Of a stretch of 64,000 bases of DNA, positions 1-64,000 are shown in pieces. Position 1 is the first letter of the stretch, and each line of letters opens with the position of its first letter. The stretch is taken from positions 310,001 to 374,000 of the forward strand of contig NZ_FODC01000002.1 in assembly GCF_900110275.1 (NCBI RefSeq). The letters are read 5' to 3'. A program made the position numbers and the translations under genes. The notes under the pieces were generated by a model. The model was not told the origin of the DNA and ran no database searches. It was given only the letters and a program-made list of their open reading frames with translations. Source of the DNA: Duganella sp. CF517 (lineage in GTDB: Bacteria; Pseudomonadota; Gammaproteobacteria; Burkholderiales; Burkholderiaceae_D).

Positions 1-609
1 GCGCTCGGCCTCGGCGAGCTGTTCTGGCGACATCTCGCTCACGTTGCGCGCCAAACGCTTGGCCCGCCCGCCCTTTTCGTCTTTGCCGTTCTTGTCGTTC
101 TTGTCGTCCTTGTCGGCACCGCGGCTGGCCAGCAACTCGAAGGTGTGCGCCAGCACGCGGTCGTGCGGCACGCCCTCGGCTTGCTCGTAACGGGTGGCCA
201 ATTTCGACAGGTCGGCGGCGCCGCCCAGTGCGGCCACCTTGCCCATCCAGAACGTGGCCTGCTCCGGGTTGCGGCTGCCGGCACTGACGCCGTACAAAAA
301 GTACAACTCGCGTTGCGCGCCCACATCCCCCACCCGGGCGGCCGACAAATACCAGCGCTCGCCCTCGGCGTCGTCCGCCTTGCTGCCCCGGCGATCGTCG
401 CAGCGGCCGCGCGCATTGGTGTAGGCATCGCCCAGCGCCTTCTGCGCGGCGGCTTTGCCCGCTTGCGCATCCGGCGTTAGCGCCTTGATCGCCTGCGCGC
501 AGCGGCCCGCCTCGAGCGCCGCCATGCCGCCGGCCAGATCGGCGCGCGCGCCGCCGGCCACGCCGATACCTAAGCCCAACAGGGCGAGCTTGAGGAGTTT
601 GTTATTCAC
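1..609 (-). CDS. Secreted Sel1/TPR-like repeat protein (C-terminus cut by window edge)
   Basis: The reading frame begins at a GTG at 609 and stays open to base 1, so the C-terminus lies outside the window. The N-terminus (VNNKLLKLALLGLG then an Ala/Gly-rich stretch ending near GARAD) looks like a signal peptide. The body has alternating helical units typical of Sel1-like repeats (ERWYLSAARVGDVGAQRELY, then QATFWMGKVAALGGAADLSK), a fold used for protein-protein contacts. The tail visible here is a Lys/Asp-rich linker. An AAAGAAG stretch just upstream can act as ribosome binding site. There is no ATG start in this frame, which makes the gene easy to miss. Family by pattern recognition; partner unknown. 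Confidence 0.7.
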   Translation of the reverse strand, partial: MNNKLLKLALLGLGIGVAGGARADLAGGMAALEAGRCAQAIKALTPDAQAGKAAAQKALGDAYTNARGRCDDRRGSKADDAEGERWYLSAARVGDVGAQRELYFLYGVSAGSRNPEQATFWMGKVAALGGAADLSKLATRYEQAEGVPHDRVLAHTFELLASRGADKDDKNDKNGKDEKGGRAKRLARNVSEMSPEQLAEAER

Positions 610-646
610 AGCTTCTTTCAGGGAGCCACGGCAACGCCGAGAAGAT

Positions 647-659
647 CGTTATGATAACG
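647..659. promoter_or_regulatory. Short perfect dyad in promoter region
   Basis: CGTTAT-G-ATAACG is a perfect inverted repeat 38 bp upstream of the GTG start at 609. It could be an operator or part of an AT-rich -10 region for the Sel1-like gene. No regulator is assigned. Confidence 0.3.
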
Positions 660-738
660 GAAAGCATGCATTTTTACCAATTACACGTGCGCTTGCGGCT
701 CTCCAAGCGGACATATTTCCGCCACTTCAGCCCTGGCA

Positions 739-1257
739 TCACATCCGATCCGGCTCGATGCCGTTGACCACATCCGGAAATACCTGCGCGGCCGCAGGGC
801 TGAAGTCGAAATGTTTGCCGAACTCCTCCCTGGTCTTCCAGAGCACCTTGCCTGTCGGTGTGCCAAAGACCAGATCTGCCGAAAGGATGCTCGTCTTTTT
901 CAGCGGATAGCCGATTTCGCAGTTCCAGCTGACCGCCACCAACCTCGGTTTTCCATTCGCATCGAAGTCGTACACACGATGGTAGATCTGGTGGCCGGGA
1001 ATGCGGATACCTTTATCGGTCAACAATTTATCGTTGACGGCGGGGCGCGGGCCGGGACGTGGCTGACGCCAGTTGTCGACTGTGATCACGCGGTTTACGC
1101 GGCCATCGGCGTCGAATTGTTCCTGGCGCGCGATGTAGCCGACCTCCGAGTAATAACGGTGTCGCGATCGATGCTCGCCAGGTTTAAACAGCTCGAATAG
1201 TTTCACGCGCTGCCCGTCGATGTATGTCTGGCGCCGACGCTCGTACTTGTAGATCAA
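739..1257 (-). CDS. Hypothetical protein, probably the 3' part of an amber-interrupted gene
   Basis: The open frame codes for 172 residues from a TTG at 1257, without a signal peptide, rich in charged and aromatic residues (YKYERRRQTYIDGQ near the start). I do not recognise a family. The TTG has no convincing Shine-Dalgarno sequence. The frame is identical to that of the small ORF immediately upstream (1267..1482); the two are separated only by a TAG at 1267-1269 and three sense codons. The most economical reading is one protein of about 247 residues broken by a single nonsense codon. Alternatives are a separate downstream gene, amber readthrough, or a sequencing error. Confidence 0.5.
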   Translation of the reverse strand: MIYKYERRRQTYIDGQRVKLFELFKPGEHRSRHRYYSEVGYIARQEQFDADGRVNRVITVDNWRQPRPGPRPAVNDKLLTDKGIRIPGHQIYHRVYDFDANGKPRLVAVSWNCEIGYPLKKTSILSADLVFGTPTGKVLWKTREEFGKHFDFSPAAAQVFPDVVNGIEPDRM

Positions 1258-1266
1258 ATCCGGTTT

Positions 1267-1482
1267 CTACAACACCTCGAGCGACGTGGGGGGCTTGGTA
1301 AAGAAATAGGCGGCCGCGTTCATCCTGCCAAAGGAATCGAGCACTGTGTTGGCCGCATTGTTGTCCAGCTTTCCGACATTCGACCCGTAGCTCAATGTTA
1401 CACCTCGGCCAGCTTTGGCCTTGGCGGAGCCATAGACGGCGTCTGGGGACGAACCGAACACCAAGCCGATCACGAGCGCCAT
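1267..1482 (-). CDS. Short hypothetical ORF, probable N-terminal part of an interrupted gene
   Basis: A 71-residue frame starts at ATG 1482, preceded by GGAG at suitable spacing, so translation should begin here. It has a short hydrophobic start (MALVIGLVFG) and ends at TAG 1267-1269. The frame continues in phase into the 739..1257 ORF, so together they look like one gene with a nonsense codon. No family recognised. Confidence 0.45.
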   Translation of the reverse strand: MALVIGLVFGSSPDAVYGSAKAKAGRGVTLSYGSNVGKLDNNAANTVLDSFGRMNAAAYFFTKPPTSLEVL

Positions 1483-1529
1483 TGATAACTACTCCGTCCA
1501 TGACAATTCACTTTTGTTCCCTAGTTCGC

Positions 1530-1584
1530 GAAGCGGGTTGCCACTCGTGAAGCGGGTTACCACACCAGCATTGGCTGGCCAATG
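1530..1584. repeat. Intergenic direct repeat plus perfect dyad
   Basis: GAAGCGGGTTGCCAC (1530-1544) recurs as GAAGCGGGTTACCAC (1549-1563), a 19-bp period. It is followed by the perfect dyad CATTGGC-TG-GCCAATG (1569-1584). The segment lies in the 163-bp gap between two minus-strand genes, upstream of the ORF starting at 1482, so it may be a regulatory region. Nothing else is seen in this gap. Confidence 0.4.
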
Positions 1585-1645
1585 AGGCGTGTGAAGTGCC
1601 TGCCAATGCCGCCGTCCGCCGCCTGCGCACGTGGCAAAGTGATGG

Positions 1646-2173
1646 TCAGCGGCCATCTTCGGTCCACGGATACTGCAATTCGATCCCTCGACTAAACGCC
1701 TTGAGCATTCGGGTTGTTTCCACCTTTATTCGATAGTCCATGCTCACCCTGGCAACGCCACAAAAATTATTTAGCTTTCCAAACAAGCAAAAACTTAAAT
1801 ATCGAAATCGCTCGTTGGGCGGCGGAGCGAAGTCGTCCAACACCATAAAGTGCCCGCGTGCGTTCTTGGCGAACAGAAGCTGGACTTTAGCTTCCGGTAC
1901 AGGCCGTTCAAATCCGGTCGGAGACGCTTTCGGCAAGCAGCTGAAAAACAGCGTTGTCGCGTCGAGCTTCGAGCCCGCCGGCGCGGGCAAAATGCATCCC
2001 TCCGCAGTGCATTGCGGGTTGAGAACCGGTACCTTTACGACGCAAGCCGGCTCGCTATCGACAAAGTTTGGAACCGTCAGCTCTTGCGTCGGCGTCTGCG
2101 CCGGTTCCGCTCGCGCGGGTGCGACGGCGCTCACACCCGAACTCAGCATTAACAACAGGTAGATTGTTTCCAT
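1646..2173 (-). CDS. Secreted Cys-containing hypothetical protein
   Basis: A 175-residue protein with a clear N-terminal signal peptide (METIYLLLMLSSGVSAVAPARA) and a Cys-rich central segment (CVVKVPVLNPQCTAEGC), so disulfides in the periplasm or outside are likely. AAGAAG precedes the ATG. I do not recognise a domain. It lies downstream of ugpQ on the same strand with a 100-bp gap, so it may have its own promoter. Confidence 0.7.
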   Translation of the reverse strand: METIYLLLMLSSGVSAVAPARAEPAQTPTQELTVPNFVDSEPACVVKVPVLNPQCTAEGCILPAPAGSKLDATTLFFSCLPKASPTGFERPVPEAKVQLLFAKNARGHFMVLDDFAPPPNERFRYLSFCLFGKLNNFCGVARVSMDYRIKVETTRMLKAFSRGIELQYPWTEDGR

Positions 2174-2273
2174 CTAACTTCTTGCAAAAATAACTTTCTG
2201 GAAGAGAAAATAGCCAAGCTCGTCGGAATCGTCGGCCGATTGCACGACGGCCGCGCCGGCGCGCCAGCACTCT

Positions 2274-3026
2274 TCAAGCGAAACCCGGGCCGATCAAGTC
2301 GATGCGGTCGGTGCAGAAACCGTCCACGCCCCACGACAGGATCTCCCTGCCCCGTTCGGGTTCGTTGACCGTGTAGCAAAACAGGCCATAGCCGGCGGCC
2401 TTGATCGCTCGCGTCAGTTCCAGCGTCAGGTGCTGGTGGTTGGTGTGGATGGCGACGGCGCCCAATTCCCGCGCCTGCGCCTGCCAGTCGCCGGGAACCC
2501 GGTCCAGCAGGTAGCCGCGCGGCAGGTCCGGGGCCACGTCCCGGGCGGCGGCCAGCGCGTCGAAGCTGAACGACGACAGCAAGGGCATGGCGGCCGGGTC
2601 GCCGGCGGCGATCTCGGCGGCGTAGCTGTCGCGCGTCACCCTGGCCACCCAGCGCCCCGTCTCCGCCTCGAAACCATCGGCCGGCTTGATTTCCACGTTC
2701 ATCCAGATACGCTGGGCCTTGCAGTAATCGATGAATTGCGTGTAGTACGGCACCGGCTCATCGTTGAACTGCTGGCCGAACCAGGCGCCCGCGTCCATGG
2801 CGGCCAGGTCGACGGCGTCGGTCTCCGGCACGCTGCCCCGCCCCGCCACCGTGCGGCCGAAGTCGGCGTCGTGCATCACCATGCCGATGCCGTCGCGCGA
2901 CAGCATCACGTCGAACTCGACGGCATGGAAGCCGTACGCCAGGCCGGCGCGCAGGCCGGCGACCGTGTTTTCCGGCGCCAGCGTGCCGCCGCCGCGATGT
3001 GCAACAATTTTAGGATACGGCCACAT
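2274..3026 (-). CDS. ugpQ: Glycerophosphodiester phosphodiesterase
   Basis: Cytoplasmic GDPD hydrolysing glycerophosphodiesters to glycerol-3-phosphate and an alcohol. The start MWPYPKIVAHRGG at 3026 is chosen because GGGAGG stands 8 bases upstream; a start 45 bases further upstream lacks this. The family hallmarks are visible: HRGG then APENT near the N-terminus (catalytic His/Arg, then metal-binding Glu), EFDV and HD (VMHDADFGRT), the VEIKP strand, and a C-terminal WGVDGFCTDRID strand. At 250 residues it has the usual UgpQ length and no signal peptide. It is divergent from the CoA-transferase gene, sharing a 114-bp promoter gap. Confidence 0.93.
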   Translation of the reverse strand: MWPYPKIVAHRGGGTLAPENTVAGLRAGLAYGFHAVEFDVMLSRDGIGMVMHDADFGRTVAGRGSVPETDAVDLAAMDAGAWFGQQFNDEPVPYYTQFIDYCKAQRIWMNVEIKPADGFEAETGRWVARVTRDSYAAEIAAGDPAAMPLLSSFSFDALAAARDVAPDLPRGYLLDRVPGDWQAQARELGAVAIHTNHQHLTLELTRAIKAAGYGLFCYTVNEPERGREILSWGVDGFCTDRIDLIGPGFA

Positions 3027-3140
3027 AACTCTGCCTCCCGCGCAAATATTTGTTATAAAACCAACTCCCACCCTATCACGAATGCCGCGCAGACACTACA
3101 CTGGCGGCCTGATAGGATTACTCAAAAGGTTAGACATATC

Positions 3141-4376
3141 ATGACAGCTCAAAAAGCGTTAAGCCACATCCGCGTGCTCGACCTGAGCCGGGTGCTGGCC
3201 GGACCGTGGTGCTCGCAGAACCTGGCCGACCTGGGCGCCGACGTCATCAAGATCGAACGGCCCGGCGCCGGCGACGACACGCGCGCCTGGGGCCCGCCCT
3301 ACGCCAGGGACGCCGACGGCAACGACACCACCGAGGCCGCCTACTACCTGGCCGCCAACCGCGGCAAGCGTTCGGTGACGATGGACATCGCCAGCGCCGA
3401 GGGCCAGGCGCTGCTGCGCGAGCTGGTCAAGCATTGCGACGTGGTGCTGGAAAACTACAAGGTCGGCCAGCTCAAACGCTACGGCCTCGACTACGACTCG
3501 CTCAAGGCCATCAAGCCGGACCTGGTGTACTGCTCGGTGACCGGCTTCGGCCAGGACGGCCCGTACGCGCACCGCGCCGGCTACGATTTCCTGATCCAGG
3601 GCATGGGCGGGCTGATGTCGGTGACCGGCGAGCGCGACGACCTGCCCGGCGGCGGCCCGCAAAAAGCCGGCGTCGCGCTGACCGATCTGATGACCGGCAT
3701 GTACGCGACCATCGCCATCCTCGCCGCGCTGACCCAGCGCGACCGCGACGGCGGCGGCCAGTACATCGACATGGCGCTGCTCGACGTGCAAGTGGCGATG
3801 CTGGCCAACATGGGCAGCAACTACCTGAATAGCGGCAAGCCGCCCAAGCGCTGGGGCAACGCCCATCCGAACATCGTGCCGTACCAAACCTTCGCCTGTT
3901 CGGACGGCTACATCATCGTCGCCACCGGCAACGACGGCCAGTATCAAAAATTCGTCGAAGTGGGCGGACGCGGCGATCTGGCCTTACACGAGCGCTACGC
4001 CACCAATCCGCTGCGCGTGAAAAACCGCGACGAACTGGTGCCGCTGTTGGCGGCCATGGTGCAGGCGCACAGCCGCGATTTCTGGATCGACCAGCTGGAA
4101 GCGGTCGGCGTGCCTTGCGGGCCGATCAACAACCTCGACGACGTCTACAAGAACCCGCAGGTACTGGCGCGTGAACTGGTGATGGAGGTGCCGCACCCGA
4201 CCGCCGGCACGGTCAAGCTGGTGCGCAGCCCGATGCGCATGTCCGGCGCGCCGTCCGACGACGCGGCCACGATGCCGCCGCCGCTGCTGGGCCAGCACAC
4301 CGACGAGGTGCTGCGCGATTTGCTCGGCCACAGCGACGCCGATATCACCACGCTGCGCCACAAAGGAATTCTTTAA
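3141..4376 (+). CDS. CaiB/BaiF family (class III) CoA-transferase
   Basis: A 411-residue class III CoA-transferase that moves CoA between acyl groups. The start at 3141 (MTAQKALSHIRVLDLSRVLAGP) fits the family N-terminus; the frame is open 700 bases further upstream but that stretch is antisense to ugpQ. Family motifs are present: ADVIKIERPG, NRGKRSVTMD, the GQDGPYAHRAGYDFLIQ segment carrying the expected catalytic Asp, and MGGLMSVTG. The substrate cannot be told from sequence. The acetyltransferase gene follows 2 bases after the stop, so the two are co-transcribed. Confidence 0.93.
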   Translation: MTAQKALSHIRVLDLSRVLAGPWCSQNLADLGADVIKIERPGAGDDTRAWGPPYARDADGNDTTEAAYYLAANRGKRSVTMDIASAEGQALLRELVKHCDVVLENYKVGQLKRYGLDYDSLKAIKPDLVYCSVTGFGQDGPYAHRAGYDFLIQGMGGLMSVTGERDDLPGGGPQKAGVALTDLMTGMYATIAILAALTQRDRDGGGQYIDMALLDVQVAMLANMGSNYLNSGKPPKRWGNAHPNIVPYQTFACSDGYIIVATGNDGQYQKFVEVGGRGDLALHERYATNPLRVKNRDELVPLLAAMVQAHSRDFWIDQLEAVGVPCGPINNLDDVYKNPQVLARELVMEVPHPTAGTVKLVRSPMRMSGAPSDDAATMPPPLLGQHTDEVLRDLLGHSDADITTLRHKGIL

Positions 4377-4378
4377 GC

Positions 4379-4834
4379 ATGAGCAGCAACGTAACGTTGG
4401 AAGAAATTACCGGCCACAACTTCGAGGCATTCATGGAGATGGAGCTGCCCGAGCACCAGCGCGATTTCATCGCCAGCAATGCCTTTTCGATCGCGCAGGC
4501 CAAGTTCTACGCCGATTACATCCCGCGCGGCATCTGCTGCGACGGCGAGCCGGCCGGTTTCCTGCTGTACGACCGCCAGTCGAATGACAATCCGGGCGAG
4601 TATGGCATCTACCGCTTCATGGTCGACTTCCCGCGCCAGGGCCAAGGCATCGGCCGGCGCGCGATGGCGTTGCTGCTGGACGAGCTCAAGGCCAAGCCGG
4701 ACGTCAAGCTGATCACGATCTGCTACAAGCCGGGCAACGTCGCCGCGCGCACGTTTTACCAAAGCTTCGGCTTCGAGGAAACCGGCCTGGACGAGATCGG
4801 CGAAATGATCGCGGCGATCAAGGTGGCGGCGTGA
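4379..4834 (+). CDS. GNAT N-acetyltransferase, spermidine/spermine acetyltransferase-like
   Basis: A 151-residue GNAT enzyme using acetyl-CoA. Motif A reads RQGQGIGRRAMALLLDEL, the pyrophosphate-binding loop, followed by NVAARTFYQSFGFEETG as motif B. The acidic early segment and overall plan resemble BltD/PaiA-type polyamine acetyltransferases, but the acceptor is an inference. AAAGGA lies upstream within the end of the CoA-transferase gene, and only 2 bases separate the genes, indicating an operon. Confidence 0.88.
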   Translation: MSSNVTLEEITGHNFEAFMEMELPEHQRDFIASNAFSIAQAKFYADYIPRGICCDGEPAGFLLYDRQSNDNPGEYGIYRFMVDFPRQGQGIGRRAMALLLDELKAKPDVKLITICYKPGNVAARTFYQSFGFEETGLDEIGEMIAAIKVAA

Positions 4835-4867
4835 CGGAATGGCCTTGCGCCCGCGCCGCGCGCCGCC

Positions 4868-5197
4868 TCACCGTAGGACATCCCGCTTCAGTTCGATGAT
4901 CTGACTGTGCATCTGGGTGACCGAGCCCTTCATTTGTGCGGACAACTGCGGGATGTTGACGCACACCCGCTTGGCGCGCTCGGCCATCAATTCCATGTCA
5001 CGGATCAGCTTGTTGATGCGCTGCGCGTCCTGCGACAGCAGGATCTCGCGCGCGGTGTCCGACAACCGGTCCACGCGCTCGATGCTGTCGCGCAGCTCGC
5101 TCGGCAGATTCGGTTCGGCGGAACTGGCCTGCGCCGCCTGCCCTATCGCTTGCTCAAGTAAATGAAACCGGTGCTGGATGTCGTTCGTTTGCAGCAT
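4868..5197 (-). CDS. Small helical hypothetical protein
   Basis: A 109-residue, almost entirely helical, charged protein with heptad-like spacing (RDSIERVDRLSDTAREILL, MELMAERAKRV) and no membrane segment or signal peptide. GAGGAG sits 7 bases before ATG 5197, so it is well placed for translation. It is divergent from the PAS-GGDEF-EAL-REC gene. No family recognised; a coiled-coil adaptor is only a guess. Confidence 0.72.
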   Translation of the reverse strand: MLQTNDIQHRFHLLEQAIGQAAQASSAEPNLPSELRDSIERVDRLSDTAREILLSQDAQRINKLIRDMELMAERAKRVCVNIPQLSAQMKGSVTQMHSQIIELKRDVLR

Positions 5198-5408
5198 GGT
5201 GACTCCTCCTCTGTCGGATCGGGCACAGGCGTGCCAGTGCAGATTCGACCCCCGGCCCCGCCGCCAGTTTCAGCGCCCGCGTCCGCTCATTGACGCACGT
5301 CAGAGCGCCAGCGAAATCGCCGTCAATTCCACCGGCGCCAGCTGTGCTACGCAGGCCCAGCCGCATCTGTTAGTATTAATCAACAAAGCCCGCACCGTCA
5401 GAACGGAC

Positions 5409-8400
5409 ATGGACAGCCACCAGTATTCCGCACACCCGCACACCGAACAGCAGCCGTTGGCGCAGTTTTTCGCCCACAGTCCCTACTTCGCTTTTTCGAT
5501 CGACGAGGGCGGCAAGCTGCTTTGGTTTAACGGCCACACCCGCGCGGCGCTCGGCCCCATCGCCGACGCGGCACCGGCCGCCGCGCTGTATGCGACCTGG
5601 TCGGTGCCGATGCTCAAGGACGAGGCGCTGCCGACGGCGCGCGCGCGCGGCTACTGGCGCGGCGAGCTCGAGCTGGTGAGCGCCGGCGGCGTGCCGCACA
5701 TGGTGACGCAGACGGTGGAGTGGCGCCGCGCCACGGCGCACCAGCCGGGCCACTACCTGTGCCTGTCCTACCCGCTCGACGACTACGACGTGTTCGAGTC
5801 GCGACTGCGCTTCAAACACCTGTTCGAAGCCCATCCGCAACCGATGTGGGTGTATGACTTGCAAACGCTACAGTTCCTGGTCGTCAACGCCGCCGCCGTC
5901 GCCCACTACGGCTACACGGAGGCCGAATTCCTGCGGATGACGATCAAGGACATCCGCCCGCCCGAACAGCACGAGCGGCTCGCGCGCAACCTGGCCGCCG
6001 CCCCGGTCAAGGGCCCCGAGCGCGCCGGCAGCTGGACCCACATCAAGCGCGACGGCAGCCACATCGACGTCGAGATCTCGTCGCACTCGGTGACCATCGC
6101 CGGCCATCCGTCGCGCTTCGTGGTGGTCCACGACGTCACCGAACAATTGCGCATGGCGGCCGAGCTGCACGCGTCGCGCGAGCTGAAGAACCTGGTCATC
6201 AACCAGATCCCGCACCAGATTTTCTGGAAGGGACTCGACGGCAATTACCTCGGCGGCAACGCCGTGTTCGCTCGCGCCGCCGGCCTCGCCAGCACCACGC
6301 AAGTGCCGGGCAAGCGCGACGAGCAATTGCCGTGGGCGCACAACGCCGAGGCCATCCGCGCCGAGGACAGCGCCATCGTCGCCACCGGCCAGCCGCAGCT
6401 GAACCGCCAGGACCACATGACCTGGGCCGACGGCACGCTGCACTGGTACCTGATCAACAAGCTGCCGTTCCACGACCAGCACGGCAACATCATCGGCGTG
6501 CTGGGCATGATCGAGGATATCAGCGAGCGCAAACAAAACGAGACCACGCTGCAACTGCGCGGGCGCGCGCTCGACGCCAGCGTCAACGCCATCGTCATCA
6601 CCGCGTACGGCCCGGACGGCGACCTGATCGAGTACGCCAATCCGGCCTTCGCCCGCCTGTTCGGCCACAGCGGCGCCGACACGCGCGGCCGGCGCCTGGA
6701 GCAACTGCTCGGCAACGACGCCCACAGCGAGGACGGCGAGGCGCTGCGCGCGGCGCTGCAATCGCGCCAGGAGGTGACGTTGCTGATGGGCGCGCGCCAC
6801 CGCGACGGCACGCCGTTGTGGACCCAGCTGCACCTGGCGCCGGTGCACACCGGCGGCGCGGGCAGCGCAATCGGCCACCACGTCTGCGTGCTGACCGACC
6901 TGACCGCAACCATCAACTACCAGGAACAACTGGAGCACCAGGCCAGCCACGACGCGCTGACCGGCCTGCCCAACCGCGCGCTGTTCGGCGACCGCATGGC
7001 GCAGGCCATCAGCTACGCCCAGCGCTACGGCCACGGCGTGTGGGTCGCGTTCATCGACCTCGACAACTTCAAGCTGGTCAACGACAGCGAAGGCCACCAG
7101 GCCGGCGACGAGCTGCTGTGCACCATCGCCGCGCGCCTGAGCGCCTGCCTCGACACGGGCGACACCGTCGCCCGGCTCGGCGGCGACGAGTTCCTGCTGC
7201 TGATGCCGGACGCCGACGGCCGCGCCATGTCGCTGCTGCTCGAGCGCGTGCTCGACGCCGTCAGCGCGCCGGTGGCGCTGGGCAAGCAACTGTTCACCAT
7301 CACCTGCAGCATCGGCGTCAGCGTCTACCCCCACGACGGCGCCGAGCCGCAGCAACTGCTCAAGCACGCCGACATCGCCATGTACCGCGCCAAGGAGGCC
7401 GGGCGCAACCAGATCCAGTTCTACGAGGCGGCCATGCACACCCGCATCGCTGAGCGCACCATGATCGAGGCCGAGCTGCGCCACGCGCTGCCGCGCAACG
7501 AATTGAGCTTGCAGTACCAGCCCAAGGTCGATTTGCGCAGCGGCGCCGTGGTCGGCATGGAGGCGCTGTTGCGCTGGCGCCATCCGACCATGGGCATGGT
7601 GTCGCCGGCGCGCTTCATCGGCGTGGCCGAGGAGACCGGCATGATCGTGGCGATCGGCCGCTGGGTGCTGCGCACCGCCTGCGCGCAAAACAAGGCCTGG
7701 CAGGCGGCCGGGCTGACGCCGCAGCGGGTGGCCGTCAACCTGTCGGCGCGCCAGTTCCGCGATCCGGCGCTGACCGGCGAGATCCTGGCCGCGCTGGCCG
7801 ACAGCGGCCTGGAGGCGCAATACCTGGAGCTGGAGCTGACCGAGAGCCTGATGATGCACAACGTCGGCGAGGCGGTGGCGGTGGTCGAGCAGCTCAAGCG
7901 GCTCGGCATCGCGCTGTCGATCGACGACTTCGGCACCGGCTATTCGAGCCTGGCCTATCTGAAGCAGTTCCCGGTCGACTACCTGAAGATCGACCAGTCC
8001 TTCACGCGCGAAATGCTGACCGAACCGAAGGTGGCCGCGATCGTGCGCTCGGTGCTGGCGCTCGGCCACAGCCTGGGCTTCAGGGTGATCGCCGAGGGCG
8101 TCGAGACGGAGGCGCAACTGGCCTACCTGCGGCGCCATGGCTGCGACGAGATGCAGGGCTATTTCTTCAGCCGGCCGTTGCCGCCGGAAGATTTCGCCGA
8201 ACTGCTGCGGCAGGAGCGCGGCCTGGCGCCGCGGCCGGACGTGGCGCCGCGTGCGCAACAAACCTTGCTGCTGCTGGACGACGAGCCGTCGATCCGCTCG
8301 TCGCTCAAACGCCTGTTCCGGGTCGACGGTTACCGCATCCTCAGCGCCGAGACGGCCGAGCAGGCCTTCGACCTGCTCGCCATGAACGAGGTGCAGGTGG

Positions 8401-8663
8401 TCATCAGCGACCAGCGCATGCCGGGCATGCACGGCACCGAATTCCTCAGCCGGGTCAAGAGTCTGTACCCGCGCACGATACGCATCATCCTGTCCGGCTA
8501 CGCCGATCTGGAATCGGTGCTCAATGCCATCAATCGCGGCGAAATCTACCGCTTCTACACCAAACCGTGGGACGACCAGACCCTGCGCGACAACATCCGC
8601 GAAGCGTTCGAATACCACCGGCTGCTGCATGCCGGCGGCGAAGGTCGGGAGGCGACGCGCTGA
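5409..8663 (+). CDS. PAS-PAS-PAS-PAS-GGDEF-EAL protein with C-terminal receiver domain
   Basis: A cyclic-di-GMP signalling protein of 1084 residues. Up to four PAS-like sensor segments occupy about residues 1-500 (for example FEAHPQPMWVYDLQ and NQIPHQIFWKGLDGNYLGG). The GGDEF cyclase motif is intact near residue 591 (LGGDEFLLL) and the EAL phosphodiesterase motif near 718 (MEALLRWRHP), with DDFGTGYSSL and EGVET also present, so both activities are possible. After a short linker a response-regulator receiver domain (about 950-1070) has DDE, a likely phosphoacceptor Asp1001 (SDQRMPG) and a KPW loop. Start 5409 was chosen because upstream in-frame codons are antisense to the neighbour; no strong ribosome site is seen. 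No transmembrane segment. Confidence 0.93.
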   Translation: MDSHQYSAHPHTEQQPLAQFFAHSPYFAFSIDEGGKLLWFNGHTRAALGPIADAAPAAALYATWSVPMLKDEALPTARARGYWRGELELVSAGGVPHMVTQTVEWRRATAHQPGHYLCLSYPLDDYDVFESRLRFKHLFEAHPQPMWVYDLQTLQFLVVNAAAVAHYGYTEAEFLRMTIKDIRPPEQHERLARNLAAAPVKGPERAGSWTHIKRDGSHIDVEISSHSVTIAGHPSRFVVVHDVTEQLRMAAELHASRELKNLVINQIPHQIFWKGLDGNYLGGNAVFARAAGLASTTQVPGKRDEQLPWAHNAEAIRAEDSAIVATGQPQLNRQDHMTWADGTLHWYLINKLPFHDQHGNIIGVLGMIEDISERKQNETTLQLRGRALDASVNAIVITAYGPDGDLIEYANPAFARLFGHSGADTRGRRLEQLLGNDAHSEDGEALRAALQSRQEVTLLMGARHRDGTPLWTQLHLAPVHTGGAGSAIGHHVCVLTDLTATINYQEQLEHQASHDALTGLPNRALFGDRMAQAISYAQRYGHGVWVAFIDLDNFKLVNDSEGHQAGDELLCTIAARLSACLDTGDTVARLGGDEFLLLMPDADGRAMSLLLERVLDAVSAPVALGKQLFTITCSIGVSVYPHDGAEPQQLLKHADIAMYRAKEAGRNQIQFYEAAMHTRIAERTMIEAELRHALPRNELSLQYQPKVDLRSGAVVGMEALLRWRHPTMGMVSPARFIGVAEETGMIVAIGRWVLRTACAQNKAWQAAGLTPQRVAVNLSARQFRDPALTGEILAALADSGLEAQYLELELTESLMMHNVGEAVAVVEQLKRLGIALSIDDFGTGYSSLAYLKQFPVDYLKIDQSFTREMLTEPKVAAIVRSVLALGHSLGFRVIAEGVETEAQLAYLRRHGCDEMQGYFFSRPLPPEDFAELLRQERGLAPRPDVAPRAQQTLLLLDDEPSIRSSLKRLFRVDGYRILSAETAEQAFDLLAMNEVQVVISDQRMPGMHGTEFLSRVKSLYPRTIRIILSGYADLESVLNAINRGEIYRFYTKPWDDQTLRDNIREAFEYHRLLHAGGEGREATR

Positions 8664-8682
8664 ATCCCGCGTATGGCGCCGC

Positions 8683-9942
8683 TTATTTTTCCGCCGCGCC
8701 CAGCGGCGCCAGGCGGCGCAAGCGCAACGCCACCAGCATCGCCAATGCCAACGCCAGGCCCAGCACCATGACCACGCCCGGCCAGCCGTCGCGGCCCCAC
8801 ATGACGCCGGTGGCCGAACCGATCACGCTCGAACCGAGATAATAGAAGAACAGGTACAGCGCCGACGCCAGCGCCTTGCTGCTCGTGGCGCGCCGTCCGA
8901 CCCAGCTGCTGGCCACCGAGTGGGTGGCAAAGAATCCGTAGGTGAACAGGGCCACGCCCAGCAGGATCAGCGGCAGCCAGTTGGACAAGGTCAGCAGCAA
9001 TCCGGCGATCATGATGGCCATCACCGCCCACAGCACGTGGCGGCGGCCGAACCGGTCGGCCAGGCGCCCCGCCCAGACCGAGCTGTAGATCCCCAGCAGA
9101 TACAGGAACGACACCGCCCCGACCAGGCTGTGGTTCAAGCCGAACGGCGCGCCCAGCAGGCGGTAAGCGATGTAGTTGTACAGGCTGACAAACGCGCCCA
9201 TCAACAGGAAGGCCAGCGCGAACAGCCACGGCATGCCGCGATCGGTCAAATGCAGCTTGAAACCCGAGGCCATCGAGCGCAAGCCGCCGCCGGACGGCAC
9301 GAAGTGGCGCGACGGCGGCAGGCTGCGCCAGAATTCCCACGCCGCCAGCACCCCCGCCACGCCGACCGCGCCGACCGCCAGCCGCCACGAAAAATAGTCG
9401 CTCAGCACCGACGTGATGACCCGCCCCGCCATGCCGCCGAAGGCGCTGCCGCTGATGTACAGGCCCATCGACAGGCCCAGCGAGCCGGGCTCGATCTCCT
9501 CGCCCAGGTAGGCCATGGCGATGGCCGGCATGCCGCCCAGCGCGATACCCAGCAGCGCGCGCATCGCCAGCAGCTGCGGATAATTGTGGGCGAAAGCGCT
9601 CAGGATCGTCATCACCGCCGCGATCGCCATCGCCGCCACCATCAGCGGCTTGCGGCCAAGGCGCTCGGACAGCGCGCTCGACGCCACCAGCGACAAGGCC
9701 AGCGCGGCGGTGGATACCGACAGCACCATGCTGCTCTGCGCGGCGCTCAGCGCGAATTCGTGGGACAACAAGGGCATCAGCGGCTGCACGCAATACAGCA
9801 GCGCGAAGCAGGAGAAGCCGCCGAAGAACATCGCGCGGTTGCTGCGTTTGAATTCGGCGCTGCCGGCGGCGATGCGCGGCGCCGGCGCGCACGATGCCGG
9901 CGGCGCGGAGAAGGAGGACGCCGAAGCTGTGCTTGAAGACAT
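8683..9942 (-). CDS. MFS transporter (YnfM-like)
   Basis: A 12-helix major facilitator of about 419 residues. The Ser/Ala-rich cytosolic N-terminus leads into the first helix (FFGGFSCFALLYCVQPLMPL); the loop 2-3 signature is visible as SERLGRKP, and a long central loop separates the two halves. The plan resembles E. coli YnfM and related drug or metabolite exporters. Start 9942 (MSSSTAS) has CGGAA upstream; a start 18 bases earlier does not. The gene diverges from a LysR regulator, a typical arrangement in which the regulator controls the pump. Substrate unknown. Confidence 0.9.
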   Translation of the reverse strand: MSSSTASASSFSAPPASCAPAPRIAAGSAEFKRSNRAMFFGGFSCFALLYCVQPLMPLLSHEFALSAAQSSMVLSVSTAALALSLVASSALSERLGRKPLMVAAMAIAAVMTILSAFAHNYPQLLAMRALLGIALGGMPAIAMAYLGEEIEPGSLGLSMGLYISGSAFGGMAGRVITSVLSDYFSWRLAVGAVGVAGVLAAWEFWRSLPPSRHFVPSGGGLRSMASGFKLHLTDRGMPWLFALAFLLMGAFVSLYNYIAYRLLGAPFGLNHSLVGAVSFLYLLGIYSSVWAGRLADRFGRRHVLWAVMAIMIAGLLLTLSNWLPLILLGVALFTYGFFATHSVASSWVGRRATSSKALASALYLFFYYLGSSVIGSATGVMWGRDGWPGVVMVLGLALALAMLVALRLRRLAPLGAAEK

Positions 9943-9982
9943 GTTTGGATTCCGATGCAAAACGCGATGAAGTCATCTTAGG

Positions 9983-10005
9983 ATTGCACTGTACGACTGT
10001 CCAAT
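9983..10005. promoter_or_regulatory. Candidate LysR operator between divergent MFS and LysR genes
   Basis: ATTGCAC-N9-GTCCAAT is an inverted repeat with 6 of 7 matching positions, centred in the 118-bp gap of a divergent LysR/MFS pair. LysR regulators commonly bind such interrupted dyads near their own promoter. An AT-rich TATATAT stretch follows directly. Confidence 0.45.
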
Positions 10006-10060
10006 ATATATTTAAGTCGTTGGTCATACTTTAAAACGATAACAAAACAGGAGTCCCGCT

Positions 10061-10954
10061 TTGGAATTACGGCATTTGCGCTACTTCGTCGCGGTCGCTG
10101 AAGAGCTCAGCTTCACGCGCGCCGCCGAGCGCCTGCACATCGGCCAGCCGCCGCTGAGCCACCAGATCCAGATGCTGGAGGCGGAAGTGGGCGCGCAGCT
10201 GCTGGAGCGCAGCAAGCGCTGGGTGCGCCTGACGGAAGCGGGAAAACTGTTCCTGGACGATGCGCGCCGCGTGCTGTCGCTGTCGGAGCAGGCGGTGCAG
10301 ACGGCGCGCCGGGCCGAGCGCGGCGAGGCCGGGGAATTGCGGGTCGGCTTCACGTTTTCGACGCCGCTGACGCCGCTGTTCGCGACCGTCATCAACCGCT
10401 ACCGCCGGCGCTATCCCGGCGTTACCCTGACCTTGCATGAACGATCGACCCTGGCGCAGATCAACGCGCTGGCCGGCCGCGAGCTCGACCTGGGGCTGGT
10501 GCGGCCGCCGGAGTCGGCGCTGCCAGAGGCGGTGACGACCACCGAGTTGCGGCGCGATCCGCTGGTGATGGTGCTGCCGGAGGAGCATCCGTTGGCGGCC
10601 AGGAAAACGTTGCGGATCCGCGATCTGGAGGGGCAGCCGCTGGTGATGTATCCGAAGACGGCCGGCACCGGCATCCACCCGCAAATCTTCCGGCTGTGCC
10701 GCGCGGCCGGGTTCGAGCCGACGATCGCGATGGAGGCCGGCGAAGCGTCGACGATGGCGGGGCTGGTGGCGGCGGGGTTCGGCATCGCGGTGCTGCCGAG
10801 TTCGTTCGACATCATCCGCCTGAGCGGGGTGCTGTACCGGCCGCTGGCCGACAAGGACGCCACCACGGCGCTGCTGCTGGCGCAGCGGAAGGACGAGATA
10901 TCGCCGCTGGTGGCGGCGTTCAGGGCGATCGCGTTGGAGGCCGCCAGCGCGTGA
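10061..10954 (+). CDS. LysR family transcriptional regulator
   Basis: A 297-residue LysR regulator. The start is TTG at 10061, supported by AGGAG 7 bases upstream and by the family N-terminus MELRHLRYFVAVAEELSF. The winged HTH covers residues 1-60 (FTRAAERLHIGQPPLSHQI), followed by a two-lobe substrate-binding domain (about 90-295, with VLPEEHPLA and AGFGIAVLPSS). It is divergent from the MFS transporter, which is the likely target; the effector is unknown. Confidence 0.92.
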   Translation: MELRHLRYFVAVAEELSFTRAAERLHIGQPPLSHQIQMLEAEVGAQLLERSKRWVRLTEAGKLFLDDARRVLSLSEQAVQTARRAERGEAGELRVGFTFSTPLTPLFATVINRYRRRYPGVTLTLHERSTLAQINALAGRELDLGLVRPPESALPEAVTTTELRRDPLVMVLPEEHPLAARKTLRIRDLEGQPLVMYPKTAGTGIHPQIFRLCRAAGFEPTIAMEAGEASTMAGLVAAGFGIAVLPSSFDIIRLSGVLYRPLADKDATTALLLAQRKDEISPLVAAFRAIALEAASA

Positions 10955-10978
10955 CGCCGCCGGCGGCCCAGTCATCGA

Positions 10979-11878
10979 TTACGAATAATCGGCGTCCAGT
11001 TCGGAGCCGGCGTAATTCTCCAACTCGGCGAACAAGGTCTTCATCGCCGTGCGTCCCTTGATGTGCTGGATCACGGTACAGGTCTGGCGGTAGCTGTCGA
11101 TCCGGTCCAACAACACCGGATGATGCTGCGCCGGCACCTTGGCCACCAGCGCCGCCCAGCCCTCCTCGTAATCGGGCTTGTTCTTGCGCACCGATTTAAC
11201 GAACCGCTCGAACTCCTTTTGCCCGGTGCGCGCCACCACCCTGCCCCCGCCCTCGATCGCGAAGATGACCGCCAGCGCGATCACGCCCTCGGCATTCAAA
11301 TCCGTGTCGCTGACCGGACCCTCGGTGTTGTGGCGGCGCAGCCAGCCGGCCAGGCGCACGATCGCCTGCACCTCCTTGCGCTGCTTGAGCATGACCGAAT
11401 AGCGATCGCCGCCGTTCCAGTTCTGGTTCGGGTCGGTCTGGCACAGCTCGATGAACAGGTCGCGCAGGCGGCGCGCCGAATACACCGGATCGGTATCGTA
11501 TTCGCCGACCAGGGTGTCCTCCGGCAAGGCCGACAACTCCTTGATCATGCGGAAACCGATCTGGAACGCGTGCTCGGCGCCGTGCTCGATCAGGAAATCG
11601 AGCGCGTCGAGGTCGGTCTCGTTCGGGATCACGTGATCGAGCCCGAGCGACACCCCGCCCACCGTCAACTGCAACGCCTTCTGGATGCCTTCGGCGGTGC
11701 GGTCGTTGGTGAACTTTTCGGCCACCATCGCCGTGATGCCGGTCAGCTCGTCGGCCAGCGCATAGGCGGCGTCGTCGTCCGGATGCGCCGCCAGTTGCTG
11801 GATCGCGCGCGTCAGGCGCGGCAGGTTCTCTACTACTAATGCTGGCAGCATCGCTTCGGTATCCTTTGAAGATTCCAT
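10979..11878 (-). CDS. Hypothetical protein, last gene of J-domain operon
   Basis: A 299-residue, mostly helical soluble protein (MESSKDTEAMLPALVVENLP start) with no signal peptide, membrane helix or recognised domain. Helical segments such as ALDFLIEHGAEHAFQIGFRM and ELCQTDPNQNWNGGDRY suggest an alpha-solenoid-like fold. Its ATG overlaps the TGA of the preceding gene (TGATG), so it is translationally coupled; a much longer frame upstream is only the antiparallel reading of that gene. The operon order is J-domain protein, 165-residue, 259-residue and this protein. Function unknown. Confidence 0.82.
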   Translation of the reverse strand: MESSKDTEAMLPALVVENLPRLTRAIQQLAAHPDDDAAYALADELTGITAMVAEKFTNDRTAEGIQKALQLTVGGVSLGLDHVIPNETDLDALDFLIEHGAEHAFQIGFRMIKELSALPEDTLVGEYDTDPVYSARRLRDLFIELCQTDPNQNWNGGDRYSVMLKQRKEVQAIVRLAGWLRRHNTEGPVSDTDLNAEGVIALAVIFAIEGGGRVVARTGQKEFERFVKSVRKNKPDYEEGWAALVAKVPAQHHPVLLDRIDSYRQTCTVIQHIKGRTAMKTLFAELENYAGSELDADYS

Positions 11879-12657
11879 CAAGAGAAGATGCCGGTGCCGA
11901 CGCTGCGGCGCGAACCGGCCTTGGCGCTGCGGGTCGACGGCACCTGCTTGCGCAAGCGGTACAGCAATTCCTTCGTCGACCGCTGCAGGAACGTCGGCTC
12001 GTCGTCCGGGTCGTCGCTGAATTCGGCGTCGGCCAGGTCGGCGCTGTGGCGGAACTCGGGGAACAGCTCGAACAGCGAGCGGTCCCAGCCGTCTTCCGAC
12101 GCCTGCGCCAGCGCGATCGCCAGCGGCACGACGTCGTTGTCGGACGAGGTCTGGCCGGTCAGGTACGGGCCCTTGGCGATGATCTCGCCGGCCACTTCCA
12201 GGATTTCCTTCGGCGCCATCGAGAACAGGATGGCGAAGATGGTGGCGCCGTGGTCGGTCGCCGAGGCCGCCTGCAGCAATTCGCTGCGGCGCTCCTCGTC
12301 GTCGGTCGAGAACACCACGCCGTGCACGTGCGCGAACAGCGACTCGGCGATGCGCTCCGGATCGTCCTCGATCAGGTCGTCCTGCCAGGTCGCGGCGAAG
12401 AAGGCCAGGCTGTCGGCCCAAGCCTTGGGCGGCACCAGCAGCGTCGCCAGCGACATCTTGCCGCCGTCGAAGCCGGCCATGTGCAGCGCCGTCACCTGCG
12501 GCGGGATGTTGCTCAACACTTCGACCACCGCCAGGTCGCCGAACTGGTCGGCCGCCTCGGCGAAGGCTTGCTCGGCGTGGCCCAGCGAGCCGGCCAGCAC
12601 CAGCTCGGTCACTTGCTTGCTCAGCGCCGGCAGATTGCTTTTATTGTCGTCGGACAT
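11878..12657 (-). CDS. Hypothetical protein, third gene of J-domain operon
   Basis: A 259-residue protein starting MSDDNKSNLPALSKQ with an excellent AAGGAGG 8 bases upstream, overlapping the end of the previous gene. The first 200 residues are helical with many Ala/Glu pairs (GHAEQAFAEAADQFGDLAVV); the C-terminal 35 residues are basic and Ser/Arg-rich (RSAKAGSRRSVG). No domain recognised. It overlaps the next gene by one base. Cytoplasmic by lack of signals. Confidence 0.82.
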   Translation of the reverse strand: MSDDNKSNLPALSKQVTELVLAGSLGHAEQAFAEAADQFGDLAVVEVLSNIPPQVTALHMAGFDGGKMSLATLLVPPKAWADSLAFFAATWQDDLIEDDPERIAESLFAHVHGVVFSTDDEERRSELLQAASATDHGATIFAILFSMAPKEILEVAGEIIAKGPYLTGQTSSDNDVVPLAIALAQASEDGWDRSLFELFPEFRHSADLADAEFSDDPDDEPTFLQRSTKELLYRLRKQVPSTRSAKAGSRRSVGTGIFS

Positions 12658-12660
12658 GGT

Positions 12661-13158
12661 TTAATCCTCCTTGTCGAACATTTGGGCGAAGTCGTCGGTC
12701 GCGCCGTCCTCATCCTCGATATCGTCGCCGTCGTCGTTGGCCGACAGTTGTTCCAGCGATTGGTCGTCGTCGTCCCACTTGCGCGGATTCTTGAACAGGA
12801 AGGCGGTGATGATGGCCTGGCGCGCCAGCTCCGGCAGGTTTTTTTCCAGCGCCGCGTACATCTGTTGCGCCGCCTCGCCCTTGCACGAGGCCATCGCGAA
12901 CACGCGCGCCGGGTCGCCGAACTCGTAGTCCTGGGCTTCGGCCAGCAAGCCCTTCGGGTCGCTGAATTCGATGTGGTCGACCAGCGCGAAGGCCAGCATG
13001 TTGACATCCTCGATGCCGCCGCCGCCGGCGTACTCGGACACCAGCGCGTCGATCATGCGCTGGTAGTTCTTGCGGTCGGGCGGATCGCCCAGAATGCCTT
13101 CGATCTGGCCTTCCAGTTCGCGCGATTGATAGGCGAATTCGGGGTGTACTTTTCTCAT
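12661..13158 (-). CDS. Hypothetical acidic-tailed protein, second gene of J-domain operon
   Basis: A 165-residue soluble protein with a helical body (NYQRMIDALVSEYAGGGG) and a strongly acidic C-terminal third ending in FAQMFDKED. It sits 36 bases downstream of the J-domain gene and 3 bases before the 259-residue gene, so it belongs to the same transcript. No family recognised. The acidic tail is of a kind seen in proteins that hold on to basic partners, but this is speculation. Confidence 0.8.
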   Translation of the reverse strand: MRKVHPEFAYQSRELEGQIEGILGDPPDRKNYQRMIDALVSEYAGGGGIEDVNMLAFALVDHIEFSDPKGLLAEAQDYEFGDPARVFAMASCKGEAAQQMYAALEKNLPELARQAIITAFLFKNPRKWDDDDQSLEQLSANDDGDDIEDEDGATDDFAQMFDKED

Positions 13159-13194
13159 TGCTTGCTTTCGTTTTAATGCTATATGAATATCGTC

Positions 13195-13488
13195 TTACGC
13201 CGGCGGCAGGGTGGTGCCGTGCAGATTGAAGACCGAGCGCCATAACTGGTACGCTTCGGCTTCCGAATCGATGATGATGCGGTGGTTCACGCTTTGGTTG
13301 TATTCCTCGCGCTTGACCGGGTCCGACAGGATCTCGTAGGCCTTGGTGATGCTTTTGAAGCGCGCCTCGGCGCCGGGCGCGTGGTTGCGGTCCGGGTGGA
13401 AGCGCATCGCCAGCGAACGGTATATCTTTTTGATCTCGTCTTCGGTGGCGTTGGGCGCGATCCCCAGCGTGTTGTAGTGATTTTCCAT
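13195..13488 (-). CDS. Small J-domain (DnaJ-like) co-chaperone
   Basis: A 97-residue protein consisting of a complete J domain (residues 1-65: [20 protein letters not shown], then FHPDRN with the HPD motif needed to stimulate Hsp70 ATPase, then [14 protein letters not shown]) plus a 30-residue tail containing [12 protein letters not shown]. It lacks the Gly/Phe and zinc regions of DnaJ. GGAG lies 9 bases before the ATG. It is the first gene of a four-gene operon with three unassigned proteins, which suggests that it recruits DnaK to them or to their client. Confidence 0.93.
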
Positions 13489-13611
13489 CTTGGAAACTCC
13501 GCGGCCATGTGCCGAAACAATTAAAGGCGAATTATACCCGTCGCACCAGCGGCCATCCCGGCCCGGCCGCCGCGACGCAGCATTTCCCCTCAGCCCATGA
13601 AGGGGATACGG

Positions 13612-13617
13612 TAAAAT
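13612..13617 (+). promoter_or_regulatory. Likely -10 element of glnS
   Basis: TAAAAT within GGTAAAATG lies 43 bases before the chosen glnS start. No clear -35 is seen. The ATG overlapping this element was rejected as the start for that reason. Confidence 0.4.
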
Positions 13618-13654
13618 GCCCTTTACACGAACTCTTGCAAAGCCAACTTTTCAG

Positions 13655-15421
<1,767 letters not shown>

Positions 15422-15438
15422 GGCTTCCAGCTTCCGTG

Positions 15439-15475
15439 AAACCGGCGCCGTTCGCAAGAAGGCGCCGGTTTTTTC
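15439..15475 (+). terminator. Rho-independent terminator after glnS
   Basis: AACCGGCGCC (15440-15449) and GGCGCCGGTT (15461-15470) form a perfect 10-bp GC-rich stem with an 11-base loop, followed by a run of six T. Confidence 0.9.
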
Positions 15476-15601
15476 ATTTATCGGCGCCATAACCTCCCGG
15501 GTTCGATGGCATCATTTGCAAAATTACTTGACTAGAATCGGTAATATTTTCTATATTCAAGCACGGTGGGAATCATCAGAGTTGCTAGAAAGGCAATCGG
15601 A

Positions 15602-17458
15602 ATGGAGGTACTGCTCGCGCAGCGACAAATGTTTTCCCCGCCTAAATCGGTCTGGTGGGCCGGCATCATGCTGTCCCTGGGGGTGGGCGCGCTGTGCTAT
15701 GTGGCCGCCTATAAAATGGTCGAATACGACGCCGGCGAACGTTTCATGCACCAGGCGCGCAACGCCCAGTACCACATCAGCTCGCGCATCGACACCTACG
15801 CCGACGTGCTGCGCGCCACGGCCAGCTACTTCGACGCCAGCGATAGGGTCGAACGCGAGGACTTCCACCGGTTCGTGCGCGGATTGAAACTGGCGACCCA
15901 GTTTCCCGCGTTGGTCAGCGTCAACTACGCCGAGTACGTCACCGACGCCCAGCGCGAGAATTTCGAAAAGGTATCGCGCCGCAGCGGCGACGGCACGGCC
16001 AACGGCTATCCCGACTACGTGATCCAGCCGTCCGGCCGCCGCGCCGACTATTCCGTCATCACGATGATCGAGCCGATCGCGGCGTTCCGCTGGCGGGTCG
16101 GCCTCGACATCACGCACAAGCCGGCGGTGGCGCAGGCGCTGGCCCACGCCCGCGACACCGGCGAGATCAGCACGTCCGGCAAGCAGATCGACATGGACAG
16201 CTTCGGCCAGGGCGGCGGCATGGCGATCCGGCTGCCGCTGTACCGCAAGGACATGCCGCTGACCACCATCGGGGAGCGCCGCGCCGCCTACCGGGGCTCG
16301 GTCGGCATCGGCTTCAGCGTGCCGCGCCTGGTGCAACTGGCGATGGACCAGATGCAGGTGCGCGACGTGCGCCTGCGCCTGTACGACGGCGGCGAAGGCA
16401 ACGACCGCTCGTCGGCCTCGTCCGCGCCAGCGCTATTGTTCGACAACAAGGTCAACGGCGGTGAGAAAGTGCGCTCCGCCGACCAGTTCGGCATCGTGTT
16501 GCCGCTGACGTTCAACGGCCGCCAGTGGCATGCCCACTTCAGCGCGCCCAAGGCGGCGTGGTCCAGCCGCTTCGACCGCTTCCTGCCGTGGCTGGCCATG
16601 TTGAGCGGATTCATCGGCTCGATGCTGTTCTACCTGCTGATCCACACCTTGTCGTCGTCGCGCATGCGGGCGATCAAGATGGCCAAGGTGATGACCAAGG
16701 AACTGCGCGACAGCCAGGCCAAGCTGCAGCAATCGCACCACAAGCTGCGCCGGCTGGCAGCGCACGCCGACCAGATCAAGGAGCAGGAACGCAAACGCAT
16801 CGCGCGCGAAATTCACGACGACCTGGGCCAGAACCTGCTGGTGCTGCGGATCGAGGCGGACATGCTGGCCACCCGTACCCGCCACCGCCATCCGCGCCTG
16901 CACGCCCGCGCCAAAAGCACGCTCAGCCAGATCGACAGCACCATCAAAAGCGTGCGCCACATCATCAACGACCTGCGTCCGAACGTGCTCGATTTGGGCC
17001 TGAACGCCGCCGTCGAATGGCAGATCGCCCAGTTCCGCCAGCGCTCCGGCATGGTGTGCGAGCTGATCGAACACCAGCGCGACATCCGCATCGACGATCA
17101 TTGCGCCACCGCCTTCTTCCGCGTGCTGCAGGAATCGCTGAGCAATATCGTCCAGCACGCGCACGCCAGCCTGGTGCGGGTGGAGTTGCGCCAGGCCGGC
17201 GGCATGCTGAGCATGACCATCACCGACAACGGTGTCGGCATGCGGGCAAGCAATCGCAACAAGGTGGGCTCGTTCGGCCTGGTCGGCATCGAGGAACGCA
17301 TCAGCTTGCTAGGGGGCGTCTGCTCCATCATCGGCAGCCCCAACGCGGGCACCACGGTCGCCATCTCGGTGCCGATCGACCACGTGCCGCCGCCGTCGCA
17401 CGACGATCTCAAGGATATCAACGACACCGGCCACTTGAGAGCCGACGTCATCGCCTGA
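15602..17458 (+). CDS. CHASE-domain sensor histidine kinase (NarL-type HisKA_3)
   Basis: A 618-residue membrane histidine kinase. One transmembrane helix near residues 17-37, an extracytoplasmic CHASE-like domain (about 60-290, with FRWRVGLDI typical of CHASE), a second helix near 330-350 (WLAMLSGFIGSMLFYLLIH), a short coiled coil, then HisKA_3 with the phospho-acceptor His405 in AREIHDDLGQNLL, and an HATPase_c domain (QESLSNIVQHAHA, DNGVGM, GLVGIEERI). Start 15602 has AAAGG upstream; the GTG at 15566 has none. No response regulator lies beside it, so it is an orphan here. The next gene, 156 bp downstream, is the Cys-repeat protein. Confidence 0.93.
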   Translation: MEVLLAQRQMFSPPKSVWWAGIMLSLGVGALCYVAAYKMVEYDAGERFMHQARNAQYHISSRIDTYADVLRATASYFDASDRVEREDFHRFVRGLKLATQFPALVSVNYAEYVTDAQRENFEKVSRRSGDGTANGYPDYVIQPSGRRADYSVITMIEPIAAFRWRVGLDITHKPAVAQALAHARDTGEISTSGKQIDMDSFGQGGGMAIRLPLYRKDMPLTTIGERRAAYRGSVGIGFSVPRLVQLAMDQMQVRDVRLRLYDGGEGNDRSSASSAPALLFDNKVNGGEKVRSADQFGIVLPLTFNGRQWHAHFSAPKAAWSSRFDRFLPWLAMLSGFIGSMLFYLLIHTLSSSRMRAIKMAKVMTKELRDSQAKLQQSHHKLRRLAAHADQIKEQERKRIAREIHDDLGQNLLVLRIEADMLATRTRHRHPRLHARAKSTLSQIDSTIKSVRHIINDLRPNVLDLGLNAAVEWQIAQFRQRSGMVCELIEHQRDIRIDDHCATAFFRVLQESLSNIVQHAHASLVRVELRQAGGMLSMTITDNGVGMRASNRNKVGSFGLVGIEERISLLGGVCSIIGSPNAGTTVAISVPIDHVPPPSHDDLKDINDTGHLRADVIA

Positions 17459-17522
17459 CCTCCGGCTTACCTCGACTTTTGCTAGGACAAGTCGACGGCA
17501 TGTAGGAATTTCCTCAACAACA

Positions 17523-17536
17523 TTGATAAATATCAA
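17523..17536 (+). promoter_or_regulatory. Perfect FNR/Anr-type box upstream of Cys-repeat gene
   Basis: TTGATAAATATCAA matches the FNR consensus TTGAT-N4-ATCAA at all ten fixed positions. Its centre lies 85 bp upstream of the ATG at 17615. A smaller dyad (CGACTT/AAGTCG, 17473-17494) and ACGGGTT/AACCCGT (17567-17593) are also present in this gap. The regulator itself is not in the window. Confidence 0.7.
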
Positions 17537-17614
17537 GCGTGAAGACGCAAAGTTAGGCAAAAATCAACGGGTTCGCACTGTTTCTTAACCCGTATCAATT
17601 TAGAGGAGAAGTCC

Positions 17615-18400
17615 ATGAACGTCATCAACGCCCTGGATCTGGACCCAATCAAGGTCAAGCTGATGCACCAAGAGTCTGGCGAAGGCTGGTCGCTGGAACG
17701 TGCCAACGCTGTCGAGTTTGAATATCGCCGGTTCCTGACGCTGATGAAAAAATACCCCCACGAGCAGACCTCGCCGCTGGTCGACGTGGACACGTTCTGG
17801 CACTACCATATCCTGGATACGATGAAGTACGCGGCCGATTGCGAGGCCGTGTTCGGCTACTTCCTGCACCACTTCCCGTACGTCGGCATGCGTGGCGAGG
17901 CGGACGAAGCTGCGCTGGCGCGCATTGGGCAGCGGATGAAGGAACTGTACGAAGCGGAATTCGGCGAGGACTATGTGCGTCCGGCAAAGCATGCCTTCGA
18001 GGGTGCGACCCAGGCCGCCGCCTTCTGTGGCGCTCCTGAAATGCAAGCCAGCGCCTTCTGCGGCGCGCCTGAAAAGCAAGCCAACGCCTTCTGTGGCGCA
18101 CCTGATAAGCAGGCCAACGCCTTCTGTGGCGCACCTGATAAGCAGGCCAACGCCTTCTGTGGCGCACCTGATAAGCAGGCCAACGCCTTCTGCGGCGCAC
18201 CGGAAAAACAAGCCAACGCTTTCTGTGGCGCACCTGAAAAACAAGCCAACGCCTTCTGCGGCGCACCTGATAAGCAAGCCAACGCCTTCTGTGGTTCCCC
18301 TGAAGAGAAAGTCGCTTTTTGCGGCAGCCCGGAAAAGGCCGTCGTCGCCAAAGCGCCGAATCAGCCAGGTTTGTTCAGCAGCCGTCCCAGCCTGAGCTAG
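17615..18400 (+). CDS. Glycine-rich-domain-like protein with ten Cys-containing AFCG(A/S)P repeats
   Basis: A 261-residue protein of two parts. Residues 1-135 form a compact globular domain with the signature FWHYHILDTMKYAADC near residues 61-76, which I recall from the GRDP-like (PF07173) family; this family call is moderate. Residues 136-243 are ten tandem repeats: eight of 11 residues, AFCGAP(E/D)KQAN with small variation, and two shorter AFCGSPE units. Each carries one Cys. The tail is FSSRPSLS. GAGGAG precedes the ATG and a perfect FNR box lies further upstream. There is no signal peptide and no recognisable modification enzyme beside it. Possible roles are a metal- or redox-binding array, or a multi-core peptide precursor; neither is shown. 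Confidence 0.85.
   Translation: MNVINALDLDPIKVKLMHQESGEGWSLERANAVEFEYRRFLTLMKKYPHEQTSPLVDVDTFWHYHILDTMKYAADCEAVFGYFLHHFPYVGMRGEADEAALARIGQRMKELYEAEFGEDYVRPAKHAFEGATQAAAFCGAPEMQASAFCGAPEKQANAFCGAPDKQANAFCGAPDKQANAFCGAPDKQANAFCGAPEKQANAFCGAPEKQANAFCGAPDKQANAFCGSPEEKVAFCGSPEKAVVAKAPNQPGLFSSRPSLS
18020..18343 (+). repeat. 33-bp tandem coding repeat array
   Basis: Eight in-frame 33-bp units (18020, 18053, 18086, 18119, 18152, 18185, 18218, 18251) are followed by two 30-bp units (18284, 18314). Units 3-5 are nearly identical at the nucleotide level, indicating recent duplication or homogenisation; GAx and TGT/TGC variation is mostly silent or Glu/Asp. No spacers, so it is not a CRISPR array. Confidence 0.95.
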
Positions 18401-18490
18401 GAAACAGCGGCGACCACAAAACCGATCAGCGTCGGCACGTTAGCGAGAGTGAACCAAACCGCGGCGGGCCGGTCCAAACCGTACCCACCT

Positions 18491-18536
18491 AAGACAACGG
18501 CGCGTTACCGAGAGGTGCGCGCCGTTGTCTGTTTTG
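18491..18536. terminator. Bidirectional terminator between Cys-repeat gene and HTH gene
   Basis: AGACAACGGCGCG (18492-18504) pairs perfectly with CGCGCCGTTGTCT (18518-18530) across a 13-base loop. A T-rich stretch (GTTTTGTT) follows on the plus strand. It separates the convergent genes 17615..18400 and 18548..18787. Confidence 0.8.
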
Positions 18537-18547
18537 TTGGTTGCCTA

Positions 18548-18787
18548 TCAGGCCGCCATCAGTTCGCGCAGCTCGCGGATGCTGAAATCGCTGATCTCGT
18601 GCATACGGATCAGGATGGTTGCACCAATCGGGAGGGTATTGTGGCGAATTTTGCTGATGACTGGAGGGGCTACTTCCAGTGCGCGCGACAGCGCAGCATC
18701 GTTTTTCAGCTGCAACTTTTCGATGATGGCGTCGAGGACACGGTTCGGGTTGTAGGTTGGGGATGCGGTGATTTCTTTGATAGACAT
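18548..18787 (-). CDS. Small HTH (Cro/XRE-like) DNA-binding protein
   Basis: A 79-residue protein. The segment LDAIIEKLQLKNDAALSRAL followed by VAPPVISKIRHN reads as a helix-turn-helix of the Cro/C1 kind, where the second helix contacts DNA. The start MSIKEITASPTYNP at 18787 was chosen on family grounds; an in-frame ATG lies 33 bases further upstream. A long AT-rich gap with dyads lies upstream. It is likely an autoregulator or local regulator; target unknown. Confidence 0.75.
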   Translation of the reverse strand: MSIKEITASPTYNPNRVLDAIIEKLQLKNDAALSRALEVAPPVISKIRHNTLPIGATILIRMHEISDFSIRELRELMAA

Positions 18788-19056
18788 AATGTTTAAGTAG
18801 GTTCGTGGCCGCTTTCGCAAAAAAACGACACATGGGTAAATAAAATTTTTAGCTCAATTACCAGTGAAGCACTACAAAACACGAACGTTTATGCCGGTTT
18901 TTAGTGCCTAGCCGCGATAATACACGTTTTTGTTAACGAACGGCCAACGCGAGCTGTTTTTGTGTGAGATTTTGATAGATTTTACACCCATTTCTTATGC
19001 TAGTAAGAAATTTGTTGCAATAAAGGGTATAAAACTTTGTAAAGAATTGTAGCAAC
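18788..19056. other. AT-rich gene-free region
   Basis: A 269-bp segment with clearly lower GC than its surroundings. It contains a perfect dyad at 18990-19011, a half FNR-like TTGAT at 18972, and several TAAAA/TTTTTA stretches suited to promoters for the small HTH gene. No convincing ORF or RNA gene is seen. Confidence 0.5.
18990..19011. promoter_or_regulatory. Perfect 8-bp-arm dyad
   Basis: ATTTCTTA-TGCTAG-TAAGAAAT is a perfect inverted repeat with a 6-base centre, in the AT-rich gap between the HTH gene and the 81-residue gene. It resembles an operator for a small HTH protein. Confidence 0.4.
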
Positions 19057-19302
19057 TCAATTTGAGCGGCTGAGCCCCGAGACCAGGAAACACCATTCGA
19101 CGGCCATCAACGTGGCAAGTTGTGCGATGGTACTCGGCAGCAGGATGGTCGAGGCCGACCCATAGCCCTGGTTGCTCGATGAGCAACGCCAGCCCAGCTG
19201 GCGACGGATTTCCTCCGGGGTCGGTGGCGGACGGCGGGCGCACTCACGCAGCTGCATGTAAGCACGAACCTGCTCTTTCGTCGGATGCAAAGTGGCCGGC
19301 AT
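19057..19302 (-). CDS. Small hypothetical protein
   Basis: An 81-residue frame starting MPATLHPTKEQVRAYMQLRE with GAGGAG 7 bases upstream. The first 40 residues (PPPTPEEIRRQLGW) look like a conserved short protein that I recall as common in Oxalobacteraceae; the C-terminal half is hydrophobic and less certain. No domain assigned. An FNR-type box lies 53 bp before the start. Confidence 0.6.
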   Translation of the reverse strand: MPATLHPTKEQVRAYMQLRECARRPPPTPEEIRRQLGWRCSSSNQGYGSASTILLPSTIAQLATLMAVEWCFLVSGLSRSN

Positions 19303-19354
19303 GCGCGAGCTCCTCGTAGAGATAACAACGATATCGCATCAAGCGCCGCTTTGT

Positions 19355-19368
19355 TTGATGCGCGTCAA
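19355..19368 (-). promoter_or_regulatory. FNR/Anr-type box upstream of the 81-residue gene
   Basis: TTGATGCGCGTCAA matches TTGAT-N4-ATCAA with one mismatch (G for A), a variant tolerated by Anr/FNR proteins. It lies 53 bp upstream of the ATG at 19302. Confidence 0.5.
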
Positions 19369-19585
19369 GCAAGTCATCTTAATAGTTTGACACAGAAAGC
19401 TGACATCGGGCTTGCACTGGTATAAGTACTCGTATCTTTTTACACCTTTTTGCTGGGCAACTACAAGCGGCCACACCGCCGCTATGTGCGGGGAGCCACG
19501 CTCGACATGATCTGGTCGTTTAAAATGGCGTATTTCCCGCCTCCGGCCGGACCTTAATCGCAATCCCACAACACTAAAGGCGCCC

Positions 19586-19837
19586 ATGACCTACGAAGAA
19601 TTCCTCGATGAGGTAACCACCCTGCTGCACGAGATCTACGACCTCGACGACGCGGCCGCGATCAAGCTGGTGGTCGACGCGCAGGACGCCGAGTATTTCG
19701 TCGCCCACGACGACAACGAAGCGATGCGCACGATGGAACAGGCGAAGAAGGACGCCACCGCGCTGTATGAAGCGAAGCAGAACCGGAATCAGACCCAGCG
19801 CAAGCAACAGTTGCGCAAGGTACAGCAGAAGAAATAA
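19586..19837 (+). CDS. Small hypothetical protein, acidic with basic tail
   Basis: An 83-residue protein. The first 50 residues are acidic and helical (EEFLDEVTTLLHEIYDLDDA); the last 30 are Lys/Gln/Arg-rich (RKQQLRKVQQKK). AAAGG stands 7 bases before the ATG. A TAAAAT at 19521-19526 may be its -10 element. No family recognised; the bipolar charge is the main feature. Confidence 0.7.
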   Translation: MTYEEFLDEVTTLLHEIYDLDDAAAIKLVVDAQDAEYFVAHDDNEAMRTMEQAKKDATALYEAKQNRNQTQRKQQLRKVQQKK

Positions 19838-19865
19838 GCGCGCGGCCGGGCGCCTGGCCGCCAGG

Positions 19866-20786
19866 TCAGCCCGGCATCACGGCGGCGGCCATCCCCGCCA
19901 ACATCCCCGCCACCGTCGGATAGCGCAACCGCACCCCCAGCTCGCGCTTGATGCGTCCATTGCTCAGGCGGCGCGATTCGGACATGAACGACAGCAGCGC
20001 CGGCGTGATCACCTGTTGCAATTCGGCACGCGGCAAACGCGGCGGCCGCTGCATCCCGAATGTGTCGGCCACGGCGTCGAAGTACTCCGCCATCTTCATA
20101 TCGCTGTCATCGACCGCATGGTAAATACGGTTTGGCAAGCCTCTCAACAGCGCGTGGACGATGATCGTGGCCAGGTCGTCGGCATGAATATGGTTGGTAT
20201 ACACATCCTCGGCCGCGAGCAGTGCCGGCGTCCCCAACTGCAAGCGCTTGACCGGCAGCCGCTCGGCGCCATAAATGCCCGGCACGCGCAGGATGGACAA
20301 GTCGGCGCCGGCGCGCACCGCCCACCGCCGCAATACGGCCTCGGCATCGACCCGGCGGGTCGCCCGGGGGTTGCGCGGCGCCACCGGACGGCTCTCGTCA
20401 AACAACGCTCCGCCACAATCGCCGTACACCCCGGTGGTGCTGACATAAACCATGCGGCCTTGCTCAGGTAAAATGGCGGTCAGGTTACGCGTGCGCCGGT
20501 CCAGCGCGCCCTCGGCCGGCGGCGGCGCCAGGTGCACCACGTAGGGCGCCAGTCCGGCAAGACGACGCAGGCTGGCGGGATGGTCGAGGTCGGCCACGAT
20601 CGGCACGGCGCCCAGCGCGCGCAATTCGGCGCGGCGTCCCGGCTGGCTGGTGGTGGCGAAAACGCGGAAATGGTGCCGCAGCAAGGGCACCAGGCGCATG
20701 CCGACGTCGCCGCAGCCGACGATCAGCAGACGCGGACGGTTGAACGCGTGGGAATGGTGTTCGTTATTTAGCTTGATGTTTTTCAT
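19866..20786 (-). CDS. NAD(P)-dependent epimerase/dehydratase (SDR extended family)
   Basis: A 306-residue Rossmann protein. The nucleotide-binding loop reads LLIVGCGDVGMRL, a YeeZ-like variant of GxxGxxG; YVSTTGVYGD and the NRIYHAVDDSDM segment fit atypical SDRs that lack the full YxxxK. Start 20786 is the only ATG before the Rossmann strand; the frame upstream is antisense to the ferredoxin reductase gene. There is no Shine-Dalgarno, and the start lies 12 bases from the divergent start at 20799. Confidence 0.88.
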   Translation of the reverse strand: MKNIKLNNEHHSHAFNRPRLLIVGCGDVGMRLVPLLRHHFRVFATTSQPGRRAELRALGAVPIVADLDHPASLRRLAGLAPYVVHLAPPPAEGALDRRTRNLTAILPEQGRMVYVSTTGVYGDCGGALFDESRPVAPRNPRATRRVDAEAVLRRWAVRAGADLSILRVPGIYGAERLPVKRLQLGTPALLAAEDVYTNHIHADDLATIIVHALLRGLPNRIYHAVDDSDMKMAEYFDAVADTFGMQRPPRLPRAELQQVITPALLSFMSESRRLSNGRIKRELGVRLRYPTVAGMLAGMAAAVMPG

Positions 20787-20798
20787 CTGAAGGATTGT

Positions 20799-21827
20799 AT
20801 GACGTTTCAAATTACTGTACAGCCTAGCGGCCACCAATTCAGCTGCGAGGAAGACGAAACCGTGCTGGCCGCGGCCATCCGCGCCGGCGTCGGCTTGCCT
20901 TACGGCTGCAAGAACGGCGCCTGCAGTTCGTGCCGCGGCAAGGTAGTGTCCGGTTCGGTCACGCACAAGGCCCATCAGGAACGCGCGCTGAGCAAGGAAG
21001 ACGAAGCGGCCGGCTACTCGCTGTTCTGCTGCGCCACCGCGCACGCGGACCTGGTGATCGAAGCGCGCGAAGTGGCCGGCAGCGACGACTATCCTATCCG
21101 CAAGATGCCATCGCGCGTCGCGACCCTGGAAAAGGTGGCGCCGGACGTGGTCGTCATGACCTTGCAATTGCCGGCCAACGAGACGCTGAAATTCCGCGCC
21201 GGCCAGTATATCGAATTCATGCTGCGCGACGGCAAACGCCGCAGCTACAGCCTGGCGTCGCCGCCGGACCAGGACCAGCCGCTGGCCCTGCACATCCGCC
21301 ACCTGCCGGGCGGGCTGTTCACCGACCAGGTGTTCTCCACGATGAAGGAGCGCGACATCCTGCGCTTCGAAGGCCCGATGGGCACCTTCTTCGTGCGCGA
21401 GGATACCGACAAGCCGATGGTGCTGCTGGCTTCCGGCACCGGCTTCGCGCCGATCAAGGCCATCGTCGAGCACCTGCGCGCGCAGGACTCGCAGCGTCAG
21501 ATGACCCTGTACTGGGGCGGCCGCCGTCCGCAAGACCTGTACATGGACGCGCTGTGCCGCCAGTGGGAAGCGATCCTGCCCAACTTCAAGTACGTGCCGG
21601 TGATCTCGGCCGCGCTGCCGGAGGACAACTGGAGCGGGCGCACCGGCTACGTGCACGCGGCCGTCATGGCCGACCTGCCGGACCTGTCCGGCCACCAGGT
21701 GTACGCCTGCGGCGCGCCGGTGATGGTCGACTCGGCCAAGCAGGACTTTGTCGCCCAATGCCGCCTGCCGGAGGAGGAATTCTACGCCGACGCCTTCACC
21801 ACAGAAGCCGATATCAACAAACCGTAA
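20799..21827 (+). CDS. 2Fe-2S ferredoxin/FAD/NAD(P)H reductase (CDP-6-deoxy-delta-3,4-glucoseen reductase-like)
   Basis: A 342-residue electron-transfer flavoprotein. The plant-type ferredoxin domain (1-90) has Cys37, Cys42, Cys45 and Cys77 (GCKNGACSSC and FCC). The FAD domain carries RRSYSLASPP, and the NAD domain GTGFAPIKAI and CGAPVMVDSA. In Burkholderiales such proteins are usually annotated as AscD-like, though a role in sugar deoxygenation is not implied here. GAAGGA precedes the ATG. It is followed 63 bp later by an MFS gene. Confidence 0.93.
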   Translation: MTFQITVQPSGHQFSCEEDETVLAAAIRAGVGLPYGCKNGACSSCRGKVVSGSVTHKAHQERALSKEDEAAGYSLFCCATAHADLVIEAREVAGSDDYPIRKMPSRVATLEKVAPDVVVMTLQLPANETLKFRAGQYIEFMLRDGKRRSYSLASPPDQDQPLALHIRHLPGGLFTDQVFSTMKERDILRFEGPMGTFFVREDTDKPMVLLASGTGFAPIKAIVEHLRAQDSQRQMTLYWGGRRPQDLYMDALCRQWEAILPNFKYVPVISAALPEDNWSGRTGYVHAAVMADLPDLSGHQVYACGAPVMVDSAKQDFVAQCRLPEEEFYADAFTTEADINKP

Positions 21828-21890
21828 CAGCATCCAACCGGGAGCGGACTGGGATGCGGAGTCCCAGGACCCCGCGCCCAGAAAGCCCCA

Positions 21891-23141
21891 ATGTCCGACA
21901 GTTCCGCCTCTTCAAACGCTGGCAATGGCTTCAGCGTTCTGCGTCACCGCAACTTTACCCTCTACCTCAGCGCCCGCACCCTAGCCACCCTCGCCGTCCA
22001 GATGCAAAACGTCGCCATCGGTTGGCAGGTGTATTCGATGACGCACAATCTGTTCGACCTCGGCCTGATCGGGCTGGCGCAGTTCGCGCCGTTCCTGCTG
22101 CTGATCCTGATCGCCGGCCACGCCGCCGACCGCTACGACCGCCGCAACCTGATCGCCATCGCGCTCGCGGCGCAGTTGCTGTGCGGCCTGACCTTGCTGG
22201 CCTTCACCATGGCCGGCTTGAGCACCGTGTGGCCCGTGTTCGCGGTGCTGGTGCTGTTCGGCAGCGCGCGCGCCTTCATGGGGCCGGCCACGCAAGCGAT
22301 CCTGGTCAACCTGGTGCCGCCGGAAAGTTTCAGCAAGGCCGTCGCGCTGAGCTCGTCGAGCTTCCATGTGGCCGTGATCCTGGGGCCGACCCTGGGCGGC
22401 CTGTTCTACCTGGCCGGACCGAAAACGGTGTACGTCATTTCCTCGGCGTTGCTGGTGGCGGCCGTGGTGATGATGTGCATGGTGAAATCGGTCAAGCAGC
22501 CGAGCAACCGCGAACCGGCCACCTGGCACACGGTGCTCGAAGGCTTGCGCTTCGTGCGCTCGCGGCCGGTGGTGCTGGGCGCCATCTCGCTCGACCTGTT
22601 CGCCGTGCTGTTCGGTGGCGCCACCGCGCTGCTGCCGGCGCTGGCGCACGACGTGCTGCACGTCGGCCCGACCGGACTCGGCATGCTGCGCACCGCGCCC
22701 GGCGCCGGCGCCGCGCTGTGCTCGATCGCGCTGGCCTTCTTCCCAATCACGCGCCGGGTCGGCATGTGGATGTTCGGCGGCGTGGCCGTGTTCGGCGCCG
22801 GCACCCTGGTGCTGGGCGCCACCTCCACTTTCATCGTCGCGCTGGTGGCGCTGTTCCTGATGGGCGCCGGCGACATGATCAGCGTCTACGTGCGCCACTT
22901 GCTGGTGCAATACGAAACGCCGGACGCGATCCGCGGCAGGGTCAGCGCCGTCAACTCGGTGTTCATCGGCGCCTCCAACGAACTGGGCGAGTTCGAATCG
23001 GGCGTCACCGCCGGCTGGATGGGGCTGACGCGCGCCATCCTGTTCGGCGGCGCCGCCACGCTGGCCGTGACGGGACTGTGGGCCTGGCTGTTCCCGGTCC
23101 TGTCGCGCATGGACCGCTTCCCCCACGAGGATAAAAAATGA
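21891..23141 (+). CDS. MFS transporter (DHA3/EntS-like)
   Basis: A 416-residue transporter with about 12 transmembrane helices (LGLIGLAQFAPFLLLILIAGHAAD, then DRYDRRN as the loop 2-3 motif). The profile resembles the MFS_3/EntS group of exporters. Its last four bases overlap the start of the next gene (ATGA), so the two are translationally coupled. Substrate not deducible. Confidence 0.9.
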   Translation: MSDSSASSNAGNGFSVLRHRNFTLYLSARTLATLAVQMQNVAIGWQVYSMTHNLFDLGLIGLAQFAPFLLLILIAGHAADRYDRRNLIAIALAAQLLCGLTLLAFTMAGLSTVWPVFAVLVLFGSARAFMGPATQAILVNLVPPESFSKAVALSSSSFHVAVILGPTLGGLFYLAGPKTVYVISSALLVAAVVMMCMVKSVKQPSNREPATWHTVLEGLRFVRSRPVVLGAISLDLFAVLFGGATALLPALAHDVLHVGPTGLGMLRTAPGAGAALCSIALAFFPITRRVGMWMFGGVAVFGAGTLVLGATSTFIVALVALFLMGAGDMISVYVRHLLVQYETPDAIRGRVSAVNSVFIGASNELGEFESGVTAGWMGLTRAILFGGAATLAVTGLWAWLFPVLSRMDRFPHEDKK

Positions 23142-23806
23142 AGTCCCTGCCGAATTTCCTGCCCAAGATCGCGCACAGCCGCCCGCACCTGACGCTGGCG
23201 ATCGTGCTCGGCGCGGTGGTGCTGCCTTTTTTGCCCGGCCACTGGCGCTGGCTCAGCCGCGTGCTGACGGCGTGGGATGTGACGGTGTGGACCTACCTGG
23301 CGACGATGGGGTGGATGATGCTGCGCGCCGACCAGCACGACATCAAACGCGCCGCCTGCCGCCAGGATGAGAAGGGACCGGTGATCCTGGCCACCCTGTC
23401 GATCGCCGTGATGATCAGCCTGGCCGCCATCGTCTCGCAGCTGACCACGCTCAAGGACGCGCCGCACGCCGATCTGGCGATGCATTACGGCTTCGTGGTG
23501 CTGACCCTGACCGGTTCATGGTTCATGGTGGGCGTGATGTTCTGCTCGCACTACGCGCATCTGTACTACACCCATACCGGCGGCGAGCCGGCGCTGGGCT
23601 TTCCGGACCGCCACCTGAAGCCGAACTATTGGGACTTCCTGTATTTCTCGTTCACCATCTCGGTGGCGGTGCAGACCTCGGACGTGACCGTGCGCTGCCG
23701 GCGCCTGCGCAAGGTGGTGCTGGGCCAATCGGTGCTGTGCTTCTTCTACAACCTGGCGATTCTCGGTCTTTCCATCAATATTGCAGCCTCTCTCATCAAC
23801 GGTTAG
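23138..23806 (+). CDS. DUF1345 inner-membrane protein
   Basis: A 222-residue membrane protein with about five hydrophobic helices. The C-terminal half carries the family pattern HYAHLYY and YWDFLYFSFTISVAVQTSDV, which I associate with DUF1345. Function of this family is not known. It overlaps the end of the MFS gene by 4 bases, which suggests a joint membrane role. Confidence 0.87.
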   Translation: MKSLPNFLPKIAHSRPHLTLAIVLGAVVLPFLPGHWRWLSRVLTAWDVTVWTYLATMGWMMLRADQHDIKRAACRQDEKGPVILATLSIAVMISLAAIVSQLTTLKDAPHADLAMHYGFVVLTLTGSWFMVGVMFCSHYAHLYYTHTGGEPALGFPDRHLKPNYWDFLYFSFTISVAVQTSDVTVRCRRLRKVVLGQSVLCFFYNLAILGLSINIAASLING

Positions 23807-23876
23807 CTACTTAACGGGAACCTAAGGCAAAGAGGTGTAATATGGATTCGCAGTTCAACAACACAGGAGCAAGCAT

Positions 23877-24251
23877 ATGCAGATCAATATTAATTCCGAC
23901 AAAACCATCGATCGCAACGCAGGTCTGGACGAGCATGTGCAATCAGTCGTGAACAACGCGCTTCATCGCTTCGGTGAGCAGATCACCAGCGTGGAAGTGC
24001 ACTTGAGCGACAACGTGGGTCAAAAATCAGTGGACGGCGACAACCGCGTCCTGATGGAAGCCCGGGTTACCGGATACAAGCCTATCGCCGTGAGCGACCA
24101 CGCCGCCACCTTGCACCAATCGATCGGCGGCGCCGCCGACAAGCTCAAACGCGCGCTCGACAGCGCCCTGGGCCGCCTGCACGACAAGGACAAGCGCCAC
24201 GCGGCCGATCCGGTCGTCGCCACGGCAGATACCGACGAAGACGAGCAATAA
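23877..24251 (+). CDS. HPF/RaiA family ribosome-associated protein
   Basis: A 124-residue protein of the ribosome hibernation factor family, which binds the 30S decoding region in slow growth. The beta-alpha-beta-beta-beta-alpha plan is visible: INSDKTIDRNAGLDEHV, SVEVHLSDN, LMEARVTGYKPIAVSD, then a long helix with two Lys/Arg patches. The tail is acidic. AGGAG precedes the ATG. It is shorter than long HPF and lacks its dimerisation domain. Confidence 0.85.
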   Translation: MQININSDKTIDRNAGLDEHVQSVVNNALHRFGEQITSVEVHLSDNVGQKSVDGDNRVLMEARVTGYKPIAVSDHAATLHQSIGGAADKLKRALDSALGRLHDKDKRHAADPVVATADTDEDEQ

Positions 24252-24293
24252 TCCCGGAGCCGCCGGGTTACCCGGACTCACGTCGGGCCGATC

Positions 24294-24370
24294 AGGCGGA
24301 ACGCCGTAATCGGCCATGCATATGCCGCCTGCGGCGCATACATGGCCGATCACGCCACGCTAATCCGCCC
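24294..24370. repeat. REP-like palindromic intergenic element
   Basis: Imperfect inverted repeat: the left arm (24294-24318) GGCGGAACGCCGTAATCGG.. and the right arm (24341-24370) ..CACGCTAATCCGCC pair across CATGGCCGAT. The unit GGCGGA...TAATCGGCC recurs at 43740-43772. It follows the HPF gene and ends near the convergent corrinoid-binding gene. Confidence 0.6.
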
Positions 24371-24387
24371 ACGTGTTTTAGAGTGGT

Positions 24388-25170
24388 TCACGAACCCGTG
24401 GCGAGCTCGCGCAAATACCGCAGCCCCTGCACCGACCGGCTGCCATACCACGACATCATCTCCCCATCGACCAGCAGCACCGGTTTGCCCAGCTGCTTTT
24501 CCAGCGCAAACGCATGAGCCTCCGTGAATCGATACGGCTCGCTCGACAGCAGCACGCCGTCGATGCCGTTCACCAGCTCCGCAGACCACGCGAATTGCGG
24601 ATACCGCACGTCGCCCAGATCCGGCACGCTCCAGCCGATTTCCTCGAGCATGCGCGCGATATAGGTATCCCGCGAAATCGTCATCCACGGGTCTTGCCAG
24701 ATACAGTACAACATCGTCTGCGGCGGCCCTTTCGGTGCGGCCTGCAGCAACGCATATTCCGCCTCGAACGCCGCGCACCAGCGCTCGGCTTCCTGCTCGC
24801 GGCAAAACACGCCGCCCATCAAGCGCGCCAGCGCCAGGTTATCGCGCGGCCGCATCGGGTGCGTCACAACAATATTGGGAATAAATTCAGCCAATTCCTC
24901 GACGGTCGGCTTTTCGTTCTCGTCGATGTTCACCACAAGATGCGTCGGCGCCAGCTTGCGGATCTTGTCGAGGTTGACATCCTTGGTGCCGCCCACCTTC
25001 GGAATCGCTTGCACCACATCGGCCGGATGGATGCAGAATCCGGTACGCCCCACCAGCTGTTCCGCCAATCCGAGATCGCACAGCAACTCGGTAATCGACG
25101 GCACCAGCGAGACGATGCGCGCGTTGGCGTCCGCCTGGTGCCCGGTGCCGAGCGCGTCGATATAAGTCAT
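24388..25170 (-). CDS. Cobalamin/corrinoid-binding protein (BtuF-like, no signal peptide)
   Basis: A 260-residue helical-backbone metal receptor. RIVSLVPSITELLCDLG and VGRTGFCIHP are typical of BtuF-like proteins that bind corrinoids. The start at 25170 (MTYIDALGTG) has GGAAAA upstream; no signal peptide can be found from this or earlier starts, so a cytoplasmic or otherwise sorted protein is likely, unlike E. coli BtuF. No cobalamin riboswitch box is seen upstream. A metal-chelate or other ligand is possible. Confidence 0.8.
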   Translation of the reverse strand: MTYIDALGTGHQADANARIVSLVPSITELLCDLGLAEQLVGRTGFCIHPADVVQAIPKVGGTKDVNLDKIRKLAPTHLVVNIDENEKPTVEELAEFIPNIVVTHPMRPRDNLALARLMGGVFCREQEAERWCAAFEAEYALLQAAPKGPPQTMLYCIWQDPWMTISRDTYIARMLEEIGWSVPDLGDVRYPQFAWSAELVNGIDGVLLSSEPYRFTEAHAFALEKQLGKPVLLVDGEMMSWYGSRSVQGLRYLRELATGS

Positions 25171-25323
25171 AAGGTTTTCCGTCTTGATCGCAATGGCAAT
25201 ATTGAAGCACTCCACGCCACAACGCGCAACAACTACGTGACCCGGCCGATTCGTTTGGGTATGATGTTTGAGTCTCATAAGAATGCCTGCCAGCACATAC
25301 CGCTGCGCTATTGAAAGATTATC

Positions 25324-26304
25324 TTGAAACAGATCAGCACCTTTGGCGCCTCCACCCACCAGATCGGCGACTTGCAGTTGCTACGCAACGCGCACGATGA
25401 CGCCGCCATCGCCAGACTGCTGGCGCACTGCCCCGTCATGCGGCTGGAAGCGGACGAAGCGGTCACGGACTCGAGCAAGGCGCGGCTCTACATCGTGCTG
25501 CGCGGCGCGCTGTCAGTGGCCACCGACACCCGCACCGGCATGGCCGATGGCACGGTGAGCAAGATCTTGCCGGGCGAAAGCGTGGGCGAGCAATCCGTGC
25601 TGGACGAGGAAGCCAATCTGTCGAGCATCACCGCGCTGGAGGAAAGCGACGTGCTGGTGATCGAGGCGGAGATCGTCTGGCAATTGATCGACGAATCGAA
25701 CGTGCTGGCGCGCAATCTGCTGCGCCTGCTGTCGTTCCGCATCCGCGCCGCCAACGCCCAGCTGCGCCGGCGCCAGAAACTGGGCGAGTTCTACCGCCAG
25801 CTGTCGATGATCGACGGCCTGACGGGCCTGTACAACCGGGCCTGGCTCAACGACCTGCTGCCGACGATGATCACCACCGCGCACGGCTCGAACTCGCCGC
25901 TGGCGCTGATCATGATCGATCTGGACCACTTTAAACGTTTCAACGACAGCCACGGCCACCTGGCCGGCGACCAGGCGCTGCGCTCGGCCGCGCAGGTGCT
26001 CAGCGGCGCGCTGCGCCCGACCGATTTCGCCGTGCGCTACGGCGGCGAGGAAATGATGGTGCTGCTGCCGGACACGCAGCGCAAGGTGGCGCTGGCGGTC
26101 GCCGAGCGCTTGTGCGAGCGGATGCAGCAAGCGGTGGTGTTCAGCGACATGCGCGCGCCGCTGCCGCACATCACCGCCTCGTTCGGCGTGGCGATCTTGC
26201 AGCCCCACCAGAGCGAACAAGACCTGATCGCCGTCGCCGACGCGGCGCTGTACCGCGCCAAGGAGTTGGGCCGCAACCAGGTGGCGCAGGAAGAACCGGC
26301 GTAA
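25324..26304 (+). CDS. Cyclic nucleotide-binding-like domain / diguanylate cyclase
   Basis: A 326-residue protein with an N-terminal cNMP-binding-like beta barrel (about 25-135, with LPGESVGEQSVLDE as the phosphate-binding cassette region) and a C-terminal GGDEF domain from about 160. DGLTGLYNR and DLDHFKRFND are intact; the signature reads GGEEM at 240-244, with Met instead of Phe, which leaves the catalytic Glu pair. It probably makes c-di-GMP in response to a small ligand. The start is TTG 25324 with AAAGA upstream. The promoter gap with the corrinoid gene is 153 bp. Confidence 0.9.
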   Translation: MKQISTFGASTHQIGDLQLLRNAHDDAAIARLLAHCPVMRLEADEAVTDSSKARLYIVLRGALSVATDTRTGMADGTVSKILPGESVGEQSVLDEEANLSSITALEESDVLVIEAEIVWQLIDESNVLARNLLRLLSFRIRAANAQLRRRQKLGEFYRQLSMIDGLTGLYNRAWLNDLLPTMITTAHGSNSPLALIMIDLDHFKRFNDSHGHLAGDQALRSAAQVLSGALRPTDFAVRYGGEEMMVLLPDTQRKVALAVAERLCERMQQAVVFSDMRAPLPHITASFGVAILQPHQSEQDLIAVADAALYRAKELGRNQVAQEEPA

Positions 26305-26323
26305 TCGGCCGGCGGCCCCGTTT

Positions 26324-27766
26324 TTACTGCGCCGGAGCGATCAGCTCGACGTACTCGTACAGCTCGGCGAGAATGTGCTCGGCCCGCTCATCCGCATCCT
26401 GCTGCAAGTGATCGATCTCGCCGAAGAATTGATCGATGCTGCGCGCACCGCCGGCCCCATCGTAAAACCGCGCCGCCCGATGCTGCTCCCAGTGCTCCAT
26501 CTCCTGCTCGGACAAGGTCTCCGGGAAATTGCGCGCGCGATAGCGGAACAACAGCTCGACCAGGCGCGGATCGGCAAACGACGGCGACGCGAGCGCCAGC
26601 TTGGCCGGCGCCTCCTTGCGCAAGGACTCCAGCAAACGGCGATCCTCCTTGCCGATAAAGCCGTTATACAAATCCTCGTCGACATCGAGCTCCCCGCCCG
26701 GCGGACGATAAAACACCTGCTCCCATTCGATATCCATATTGCGACCGGCGGCGGCCAGCGCGGCGAACGCCTTGCCCTGCTCCAGATCGATGCCCCACTG
26801 CGCGGCCATGGCCGGCGACAGCGTCTTCAGGTTCGACACCAGCATCGGCGATTTGTTCAGATGGATGCTCTTGACCGGCAGTCGCGTCACGCCTTCCGGC
26901 AGCGCGTCGGCGCGCGTGAAGATGCGGGTGCGGATCGCGTCCGCATCCAGCGTGAACAATTCGGTCGGATCGTAGGTGCAATCCCAAACGATGACTTCGT
27001 TCTTGTTGGTCGGATGCGTCGCCAGCGGCCACACCAGCGCGATGCAGCCGCGCTCGGCCGGGAACATGCCCGACACGTGCAGGAACGGCGCGCGCAACGC
27101 CGGCGCCAGGTGCATGCCGATCTCGTCGGCCACGCGGTCCTTCTTGTGCAGCGCGAAGCAAAAGTCGAACAGTTTCGGCTGCTTCTGCTTGATCAGGCGC
27201 GCCAGCGCGATGGTGGCGCGCACGTCGGACAGCGCGTCGTGCGCCGCCTCGTGCAGCAGGCCGTTGGCCTTGGCCAGGTCTTCGAGCCGGAAGCTGGGCT
27301 TGCCGTCGGCCTTCTTCGGCCATTCGATGCCCTCCGGACGCAGCGCATAGGTCATCCGCACCACGTCCAGCAGGTCCCAGCGGCCGCACTGGTTCTGCCA
27401 TTCGCGCGCGTACGGATCGATCAAGTTACGCCAGAACATGAAACGGGTGATTTCATCGTCGAAGCGGATCGTGTTGTAACCGACGCCGACGGTGCCGGGC
27501 TTGGAAAACGCCTGCTCGATGGTGGCGGCGAACTTGTGCTCCGGCACACCCCATTCGAGGCACTGCTGCGGCGTGATGCCGGTGATCAGGCAAGATTGCG
27601 GATCGGGCAAAAAATCATTGGCCGGCTTGCAATACAACATGATCGGATCGCCGATTTCGTTGAGGTCGGCGTCGGTGCGGATCGCGGCGAACTGCGCCGG
27701 GCGATCGCGACGCGTCTGCGCGCCAAAAGTTTCGTAGTCGTGCCAGAGAAAAGTCTGTGTGGTCAT
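26324..27766 (-). CDS. sbcB: Exodeoxyribonuclease I
   Basis: ExoI, the 3'-5' single-strand DNA exonuclease of recombination and repair; 480 residues, close to E. coli ExoI. DEDD motifs are visible: FLWHDYETFG (first Asp and Glu), VGYNTIRFDDEI, and HDALSDVRATI. The SH3-like and helical C-terminal parts follow (WEQVFYRPPGGE, LLFRYRARNFP). It is convergent with the diguanylate cyclase gene, 19 bases apart. Confidence 0.96.
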   Translation of the reverse strand: MTTQTFLWHDYETFGAQTRRDRPAQFAAIRTDADLNEIGDPIMLYCKPANDFLPDPQSCLITGITPQQCLEWGVPEHKFAATIEQAFSKPGTVGVGYNTIRFDDEITRFMFWRNLIDPYAREWQNQCGRWDLLDVVRMTYALRPEGIEWPKKADGKPSFRLEDLAKANGLLHEAAHDALSDVRATIALARLIKQKQPKLFDFCFALHKKDRVADEIGMHLAPALRAPFLHVSGMFPAERGCIALVWPLATHPTNKNEVIVWDCTYDPTELFTLDADAIRTRIFTRADALPEGVTRLPVKSIHLNKSPMLVSNLKTLSPAMAAQWGIDLEQGKAFAALAAAGRNMDIEWEQVFYRPPGGELDVDEDLYNGFIGKEDRRLLESLRKEAPAKLALASPSFADPRLVELLFRYRARNFPETLSEQEMEHWEQHRAARFYDGAGGARSIDQFFGEIDHLQQDADERAEHILAELYEYVELIAPAQ

Positions 27767-27842
27767 AGAGGCGCATTCAGGGGGGCTACAGTTATTCTAA
27801 AAACTGCCGATAATTCAAAGGTATTCCAACCGGAGCAATATC

Positions 27843-28445
27843 ATGGCTACTCCCGTCTCAGTTCCATCCAGCAGCACGGCCGCCAAGGCGGCACCACTTC
27901 AGGCGAAGGACGTCCAGGCCAGGGACGACAGCACGATGTCGGTCGGCGCCAAGGCCAAGGCGCAACTGAACGCTTCCATCGTACAAGCTTCTTTGACGGT
28001 ATCGTTGAAATCGTCCAACGACCCGATGTCGGTTGTGCTGAAAACGGCGCTGACCGGCATTAACGAGGCGCTCAAGGGGCAATTCGGCGACAACGCCATC
28101 CAGAACGCCGTGTCGCAGGACAATACGCCGGAAGGCACCGCGAGCCGCATTGTATCGCTGTCGACCGCATTTTACGATTCGTTCAAGCAGCAGAACCCGG
28201 GCGTGGATGAAGAGACCTTGCTCAACAAGTTCGTCGATACCCTGAAGAAGGGTGTCGAGCAGGGCTTCGGCGAGGCGCGCGATGTGCTGGAGGGATTGAA
28301 AGTGCTGGGTGGCGAGGTGGCCAGCAACATCGACAAGACCTACGAATTGGTGCAGAAGGGCTTTGAGGACTTCATCGCCTCGCGCCTGGCCAAGCCGGCG
28401 GAAACCTTGCCCAAGACCGATCAGGAAACACCGGCAACAACGTAA
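27843..28445 (+). CDS. DUF5610 domain protein
   Basis: A 200-residue soluble protein. The first 40 residues are Ala/Ser/Lys-rich and disordered; the rest is helical and matches my memory of DUF5610 (SRIVSLSTAFYDSFKQQNP and FVDTLKKGVEQGFGEARDVL). The family function is not known; the N-terminal region lacks a signal peptide. GGAG lies 8 bases before the ATG. Convergent with pyrF. Confidence 0.82.
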   Translation: MATPVSVPSSSTAAKAAPLQAKDVQARDDSTMSVGAKAKAQLNASIVQASLTVSLKSSNDPMSVVLKTALTGINEALKGQFGDNAIQNAVSQDNTPEGTASRIVSLSTAFYDSFKQQNPGVDEETLLNKFVDTLKKGVEQGFGEARDVLEGLKVLGGEVASNIDKTYELVQKGFEDFIASRLAKPAETLPKTDQETPATT

Positions 28446-28499
28446 TCGCGTGCGAGGCGCGCGCCGTGGCCACCGGCCGGGCGCGCCACCCGCGCCAAC

Positions 28500-29321
28500 T
28501 CAGCCGCGATGCGAATTGATCGCGTCGCGCGTCTCCAGCGCCACCCGGCGCGCCGCGGACGCGAAATCCTCGCCCGCCTGCGGCGCCGCGTACAAGATCG
28601 CGCGCGACGAGTTGATCATCATGCCGGCGCCAGCCGCGCTCTTCCCCGACTTGACGGTCGCAGCGATGTCGCCGCCCTGCGCGCCGATCCCCGGCACCAG
28701 CAATGGCATATCGCCGACTATCGCCCTCACCTGCGCCAATTCCTCCGGGAAGGTGGCGCCCACCACCAGCGCGCATTGGCCGTTGGCGTTCCACTTCTCC
28801 GCCACCAGGCGCGCCACGTGCTGATACAGCGGCTTGCCGTCGACGTTGAGGAATTGCAGATCCGAACCACCGGCGTTCGAGGTACGGCACAGCACGATGA
28901 TGCCGCGCTCGCTCCATTCCATGTACGGCTCCACCGAATCCGAGCCCATGTACGGGCTGACGGTGACGGCGTCGGCGCCATAGCGGTCGTACGCTTCGCG
29001 CGCATACTGGCGCGCGGTGGCGCCGATGTCGCCGCGCTTGGCGTCCAGGATCACCGGAATGTGCGGATAGTTCTCGCGCGCGTAGGCGCAGATTTTTTCC
29101 AGCTGGTCTTCCGCGCTGAGCGCCGCGAAATAGGCGATCTGCGGCTTGAACGAGCACGCCAGGTCGGCCGTCGCGTCGATGATCTCGCGGCAGAAATGAT
29201 AAATACCTTGCGGGTCGTTCTGGAACTGGGCCGGCAGCTTGGCCATGTCCGGGTCCAGGCCCACGCACAGCAGGGAGTCGTTGGCCGTCCACGCGGCAGA
29301 CAATTTGTTGATGAAATTCAC
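28500..29321 (-). CDS. pyrF: Orotidine 5'-phosphate decarboxylase
   Basis: Converts OMP to UMP, the last step of de novo pyrimidine synthesis. About 273 residues, the longer subfamily-2 form. The catalytic Lys lies in [11 protein letters not shown], with [14 protein letters not shown] and [10 protein letters not shown] for phosphate binding. The GTG at 29321 ([11 protein letters not shown]) is preferred over a TTG at 29345 because AAAAGG lies upstream at correct spacing. Confidence 0.95.
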
Positions 29322-29420
29322 GACGCACCTTTTAATCTGTTGCAAACCCTCTATTGTAACGCGCCACCACCGGGCTGTTAAAATTTGCCCTCCATCCCAG
29401 AACGCTCAGAAAGCACTCCT

Positions 29421-30182
29421 ATGAAATTATCCCAAAAAGTCGCGATCGTGACCGGCGCCACCCAAGGCATAGGCTTGGCGTGCGCCCAACGCCTGATCAC
29501 CGAAGGCGCGAAAGTCATGCTGGTCGATATCAAACCGGAGGGCGAGCAAGCCGCCGCCGCATTGGGCGGGCAGGCCCGCTTCTTCGCCGCCGACGTCAGC
29601 CAGAAGGCCGATGTCGACGCGCTGGTCGCCGCCACCATGGCAGCCTTCGGCCGCATCGACATCCTGATCAACAACGCCGGCGTCACCCACGCCGCCGACT
29701 TCCTCGACGTCACCGAGGACGATTTCGACCGCGTCATGCGCATCAACCTGAAATCGATGTTCCTGTGCGGCCAGGCGGTCGCGCGCGAGATGGTCAAGCA
29801 GCAAAGCGGCTGCATCATCAACATGTCCAGCGTCAACGCGGAGTTGGCGATCCCGAACCAGGTGCCCTATGTGGTGTCCAAGGGCGCGATCAACCAGTTG
29901 ACCAAGGTGATGTCGCTCAACCTGATCCCGCATGGCATCCGCGTCAACGGCATCGGTCCCGGCACCATCCTGACGGAACTGGCGAAGCAAGCGGTGATGT
30001 CCAGCCCGGAGGCGCGCAACACCATTTTGTCGCGCACGCCGATGGGCCGCTGCGGCGAGCCGGAGGAAGTGGCGTCGATCGCCGCCTTCCTCGCCAGCGA
30101 CGACGCCAGCTACATGACCGGGCAAACCCTGTATGTCGACGGCGGCCGGCTGGCCTTGAATTACACGGTCCCGGTCAAATAA
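29421..30182 (+). CDS. SDR family oxidoreductase
   Basis: A 253-residue classical short-chain dehydrogenase. The NAD(P) loop is TGATQGIG, NNAG follows, and the catalytic Ser-Tyr-Lys appear in NMSSVNAEL and PYVVSKGA. The C-terminus YMTGQTLYVDGGRLA is typical of FabG-like enzymes. Start 29421 (MKLSQKVAIV) fits the family; a start 36 bases upstream is antisense promoter DNA. Substrate unknown. A terminator follows about 125 bp downstream. Confidence 0.92.
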   Translation: MKLSQKVAIVTGATQGIGLACAQRLITEGAKVMLVDIKPEGEQAAAALGGQARFFAADVSQKADVDALVAATMAAFGRIDILINNAGVTHAADFLDVTEDDFDRVMRINLKSMFLCGQAVAREMVKQQSGCIINMSSVNAELAIPNQVPYVVSKGAINQLTKVMSLNLIPHGIRVNGIGPGTILTELAKQAVMSSPEARNTILSRTPMGRCGEPEEVASIAAFLASDDASYMTGQTLYVDGGRLALNYTVPVK

Positions 30183-30307
30183 GTCCGTTAAATATAGAGT
30201 TATGCGCCTACCTGATGTCTGGTATCTAAAACAACAATTAGACACATATCTGTTGCGGTCCCATAATTACACCTGTCTCCACTATTCTCCTCCAAGAAAA
30301 TAGTTTT

Positions 30308-30338
30308 AAGCCCGCTTTAACCAGCGGGCTTTTTTTTT
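30308..30338 (+). terminator. Rho-independent terminator after SDR gene
   Basis: AGCCCGCT (30309-30316) and AGCGGGCT (30323-30330) form a perfect 8-bp stem with a 6-base loop and eight following T. It ends the SDR transcript. Confidence 0.9.
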
Positions 30339-30442
30339 GCCCTTTTTTCGCTGGTATTGTTTTTTGTCATGGCCGCGTCATATTGCCGCCCTATACTGAT
30401 TACATCTTAAGTACATGCAACCGATAGGCATGACTGAAGAAA

Positions 30443-30466
30443 GGTGCACCGGGAACCCGGTGCACC
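30443..30466. promoter_or_regulatory. Perfect 11-bp-arm palindrome
   Basis: GGTGCACCGGG-AA-CCCGGTGCACC has completely matching arms with a 2-base centre, 39 bp before the VanZ-like ATG. It could be an operator (DNA level) or an RNA hairpin. The tight centre favours a protein-binding site. Confidence 0.5.
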
Positions 30467-30504
30467 ACTCCCCATTTCGCGCAGTGCGTGGTATTGTCTG
30501 GTTT

Positions 30505-30897
30505 ATGATCAAGCAACTACTTCTGACTTCATCGCACGCCAAGCTGCGCTACCGAACCGCCATCTTCCTGTATCTGCTGATCCTGATCTTCGGCTCGATT
30601 CCCGGCGCCCGCAAGGATATCGGCGAGGTCGCTTCCGGCGTCATCCTGCATTCGATGGCGTATGCCGGCCTGGCCTTCCTGATCTTTACCGGCGGCACCG
30701 GCAGTCCGGCGCAACGCGCCGGCAAGGCGGTCCTCACCATCGCGGCGATGGGCGCGCTGGACGAGCTGGTGCAAAGCTTCCTGCCGTACCGCCACGGCGC
30801 CGTGGCGGATTGGCTGGTCGACTGCAACGCCGCCGTCCTCACGTCGCTCGTCATGTGGGCCTTGTGGACGCGTTTCCGTACCCAGCCGCAAACTTGA
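30505..30897 (+). CDS. VanZ-like membrane protein
   Basis: A 130-residue membrane protein with about four hydrophobic helices. IFLYLLILIFGSIPG, a SMAYAGLAFLIF helix and the DELVQSFLPYRHGAVADWLVD segment are the VanZ hallmark. VanZ-like proteins are of unclear function, sometimes linked to cell-envelope stress. The ATG at 30505 follows TATTGT by only 7 bases, so a leaderless mRNA is possible; an in-frame ATG at 30415 would place the palindrome inside the gene. Its 3' end overlaps the convergent 85-residue gene by 47 bases. Confidence 0.75.
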   Translation: MIKQLLLTSSHAKLRYRTAIFLYLLILIFGSIPGARKDIGEVASGVILHSMAYAGLAFLIFTGGTGSPAQRAGKAVLTIAAMGALDELVQSFLPYRHGAVADWLVDCNAAVLTSLVMWALWTRFRTQPQT

Positions 30898-31108
30898 CAT
30901 CGGGGCTGACGTCGGCGGGAAAGCTTCTCCCGCCACCGGTCGCCACTTCCACATCCATACGCATTTGCTGCAGTTGCTCGGCTTGGGCCACGCGTACCAA
31001 TCCGTGCAATGCATGAGTGAGCAAATGCCTGCAGCGGGGATCCTGCTTTTCCCCACAGGCTAGAGTGATTAACTCTTCGATAATAGTGTCTGTCACGCGT
31101 GTCAACAT
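30851..31108 (-). CDS. Small hypothetical protein under an FNR-type box
   Basis: An 85-residue protein (MLTRVTDTIIEELITLACGE start) with AAGGA 7 bases upstream. The helical N-terminal part carries Cys18 and Cys26 and several His; the C-terminal third is Gly/Ser-rich and overlaps the end of the VanZ-like gene on the other strand. No family recognised. A perfect FNR box lies 57 bp upstream. Confidence 0.65.
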   Translation of the reverse strand: MLTRVTDTIIEELITLACGEKQDPRCRHLLTHALHGLVRVAQAEQLQQMRMDVEVATGGGRSFPADVSPDVKFAAGYGNASTRPT

Positions 31109-31162
31109 ATCGATGTCCTTTTAAGTGATACCGAACAATTATTGTCTGCGGGTAGCATGTTT

Positions 31163-31182
31163 CAATTGATGTACATCAATTG
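31163..31182. promoter_or_regulatory. Perfect FNR/Anr box inside a 20-bp palindrome
   Basis: TTGATGTACATCAA (31166-31179) matches TTGAT-N4-ATCAA perfectly, and the flanks extend it to CAATTGATGTACATCAATTG, a perfect 20-bp palindrome. The centre is 64 bp before the ATG of the 85-residue gene and 97 bp before the lipoprotein ATG, so it can serve either divergent gene; AATAAT on the minus strand at suitable distance favours the former. Confidence 0.7.
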
Positions 31183-31269
31183 TGGCGGGATAGGTTGGAA
31201 CAAAAAAGCATTGTGCCTCTCTCACCCAAGTGGCTGGCCCACTTTGATTAATTAACGGGGAGGCGAAAA

Positions 31270-31815
31270 ATGTACATCACTAAGCAAAATAAATGGCTTG
31301 CGGTTTTATGTATGGCGGCATTGGCCGGATGCGCGTCGGACCGCATGTCCGACAGTTCGTCGAGCGCCAACACCGGTTATACGGCGCCGGGGACGACGGC
31401 AACCTCCAGCACCGCCGGCACCGGCAGCCCAAGCAGCTCGGGGACCGGGGAAACCGGCAGCAGCACGGCCGGCACCGGCGGCACGGGGAGTTTGGGAAGC
31501 GCGGGCGGCAGCGGCACGTTGGGTGGCGCGGGCGCGATGGGCGGCACAGCCGGTAGCGGCAGCAGCAGTTCCGCACAAACCTCGTATGGAACGGTGCAAG
31601 CCATCGACCAGATGCAACGTCAGGATGCGGGAATGGGTTCGGTGGGCGCGGCGGCCGTGGGCGGCACGATGGGCGGTTCGCCGACCGACCGCGTGTACCG
31701 CGTCACCGTGCGGATGGACGACGGCAGCAGCCAGCTGGTGGTGGTCGACGCCATGCCGGGCTACAAAATTGGCGATCGGGTCCGTTACAACAACGGAACC
31801 CTGACGCCGTATTAA
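31270..31815 (+). CDS. Gly/Ser/Thr-rich lipoprotein
   Basis: A 181-residue lipoprotein. The signal peptide ends in the lipobox LAGC (MYITKQNKWLAVLCMAALAGC). Residues 22-100 are low-complexity Gly/Ser/Thr, and residues 104-181 form a small beta domain (YGTVQAIDQM, DRVYRVTVRMDDG, GDRVRYNNGTL) like the tail of SlyB/OmpA-linked lipoproteins. GGGGAGG precedes the ATG. An AAGTGG/CCACTT dyad lies at 31228-31244. Its stop overlaps that of the convergent TraB gene by 4 bases. Outer-membrane location is likely. Confidence 0.85.
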   Translation: MYITKQNKWLAVLCMAALAGCASDRMSDSSSSANTGYTAPGTTATSSTAGTGSPSSSGTGETGSSTAGTGGTGSLGSAGGSGTLGGAGAMGGTAGSGSSSSAQTSYGTVQAIDQMQRQDAGMGSVGAAAVGGTMGGSPTDRVYRVTVRMDDGSSQLVVVDAMPGYKIGDRVRYNNGTLTPY

Positions 31816-32723
31816 TACAACTGTTCGACCTGATAGCCGCGCCGCTTGAGCAACTGCGGCAGGCCATCGTCACCGACCAGGTGCAGCAGGCCGACGCCGA
31901 CGAAGGCCACCTTGTCCTGCTGCATGATGCGCTCGATGTTGGCGGCCATTTCAGGATTCCGTTTGCCCAGCAGCACGCGCTGCATGAACCCGGCGGAGAT
32001 GGAGTCGCCGGTGGTGGCCGACTGCCAGGCGGCCTTGATGCCTGGCGCGTCGGCCGAACTCCACGCGTCGATCAACGCCTTCGATTTCTTCAGCGACGAA
32101 CCGCTGGCGAGGTCGGCGAGACTTTCCACCAAATACTGTTCTTGCTGACGCGCATCCAGCATGTCGAACAAGCCCAGCTGATATTCCGCGCTTTCCAGCT
32201 CCTGCACGTTCTTGTCCTGTTTCTGGGCGGCGGCCAGCAGCGCGTACTCCACCGCCTGGCTGCGCTGGAACCCATGCGTATCCAACTCCGTCCCAACCAG
32301 CAGATTGGCGATCAGCCAAGGCTTGTAGTGCTGCACCGATTGCAGCGACAAACCCGCTTTCGCCAGCGCCGTGACCATTTTGTTCAACGTGGCCGGGCTC
32401 ACATGGTTCTGCACCACGTCGCCGTCCGCATAGCGGCCATGACGCGCCAGCGCCTTCTGGAAAGGCAAGTCCTGCCGAATGTCCAATTCGATGACCAACG
32501 TGTTCGAAGCGAGCAGCGCGCGCGACGCCTCGGCGTCGAGCGGATAAAAACCGTCCTTGCCGACGTGGATCGTGCCAAACAGATAACTGACTTTACCTTC
32601 ATGGGTGATGCGGTACAGCTGGCCACGGCGCTGCGAACCCATCTCGCTCACGCCGGCGGCAAGCACCGCCTGACTGACGAAGCCGAGTAACAGCGCGAAC
32701 AAGATGACAACTTTCTTAGGCAT
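31812..32723 (-). CDS. TraB/GumN family protein
   Basis: A 303-residue secreted protein (MPKKVVILFALLLGFVSQAVLAAG signal peptide; start 32723 preferred with GGGA upstream). The family motifs are GTIHVGKDGFYPL near the start and VGVGLLHLVGDDGL near the end, each with a His that may bind metal. TraB/GumN proteins are suspected peptidases or pheromone-control proteins; the function in this species is unknown. Convergent with the lipoprotein gene. Confidence 0.88.
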   Translation of the reverse strand: MPKKVVILFALLLGFVSQAVLAAGVSEMGSQRRGQLYRITHEGKVSYLFGTIHVGKDGFYPLDAEASRALLASNTLVIELDIRQDLPFQKALARHGRYADGDVVQNHVSPATLNKMVTALAKAGLSLQSVQHYKPWLIANLLVGTELDTHGFQRSQAVEYALLAAAQKQDKNVQELESAEYQLGLFDMLDARQQEQYLVESLADLASGSSLKKSKALIDAWSSADAPGIKAAWQSATTGDSISAGFMQRVLLGKRNPEMAANIERIMQQDKVAFVGVGLLHLVGDDGLPQLLKRRGYQVEQLY

Positions 32724-33002
32724 GCGAATTCCCGACGATGGCGGGAGATGCCATCGAAATAACAATAGTTAGGAGGGTGGGAGCAGCTCGGCGTGGCGCT
32801 TTACTGTTTCCCATAGTAAATCAGGAAGGCGCTGGAGAAAAACTTTTTGTGAACTTTTGCGGCACTGTCGGCAAATTACATACACTTAAATAGCAGGGAA
32901 ATAATAAAAAAACTGTGCGAATACAAAGAGATTGGCGCTTTGGCATCGGTAAACCCACATGCGCGCCAAGGGCTTCATTGAAACCTGTGCGGTTGGCCCG
33001 AT

Positions 33003-34019
33003 ATGTCAGCCATGATTCCATTTTCCATACTCGACCTCGCCCCGATCGCCGAAGGCAGCAACGCTTCCGCATCTTTCCGCAACACACTCGATCTCGCCCA
33101 GCACGGCGAGCGTTGGGGCTATCAGCGCTACTGGCTGGCAGAGCACCATGGCATGCCGGGCATCGCCAGCGCCGCGACCGCCGTGGTCATGGCGCATGTG
33201 GCCGGCGGCACGTCCACCATACGGGTCGGCGCCGGCGGCATCATGCTGCCCAACCACGCGCCGCTGGTGATCGCCGAGCAGTTCGGCACGCTGGAAGCGC
33301 TGTATCCGGGCCGCATCGATCTCGGCCTGGGCCGCGCGCCCGGCTCCGACCAGACCACCGCGCGCGCGCTGCGCCGCACCCTTGAGACGGACGCGGACGC
33401 CTTCCCGCAGGATGTGCTGGAATTACAAGATTACATGTCGGACGCGCCACGCCAGCGCGTGCTGGCCGTGCCCGGCAAGGGCGCCAAGGTGCCGCTGTGG
33501 ATACTCGGCTCCAGCACCTTCGGCGCGCAACTGGCCGCGCACATGGGCTTGCCGTTCGCTTTCGCCTCGCACTTCGCGCCGCAGATGATGATGCAGGCGT
33601 TGACCCTGTACCGGGCCAACTTCCAACCCTCGGCACAACTGGCCAAGCCTTACGTCATGCTGGGCTTTAACGTCTTCGCCGCCGACACGGACGAGGAGGC
33701 GCGCCTGCGCGCCACGTCGATGCAGCAAGCCTTTGTCAATCTGCGCACCGGCAAGCCATCGCGGCTGCAGCCGCCGCAACCGGGCTATCTCGAATCGCTG
33801 GGACTGCCGGAACGCGCCATGCTCGACTCGGTGCTCTCGTGCAGCGCGATCGGCGCGCCGGAAACGGTCGGCCGCCAGTTGCAGGAGTTCATCGCCCGCA
33901 CCGGCGCCGACGAATTGATGATCACCTCGCAGATCTTCGAACACGAGCACCGGCTGCGTTCGTATGAAATCACGGCCGAGGTACACCAGTCGCTCAAACG
34001 CGCCGAAACGGGCTTGTAA
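33003..34019 (+). CDS. LLM class flavin-dependent oxidoreductase
   Basis: A 338-residue luciferase-like monooxygenase. [20 protein letters not shown] and [16 protein letters not shown] are typical of the YhbW-like subgroup; [20 protein letters not shown] and [11 protein letters not shown] complete the TIM barrel pattern. It uses reduced flavin and O2, substrate unknown. No Shine-Dalgarno is seen, so translation may be weak or leaderless. The 279-bp gap upstream has several AT-rich promoters but no recognised box. A strong hairpin follows the stop. Confidence 0.9.
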
Positions 34020-34025
34020 GGCCAC

Positions 34026-34055
34026 GCGTTGTGATTCCGCGAGGAATCACAACGC
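34026..34055 (+). other. Perfect 13-bp hairpin with GCGA tetraloop
   Basis: GCGTTGTGATTCC (34026-34038), GCGA, GGAATCACAACGC (34043-34055). It starts 6 bases after the LLM stop. The loop is a GNRA tetraloop. There is no T tract, so it may stabilise the LLM message or be a weak terminator. Confidence 0.6.
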
Positions 34056-34126
34056 AAATCTTCCTCGCTCAGCAGCATTTTGCAATCGCCGGTAGAATTG
34101 CCGCCTGCAAAATGAAGGAGCATCAC

Positions 34127-35344
34127 GTGAGCCAGTCCCACGCCCAGCAAGATCTTTCCCCCGGCATGGTTTGGCTGTTCGCCGTCGCGACCGGTCTGAT
34201 CGTCGCCAATCTGTACTACGCGCAAACCCTGATCGGCCCGATCAGCCGCGCCACCGGCCTCGACCCCAGCGCCGCCGGCCTGATCGTCACGCTCACGCAA
34301 GTGGGCTACTGCCTCGGGCTGCTGTTCATCGCCCCGCTCGGCGACCTGGTCGAAAACCGCCGCCTGATCTTCATCGCGCTGCTGACCAGCGCGGTCGCCT
34401 TGTTGGCCGCGTCCGCCACCAGCAATCCCAACCTGTTCCTGCTGGCCGCCTTCTGCATCGGCCTCGGCACCGTCGCCGCGCAAATCGTCGTGCCGTTCGC
34501 GGCGCACATGTCGCGGCCCGAGACGCGCGGCCAAACGGTCGGCAAGGTCATGAGCGGCCTGCTGATGGGCATCATGCTGGCCCGTCCCGTCGCCAGCCTG
34601 ATCGCCGACGCGTTGAACTGGCATGCGGTGTTCGTCATCTCCGCCGTCACCACCACCGCCCTCGCCTTCCTGCTGCGCGCCAGACTGCCGCAGCGCCACC
34701 CGAACTCCGGCCTGCACTACTTCGAACTGCTGGGTTCGATGTGGCACCTGCTCAACACCACGCCGATCCTGCGCCGCCGCGCCGCCTACCACGCTTGCAT
34801 GTTCGGCGCTTTCAGCCTGTTCTGGACCAGCGTCTCGCTCGAACTGACGGGTCCGTACTTCCACCTCAGCCAAACCGGCGTCGCCATCTTCGCGCTGGTC
34901 GGAGTTGCCGGCGCGATCGCCTCGCCGATCGCCGGCAAGCGCGCCGACCACGGCAAAAGCCTGTCGACCACCTTCATCGCGTTCGTTCTCGGCGCCGTGG
35001 CGTTCCTGCTGCCGCTGGCGATACACACCAACCGCATCGTCGATCTCGGCGTGCTGGTGCTCACCTCGATCTTGCTGGACATGGGCGTGTCGGCCAACCT
35101 GGTCACGGGCCAGCGGGCGATTTTCGCGTTGCCGGCGGAGATACGCGCGCGCCTGAACGGGCTCTACATGGCGCTATTCTTCATGGGCGGCGCGGTCGGC
35201 TCCTCGCTGGGCGGCTGGATGTTCGCCGCGCACGGATGGCGCGGCGTATTGTGGGCGGGATTGGTGTTCCCGCTGCTGGCGCTGTGCGTGTTCGCCTCCG
35301 AACCCGGGGTCAAGTCTGCCATTGCTACACGGCGTCGACAGTAG
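34127..35344 (+). CDS. MFS transporter
   Basis: A 405-residue 12-helix MFS (VWLFAVATGLIVANLYYAQTLIGP, loop GDLVENRR, later ADHGKSL). It fits the group of sugar-efflux or drug MFS with two six-helix halves. GTG 34127 is chosen because AAGGAG stands 7-8 bases before it; the long open frame starting at 34031 runs through the hairpin. The final 12 residues come from GGGGTCAAGTCTG-type repeat DNA (35309-35321), also seen at 54219. Confidence 0.85.
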   Translation: MSQSHAQQDLSPGMVWLFAVATGLIVANLYYAQTLIGPISRATGLDPSAAGLIVTLTQVGYCLGLLFIAPLGDLVENRRLIFIALLTSAVALLAASATSNPNLFLLAAFCIGLGTVAAQIVVPFAAHMSRPETRGQTVGKVMSGLLMGIMLARPVASLIADALNWHAVFVISAVTTTALAFLLRARLPQRHPNSGLHYFELLGSMWHLLNTTPILRRRAAYHACMFGAFSLFWTSVSLELTGPYFHLSQTGVAIFALVGVAGAIASPIAGKRADHGKSLSTTFIAFVLGAVAFLLPLAIHTNRIVDLGVLVLTSILLDMGVSANLVTGQRAIFALPAEIRARLNGLYMALFFMGGAVGSSLGGWMFAAHGWRGVLWAGLVFPLLALCVFASEPGVKSAIATRRRQ

Positions 35345-35428
35345 GCCCGCGGGCGGACCGGTGGCGGCGGATTGCGGACCGGCCTCAACCGCCCGCGTAA
35401 ATCCGAACCTGGTCCGCGTTCGCAGGCG

Positions 35429-36322
35429 TTACTTACGCCGCATTTTACCGTCGGCGCCGTATGCGATTTCCTGCATCAGGATCGAGCGGCGATGGTCGCC
35501 GCCGCCCGGCAGCACATTGTCGTGGTAGAACAGCAGCGTCCTGCCATCGTGTTCCAGAATCGCCTGGTGATTGGTCGAGATCTTCAGGAAGTCGATCAGC
35601 ACGCCGCGATATTCAAACGGTCCCAGCGGCGACTTGCCGGTCGCGTAGACGATCTGCCCCGGCCAGCCGGTCGAGAACGAGAAGTAATAGACGCCCTCGT
35701 GCCGATGCAGGAACGGCGCTTCGCCGTACCCGGTCTTGGCCGGGAACTTGTCCACCACCACGTTCTTGATGCCGCCGACCGCGCTCTTCAAGTCGGCCGA
35801 CAACCCGACCACCTTCGGCACCCGCGTGCCAAAGTACAGATAAATGCGCTGGTCCTTGTCGATGAACACGGCCGGATCGATCGGCTCGTCGCCGGCATTG
35901 GCGTCGCGCGGGGTGTCGATCAAGGGCTTGCCGATCAGGTCGACAAACGGTCCCATCGGACTATCGCTGACGGCCACGCCGATTTGCTTGCCGCCCACCG
36001 GCGCGAAGAAATAGTATTTGCCGCCGTGCTCGACCGCCTCCGGCGCCCATGCCTTGGCGTCCGCGCTGGCCCACTTGAATATGCTCGCCGGCAGAATCGG
36101 GCCATGATCCTTCCAGTTCTTCAAATCGGGCGAGGTCAGCACGCGCCATGACGTCGAGTCCCAGTATTTGCCCGAGTTGTTCTGATCGTCGGTCGCGTAG
36201 ACAACATACTGTCCGGCGAAAAAGTGCGGCGACGGATCGGCGGCGAAGTTTTTGGTCAGCAAAGTCTGCGCATTCGCGCAGGCGCTCGCTGCAAGCAGCA
36301 CGGCGGCCAGGATAGTGTTCAT
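35429..36322 (-). CDS. Secreted GH43-family glycoside hydrolase
   Basis: A 297-residue single-domain five-blade beta-propeller enzyme with signal peptide (MNTILAAVLLAASACANA). GH43-type acid residues: AADPSPHFF (general base Asp), PIDPAVFID (Asp modulator), and TGYGEAPFLHRH (catalytic Glu). GH43 enzymes usually cleave arabinose or xylose from plant polymers; the exact linkage is not predictable. GGAG precedes the ATG. It stands alone, about 18 kb from the glycosidase operon. Confidence 0.88.
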   Translation of the reverse strand: MNTILAAVLLAASACANAQTLLTKNFAADPSPHFFAGQYVVYATDDQNNSGKYWDSTSWRVLTSPDLKNWKDHGPILPASIFKWASADAKAWAPEAVEHGGKYYFFAPVGGKQIGVAVSDSPMGPFVDLIGKPLIDTPRDANAGDEPIDPAVFIDKDQRIYLYFGTRVPKVVGLSADLKSAVGGIKNVVVDKFPAKTGYGEAPFLHRHEGVYYFSFSTGWPGQIVYATGKSPLGPFEYRGVLIDFLKISTNHQAILEHDGRTLLFYHDNVLPGGGDHRRSILMQEIAYGADGKMRRK

Positions 36323-36399
36323 GCAGTCTCCAATATTTTTATTGAGACGATGGTAAAACCGGGAACGACCGCCGAGATATAACTTTATTGGGTTCAGCC

Positions 36400-36427
36400 A
36401 TAAAAAAAGCAGCCCGAAGGCTGCTTT
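36400..36427 (-). terminator. Rho-independent terminator after M28 peptidase
   Basis: On the minus strand AAAGCAGCC-TTCG-GGCTGCTTT followed by TTTTA. A perfect 9-bp stem with a UUCG loop and a T run, 20 bases after the M28 stop. Confidence 0.92.
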
Positions 36428-36446
36428 CCGACAGAACCACCAGCGC

Positions 36447-38078
36447 TTACTTGACGTTGCGCGGCTTGGCGAAGGCGTCGCCGGCCTTCCATTCGGGCAG
36501 CTTCGGGCTGTCGGCGATCATGCGGCCCAGGTTCAGCGTGTATTGCGCCATCTGCACCATGCCCGACAAGTCCCAGCTGGCGTCGTACTCGTCGCTGACC
36601 TGGTGGTAGCGCTTGCCGTAGGCGTCCGCCTTCAGCTTGGAGCCGGCCGGGTCCTTGACGTACTCGCGGCCGCCCTCGATCGAGAACGCGGGTACGCCTT
36701 GCTTGGCGAAACTGAAGTGGTCGCTGCGGAAATAGCCGCCGGCCAGATCCGGTTCCGCTTCGGCGATGCGCATGCCCATCTTGCTGGCGGTGGCTTGCGC
36801 CATCTTGCCCAGTTCGGTGCGCTCGCTGCCCTGGGTGCCGATGTCGCGCGTGGCGCCGACGAAATTCAGGCTGTCCAGATTCAGGTTGGCGGCGGTTTTC
36901 GCCAGCGGCCACAACGGCGCCGTCGCGTAGGCCGCGCTGCCCAGCAGCCCTTGCTCCTCGGCGGCGACCCACAGGAACATCTGGCTGCGCTTGGCGGGCG
37001 AACGGACCGCCTGTTGCGCCATCGCCAGCAAACCGGCCGTGCCCGAGGCATTGTCGACCGCGCCGTTGAAGATGGTGTCGCCGCCATCGCCCTGCTTGCC
37101 CAAATGATCGTAGTGGGCGCTGTAAATGACGACTTCATCCTTCAGCTTCGGATCGGTGCCCGGCACCACGGCGGCAACGTTGAACTGGTCGACCTTGCGC
37201 ACGGCGGCCTTCATCTCGCCGCTTAGCTTGGCGGCCAGCGGCACCGGCTTGAAGTCCTTGCGCTCGGCGGCGGCGCGCAGCGCATCCAGATCCTGGCCGG
37301 CGGCCTTGAACAGGGTGCGCGCGGTGTCGTCCGTCATCCAGCCCTGCAGCTCGGTACCCAGCGTGCCGGCCGCCAGCTGGAAGCGCTCCACGCCCGACCA
37401 GCTGTTCTGGATCACACTCCAGCCGTACGAGGCGGTCGGCGTCGTATGGATCAGCAACACGCCGGCGGCGCCCTGGCGCTTTGCCTCCTCGAACTTGTAG
37501 GTCCAGCGGCCGTAGTACGTCAGGCCCTTGCCGTTGAAGCGGTTCGGCTGCTCGGCGCTCGGCTGCGGATCGTTGACCATCATCACCAGGATCTTGCCCT
37601 TGAGATCGGCGCCCTTGAAATCGTCCCATTGCTCGTCCTGCGCGGTGATGCCATAGCCGACGAACACCAGGTCCGCGGTGAAACTGTGCGCGGCGCTGGC
37701 GTCGCCCGGCGCGAACACCCAGTCCTTGCCAAAGCTGATCGGCAGCGCCTGGCCGCCCGCTTCCAGCTTCAGCGTGCTCTCGGCGGGCAGCGTCTTGACG
37801 CCGGCGATCCGCACCGCCTGGCGATAGCTGTCGCCGTTACCGGGCTTCAAGCCCAGCGCCAGCGACTGCGTTTCCAGATAGGAGACGGTCAGGTCGGCGC
37901 CGCGTTGGCCGGTGCCCCGGCCTTCCAGCAAATCGCTGGACAGGAACGCGAGGTGCGCGCGCAGCGGCGCTTCCTGCACCACGGCAGCGGTTTTGCCGCT
38001 GGCCGCCTGCGCGGGGAAAGCCAGCGCCAGGCTGATGGCCAAGGCGGAGGCGATAAAGGATGGGGTCATTTTTTGCAT
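36447..38078 (-). CDS. Secreted M28 family metallopeptidase with PA domain
   Basis: A 543-residue exported aminopeptidase-like enzyme with signal peptide (MQKMTPSFIASALAISLALA, cleavage near AQAAS). The PA insert (about 120-290) precedes the zinc-peptidase domain. Metal and catalytic residues are visible: YSAHYDHLG, GAVDNASG, WVAAEEQGLLG, NLDSLN and KRYHQVSDE. AGGAC precedes the ATG. It probably degrades peptides in the periplasm or outside; specificity unknown. Confidence 0.93.
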   Translation of the reverse strand: MQKMTPSFIASALAISLALAFPAQAASGKTAAVVQEAPLRAHLAFLSSDLLEGRGTGQRGADLTVSYLETQSLALGLKPGNGDSYRQAVRIAGVKTLPAESTLKLEAGGQALPISFGKDWVFAPGDASAAHSFTADLVFVGYGITAQDEQWDDFKGADLKGKILVMMVNDPQPSAEQPNRFNGKGLTYYGRWTYKFEEAKRQGAAGVLLIHTTPTASYGWSVIQNSWSGVERFQLAAGTLGTELQGWMTDDTARTLFKAAGQDLDALRAAAERKDFKPVPLAAKLSGEMKAAVRKVDQFNVAAVVPGTDPKLKDEVVIYSAHYDHLGKQGDGGDTIFNGAVDNASGTAGLLAMAQQAVRSPAKRSQMFLWVAAEEQGLLGSAAYATAPLWPLAKTAANLNLDSLNFVGATRDIGTQGSERTELGKMAQATASKMGMRIAEAEPDLAGGYFRSDHFSFAKQGVPAFSIEGGREYVKDPAGSKLKADAYGKRYHQVSDEYDASWDLSGMVQMAQYTLNLGRMIADSPKLPEWKAGDAFAKPRNVK

Positions 38079-38192
38079 GATGTCCTGAAGGCGTGGATGA
38101 TGAACGCGCTAAATGAGCGCGCGCACATTGTAAGACATTTGCCGCCGCGGCCGACGGCCGTCCATTGCGCAGCGCAGCATGGTCCGCCGCGT

Positions 38193-38198
38193 TAAAAT
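38193..38198 (+). promoter_or_regulatory. Likely -10 element of gluQ (leaderless)
   Basis: TAAAAT ends 6 bases before the gluQ ATG at 38205, so transcription would begin at or next to the start codon. No Shine-Dalgarno is present; no clear -35 is seen. Confidence 0.4.
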
Positions 38199-38204
38199 GG
38201 CGGC

Positions 38205-39140
38205 ATGACCGATCGCGACAATACTGCCGAAGACGCCGTTGCACCCTACATAGGCCGCTTCGCGCCCTCCCCGACCGGCCCGCTGCACATCGGTTCGCTG
38301 GTGGCCGCGATGGCCAGTTACCTGGACGCCAAAGTCCACCAAGGCCGGTGGCTGGTGCGCATCGAAGACGTCGACGGCGACCGCAACGTCGCCGGCGCCG
38401 ACCAGCACATCCTGGCCTCGCTGCAACGCTGCGGCATGGACTGGGATGGCGAGGTCACCTGGCAAAGCCGCCGTACCGACCTGTACGAACAGGCGCTGCG
38501 ACGGCTTGGCGACCTGGTTTACCCCTGCGGCTGCTCCCGCAGGGAAATCGCCGATTCGCAACTGGGCCTGACCGGCAGGCAGGCGCAGGCGCTGATCTAC
38601 CCCGGCACCTGCCGCCACGGCCTGGCGCCCGGCAAGAGCGCCCGCGCGCTGCGCCTGAAAGTGCCGCAATCGCCGCACTGCGTGATCGGCTTCGACGACC
38701 GCTGGGCCGGCCACATCGGCCAGGACCTGACCGACGAGGCCGGCGACTTCGTCATCAAGCGCGCCGACGGCTTCTGGGCCTATCAACTGGCGGTGGTGGT
38801 CGACGACGGCGACCAGGGCGTGACCGACATCGTGCGCGGCGCCGACCTGCTCGACTCGACCCCGCGCCAGCTCTATCTGCAACAGGCGCTCGGCCTGCCG
38901 CGGCCGCGCTACCTGCATGTGCCGGTGGTGGTCAACGCGCTGGGCGAGAAACTCTCCAAGCAGACCGGCGCCATGGCCTTCGACAACGGCGCGCCGCCGG
39001 ACCAGCTGCTGCAACAGGCGCTGCTGCCGGCCGCGCGCTTCCTCGGCATGGATGTCCAGGCCGACACGATCGAAGGCTTCTGGCGGGCCGCCACGCCGGC
39101 CTGGGCGCAAGTTCTGCGGAATCTGCCTATTTCGCGCTAG
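38205..39140 (+). CDS. gluQ: Glutamyl-Q tRNA(Asp) synthetase
   Basis: A GluRS-like enzyme lacking the anticodon-binding domain, which attaches Glu to queuosine in tRNA-Asp; 311 residues. RFAPSPTGPLHIGSL is the HIGH signature, EKLSKQ the KMSKS-like, and YPCGCSRREI with YPGTCRHG form the zinc site. RADGFWAYQLAVVVDD is also typical. It is followed 68 bp later by the CYTH-CHAD gene. Confidence 0.95.
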   Translation: MTDRDNTAEDAVAPYIGRFAPSPTGPLHIGSLVAAMASYLDAKVHQGRWLVRIEDVDGDRNVAGADQHILASLQRCGMDWDGEVTWQSRRTDLYEQALRRLGDLVYPCGCSRREIADSQLGLTGRQAQALIYPGTCRHGLAPGKSARALRLKVPQSPHCVIGFDDRWAGHIGQDLTDEAGDFVIKRADGFWAYQLAVVVDDGDQGVTDIVRGADLLDSTPRQLYLQQALGLPRPRYLHVPVVVNALGEKLSKQTGAMAFDNGAPPDQLLQQALLPAARFLGMDVQADTIEGFWRAATPAWAQVLRNLPISR

Positions 39141-39196
39141 TCTCGACCCCGGTCAAGCCCGGCAGAGCCGTGCGCCGCCCGTCCGGATTTTTCATC

Positions 39197-39202
39197 TACA
39201 CT
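39197..39202 (+). promoter_or_regulatory. Likely -10 element of CYTH-CHAD gene (leaderless)
   Basis: TACACT ends 6 bases before the ATG at 39209. No Shine-Dalgarno lies between, so a leaderless mRNA is possible. Confidence 0.3.
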
Positions 39203-39208
39203 GGCGCC

Positions 39209-40711
39209 ATGGAAGTCGAACTCAAACTCTTACTCGCCGCCGCCGACAACGAGGCGCTGATGGCCCACCCGCTGATCGCCGCGCACGCCGGCCGACCCGC
39301 GCGCTCGCAACAAATGACGGCGCGCTACTTCGATACGCCGGATCTGCATTTCCTGCACCACGGCGCCGGCTTGCGCGTGCGCAAAGTCGGCGAGGAGTGG
39401 ATACAGACGATGAAGGCCGGCGGCAGCGTGCAAAGCGGCTTGCATAGCCGCAACGAGTGGGAATGTCCGGTGGACCGGGCCTGGCCGCGCCTCGGCCGCC
39501 TGCGCAAGCTGATCGGCGACGAGCCGCAATGGCGCGACATGCTGGACCTGCCGGACCTGAAGGAGCGGCTGGAACCGCTGTTCGTGGTGGAGGTCGAACG
39601 CCACACCTGGGACCTGGAAATCGAAGGCAATTCGATCGAATTGGTGCTCGACCACGGCCACATCGAACGCCATGGCCGCACAATCGACATCAACGAGATC
39701 GAACTGGAACTGAAGGAAGGCGAACCGGCGGCGCTGTACGCCTTCGCGCTGGAACTGCACAAGCAGATTCCCCTGCGTCTTAGCAATATCAGCAAGGCCG
39801 AACGGGGCTATCTGCTATGCCGCCAAACCGGCACCGCGCCCTACCGCGCCCAAGCGCTGGGCCTGGACCCCGACGCCACCGTCGGCGAGGCGCTCAAGAC
39901 CATCCTCGACAACTGCCTGCAGCACATCCAGCGCAACGAGGAGGCCGTCATCCATGGCGACGATCCGGAAACATTGCACCAGATGCGCGTCGGCCTGCGC
40001 CGCCTGCGTTCGGCCTTGAAACTGTTCGACACCGCCGCCCCCTGCCCGCACGCGCTGGCGGCCGACATCGCCTGGCTGGGCACGGAGCTGGGCGCCGCCC
40101 GCGACGCCGACGTGCTGTTGATGTCGACCTTGCCGCGCATCCAGTCCAATCCGGGCGGCAAGAACGGGCTGCTGGAATTGCAGGCGCTGGCCTTGGCCGC
40201 CGCGCGCGGCTACCGCAAAACGGCGGCCAAGGCGCTGCTGTCGCCGCGCTACACGCAACTCTTATTATCGATGGGTGTGTGGATGCAGCACATCGCCACC
40301 GACGTGCCCGACAGTCCGCTGCCCAAATTCGTCCACTCGACGATGCAGCGGCTGCACAAGCAACTGATCAAGCGCGCCAACCGCATGGACGACGACGACG
40401 CCGACGCCATCCACCGCACCCGCATCGCCGCCAAGCGCGCCCGCTACGCGCTGGAATTCTTCCACTCGCTATACCGGCAGAAGGGCTCGCGGCAGTACCT
40501 GAAGACATTGGCGGCGATCCAGTCGGAGCTGGGCCAGCACAACGACCTCATCATCGCCGACCGGCTGCTGCAGGAAATGGCCGAGCAGCATCCGGACGCG
40601 GCCGACACCATCGGCTACGCGCGCGGCTACCTACAGGCGTTGCAGTCGCAAAAGCCGGTCGACCTGGACCAGATCCGCGGCACCTTGCACCACCTCAAGC
40701 TGCCGCACTGA
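39209..40711 (+). CDS. CYTH-CHAD inorganic triphosphatase (YgiF-like)
   Basis: A 500-residue protein. The CYTH domain (1-200) starts MEVELKLLL, the ExExK motif that binds triphosphate and metal; ARYFDTPDLHFL and LELKEGEPAALYAFA complete the tunnel. The CHAD domain (about 215-495) has repeated His/Arg helices (ETLHQMRVGLRRLRSALKLF and RTRIAAKRARYALEF) likely to bind polyphosphate. Activity as triphosphatase is the known role for E. coli YgiF. The start at 39209 agrees with the family; the long frame before it is antiparallel to gluQ. Confidence 0.9.
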   Translation: MEVELKLLLAAADNEALMAHPLIAAHAGRPARSQQMTARYFDTPDLHFLHHGAGLRVRKVGEEWIQTMKAGGSVQSGLHSRNEWECPVDRAWPRLGRLRKLIGDEPQWRDMLDLPDLKERLEPLFVVEVERHTWDLEIEGNSIELVLDHGHIERHGRTIDINEIELELKEGEPAALYAFALELHKQIPLRLSNISKAERGYLLCRQTGTAPYRAQALGLDPDATVGEALKTILDNCLQHIQRNEEAVIHGDDPETLHQMRVGLRRLRSALKLFDTAAPCPHALAADIAWLGTELGAARDADVLLMSTLPRIQSNPGGKNGLLELQALALAAARGYRKTAAKALLSPRYTQLLLSMGVWMQHIATDVPDSPLPKFVHSTMQRLHKQLIKRANRMDDDDADAIHRTRIAAKRARYALEFFHSLYRQKGSRQYLKTLAAIQSELGQHNDLIIADRLLQEMAEQHPDAADTIGYARGYLQALQSQKPVDLDQIRGTLHHLKLPH

Positions 40712-40724
40712 CCGCCGCAACCGC

Positions 40725-41147
40725 CTAGCGCGCCGCGCCGCTCGCGGCCGGCACCGGCTTCGACGTCACCGTCCAAGCCAGCGTGCCGGTGCACCTGGCC
40801 CGCACCACGGCCGCCAGCGTATCGTCGGCCTCCTCGGTCGCCAGCGGGTATTCCTTGCTGCCCTCGATCTTGAAATGCAGCTCGGGCATGGTGGAACTGG
40901 CCGTCTTCGACAGCACCGGCGCGTAGCCACGCTCGACGAGAATTTGCCGGCAAGGCTCGAGTCCCTTCAAATCGAGCGATTCCAGTTTGATGCCGAACAC
41001 CCAGCGCTCGGCCACGCCGCGCGCCGCCAGCACCGGGTCGGGCAGCATCAGGTTCGATGGCAAGGTGGCGGCGCCGGCATTGGCGGCGAACGCGGCGGCG
41101 GCCAGCAAGGCGGCGCGGACGATGGAGGAAACGGGACGGCGGGACAT
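40725..41147 (-). CDS. Secreted hypothetical protein
   Basis: A 140-residue protein with a clear signal peptide (MSRRPVSSIVRAALLAAAAF to GAA). The start at 41147 is chosen because GAGGA is 6 bases upstream of it; GAGGA touches the other ATG at 41153. Mature region has two Cys (GLEPCRQ, VRARCTG) that may pair. No domain recognised. Convergent with the CYTH-CHAD gene. Confidence 0.72.
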   Translation of the reverse strand: MSRRPVSSIVRAALLAAAAFAANAGAATLPSNLMLPDPVLAARGVAERWVFGIKLESLDLKGLEPCRQILVERGYAPVLSKTASSTMPELHFKIEGSKEYPLATEEADDTLAAVVRARCTGTLAWTVTSKPVPAASGAAR

Positions 41148-41184
41148 GGGCATTCCTCAAAATTTGAATCAAGCCGCCATGGTA

Positions 41185-41784
41185 TCAGCCCACGAGAATT
41201 GGATACAGCGTGGCCACCAACAGCAGCGCCATTACCACGTTAAAGATGCGCACCGAACGCGGGTCCTGCAATAGCCGGCGCATCGCCACCCCGAACATCG
41301 CCCACGCGCCGACGCCGAACGTGCCGACCGCGTTGAACACCAGCGCCAGCTGCGCCACGTCGAGCACGCCAAAGCCCTGCGGCAGATACGTGGTGATCGC
41401 GCTGATGGCCATGACCCAGGCCTTGGGATTAATCCACTGAAACGCCGCCGCGCCCACGAACCCCATCGGCTTGGACCGCCCCGCCTGCTCGGCGTTCATC
41501 GGCGCGGCGTTGGCCAGCTTCCACGCCAGCCACAGCAAGTAAATCGCGCCGACGTACTTCAGTATCAGCTGCAACACCGGAAACCGGACGAACACCGCGT
41601 GCAAGCCCAGCCCGGTGGCGAAGATCATGAAGGCGAAGCCGAAGGTGATGCCGAACAGATGCGGCAGCGAGCGCTTGAATCCATAGTTCAACCCCGAGGC
41701 CATGATCATCGCGTTGTTCGGTCCCGGCGTGATCGAGGTGACGGCGGCGAAGGTGCACAAGGGCAGCAAGAGTTCGGGCGACAT
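41185..41784 (-). CDS. LysE/RhtB family translocator
   Basis: A 199-residue amino acid exporter of six transmembrane helices. The N-terminus reads MSPELLLPLCTFAAVTSITPGPNN, where TPGPNN is the LysE-family hallmark, and WINPKAWVMAI is in helix 4. Start 41784 has GGAAAA upstream; upstream in-frame sequence is promoter DNA with palindromic GTACCGGTAC. Exports amino acids or related compounds; substrate unknown. Confidence 0.9.
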   Translation of the reverse strand: MSPELLLPLCTFAAVTSITPGPNNAMIMASGLNYGFKRSLPHLFGITFGFAFMIFATGLGLHAVFVRFPVLQLILKYVGAIYLLWLAWKLANAAPMNAEQAGRSKPMGFVGAAAFQWINPKAWVMAISAITTYLPQGFGVLDVAQLALVFNAVGTFGVGAWAMFGVAMRRLLQDPRSVRIFNVVMALLLVATLYPILVG

Positions 41785-41850
41785 AGTTTTTCCAGTGGCG
41801 ATCAATGAGGGGAATCGATTGCTTGATTGTAGACGCAACTGTTCTGGCGC

Positions 41851-41860
41851 GTACCGGTAC
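41851..41860. promoter_or_regulatory. Palindrome in the LysE promoter region
   Basis: GTACCGGTAC is a perfect 10-bp palindrome, 67 bp upstream of the LysE-type ATG and flanked by an AACTGT/ACAGTT pair on wider spacing. It may be an operator. TACAAT on the minus strand nearby is a possible -10. Confidence 0.35.
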
Positions 41861-41892
41861 AGTTTCACACACTGTGCACCGGCGTGTATTGG

Positions 41893-42900
41893 TCATTTGG
41901 CCGATACGACCGCCGCCCCCCTCGCCCCCCGTGCCTTGGGCGCCGCCGGCGCCGGCTTGCGCTGGCCGCCGAGCAGCTTGTAAAAGCTCTCCAGCTCCCG
42001 CCGCACCAGGTCCTGGCCGTTCTCGATGACGAAGTCCTGGAACGAGGCGGCCACCTTCGGGATCGGCTGGCCGCTCAAGTGCATGATGTGCCAGTCCGCC
42101 TCCACCGGATTTTCCTGCATCGGCAGGATCGCCAGCAAGCCGGCTTCGAACTCCAGGCCGCAGGCGTGCACCGATAAAAATCCCAGTCCCAATCCGGCCG
42201 ACACCATGCGCTTGATCGCCTCGTTGCTGGACACCTCGGAGCCGAATTCGGCCGGGTGTCCGGCCTCGCGCAGCAGCTTCTCGACCGCCGTGCGGGTACC
42301 GGAGCCGCGCTCGCGCACCATCAGGTTGGCGGCCATGACGTCGTTGAGCGTGATTTTTTTCTTCTTCATCAGCGGATGCGCGGGGCTGGCGACAAAGGCC
42401 ATTGGATGGCGCGCGAACTTGGCCGCGTTGGTGCGCAGCTCGCGCGGCGGCGTGCCCATGATGGCCAGATCGATCTCCTGGCGCGCCAGCATGTTGACGA
42501 TTTCCGAGCGGTTCCCCACCTGCAGCTTGAGGCGCACGTCCGGCCGCTTGATCGTGAACGGCACCAGCATCGGCGGCAGCAGGTGCTCGGCGGTGGTGAC
42601 GGCGCCGATGCGCAGCGTGCCGCTGGTGACGCCCTGCAGCGCCGCCAGTTCGTCGCCGGCCTGCTCCAGCAGCCGCAGGATGCGTTCCGAGAAAGTGGCC
42701 ATCACCTCGCCGGCGGCGGTCAGCTGGATGTTGCGCCCCACTTTGCGCGTGAGCGCGATGCCGGCGATGTCCTCCAGCGTGCGCAGTTGCAGCGAGACGG
42801 CCGGCTGCGTGACGTGCATCGCTTCGGCCGCGCGCGACACGCTCTCGTGGCGCGCCACCAAGACCAGCGATTGCAGCTGGCGGAAACTGGCGTGATACAT
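41893..42900 (-). CDS. LysR family regulator (CbbR-like)
   Basis: A 335-residue regulator. HTH: RAAEAMHVTQPAVSLQLRTL; the next segment ALTRKVGRNIQLT and LRIGAVTTAEHLLPPML resemble CbbR of RuBisCO regulation and relatives. GGGAGAG precedes the ATG. The last 25 residues are Lys/Ala-rich (RKPAPAAPKARG) and look disordered. It is divergent from a CbbY-like HAD gene, the arrangement expected for a CbbR-type regulator, but no RuBisCO gene is in the window. Confidence 0.9.
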   Translation of the reverse strand: MYHASFRQLQSLVLVARHESVSRAAEAMHVTQPAVSLQLRTLEDIAGIALTRKVGRNIQLTAAGEVMATFSERILRLLEQAGDELAALQGVTSGTLRIGAVTTAEHLLPPMLVPFTIKRPDVRLKLQVGNRSEIVNMLARQEIDLAIMGTPPRELRTNAAKFARHPMAFVASPAHPLMKKKKITLNDVMAANLMVRERGSGTRTAVEKLLREAGHPAEFGSEVSSNEAIKRMVSAGLGLGFLSVHACGLEFEAGLLAILPMQENPVEADWHIMHLSGQPIPKVAASFQDFVIENGQDLVRRELESFYKLLGGQRKPAPAAPKARGARGAAVVSAK

Positions 42901-43002
42901 AAGCTCTCCCTTATCAACTATCGAATATCTTTAATTTTTCTTTTGTAGATTCTACCGTTATATTTACGTCAATGCGATAGATCAAATTTTTGAGGGAACG
43001 AT

Positions 43003-43719
43003 ATGAGCATAGACGTGATCTTCCTTGGCCTCGACGGCGTCCTGTTCGACACCGAAGCGCTGCATCTGGCGGCCTGCAACGCGGCCTTCGCCAACGCCGG
43101 CCTGTCGCTGCGCTGGACCCTGCCCGCCCTGCGCGCGGCCGCCGCCAGCCACGGCTATGCGCGCGCCATCGGCACCGTCATCACCCGCGAACTGCTCGGC
43201 CGCGGCAAAGACCGGGGCCGCGCGGCCGAACTGTACGCCGACAAGCACCGCCAGTTCCACCAGGCGATCGTCGCCACCCCGCCGGCGGCGCTGCCGGCGG
43301 CGCTCACGCTGATCGACGACGCCATCGCCGCCGGCTGCAAGATCGGCATCCTCACCGACCTGCCGGCGCCGGCCACCTCGGCGCTGCTGGCCGGCAGCTT
43401 CGGAACGAACGTCAACAGCGTGTTCACGGTCGTCACCGGCGGCGCCGCTTTCGATGGTCCGTCCGGCACCGGCCCCTATGCCAAGGCGCTGCACGCGATG
43501 GGCGTGACGCCCGGCGACGCCATCGCCATCGACACGGCCGTCCCGAGCCTGCGCGCGGCTGGAGAAGCCGGCCTGTGGACGGTCTCGGTCGCCCCCTACG
43601 GCGCCGACCTGGTCCGCCCGCGCCAGTTCATCACCTTCGAAGCGCTGAACGAACTGCGCTCCAGTCCCTACACCCCCGACCAGCAGCAAAGCCAGGAACA
43701 TCAACACCTGGCCGCGTAA
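43003..43719 (+). CDS. CbbY-like HAD protein without nucleophile Asp
   Basis: A 238-residue HAD superfamily protein. Motif I reads IFLGLDGVLFDTE: the position of the nucleophile Asp (normally FDxDG) holds Gly9 (GGC), one base away from GAC. Other landmarks remain: ILTDLPAP (motif II Thr), GPYAKALHAMG (Lys), and AIDTAVPSLRAAGEAGLW (motif IV-like). It is likely inactive as a phosphatase, perhaps a binding or regulatory protein. The start has GAGGGA upstream. Divergent from the CbbR-like gene; the REP-like element follows. Confidence 0.85.
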   Translation: MSIDVIFLGLDGVLFDTEALHLAACNAAFANAGLSLRWTLPALRAAAASHGYARAIGTVITRELLGRGKDRGRAAELYADKHRQFHQAIVATPPAALPAALTLIDDAIAAGCKIGILTDLPAPATSALLAGSFGTNVNSVFTVVTGGAAFDGPSGTGPYAKALHAMGVTPGDAIAIDTAVPSLRAAGEAGLWTVSVAPYGADLVRPRQFITFEALNELRSSPYTPDQQQSQEHQHLAA

Positions 43720-43739
43720 AAAAAACACGGAGACGCGCA

Positions 43740-43772
43740 GGGCGGATTAACGCAAAGCGCGTAATCGGCCAC
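43740..43772. repeat. REP-like hairpin, second copy
   Basis: GGCGGATTA-N12-TAATCGGCC forms an 8-of-9 inverted repeat and shares GGCGGA and TAATCGGCC with the element at 24294-24370. It lies between the HAD and NDH-2 genes. Confidence 0.6.
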
Positions 43773-43815
43773 GCTCCGCCACGAACGCAATCGACTCACC
43801 AACCTGGAGAAAAAA

Positions 43816-45090
43816 ATGGAAACGATCATCATCGTAGGGGGAGGTGCGGGCGGACTGGAACTCGCCACCCGTCTTGGAGACACCATGGGCGCCGGCAAGC
43901 GCGCCCGCATCCTGCTGGTGGACCGCTCGCCGGGCCACTTCTGGAAGCCGCTGCTGCATACCGTCGCCTCCGGAAAATGCGACCCGCAAGTGACCGAACT
44001 ATCCTTCACGGCGCAAGCCCTGGACCACGACTTCGAATTCCTGCAAGGCGAAGTCCTGTGCGTGGACCGGGCACACCAAACCATCACCCTCACGCCGCGC
44101 GGCGGCCGCCAGGACGATGGCGTTTGCCGCACCCTCGGCTACGACAAACTGGTGCTGGCCCTGGGCGCGGTCACCAACTTCTACAGCGTCCCGGGCGCGG
44201 CGCGCCACGCGATGACCCTGGACAGCGTGGCCGACGCCGAAGCCTTCCGGCGCCGCTTCGTCGACGGCTGCATCCGCGCCGGCGAACGCAAGGAGCAGCT
44301 CAACGTCGTCATCGTCGGCGGCGGCGCCACCGGCGTCGAACTGGCGGCGGAGCTGAGCAACAGCGCCCGCGCGCTGGCCGACTACCGCGTGCACACGCTC
44401 GATCCGGAGCGCGACATCCGCATCACCGTCATCGAACGCGGCGACCACCTGCTGCCGCACCTGCATCCGCTGCAATCGCAGCGCGCCGCCAACCATCTGC
44501 GTTCGCTCGGCATCGACGTGCGCACCGCCACGGCCGTCGCCCATGTCACCGACAACGCGGTGATCGACACCACCGGCGCCGCCCATCGCGCCGACCTGAC
44601 CTTGTGGGCGGCCGGCGTCGAAGCGCCCGAGCTGTGCGCCACGCTCGGCCTGACGCTTAACCACATCCGCCAGATCGTCGTCGATTCGAGCCTGCGCGCG
44701 GCCTGCGACAGCCGCATCTACGCTTTCGGCGACTGCGCCAGCTACGTCTGCCCGATCAAGGGCGCGGCGCCGCCGCGCGCGCAGGTCGCGCACCAGCAAG
44801 CCATGTTCCTGGCCGATCTGCTGGCGCGCCGCGACGACGGGCCGCGCCCGGAGTTCCGCTATCACGACTACGGCTCCCTCGTTTCGCTCGGACCACAGGC
44901 GGCGGTCGGCGTGCTGACGGGCGCCCTTACCGGCAAGAGCATCCGGGTCGGCGGCGCGGCCGCCAGCGTGCTGTATGCGCTGATGTACCAAAAGCACCTG
45001 CTGCAGCTGCATGGCAGCTTGCGCATGGCGGCCCAAACGCTGGTGGACTGGCTGCGCGCGAAAATCCTGCCGCCGGTGCGATTGCACTAA
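43816..45090 (+). CDS. ndh: Type II NADH dehydrogenase
   Basis: A 424-residue FAD-dependent NADH:quinone oxidoreductase without proton pumping. The first Rossmann loop is IVGGGAGGLELA, the second VVIVGGGATGVELAAEL, followed by IYAFGDCASY, the FAD-binding ATG-like motif. The C-terminal stretch has hydrophobic helices suited to membrane attachment (MYQKHLLQLHGSLRM). GGAG lies 7 bases before the ATG. The upstream gap holds the REP-like hairpin. Confidence 0.93.
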   Translation: METIIIVGGGAGGLELATRLGDTMGAGKRARILLVDRSPGHFWKPLLHTVASGKCDPQVTELSFTAQALDHDFEFLQGEVLCVDRAHQTITLTPRGGRQDDGVCRTLGYDKLVLALGAVTNFYSVPGAARHAMTLDSVADAEAFRRRFVDGCIRAGERKEQLNVVIVGGGATGVELAAELSNSARALADYRVHTLDPERDIRITVIERGDHLLPHLHPLQSQRAANHLRSLGIDVRTATAVAHVTDNAVIDTTGAAHRADLTLWAAGVEAPELCATLGLTLNHIRQIVVDSSLRAACDSRIYAFGDCASYVCPIKGAAPPRAQVAHQQAMFLADLLARRDDGPRPEFRYHDYGSLVSLGPQAAVGVLTGALTGKSIRVGGAAASVLYALMYQKHLLQLHGSLRMAAQTLVDWLRAKILPPVRLH

Positions 45091-45133
45091 GCGGCGTGCC
45101 TGTCTCCCGGTGCCCGGCGCCGGGGAACCGTTC

Positions 45134-45139
45134 TATAAT
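45134..45139 (+). promoter_or_regulatory. Consensus -10 directly before a leaderless start
   Basis: TATAAT ends 6 bases before the ATG at 45146; transcription starting at about 45146 would give a leaderless message. No Shine-Dalgarno is present. Confidence 0.5.
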
Positions 45140-45145
45140 GGGTTC

Positions 45146-46693
45146 ATGACCACCATCACCCCATACAGCCGGGACACGGCCGCCAACGCGGCGGCCGGCG
45201 TTACCGCATCGGCCTCCCGCGCCATTTCCCCGGGCGCCAGCGGCCCGGTCTCCGGCAGCAGCGGCGGCGGCGCGTCGACGACGGTGTCGCTCAGCGGCGG
45301 ACAGGATGCCGGGCAGCCCAAGGCCGTGGTCTGGGAAAACCGCACCCGCAGCACCGCCAGCACGATCATGGCGCGCAACTTCGCCGAACAGCCGGTTGCC
45401 GGACGCCTCAAGGGCCTCGGCGGCGAACTGCTGAAACAAGTCGCCTACGACGGCGAAAATTTCTCGCAATCGATCCAGCAAGCCCCTACCGGCATGCAAG
45501 CCGATACCTACGACATGCTGGTCTCGCCGTCGCCGGTGTCGCAGCATGGCATGGGCGACAACCGCATCGGCCTGACCATCACCACCCGCAGCGGCGTCAC
45601 GGTCGAGCTGTCGCTGGACGCCGGCGACAACAGCATCGCCTTCGAAGCCAAGAGCAGCGGCAAACTCACCGAAGTGGAACGCAAGGCGCTGGGCAAATTG
45701 TCGGACGCTTTCCAAAAAGCGGTCGACGGCCTGGCCGAAGACCCGCCCCGCGTCGACCTTGCCGGCCTGACGCAATTCGATGGCGCGGTGCTGTCATCGG
45801 TCGATCTGAAGGGCGAGATCAAGCTCAATCCCAAGGAAACGCAGCGTCTCGAGTTCCATGCCGACGGCGGCAAACGCACGCTCAGTTTCAGCGGCCCGGA
45901 TGGCGCGGCCAAAATCGGCGTGGACCTCAGCCAGCCCGCCAGCTGGGGCAACAAGGAACAGCAGGCCAAGGCGCTCAACCGCTATCTGCAACAGGTCGAC
46001 CAGGCCGGCATGCGTGGCCAGGGCAACGCCGCCATGCTCACCATGTTCAAGGACGCGCTGGTCGACATGAACAGCGACTACGGCACGCCGCCGCTGGCGC
46101 CGCGCGACATGCTGCTGACCGAGCGCGATCGCGCCACGACCACCGGCCTGGCCGACTTCACCGCCTCCGTCACGCAAACCGAGGTCGCGTCCAATCCCGC
46201 CAAGTCCACCGAGAAGGACAGGTTCGCCTACGAGCTGTCGCAGAAGACCACGATCTCCGGCCGCTCGCAGATGGACCTGGCGCTGTCGCAGCAACAACAG
46301 TCGCATTTGAAGGCGCGCTACCACGCGCCGGCCTCCCCGACCGCGAAGCTGGCGCTGGACCTGGAGCCGCAGTCGCAGAACTACAAATATATAATGGTCG
46401 ACGAATCGGCCAGCAGCACCACCAGCATCGAGTACGACAAGGGCAAGCTGGTGAAGGCCTCGCTGGAAATGCAGGCCAGCCGCTCGACACGGGTACTGGA
46501 ATACATGTTCGGCAAGCTCAAAGACGACCACACCACGCCGTCCGGCAAAGCGCTGACGCGCGACCTGCTGCCGACACTCGACCCGGAGGACGGCGGCCTA
46601 TCGATGGACGACTATGATCGCGCGCGGATACTGGCCAGGGTGAACGACGCCATATTCCTGCAATCCGATCCCGACGCGCTGGCGGCGAACTAA
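45146..46693 (+). CDS. Hypothetical protein of 515 residues
   Basis: A soluble protein without signal peptide. Residues 1-60 are Ala/Ser/Gly-rich and disordered; the rest mixes beta and helix (NRIGLTITTRSGVTVELSLD, SQPASWGNKEQQAKALNRYL, KLALDLEPQSQNYKYIM). Low Cys, even charge. I recognise no domain. The disordered start and repetitive beta segments recall flagellar hook or secreted structural proteins, but this is only an impression. Possibly leaderless. The next gene (DinB) follows after 20 bases. Confidence 0.8.
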   Translation: MTTITPYSRDTAANAAAGVTASASRAISPGASGPVSGSSGGGASTTVSLSGGQDAGQPKAVVWENRTRSTASTIMARNFAEQPVAGRLKGLGGELLKQVAYDGENFSQSIQQAPTGMQADTYDMLVSPSPVSQHGMGDNRIGLTITTRSGVTVELSLDAGDNSIAFEAKSSGKLTEVERKALGKLSDAFQKAVDGLAEDPPRVDLAGLTQFDGAVLSSVDLKGEIKLNPKETQRLEFHADGGKRTLSFSGPDGAAKIGVDLSQPASWGNKEQQAKALNRYLQQVDQAGMRGQGNAAMLTMFKDALVDMNSDYGTPPLAPRDMLLTERDRATTTGLADFTASVTQTEVASNPAKSTEKDRFAYELSQKTTISGRSQMDLALSQQQQSHLKARYHAPASPTAKLALDLEPQSQNYKYIMVDESASSTTSIEYDKGKLVKASLEMQASRSTRVLEYMFGKLKDDHTTPSGKALTRDLLPTLDPEDGGLSMDDYDRARILARVNDAIFLQSDPDALAAN

Positions 46694-46713
46694 CCAAGGC
46701 AATACGCGAGCCA

Positions 46714-47262
46714 ATGAGCACACCCGAACATTTCGTCCTGCTGGCGGCCTACAACGCCGACATGAACCGCAACCTGTACGCGGCGGCGGCCAACCTGCCG
46801 CCGGGCGAACTGACGGCGGACCGCAAGGCCTTCTTCGGCTCACTGGCCGGCACCATGAACCATCTGCTGGCCGGCGACACCATCTGGCTCAAACGCTTCG
46901 CCACGCACCCGGCCGATTTTCCCGCACTGGCGGCGGTGGCCGAAATGCCGCAACCCGGCGGACTGTCGCATATTTTCAGCGACGACCTGCCGACGCTGCG
47001 CCGCCACCGCGAACAGCTGGACGCCATCATCAGCGCCTGGGCGCCGCAGCTGACCGCCGCCGGCCTGGCGCATGCGTTCGAATACCGCAGCACCCGGGGC
47101 GACGTCTACCGCAAGCATTTCGGCAGCGTGTTAATGCACTTTTTCAACCACCAAACCCACCACCGGGGCCAGGCGAGCACCTTGCTGACCCAGGCCGACG
47201 TCGACATCGGCGTCACCGACCTGCTGCTGTGGGTACCCGACCTGGCACCGACAACTCCATGA
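46714..47262 (+). CDS. DinB family metal-dependent protein
   Basis: A 182-residue four-helix bundle. The His triad is visible: MNHLLAGDTIWLKR, then HFFNHQTHHRGQ. DinB relatives carry a metal and act as thiol transferases or remain uncharacterised. The stop overlaps the ldhA start (ATGA), so the genes are translationally coupled. Confidence 0.9.
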   Translation: MSTPEHFVLLAAYNADMNRNLYAAAANLPPGELTADRKAFFGSLAGTMNHLLAGDTIWLKRFATHPADFPALAAVAEMPQPGGLSHIFSDDLPTLRRHREQLDAIISAWAPQLTAAGLAHAFEYRSTRGDVYRKHFGSVLMHFFNHQTHHRGQASTLLTQADVDIGVTDLLLWVPDLAPTTP

Positions 47263-48290
47263 AAATCGCCGTCTACAGCGCCCAACCCTACGACCGCCGC
47301 TTCCTCGACGAGGCGCGGCTCGACGCGCTGGCAGCCACGCCGGCGTCGCCGATCGACGCCGTCTACTTCGACAACCGCCTGACCATCGACACGGTGCCGC
47401 TGGCGCACGGCTGCGCCGTGGTCTGCGTCTTCGTCAACGACATCCTCGATGCGGAGGTGCTGGATGCCTTGCACGCGCTGGGCGTGCGCGCCGTGCTGCT
47501 GCGCTGCGCGGGCTTCAACAACGTCGACGTGCAGGCCGGAGAGCGGCTCGGCATGTTCATGGCGCGCGTGCCCACCTACGCGCCGGAGGCGGTGGCCGAA
47601 CACGCGCTGGCGCTGGTGATGACGCTCAACCGCCGCACGCACCGCGCCTACGCGCGCGTCCGCGAAGGCAATTTCGCGCTCGACGGCCTGCTCGGCATGA
47701 CCTTGCACGGCAAGACCGTCGGCATCATCGGCGCCGGCCAGATCGGCACCGCCGCCGCGCAGATATTCAAGGGCATCGGCTGCACGGTGCTGGTCAGCGA
47801 TCCGGCGCCGCAACTGCAGCTGCAACTGGGCGCCATCGCGGCGCGCGTCACGCTGGAACAGCTGCTGGCGCAGTCGGATATCGTCTCCCTGCATTGCCCG
47901 CTGATGGAAGCCACCCGCCACCTGATCAACGCCGACAGCCTGGCGCTGATGAAGCCCGGCGCGATGCTGGTCAACACCTCGCGCGGCGCGTTGATCGACA
48001 CGATGGCCGTCATCGCCGCGCTCAAGTCCAAGCAACTGGGCGCGCTGGCGATCGACGTCTACGAGCAGGAAAGCGACCTGTTTTTTCACGACCATTCAAG
48101 CGACATCATCGACGACGACGTCTTCCAGCGGTTGATGACGTTCCCGAACGTGCTGGTCACCGGCCACCAGGGCTTTTTCACCATCGAGGCGATGCGCGAA
48201 ATCGCCGCCGTCACCTTCGCCAACCTGGCCGCCTACATGCGCGGCGAGCCGACCGCCAACGCGTTGGGCACCGGCGCGCGGCCGACTTAG
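47259..48290 (+). CDS. ldhA: D-lactate dehydrogenase (2-hydroxyacid dehydrogenase)
   Basis: A 343-residue NAD-dependent D-LDH of the fermentative LdhA type. NAD loop: GIIGAGQIGTAAAQIFKGIG; catalytic Arg in GFNNVD/NTSRGALIDT region, Glu in VYEQESDLFFHDHS, and His in VTGHQGFFTIEAM. The EQESDLFF and GHQGFFT segments are characteristic of LdhA. Translationally coupled to the DinB gene. Reduces pyruvate to D-lactate or the reverse. Confidence 0.92.
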   Translation: MKIAVYSAQPYDRRFLDEARLDALAATPASPIDAVYFDNRLTIDTVPLAHGCAVVCVFVNDILDAEVLDALHALGVRAVLLRCAGFNNVDVQAGERLGMFMARVPTYAPEAVAEHALALVMTLNRRTHRAYARVREGNFALDGLLGMTLHGKTVGIIGAGQIGTAAAQIFKGIGCTVLVSDPAPQLQLQLGAIAARVTLEQLLAQSDIVSLHCPLMEATRHLINADSLALMKPGAMLVNTSRGALIDTMAVIAALKSKQLGALAIDVYEQESDLFFHDHSSDIIDDDVFQRLMTFPNVLVTGHQGFFTIEAMREIAAVTFANLAAYMRGEPTANALGTGARPT

Positions 48291-48379
48291 CATCGCAATC
48301 ATCAAAAAAGTGATCACCCGACGGCGTTTTCCCCGGTAACATCACCTCTACGCACAACACCGATCCACCGGAGAAGGTC

Positions 48380-49774
48380 ATGTCCCTCGCTTATCGCGCC
48401 ACCGCCGATTTCGCCAAATTGAACCACCCGATGCGCGTGCCGCTGTCGGCGGAGATCCATTCACGCCCCTTCCTGCAATTGCAGGCGCCGGAAAGCCTGA
48501 CCCACTTCGCGCTCTACGTGCAGCAGGAACAGCCTTCGCAAAAATACCACCGCGAGACGCAGCACCAGATTTTGCATCAGCTGTGCACCCACTACGGCGT
48601 GGCCGGGCCGCATCCGCAGGCGCGCTACTTCTTCCACGACTTCGGGCGTTTTCGCCTGAAGTGGGAATGCCACACCGAGTTCGCCACCTACACCTTCGTC
48701 GAACGCGGCGAGCCGGGACTGGACTTCCGCACGGCGTTCGACCGCATGCCGCTGCAGCACGTGCCGCAGCAATGGCTGGCCGGCCTGCACGGAAAAATCA
48801 TCGTCGCCTCGCACGTCGTGCTGCGCAACGGCGACAGCGCCGGCGCCGACGAGCAAGCGATCGCCGAACTGTTTCAAGGTAAATCGATGGTCGGCAGCAG
48901 CGTGGGCAGCGGCGCCGAGGTGTGGACCGATTTCCTGATCCAGCCCGATGGCTTCAGCCGCTTCATCGTGCGCGACCTGGGACTGCGCGAATTCCAGGCC
49001 GGCCGCCTGGTCGGGCGCCTGCTCGAAATCGAGAACTACCGCATGATGGCCCTGCTCGGCCTGCCCCACGCCGAAGCGTCGCAGCCGCTGTTGAACGGTA
49101 TCGAGAACGAGCTGGCCGACCTCACCGCGACGCTGGTGCAGGCCGATATGCCGCAGTCGCTGGACGCGCGCGGCCCGGACGCGCGCGAGGAACAGAACCT
49201 GCTGCACCGGATCACCAGCCTGGCCGCGCGGCTGGAAAAACTCTCGGTCAACAACAGCTACCGCTTCGCCGCGTCGCAGGCGTATTTCAGCCTGGTGCAG
49301 GCGCGCATCCACGAACTGCGCGAGGTGCGCATGACCGGCATTCCGACCCTGGCCGAATTCATGGGCCGCAGGCTGGCGCCGGCCATCCACACCTGCACCT
49401 CGGTCTCGCAGCGGCAGGAAGCGCTGGCCAAGCGTATCGCCCGCAGCAACGACCTGCTGCGCACCCGCGTCGGCATCGAGCAGGAACGCCAGAACCGCAA
49501 GATCCTGCAATCGCTGGACGCGCGCGCGGCCCAGCAACTGCGGCTGCAACAGGCGGTCGAGGGTCTGTCGGCGGTGGCGATCTCGTACTACACGCTGGGG
49601 CTGATCGGCTACGCCGGCAAGGCGATGAAGGCCGGCGGATTGCCGGTCAACCCGGACATCCTGCAAGGCGTAGCGGTGCCGGTGGTGATTTTGGCGGTGT
49701 GGATGGGACTACGCCGGGTGCACAAGCAGCTGGTTTCGCGCGGCACGGCCGCCGCCCAGCGCCATCCGGCGTAA
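48380..49774 (+). CDS. DUF3422 family membrane protein
   Basis: A 464-residue protein of the DUF3422 family, common in alpha- and betaproteobacteria. HPMRVPLSAEIHSRPF and FFHDFGRFRLKWECHTEFATY are typical. Two hydrophobic helices lie at the C-terminus (AISYYTLGLIGYAGKAM and VVILAVWMGLRRVHK), so the large soluble part is anchored to the membrane. Function unknown. GGAGAAGG precedes the ATG. Convergent with the chemoreceptor gene, 2 bases apart. Confidence 0.92.
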   Translation: MSLAYRATADFAKLNHPMRVPLSAEIHSRPFLQLQAPESLTHFALYVQQEQPSQKYHRETQHQILHQLCTHYGVAGPHPQARYFFHDFGRFRLKWECHTEFATYTFVERGEPGLDFRTAFDRMPLQHVPQQWLAGLHGKIIVASHVVLRNGDSAGADEQAIAELFQGKSMVGSSVGSGAEVWTDFLIQPDGFSRFIVRDLGLREFQAGRLVGRLLEIENYRMMALLGLPHAEASQPLLNGIENELADLTATLVQADMPQSLDARGPDAREEQNLLHRITSLAARLEKLSVNNSYRFAASQAYFSLVQARIHELREVRMTGIPTLAEFMGRRLAPAIHTCTSVSQRQEALAKRIARSNDLLRTRVGIEQERQNRKILQSLDARAAQQLRLQQAVEGLSAVAISYYTLGLIGYAGKAMKAGGLPVNPDILQGVAVPVVILAVWMGLRRVHKQLVSRGTAAAQRHPA

Positions 49775-49776
49775 GG

Positions 49777-51378
49777 TCAGGAAAGTCGCAACCGCGTCGA
49801 CAGCTTGCCGGCGCCGGCGCCACCGCCCCCCTCCACCGTGAAGCGCCCCACCTGCGACAGCAAGGCCTGCGCCTGTTCGCGCATGCTGGCGGCGGCGGCC
49901 GCGGCCTGCTCGACCAGCGCCGCGTTCTGCTGCGTCATCTCGTCCATCTGACCGATCGCGCGGTTGACCTGCTCGATGCCGGAGCTTTGCTGTTCGCTCG
50001 CCTGCGTGATCTCGCCCATGATCTCGGCCACCTTCCGCACGCTGGCCACCACCTCGCTCATGGTCTGGCCGGCACGGTCGACCAGCCGCCCACCCTCGTC
50101 GACCTTGCCGACGGAATCGTCGATCAAACCCTTGATCTCCTTGGCCGCCGACGCAGAGCGCTGCGCCAGGTTGCGCACCTCGGACGCGACCACCGCGAAA
50201 CCGCGTCCCTGTTCGCCGGCGCGCGCCGCCTCGACGGCCGCGTTGAGCGCCAGGATGTTGGTCTGGAATGCGATGCCGTCGATGACGCCTATGATGTCGA
50301 CGATCTTGCTGGAGCTGGTCTTGATCGACCCCATGGTTTCGACCACCTGCCCGACCACGTCGCCGCCGCGCACGGCGATGCCGCTGGCCGCCACCACCAG
50401 CTCATTGGCGTGGCGCGCGCTGTCGGCGTTCTGCCGCACGGTGCTGGTCAACTCCTCCATCGAGCTGGCGGTTTCCTCCAGCGCGCCGGCCTGCGCCTCG
50501 GTACGTGCCGACAAATCGGCGTTGCCGGCCGCGATCTCCTGCGCCGCCACGGTGATGGTGTCGGTCGACAGGCGCACGTCGCCAACCAGCTGCGACAGGC
50601 TGCCGTTCATCTTGCCCAGCGCGTCGAGCAGCTGGCCGGTCTCGTCGCGCGCCTGGTTGTCCACGCGCGAGGTCAGGTCGCCCTCGGCCACGCGGCGCGC
50701 CAGCGCCACCGCGCGCGCCAGCGGTTCCGCGATCGAGCGGCCCAGCGCATACGCCAGCGTACCGCCCAGCAGCAGGATCACGACCGCCAACGCGATCATC
50801 AGGTTGCGGCTGGCGACATTGATTTGTTCGATCTCCGCGGTCGCCTCTTCGATCTGGCGCCGCTGTTCCTTCAATAGCGCGTCGGCCGTGGCCAGATACG
50901 TCACGCTGGCAGGCGTATAGACGTCCCGCATTTGCTGCTGCGCCTCGTCGACCTTGCCGGCCTTCTTGAGCGCCAGCGCGGCGTCGCGCGAGGCGAGGAA
51001 GGCCTTGCGCCGCACGCCCAGCTCCACAAACAGCGCCTTCTCGACATCGCCGTCCATGCGCGCCTCGACCTGCTTTTGCAGCGCGCTGGAAGCATCCGAC
51101 GAGGCCTTGATGTTCGCCGCGAAGTAGTCGCCCAGGCTGGCGTCGGTGCTGACGATGATGGCGGTGGTGCGCGGCACCGCCGCGAACATGTAGCGATACC
51201 AGTCCTGCAGATAGCGCTCGGTGGCCATCGGCTCGTCGATCATGTGGCGGGTGGCGGCCGCCACGCTGTTCAGGCGGGTGATGCTGACCACGATGGCGAC
51301 GAGCGCCAGCAACAGGATGCTGGCGAAGCCGAGGACGAGACGACGTTTAACACTAATGTTGTTTAGCAATTGGAACAT
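49777..51378 (-). CDS. Methyl-accepting chemotaxis protein
   Basis: A 533-residue chemoreceptor. TM1 (residues 11-31: [19 protein letters not shown]), a four-helix periplasmic ligand domain (about 35-190), TM2 ([19 protein letters not shown]), HAMP, then the signalling hairpin ([40 protein letters not shown]). The C-terminus lacks a CheR/CheB pentapeptide. Start 51378 ([13 protein letters not shown]) is chosen over an ATG 60 bases earlier. Ligand unknown. Confidence 0.94.
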
Positions 51379-51506
51379 CTGGTCCGTCCTGTGAGGGAAC
51401 GCTGCGGGCGCGCAGCAACGGAGCCATGATAGCGCCAAAATAAAGCATAAACTTCACATTGTTACTCTTAAACAACAGTTGACGCTAACAACAAGTCGAT
51501 GCGGGA

Positions 51507-52391
51507 TTAGCCGGCCATCACCGGCGGCAGCAGTGGCCGGTCGGCCGGGCGCGGCACCGGCTGGCTGAACCGGTCGGCCAGGAAGCTGGCGATGCGCAGC
51601 TGCGTCGACTCCAGATAGGGGATGTTCATGTGGTCCGAATCGGGCACGGTTTCGTCCGCGTGCAAGGTGCCGAGTTTTTGCACCAGCAAATCGGTATGCG
51701 AATGCGGCACCACATCGTCGAAAGCGGCCCGCAGCACATAGGTCGGCGCCTTCAGCTGGTGCGCATATTTAACCGACTCGAATTTATGCCGCAGCACATA
51801 CTCCACCGGCAGCGTCCTGAATTTGCGCTTGGCGATCGCCAGGATCGAATCGTAGGGCGTGATCAGCACCACCGCGTTGGCCTCGCGCTCCATCGCCACC
51901 TGGATCGCCACGCCGGAACCGAGGCTGCGGCCGACCACGGCGATGCGCGTCGGATCGACATGATGACGCTCGCTGAGCCAGTCGAACAGCATGCGCCCGT
52001 CCTCGACGAAATGGGCCTCGGCCGGATCGCCATGCGAATCGCCGTAGCCGCGATAATTCACCGCCAGCACCGCCATGCCGGGAAACAGCTTGCCGGCGTC
52101 GCGCGCCACCCACGACACCTCCTCCGAGCGGCCGCCGAAATAGACCACGCCGGGCGTTTGACCCGCCACCAGCGGCGTCATCAGCCAGCCGGATAACCGG
52201 GTGCCGTCCTTGGCGCGCACCACGATCGGGCGCGTGCGGTGGCCGGTGCTGTACGGCTTGAGCACCTCGCGGCGGCTGCCGAGAGGATTAAACAGCAGCC
52301 GTTTCTGGTTGGCCGCGACCGCCGCAGTCAATCCCATCCACAACACGCTGACGATGCCGGCCAAACCGGCGACTTTTTTTGAATTGTCCAT
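51507..52391 (-). CDS. Membrane-anchored alpha/beta hydrolase (BEM46/ABHD13-like)
   Basis: A 294-residue serine hydrolase. An N-terminal hydrophobic helix (GLAGIVSVLWMGLTAAVAAN) anchors it. The nucleophile is in VVGRSLGSGVAI, Asp in AFDDVVPHSH and His in DSDHMNIP. Oxyanion region VNYRGYGDSHG. Substrate unknown. Divergent from the next hydrolase with a 155-bp gap. Confidence 0.9.
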   Translation of the reverse strand: MDNSKKVAGLAGIVSVLWMGLTAAVAANQKRLLFNPLGSRREVLKPYSTGHRTRPIVVRAKDGTRLSGWLMTPLVAGQTPGVVYFGGRSEEVSWVARDAGKLFPGMAVLAVNYRGYGDSHGDPAEAHFVEDGRMLFDWLSERHHVDPTRIAVVGRSLGSGVAIQVAMEREANAVVLITPYDSILAIAKRKFRTLPVEYVLRHKFESVKYAHQLKAPTYVLRAAFDDVVPHSHTDLLVQKLGTLHADETVPDSDHMNIPYLESTQLRIASFLADRFSQPVPRPADRPLLPPVMAG

Positions 52392-52510
52392 CCCTCTACT
52401 TTACCCTTGTCCTGACTCTCTGCTGTACGCCAGCGTACAAATACATTTGCCCGTGGCAAACAGTAAATCCGGGCGGGCCGCCTTTTCTCAAGGCGCAGGA
52501 GGCGAACCGG

Positions 52511-52516
52511 TATAAT
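52511..52516 (+). promoter_or_regulatory. Likely -10 of the hydrolase pair
   Basis: TATAAT lies 31 bases before the ATG at 52547, within the gap shared with the divergent hydrolase. The -35 is not clear. Confidence 0.45.
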
Positions 52517-52546
52517 CGGCGCTTCGTTTTTGCTCTCCCGCCCCCT

Positions 52547-53326
52547 ATGAAACCGGCCATCGTCCTGCTGCACAGCTCCATGAGTTCCAAGGCCCAATGG
52601 GCGCCACTCGTCGAACAGCTCACGCCCGAATTCCGCTGCATCCCGCTCGATTTGCTCGGCTACGGCGCCGCGCCCTATCCGCCTGGCGCCGCCCAGGACG
52701 AAGCATACACCCACACGCTGGCGCACGAAGCCGAGGCCATCGCCGACGCCATCGCCGCGCAGCTGGCGCCGGACGAAGCGTTCCATCTGGTTGGCCACTC
52801 GTTCGGCGGCGTCTGCGCGCTGCACCTGGCGCGCCGCATGCCGCGCCGCGTGCGCACGTTGACATTGTTCGAGCCGGTCGCCTTCCACCTGCTGCCGGAG
52901 CGGGACGCGGCGCGGGTGGAAATCGTCACCGTCGTCGGCGGCATCATGGCCTGCGCGTCCGACCGCGACGCCACCCGCATCTTCATCGACTACTGGAACC
53001 GTCCGGGTTCCTTCGACGCCGCGCCGGCATCGGCCCAGGACAAGATGATCGCGCAGATCGCCAAGGTCAAGCTGGACTTCCAGGCGCTGCTGGGCGAGCC
53101 GGTCGCGCTGGCCGATCTGGCCGCGTTGACGATGCCGGCGCTGGTGCTGTCCGGCCAGCACAGTCCCGCCTCCACGCGATCTCTGGCCGCGCAGCTGGCG
53201 TCGGCGCTGCCCGACGTCCGCGCGCGTGAAACGCGCGGCGGCCATATGGCGCCGATCACCCATGGTGACGCGGTCAACCCCACCATCGCCGCGTTCCTGC
53301 GCGGTGAAGACATCCACCAAGGCTGA
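52547..53326 (+). CDS. Alpha/beta hydrolase
   Basis: A 259-residue cytoplasmic alpha/beta hydrolase. VLLHSSMSSKAQW forms the oxyanion region, VGHSFGGVCAL the nucleophile elbow (Ser), and ETRGGHMAPITH the catalytic His. No signal peptide. The following hydrolase starts 1 base after the stop, so the two are co-transcribed. Substrate not predictable. Confidence 0.9.
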   Translation: MKPAIVLLHSSMSSKAQWAPLVEQLTPEFRCIPLDLLGYGAAPYPPGAAQDEAYTHTLAHEAEAIADAIAAQLAPDEAFHLVGHSFGGVCALHLARRMPRRVRTLTLFEPVAFHLLPERDAARVEIVTVVGGIMACASDRDATRIFIDYWNRPGSFDAAPASAQDKMIAQIAKVKLDFQALLGEPVALADLAALTMPALVLSGQHSPASTRSLAAQLASALPDVRARETRGGHMAPITHGDAVNPTIAAFLRGEDIHQG

Positions 53327-53327
53327 C

Positions 53328-54197
53328 ATGCAAAGCAAACTCCGATCGCGCGGCGTATCCTCGCTCCTTCAACGCGGCTTGCCGGCACTGGCCTTCAGCG
53401 CCATCGCAGCCCTGTCGCATGCAGCCGTGAAGCCGGTGACGGTGGCGCCGGAGGTCACCGGCGAATGGGTCACGCCGGACGGCGCGTGGGACGGCCGCAC
53501 GGTGTTGCTGCTGCACGGCTTCGCCGACGACCTCAATGGCGCCGGGGACCTGAGCAAACGCATGTCGACCAAGCTGGCGCAGGCGGGTATCGCCTCGCTG
53601 CGCATCAACTTCCGTGGCGAAGGCGCGCGCATGCGCAGCGACATCGACTCGACGCTCGACACCCGGATCGCGGACACCGAGGCCGCGTATGCGTTCCTGC
53701 GGAAGCAGCCCGGCGTCAAGATCGCGCACAGCGCGGTGCTGGGATGGAGTTTGGGCGGCGCCACCGCGATGGTCGTGGGCGGAAAACATCCCGACTGGTT
53801 CCGCAGCATGGTGCTGTGGTCGACGCCGAGCGGCGATATCTACAAGTACATGATGTCGAAGCCGACGGCGCAAAAAGCGGTGCGGGAAGGCGTGGCATCG
53901 GAGGTGGTACCGGGCTGGAAGACCATCACCACCAAGCGTGAATTCTACGAGAGCTTCAAAGGCGTGGATCTGGACCAATCGCTGGCCAAATACCCGGGCG
54001 CGTTTCTGACGATCCGGGGCAGCAGGGACTACCTGCCGCAGCGCGATTTCGACTTGATCCGGATCGCCCCGGGCAAGCCCGCACAGGCGGAAATGATCGA
54101 CGGCGCCGACCACGTGTTCAACGTATTCGAGGCCGGAAGCCCGGCGGCGCAGCGCCTGATCGACCTCACCGCCGCGTGGCTCGCCAAAACCCTGTAA
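53328..54197 (+). CDS. Secreted alpha/beta hydrolase
   Basis: A 289-residue hydrolase with signal peptide (MQSKLRSRGVSSLLQRGLPA to SHAAV). LLLHGFADDLNGAGD is the oxyanion region, LGWSLGGATAM the nucleophile elbow, and GADHVFNVFEAG the His region. It is translated together with the preceding hydrolase. The tandem palindromic repeat begins 17 bp after its stop. Confidence 0.9.
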   Translation: MQSKLRSRGVSSLLQRGLPALAFSAIAALSHAAVKPVTVAPEVTGEWVTPDGAWDGRTVLLLHGFADDLNGAGDLSKRMSTKLAQAGIASLRINFRGEGARMRSDIDSTLDTRIADTEAAYAFLRKQPGVKIAHSAVLGWSLGGATAMVVGGKHPDWFRSMVLWSTPSGDIYKYMMSKPTAQKAVREGVASEVVPGWKTITTKREFYESFKGVDLDQSLAKYPGAFLTIRGSRDYLPQRDFDLIRIAPGKPAQAEMIDGADHVFNVFEAGSPAAQRLIDLTAAWLAKTL

Positions 54198-54214
54198 CCA
54201 CGGTGGGCACCACG

Positions 54215-54428
54215 GCGGGGGTCAAGTCTGACATTCGGACACGAGCTGATAGGTATCGCTTTCGGCACCAGGGACGCAAGGTGTTCAAAGATGTGTTCGT
54301 GTCCGAATGTCAGACTTGACCCCCGCCTGTTTTCGGACACGAGCTGATAGGTATCGCTTTCGGCACCAGGGACGCAAGATGTTCAAAGATGTGCTCGTGT
54401 CCGAATGTCAGACTTGACCCCCGCCTGT
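54215..54428. repeat. Tandem long-palindrome repeat element
   Basis: Copy 1 has a perfect 30-bp inverted repeat: 54215-54244 (GCGGGGGTCAAGTCTGACAT then TCGGACACGA) and 54297-54326, with a 52-bp internal segment. Copy 2 (54332-54428) is a tandem duplication of 97 bp differing at 2 positions from copy 1 (54234-54330) and lacking the outermost part of the left arm. A partial remnant (TGACCCCCGACTG) follows, and GGGGTCAAGTCTG recurs in the MFS gene at 35309. No ORF is inside. It looks like a non-autonomous mobile or REP-type element. Confidence 0.85.
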
Positions 54429-54443
54429 GACCCCCGACTGTTT

Positions 54444-57215
54444 CTAGTCACCTACGACGATATCGATCGTGTTTTCCAGCCATATCCCCAGGTTGGGCGT
54501 GCGGCCGCGCTGCGCCGACGGTCCCAGTTCGTGCGGCGGGTTGAACTTGGTGCCGATCGGCAGGATCGCGTTCAGGAACGAGATATCACCCGGAGGGAAG
54601 TCGATATGCGTCCCTTTCGGCTCGAAGCCCTCGCCGCTGGCCTCCCTCGGCGTGAACACCCGCAGCGCGATGTCGTCGCTGTGGTTGATGAACTTGATCG
54701 GCAGATTCCTCGTCGCCAGCTCCGCCCAGTACACCTTGTCGTGGAAGCCCTTGAACTCGGGGTAGTTCCATGACAGGCCGGTGATGGTGTCGTTGTAATC
54801 CTTCTGCCACACGTCGAATTCCACACCCTGCGTGCGGTTCTTCCACACCCTATAAGGACCACGTCCCAGCCAGCGCATCGACTGCACCTGCGCGTCCGGA
54901 TAATCGAAAGTCACGCCCAGCGCATCGGCCGGTTTGCCGCCTTCCATGTTATACGCGTAGTTCACGCTCAACGTGCCGGCCGCGTTGAGGCGCCAGTTGA
55001 CCTTGCGCAGATTGCCGGTGTACTCTGCCTGCACCACCACGTCGTCGCCCTCACGCCGCGCGGCGATGCCCTTCAACGTCGCGGTTCCCGCCACCAGGCG
55101 CGGACCATTCGTCAACGGCACCACGATATCGCCCTTCTTCAGCGATCGCAGATAGCCGGTGGCCTTGTCGATGACAGCATTCAGGCCGCCGGCCTTCAAC
55201 TCGAACCCGTCGCCAGCTTCCGTCAACGTGGCCGCACCTGACGCCGGAGTCGCCGGTCGCATGCGCTGCGCCACCTGCTGCGCGCTGGCGATCATCCACG
55301 ACCACGTATAGATCTCGCGGCCGTCGCGATCCGTCGCCGTAAAATACAACGCATCCTGCTGTGCCCAGTCGGCCGGCAAGGCGATGCGGGTGGCGCCGCG
55401 CATGCCGGCGGCGACATCCGGCGCCTTGGCGCTACCTTTCGCAACCACCTTGTGTCCCGCCTCGCTGCCGAACTTCACCAGCTGCCAACCCAACTTCACC
55501 TGATTCAGATTGGAGACGTCGTAGCGGTTCTCCAGCGTGATCTTGCCGTCGAATGTAGGTGGCAGGAAGGCCATTTCCGACAGCGGCAAATACACCGGCG
55601 TCCAGATCTTCTTCACGGCAAAGAAGCTGCCCTCCTTCTCGCGATAGGGCCCGACGATGCCGTCCGGCGCCCGATTGCCGGCGACGTCGATGGCGCCATT
55701 CCTGTCGTCGCGAACAATACCCTCGTCAGCGAAGGCCCAGATAAAGCCCCCGGCACTGAGCGGATTGGCCAGCATGTCCTTCCACCAGTCGTCCAGGCTC
55801 GCCCCGGCGCCGCCGTCGTACAGCCCATGCAGGAACTCGGTCGGCATGAACACATCGCGCCCATGGAACAGCGACGTCGCGCAGCAGTCGTAGGTTGGGT
55901 AGTGCGCGGTATCGATGCCGCCGAAGTTCGCCCACGGATGGATGACGGGACGCTTCTGCGTATCCCATTCCGGATACAGCTTGTCCAGATCTTGATTGAA
56001 CCCGCCCTCGTTACCGTTGGCCCAGAAGACGATCGACGGGTGATGCTGATCGCGCGTCACCAGCTCCTTCACCAGCGGCGTCGAGACATCGGTGTCGTAG
56101 AATTTCTGCCAGCCGGTCAACTCGTCGATCACGTACAGCCCGACTTCATCGGCTACGTCGAGGAAATGCGGGTCTGGCGGATAGTGCGACATGCGCACCG
56201 CGTTCATGTTCATTTCCTTCATCAGCTTCGCGTCCTGGTAGCTCAGCGCCTTGCTGCTGGCGCGGCCCGATGTCGGCCAGATCGTATGCCGGTTCGATCC
56301 CTTGAAGCGCACCTTGTAGCCGTTGACGTACACGCCGTCGCGCGGACGCAGCTCGATGGTGCGGAAGCCGATGGTCTTGCTCACCTCATGCACCAAATTC
56401 CTGCCGCTGACCAGCCGGAAGTTGACCTTGTAGCGCTGCGGATTCTCCGCCGACCAGGGCGTCACCGTCGGCACGTTGCCGCTGATGCGGGCCTTGCCGC
56501 CGACGACCTGCGCGGCCATCTCCTTGCCGAGCGCCTTGCCGTCCAACGTGGTCACGCGCGCGACGACCTTGCCATCCGGCTTGCCCGCCAAGAAGACGTC
56601 GGCGCTGAAATCGCCGTTGTGGCGCGCATCGAGGCTGATACGGTCGATGTTATCCAGCGGTTTGGCCTCCAGCCACACCGGCCGGTAGATCCCGCTGAAC
56701 AGCCAGAAGTCCGAGCTGCGCTCGGCGCGGTTGACCGATTTATTTGCCGAGAACCGGTTGACCGTCACCTCCAGCTGGTTGCTCTGCCCGGGCTTCAACA
56801 ACTTCGAAATATCGTAGCGGAACTCGTAGAAGCCGCCCTGGTGAACCGCGCCCGCAGGCTCGCCGTTGATCTTGACCAGCGTATCGGTCATCGAGGCGCC
56901 GAACACGATATCGATTTGCTTGCCCTGCCAATTCGCGGGCACGTCGAACTTGTGGCGGTAGATGCCGGTGGTGTCCGGCGCCGGGTCCTTTTCCCAATCG
57001 TTGTTGTAACGGTAGGTGCCGAAGCCCTCCATCTCCCAGTTCGACGGCACCAGTATGGTCTTCCACGCGCCGCTATTGCGCCCGCCGTTGACCATGAACT
57101 CCCAGTCGACACGATGGTCCTTGTCGGTGCCGCTCAAATACCGTACTTGCGTACCTTCCGCAAAAGCCAGTCCGCTCAATGCCAGCAGCAGCGTTCCAAG
57201 GACCAGTCGCATCAT
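54444..57215 (-). CDS. Secreted GH2-family glycosidase (beta-galactosidase-like)
   Basis: A 923-residue GH2 enzyme with signal peptide ([19 protein letters not shown]). Order: jelly-roll sugar-binding domain ([34 protein letters not shown]), immunoglobulin-like domain, TIM barrel with the acid/base Glu in [12 protein letters not shown] and a likely nucleophile in [13 protein letters not shown], then a beta-galactosidase small-chain-like C-terminus ([13 protein letters not shown]). The start at 57215 has GGAG 8 bases upstream and overlaps the stop of GH95 (ATGA). Last gene of the glycosidase operon. The sugar released could be galactose, arabinopyranose or glucuronate. Confidence 0.92.
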
Positions 57216-59560
57216 AGTTTTTCTCCCAGACGTTTGCTCTCCCCGACCTTGAGGTTGAGCGGTATGACCTTGTCGCCGTAGCGTACCTTGCCGGCGCCCT
57301 CGCCCGCCGTGCGGCGTATCGTCGCCGCCGCCAGCTTGCCGTTCTTCCACGCCAGATCGACCTCGTAACCGCCGCGCGCGCGCAAGCCCTTGACCGAGCC
57401 GGTGGCCCATGCCGACGGCAGCGCCGGCAGCAGGTGCAGTTCACCCGTCTGCGACTGCAGCAGCATTTCGCAAATCGCGGCGGTGGCGCCGAAGTTACCG
57501 TCTATCTGGAACGGCGGATGCGCATCGAACATGTTGGCGTAGGTGCCGCCGGCGTTGTTCGATTCCGTGCCCTGGCCGCTCTGCTGCGCGGCGCGCGCCC
57601 CGGGCTTCGCCAGCTGCCCGCGCAGCATCTTGTAAGCGCGATCGCCGTCCAGCAGGCGCGCCCAGAAAGCCGTCTTCCACGCCATCGACCAGCCGGTGCC
57701 GGCGTCGCCACGGCTGTCCAGCGACTTGCGGGCGGCGGCCGCCAGTTCAGGCGTCTTGGTCGGCGAGATCTGACGGCCCGGGAAGACGCCGAACAAATGC
57801 GACACGTGGCGGTGCGTGTCGCCCGGCTTGTCCAGCACTGGATCGTTCTTCTTCTCTTCCATCCACTCCAGTAGCTGGCCCCAGCTGCCGATGCGCGGCG
57901 CGGCCAGCCGGTCGCGCAGACCCGCGATCTGGTCGCGGAACCCGGTATCGCCCAGCACCTCCGCCGCATCGACGGTGTTGTTGAACAGGTCCCAGATGAT
58001 GGCCTGGTCATAGGTCACGCCGTCCTCGATCGGGCCGTGCTCCGGAGACCATCCCAGCGGCGCGACCAGACGGCCGTCGGGCAGCACCTTCAAGTAGTCC
58101 TGCCAGAAGGCGACAGCCTCCTTCATCACCGGATAGGCGACGTCGCGCAGGTATGCCTTGTCCTGCGTATACGCATAGTGCTCCCAGAAGTGCTGGGCGT
58201 ACCACGCATTGCCGGTCTTGTTCCAGATGTAGCCCATGGCGCCGAACGGATTGGACTCGGTGCGCAAGGTCCAGCCGCGCACCGGCTTGCCGGCGGCGCT
58301 GACGAAGGTTTCCTCCTTCTGCACCGCCTCGCCGCTCAGGTCCGGCGCGGCCATCACCACGGAGGTAGGATCCGCGATCGCCTTGGCCGCGGTGTCGGCG
58401 ATCAGCTGGCGATATACCGGCGCCACGCCCTGAACGAAGTTCAGGAACGGCAGCGCGTGTTCCGACAGGTTGGCCGGTTCCGCCGGCCAGTAGTTCATCT
58501 GGACGTTGATGTTGGTGTGATAATCCGATCTCCACGGCGGATTCGGATTGTTATTCCACAGCCCTTGCAGATTGGCCGGCAGCGAACCGCGCGAGCTCGA
58601 GATCAGCAGGTAGCGGCCGTACTGGAAGAACTGCGCTTCCAGCTCCGGGTCCCTGCCCTCGGTCGTATAGGTCTCGATACGCTGGTCGGTCGGCAGCGCG
58701 CGCCGAGCCGCCGTGGCCGCGCCGAAGTCCACGCCCACGCGGTTGAACTGCGCCTGGAAATCCTTGCGGTGCTCGGCCAGCAGCGACGGCCACGGACGCG
58801 CCGCCGCACCCACCTGCGCCGACACGCGCGCCAGCGGATGCTCGCCCTGGAACTTCTTCGTTGCATCGAGCACGTAGCTGGTGCCGGCGCCGAGTATCAG
58901 GGTCACGGCGTCGCAGCCGGTGAAGGTGATCTTGTTGCCGTCGATGGCGATGGTGCCGCCCTCGTTTTGCACCTGCACCTGGCTGGCGTAGTCCATCGCG
59001 TTCGACGATGGATCGCCCTTGCCGCGCATCGAGCCGCTGGCGACGATGCGGTTGCCCAGCGCGTTGACTTGCGCGTCGTGCGCGTCGGTCAGTTCGATCG
59101 AACCTGTGTACTGTCCGCGCTTGTCGGCCGTCAGCCGCACGGCGATCACCTGCGCCGGATAGCTGGCGAAGGCTTCGCGCTTGAACTTCACGCCCTTGTG
59201 CGTGTAGCTGACGCTGTGCAGGCTCTGGCCGATATCGAGCCGGCGCGAATAATTGGTGGTGGCCTGGTCGTGTCCCGGCAGGTTCACATACACGTCGCCG
59301 AACGGCTGGTAGGAACCCATCACCTTGTCGTCGCCGGTCCACAGCGTGATGTCGTTGAACTGGATGCGCTCGCGCGCCAGTTGGCCGAAGATCATCGCGC
59401 CGATACGGCCATTACCGATCGGCAGCGCTTCGCGCTCCCACCCTTGCGGCGTATCGGGCGCCGGCTGTTTGTAGCGCAGCGTCAGATCCGGGGCCGCCGT
59501 CGCCGCGGCGACGACCAGGGCCGAAGAGAAAAAAAATGTGGAGCGCAGCAGAATTTTCAT
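57212..59560 (-). CDS. Secreted GH95 alpha-L-fucosidase
   Basis: A 782-residue (alpha/alpha)6-barrel enzyme. Signal peptide [22 protein letters not shown]95 landmarks: [33 protein letters not shown] (two Asn that activate water in the family), GWSPEHGP (general acid Glu), and [12 protein letters not shown] (Asp). Alpha-1,2-fucosidase activity is the family norm; galactosidase variants exist. It follows GH31 across an 88-bp gap containing a terminator, and overlaps GH2. Confidence 0.93.
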
Positions 59561-59580
59561 GAATATTGTCTTGTGAAGCG

Positions 59581-59620
59581 AAACAAAAACGGCGGAGGCG
59601 GCATGCACCGCCCCCGCCGT
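59581..59620 (-). terminator. Terminator-like hairpin between GH31 and GH95
   Basis: On the minus strand ACGGCGGGGGCGG (59608-59620) and CCGCCTCCGCCGT (59589-59601) form a 13-bp stem with one mismatch and a 6-base loop, followed by TTTTGTTT. It can reduce transcription into GH95 and GH2. Confidence 0.75.
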
Positions 59621-59648
59621 CATCGAGGAATCATCGTCGGTGCGAAAA

Positions 59649-62525
59649 TCAGCGCTTGACGGTGACCGCCTTGCCTTCGTAGCTGACCGTCTTGTCGGCC
59701 GCGTCGAAGTCGTCCGAGCTCGAAACACCAGGCTTGATGAATCGTACCTTGAACTCGCGCTTAGCGACCATGCCCTTGTACTGGCCAACGCGCTCGCCGA
59801 TGGTGACGGTGCCGGTCTTGTCGTTGTAGCTCAGCGGAATACGCGTGAACTCGTTACGCATGTAGGCATTCGACACGCCGTCATCCTCGTACAGGCTGAA
59901 TTTGCCGTCCGCGCCGGTGTAGATATTCAGCGTGATCGGTGCATCCGGCTTCTCGTCGACGTACTGCGTCACTGGACCCATCGGCAGGATCGCGCCGGCT
60001 TTGACCAGCAGCGGCATGCGGGTTTCCGGCGCCTTGATCGAGGTCTTGGTGCCGCCCTTGTGCACTTCGCCGGTATAGAAGTCATACCAGTTCGCGCCCT
60101 TAGGCATGTAGACGTTACGCTCGCGCGCACCGTAGACGTACACCGGAGCGACCATCAGATTGTGGCCGAACAGGTACTGGTCGGCGATGTTCTTGACCGC
60201 GTCGTCCTTCGGGAAATCCATCACCAGGCCGCGCATGATGGTGCCCGATTCGTGGTGGGTGGTCGCGGCGGTCGAGTAAATGTACGGCATCATGCGATAA
60301 CGCAGTTTGTCGTACCAGACCATCGAGTCGCGCATCGGCGAGCCTTCCGGCGAGATCTCGTGGATCTCGCGCTTGACCACTTCGCCGTGGGAGCGGAACA
60401 GCGGCGAGAACGCGCCGAACTGCCACCAGCGCAGATTCAATTCGCGCCATTCCTTCATGTCCTCCGGATTGGCCTTCGCTGCGGCGACAACGCGGTTTTC
60501 CTGCGCGGTGCCGGTGGCGCCGTCCTGGAAGCGCGTCTCCTGCGCATAGCCGCCGATATCGTGGGTCCAGTTCGGGATACCCGACATCGAGATGCTCACG
60601 CCGGCCGAGATCTGGTCGTACAGATTGTTCCAGCGGCCGACGGTGTCGCCGCTCCACAGGGCGGTGGCGTTGCGCTGGATGCCCGCGAAACCGGAACGCG
60701 ACAGGATGAACTGGCGCTTCTCCGGCTGGTCGTTCTTCAGGCCCTGGTAGAAGCCCTCGGTGTGCACCAGGCTATACGGGTTGAAGGTGATTTCGCCGGC
60801 GCCGTAGACGGTCGGTCCGATCAGCTTCTTGAAGTCCTCCAGGCGGGTGTTCGACAGCACGTCAGGCTCGGTATTGTCCATCCACCAGGCGTCGAAGCCC
60901 AGGTCGACCAGCTTGGACTTCATCTGGCGATAGTACATTTCGCGCGCGCCCTTGGTGTAAGGATCGTAGTGGCTGTTCTTGTAGCCAGGGCCAACCCAGT
61001 CAAGATCGCCGTTTTCGACGTTCTTGGTCCACATATAACCCTTTGACGCCAGCTCCTTGTAGTTGGCGGTGTTGTCGTAGAACTTGCCCCAGATCGAAAT
61101 CATGATGCGGGCGTTGTTCTTGTGGACCTCGTCCACCAGACCTTTAGGATCGGGGAACCGCTGCTTGTCGAAATCGTGCGAGCCCCAGCCGTCCTGCGGC
61201 CAGTAGAACCAGTCCTGCACCATGGCGTCGACCGGCCAGCCCTGCTTGCGGTACTCCTTCAACACGCCGAGCAGCTGCTCCTGCGTCTCGTAGCGCTGGC
61301 GCGACTGCCAAAGGCCGTAGGACCATTTCGGCATCATCGGCGCCTGGCCGGTCAGGTGACGGTAGCCGGCGATGACGTTGTCGATGCTGGTCTCGCCGTT
61401 GACGACGTAGTAGTTGATGCTCTGCGCGACTTCCGACGAGAAGGTCAGCGAGTGGCGTTCCGGCGCCGGCAGCGGATCGTTGTGGGTCATGGCGATCATG
61501 CCGCCCGACGGTTTCCATTCCAGGTGCAGCTTGACCGGCTTGCCCGCTTCGAACTTCTGCTCGAAGTTGTGGTACCACGGGTTCCAGCCCTGGCGCCAAA
61601 CGTCCATGACTTCCTTGCCGTCCATGGTCAGCTTGGCGTAGTCCGACGAATACATCTGCATCTTGTGCACGCCGGCCTTGTCGGACGTCAGCGTGCCTTC
61701 CCACACCACCTTGACGCCGGTGGCCTTCTTCGGATCGCCCAGTTCCTTCGGCCAGTTTTCGGCCACGTCCTTCAGGTACTGGTAATCGATGTCTTTTTCC
61801 TGGCGCGTCAGCACCAGTTTGTCGTCGACGTAGTAGCGCGCGGTCAGGCCGCCGGCCTTGCCTTCGGCGTCGACCAGTTTCAGGTCGCGGCTCAGGAAGC
61901 CGTAAGGCTTGGCGTCGCCGAAGCGCGAGATCGAATTGTTATCCCACAAAACGCCGTAGTTCTTGTCCGAGACGATGAACGGCACCGCGATGACCATATT
62001 GTGCTGCATCAGCAGCACGTCTTCGCCGTTCAGGTTCATCTGGCCGTTCTGGTGCTGGCCCAAGCCGTAGTAAGCGTCCTTGGTGCCGTGGTTGAAGCCC
62101 TGCTTGACCGCCATGAACGGCTTGCCGCCGACATCGACGGCGGCCATGCTCTCCGAGGCCTGGCTCAGGAAAGCCTTGCCGGCCGCGTTGAAGAACTGCA
62201 CCTGGCCGGTCGCCAGCGACACCGCCACCGAGATTTTCTTGGCCTTGAGCGTGACCTTGTCCTTGCCGGACGAGGTCACGCTGAAGATACCGCTAACAGG
62301 CGCCGCCACCGTCATCAGCGATGGGGTCAGCTCCTTGCCTTCCTTGTCGGTTTTGACGACGTGGATGATGTTGTCGCTCATGACCTCCAGGCGCACTTCC
62401 TTGGCGCCGGAATCGGGCTTGACCACCACGCCGGTGGAGGTTTTTTCAAACGTTCCGGCCAGGGCATGGCCGGACATCATCACCGCCAGGCACGAAGCCG
62501 CCGGTACTATCGCTTTGAATCGCAT
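59649..62525 (-). CDS. Secreted GH31 alpha-xylosidase with PA14 insert
   Basis: A 958-residue GH31 enzyme with signal peptide ([20 protein letters not shown] then ALAG). An N-terminal beta-sandwich is interrupted by a PA14-like insert (about 225-375, [20 protein letters not shown]). The barrel has the nucleophile Asp550 in WWMDNTEPD and acid/base Asp627 in [10 protein letters not shown]; a DUF5110-type C-terminus follows. The PA14 insert and motifs match the Xyl31A type that removes xylose from xyloglucan oligosaccharides. AGGAG precedes the ATG, 25 bases after the GH35 stop. Confidence 0.94.
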
Positions 62526-62550
62526 ATTCTCAATCTCCTGTTTTTTTTAC

Positions 62551-64000
62551 TCAGTACGTACCGACTTTGACCTTCAACACCACCGGCTTGCCGGTCAAAT
62601 TGAGGCCGTAATCCGTCTGGTCGCCGTTCCAGTTACGCTCCATGATCCATTTACCGGATGGATCATAATAGCCCTCTTCGACGCGCGCCCACATGGTTGG
62701 TTTGCCGTCCGCGTTGTCGATCTTCACACGCGCATGCTGGCCGACGATGATGAACTCATTGTCGGCGATCTGCGCGATCGCCACGCCACCGTTGGGCTTA
62801 TCGGTGCCGGCCGGCAGATCCTTCACTTCCTTGAAATACTCACGTTCGCCGAACTGCCATTCGCGGAACGAGATCGTGCCCTTCCAACCCTTCATCGCGA
62901 TGGTCTGCGGCGCGCGGTCGTCGCCTTCGGCCACGCCGTAGGTGCGGCCCTCGAAAGCCCACTTGGACCACTGGCGCTCCATCGGGCGGAACGCCGAGTA
63001 GATTTTGCCATACGGTTCAACCATGGTCTTGTCGGTGGCCTTGTGACCGAGCGGGAAATTGCTGTAGTCCGCGTAGTCGATGCCGAACGGCGAGAAGTTG
63101 ATCGCGCCCCGGCCGAGCACCAGATAGGCATAGCGCACGTATTCGGCGGCGTTGCTCATCTCCGGCACGGCAAGCGGGTTATCCGGACGCTGGAACTTGT
63201 CGAGCGTGGCGGCGAACTTCTTCGAATCCGGGCTGTAGATGTCCGGCGCGGCGAAGTCGATCGCCGGCGCGGCGGCCTTGTAGATGTCGATCACGTCGAA
63301 GGTCGGGCCGCCGCTGGCGAAGTTCTTGTTCCACGGCTTGACGGGCTCCTCGAGCGGATCTCGGACCGAGTTATTCACGTACATCGGCAGGTTGTACACC
63401 GCGCGTCCCGCCTTGGCGATCTCGCCGATGTAGCTGGCGACCGAATACGCGTGGAAGTACTCGTCGGCGTAGTCGCCGTAGACCTGTTTCCAGGTGCCGC
63501 TGGCGGCCAGCGCCACCGGCGATTTTTTACGCTTCAACACAGCCTCGGGCACCGGCGCGTTGAACGCCGCCTCCGCCTTTGGCGCGTAGTCGCGCGCGTA
63601 GCCGTACGTGCCCACCTCGTTCTCGACCTGCATCATGATGACGGTGCGATGGGCCTCGTCGATTTTTTTGATGTGCGTCATCAGCGCGACGAAGGCCTTC
63701 TTGTCGGCCTTGAGCGTTTCCTCGCCTTGCGGCGACAGGCAGTAAATCGGCTTGCCTTCCTTGTCCAGCATGCGCGGGAAGCGGGCGTTGTCGAACTTGA
63801 CCCACTCCGGCGCGTAATTGGCGCCGGTGTTTTTCCAGGTGCCGAACCACAGCAGCACCAGGCGCACCTTGTTCTTGCGCGCCTGGGCCACCAGCGTGTC
63901 GACGTAGCTGAAATCGAACTTGCCTTCCACTTGCTCGATCTGTTCCCATGCGACCGGGATCTCGAGCGTGTTGGCGTTCATGTCCTTGATCGCCGCCCAC
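62551..64000 (-). CDS. GH35 beta-galactosidase with DUF5597 (N-terminus cut by window edge)
   Basis: The frame enters at the right edge and runs 482 codons to a TGA at 62551-62553. QVENEVGTYG gives the acid/base Glu and AVPEMSNAAE the nucleophile Glu of GH35; IEQVEGKFDFSYVDTLVAQA and LVLLWFGTWKN are typical early barrel segments. The C-terminal region with GGVAIAQIADNEFIIVG fits DUF5597 as in Bgl35A of Cellvibrio. An internal ATG at 63981 is not a start: the reading frame continues upstream as WAAIKD. First gene of the operon within view. Confidence 0.93.
   Translation of the reverse strand, partial: WAAIKDMNANTLEIPVAWEQIEQVEGKFDFSYVDTLVAQARKNKVRLVLLWFGTWKNTGANYAPEWVKFDNARFPRMLDKEGKPIYCLSPQGEETLKADKKAFVALMTHIKKIDEAHRTVIMMQVENEVGTYGYARDYAPKAEAAFNAPVPEAVLKRKKSPVALAASGTWKQVYGDYADEYFHAYSVASYIGEIAKAGRAVYNLPMYVNNSVRDPLEEPVKPWNKNFASGGPTFDVIDIYKAAAPAIDFAAPDIYSPDSKKFAATLDKFQRPDNPLAVPEMSNAAEYVRYAYLVLGRGAINFSPFGIDYADYSNFPLGHKATDKTMVEPYGKIYSAFRPMERQWSKWAFEGRTYGVAEGDDRAPQTIAMKGWKGTISFREWQFGEREYFKEVKDLPAGTDKPNGGVAIAQIADNEFIIVGQHARVKIDNADGKPTMWARVEEGYYDPSGKWIMERNWNGDQTDYGLNLTGKPVVLKVKVGTY

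Follow-up and report, generated by a model that had tools for sequence, protein, structure and literature searches.

Tandem aromatic-Cys/Ser units behind a GRDP-like domain and beside a CHASE sensor: a possible multi-core peptide precursor in Duganella and its relatives

The window analysed here, a stretch of 64,000 nucleotides from Duganella sp. CF517, contains a gene for a small protein that joins a GRDP-like domain to an array of ten Cys-containing units, next to a gene for a CHASE-domain sensor histidine kinase (Table 1). We tentatively interpret the array protein as a low-oxygen-induced, self-contained multi-core peptide precursor whose matured units may serve as signal or cargo for the CHASE sensor, an interpretation that we consider possible rather than probable. 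It draws on what can be read from the sequences, namely the array and its motif, the constraint on the units, the interchange of Cys and Ser, the CHASE linkage, a putative operator and relatives in which domain and peptide appear to be split. The motif, the constraint, the interchange, the linkage and the split forms fit the logic of fused and split peptide precursors better than that of a metal or thiol array. The gene has no described function and is found almost universally in a large and well-sampled bacterial group.

Table 1. Features of the array locus, in window coordinates.
Feature	Position	Strand	Basis or remark
CHASE-domain sensor histidine kinase (CHASE, HisKA_3, HATPase_c)	15566..17458	+	Pfam; 157 bp upstream of the array gene
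Putative FNR/ANR-type operator TTGATAAATATCAA	17523..17536	+	exact TTGATN4ATCAA palindrome; centre ~85 bp before the ATG
Gene of the array-bearing protein	17615-18400	+	ORF, ATG start, 261 aa
GRDP-like N-domain, residues 1-124, all-alpha	17615..17986	+	borderline PF07173, AF2 model, BFVD match
Signature VDxxWHxHxLxTxxY...C...FG..xHHxP, residues 58-88	17786..17878	+	candidate metal or catalytic site
Ten tandem AFCG(A/S)P units, each with a 4-5-residue linker	18020..18331	+	TRF array; local form of the A-[FYWH]-[C/S] array
C-terminal tail LFSSRPSLS	18371..18397	+	conserved; family form [FL][YF]xxRPxL

The array gene is preceded by an AGGAG ribosome-binding site. As the initial annotation had described, ten Cys occur in tandem near-identical units after a globular domain. 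Eight of the units read AFCGAP and two AFCGSP, with one Cys each (residues 138, 149, 160, 171, 182, 193, 204, 215, 226 and 236); the eleventh Cys of the protein, C76, lies inside the N-domain. On the DNA level the array is a 33-bp tandem repeat with 8.4 copies and 91% matches, and its score of 426 (TRF) is the highest of any tandem repeat in the window. A tandem pair of 98-bp units with 97% identity was also observed at 54234-54428. The tail of the protein holds ten aromatic-Cys dyads and one FS, compared to 1.7 after shuffling the tail. Comparing unit with unit we obtained pS = 0.40 and pN = 0.09, with pN dropping to 0.02 in the AFCG(A/S) core and reaching 0.14 in the linker, so that the core shows a pN/pS of ~0.05. 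This comparison was anchored by the repeat period and is the sole pN/pS result that we rely on: the per-position values across the whole family are biased, since they were anchored on the dyad itself, and were set aside, as was a regular-expression count of decayed units that was too loose for interpretation. Frequent synonymous and rare amino-acid differences between the units indicate purifying selection on each unit, beyond recent copying. The tail is predicted to be disordered (pLDDT ~30 in the full-length AF2 model). Searches of the window protein against NCBIfam and the PDB sequences gave no match, the Rfam search returned no RNA element and the N-terminus, judged by eye, is unlike a signal peptide.

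We then compared the array with those of its relatives. The family occurs in 60 of 61 genomes of the genus, and GRDP-like matches were found in 122 of 294 genomes of the GTDB family (13 of 44 sampled genera), a minority of them being distant GRDP-like proteins; elsewhere in the phylum such matches are thinly spread. The tail motif is species-specific: we encountered AFCGAP, AYCGSA, AHSGV, AYSGRV, AYSGVP, AWSARA, AFSTRV, AWCTRT, AYCSSP and AYCMIRP, among others. What stays constant in 107 array-bearing relatives (proteins with at least three units) is the core A-[Y/F/W/H]-[S/C], while the linkers vary. Across 117 proteins we counted 1094 dyads of an aromatic residue or His followed by Cys or Ser, compared to 186 after shuffling, and the preceding residue is Ala in 93% of the cases. 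The 107 arrays divide into 84 of the Ser type, usually without any Cys in the tail, and 23 of the Cys type, and nearly all are pure in this respect; one array (L152) alternates YS with WC. On a tree of the N-domain, which has few columns and many open forks, the Cys/Ser state switched at least five times, and two of the switches are forced by well-supported branches. The RPxL motif near the C-terminus is present in all 84 Ser-type and in 7 of the 23 Cys-type proteins. The number of units ranges from 3 to 24 with a median of 9, and even the window gene and its three closest relatives have 10, 11, 12 and 15 Cys units. The selection for copy number that had been proposed is therefore not borne out, as unit number varies freely. 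A divergent GRDP-like protein from a genome of the same genus (L085, ~7854-8720) carries 13 Cys in tandem PAACMNAAPK units; it lacks the aromatic dyad and a CHASE neighbour.

The assignment of the N-domain as GRDP-like, also made in the initial annotation, is borderline by profile and stands on the level of the fold. The window protein scored 22.3 bits against a PF07173 cut-off of 22.7 (23.4 when counted over the frame), and the match is confined to the C-terminal third of the profile. The full-length AF2 model is poor owing to the disordered tail; the N-domain folded alone with more diverse rows gave an all-helical model with a mean pLDDT of 87.4 and a pTM of 0.81. Its top-ranked BFVD hit comes from Harvfovirus and is annotated as GRDP-like (E = 2e-4, TM 0.79), and rank 3 is a further giant-virus GRDP protein. 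The predicted domain thus has a fold common to annotated GRDP-like proteins, which backs the assignment. Searching PDB structures with the same model (Foldseek/VIA-align) yielded only weak, unrelated helical matches. The domain is conserved across the relatives, with ~73-95% identity to the window N-domain within the genus. In 23 sequences including phage homologs D59, W62, H63, H65, L67, T69, Y72, C76, H85, H86 and P88 are invariant; several of these fall within FWHYHILDTMKYAADC (residues 61-76 of the window protein). The conserved His, Asp and Cys residues of this signature may form a metal site. We found no paper on the function of bacterial GRDP-like proteins or on the combination of a GRDP domain with an array.

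The most stable neighbour of the array gene is the CHASE sensor, whose product in the window matches CHASE with an E-value of 8.1e-35, HisKA_3 with 9.5e-14 and HATPase_c with 1.8e-10. The initial annotation had suggested looking for conserved neighbours, and a CHASE protein was indeed encountered within 4 kb of 94 of 95 distinct array-type genes, although many of these loci are related and 94 is not the number of independent events. The lone array without such a neighbour is a jumbo-phage protein picked up by the motif count. The window genome (7.06 Mb) has only seven CHASE domains, and among the non-array GRDP-like genes 5 of 37 have a CHASE neighbour, all five from genomes of the array clade. 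A stronger argument for the linkage than the count are the three gene arrangements and two output types in which it is found. In loci of the genus glnS is followed by the CHASE histidine kinase, then on the same strand by one or two copies of the array gene, and finally by convergent small genes. In other genera the glnS context is gone and the CHASE kinase is kept, now in divergent orientation. The replicons of Variovorax and Cupriavidus have in this place, on the same strand, a gene for a CHASE-GGDEF-EAL protein. The genetic linkage between array and CHASE is thus stable beyond synteny, and the part common to all neighbours is the extracytoplasmic CHASE ligand domain, whereas the output differs (histidine kinase or GGDEF-EAL). 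We rejected glnS and the small downstream genes as partners, as they are lost at loci that keep the array next to CHASE.

In plant cytokinin receptors the extracytoplasmic part that binds the ligand is a CHASE domain (PMC1863423, PMC7814049), and the linkage suggests that the product of the array gene is sensed outside the cell. Variation of the CHASE domain and of the unit motif correlated with a partial r of 0.35 under one control and of 0.13 under four; co-variation beyond shared ancestry is weak, and after this shrinkage we do not use the correlation as evidence. In some genomes two arrays with differing motifs lie beside one sensor. In its own clade the array gene has no conserved neighbour that is an exporter, a protease or a known modification enzyme, and the earlier remark that no modification enzyme lies nearby holds at the window locus. 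For this reason we did not file the array protein in any known RiPP class.

The palindrome between the two genes is of the TTGATN4ATCAA type, which we take to be the canonical FNR/ANR/DNR site. NO-responsive DNR proteins recognise the same site as FNR. The window genome contains 22 exact sites of this form, whereas the reversed control sequence has only one. Allowing up to one mismatch, we found the box upstream of 79 of 121 relatives, 43 of them exact, where 0.4% would be expected from shuffled sequence, and it is conserved in the upstream alignments of the relatives. A canonical-type site has been reported for Fnr1 of the related bacterium Herbaspirillum (PMC5934665). Judged from the operator, oxygen control of the array gene is likely; where the two genes are divergent, it is also conceivable that the box acts on the sensor gene. 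A second exact palindrome of this type (TTGATGTACATCAA) occurs at 31166-31179, ~90 bp before an ORF of 181 aa with a lipoprotein-like start (31270-31815, forward strand).

Outside the array clade we found GRDP-like genes without a tail directly 3' of small peptide genes. Seven loci from one gammaproteobacterial clade contain ORFs of 50-76 aa with a common LxEILxxPS-like leader, a core pattern of C[NS]GxCxSGxC and core sequences such as CNGKCSGGVC or NCSGNCQS; the ORF ends a few nucleotides before the GRDP-like gene or overlaps it. At an eighth locus (L261) the peptide ORF is a frame-broken remnant. TonB receptor and TonB genes adjoin several of these loci. Loci L256-L263, with the GRDP-like gene near position 6000 in most, themselves resemble small metallophore or RiPP loci and are undescribed. 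Plasmids of Halomonas and Pseudomonas savastanoi encode annotated peptides of 42-44 aa that end in GGGHCQGGGSW or GGGGHCQGGGGW, followed by the GRDP-like gene and then by a multi-TM protein, which is MatE-like in Halomonas. These plasmid loci with GGG(G)HCQGGG(G/S)W ends (L211:5719-6381 and L214:5712-6381) adjoin, in Halomonas, an AHL synthase and a LuxR-type gene. A weaker, single case is Stanieria, where an ORF of 43 aa with two FC dyads lies 3' of the GRDP-like gene and a methyltransferase gene is located further along. Most split loci have no other recognisable modification enzyme adjoining the peptide gene, which leaves the GRDP-like protein as the only adjacent candidate. Other GRDP-like proteins carry Cys-rich or Gly/Cys-rich C-termini in cis.

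Combining these observations, we propose the following sequence of events for the precursor. When oxygen falls, an FNR-family regulator would bind the box and switch the array gene on. The product would consist of the small helical domain and a disordered tail of repeated cores, each with an aromatic residue or His directly before a single Cys or Ser. The GRDP-like domain would serve these units in cis, as their leader and probably also for maturation or metal binding, as the same domain may do in trans in other bacteria beside small leader-core peptides. The matured units, attached or cut free, would get outside and be signal or cargo for the neighbouring CHASE sensor. A multi-core precursor with a globular leader was one of the candidates of the initial annotation and appears to gain support from the unit-wise purifying selection, the split relatives and the adjacent sensor. 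Two marks of a multi-core RiPP precursor are present, a leader-like conserved N-terminal part and repeated short cores under purifying selection unit by unit; an adjacent modification enzyme, protease or exporter was not seen at the array loci. This absence counts against the precursor, together with an N-terminus that does not look like a signal peptide. A gene present in 60 of 61 genomes at one fixed place is also unusual for a natural-product pathway, two different arrays beside one sensor are not readily accommodated and the domain has no match among solved folds. To our knowledge catalysis by a GRDP-like domain has never been demonstrated. The split systems differ from the arrays in core chemistry and lack CHASE, and thus the function of the domain could have shifted.

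Two other explanations remain live beside the precursor. The tail could be a disordered cytoplasmic scaffold that is multivalent through its aromatic residues: these would be repeated binding motifs or stickers and would hold a partner (a kinase, RNA or a GGDEF-EAL protein) or lead to condensates at low oxygen, with neither cutting nor modification. The predicted disorder, the interchange of F, Y, W and H, the variable linkers, the free copy number and the lack of an evident secretion signal or of processing enzymes nearby all agree with this. However, it leaves unexplained why Cys or Ser always follows the aromatic residue and why the partner is constant only in its extracytoplasmic CHASE part, and arrays of the His type would make poor stickers; we regard it as a serious contender but rather unlikely. 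The strict presence of one nucleophile per unit, with Cys and Ser exchanged repeatedly, and the conserved His/Asp/Cys signature of the N-domain would also suit a carrier or store, in which each nucleophile bears an acyl, phosphate, sugar or metal-linked adduct added by the GRDP domain or by an unlinked enzyme. We found neither a transferase neighbour nor a GRDP precedent for this, and the CHASE link stays unexplained, which makes it an improbable though not negligible explanation.

A metal-binding array or thiol redox buffer, as initially suggested, would be in line with the ten evenly spaced Cys of the window protein, and a role in handling metal could be read into the FNR-type control and into the TonB receptors next to Cys-rich split relatives. 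Cys is not kept in the homologous arrays, though: in most of them each unit has Ser and the tail lacks Cys, while architecture, tail and CHASE neighbour are all the same. With 84 of 107 arrays of the Ser type, a Cys-specific metal or thiol role cannot be the function of the family. The window units moreover have a single Cys each, without CxxC or His clusters, and we consider this explanation very improbable. Homologs lacking the repeat Cys, a repeat number that is not maintained and frequently broken frames had been named beforehand as arguments against a functional Cys array; the first two were found, whereas the frame is open in all collected arrays. An expansion of low value, in which slippage keeps the units alike and the tail is functionless, would account for the near-identical DNA repeats and the wide variation in unit number and linker sequence. 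It is contradicted by the substitution pattern in the core of the window array and by open frames and a dyad that persists across genera with unrelated linkers, and we give it hardly any credence.

Several known systems resemble the array family in part. Plant burpitides are known in fused and split forms of one maturase, the BURP-domain copper peptide cyclases (PMC12186524). They are similar in that some species have the enzyme or leader domain fused to short repeated cores, and others have it encoded apart from small precursor peptides; they differ in that the present proteins are bacterial, have a predicted all-alpha GRDP-like domain and an aromatic-Cys/Ser core, and adjoin a CHASE sensor. 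Giant-virus and bacterial PF07173 proteins share the fold and the WHxH...HHxP signature and often have a low-complexity Gly/Cys-rich C-terminus. Plant GRDP proteins (AtGRDP1/2) carry glycine-rich tails, but without evenly spaced A-[FYWH]-[C/S] units. Cys-containing cores and conserved clusters are also typical of MNIO-modified Cys-rich RiPPs (bufferins, thiooxazole metallophores, methanobactins), though a survey of MNIO makes no mention of GRDP (PMC12452194). In contrast to those systems no MNIO enzyme was recognised beside the GRDP-like genes, and most array relatives use Ser. Methanobactin loci have a TonB receptor, similar to the split GRDP-like relatives. The AIP/ComX-type pheromones and yeast alpha-factor are secreted peptide precursors with a linked sensor. 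They share with the arrays near-identical repeat units within a species (as in alpha-factor), divergence of the motif between species and a linked receptor with an extracellular domain; the array protein differs in having no visible secretion signal or processing enzyme, and its recognition by the receptor is putative.

The pattern joins three questions: the role of the GRDP-like domain, in plants too, the ligands of bacterial CHASE domains and whether bacteria have a BURP-like fusion of a maturase to multi-core substrates. Each question can be approached directly with small proteins. In its widest form the proposal would make the GRDP-like domain a new kind of maturase or leader module for peptides. 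The Burkholderiales fusions would then give a lineage-specific peptide signal that is regulated by oxygen and sensed through CHASE, and elsewhere the domain would act in trans on Cys-rich peptides that TonB receptors handle; we consider this doubtful as a whole. Further GRDP-like proteins were observed in large phage genomes (L248-L254, L215), with long His/Ser/Cys/Gly-rich tails of which several end in CGGGGCGGGGD-like sequences. The window genome itself has two further GRDP-like genes (G000:C12:115203-115358 and G000:C10:316234), the former (L002) with a hydrophobic segment at the N-terminus and a tail resembling CGGGGCGGGGGD.
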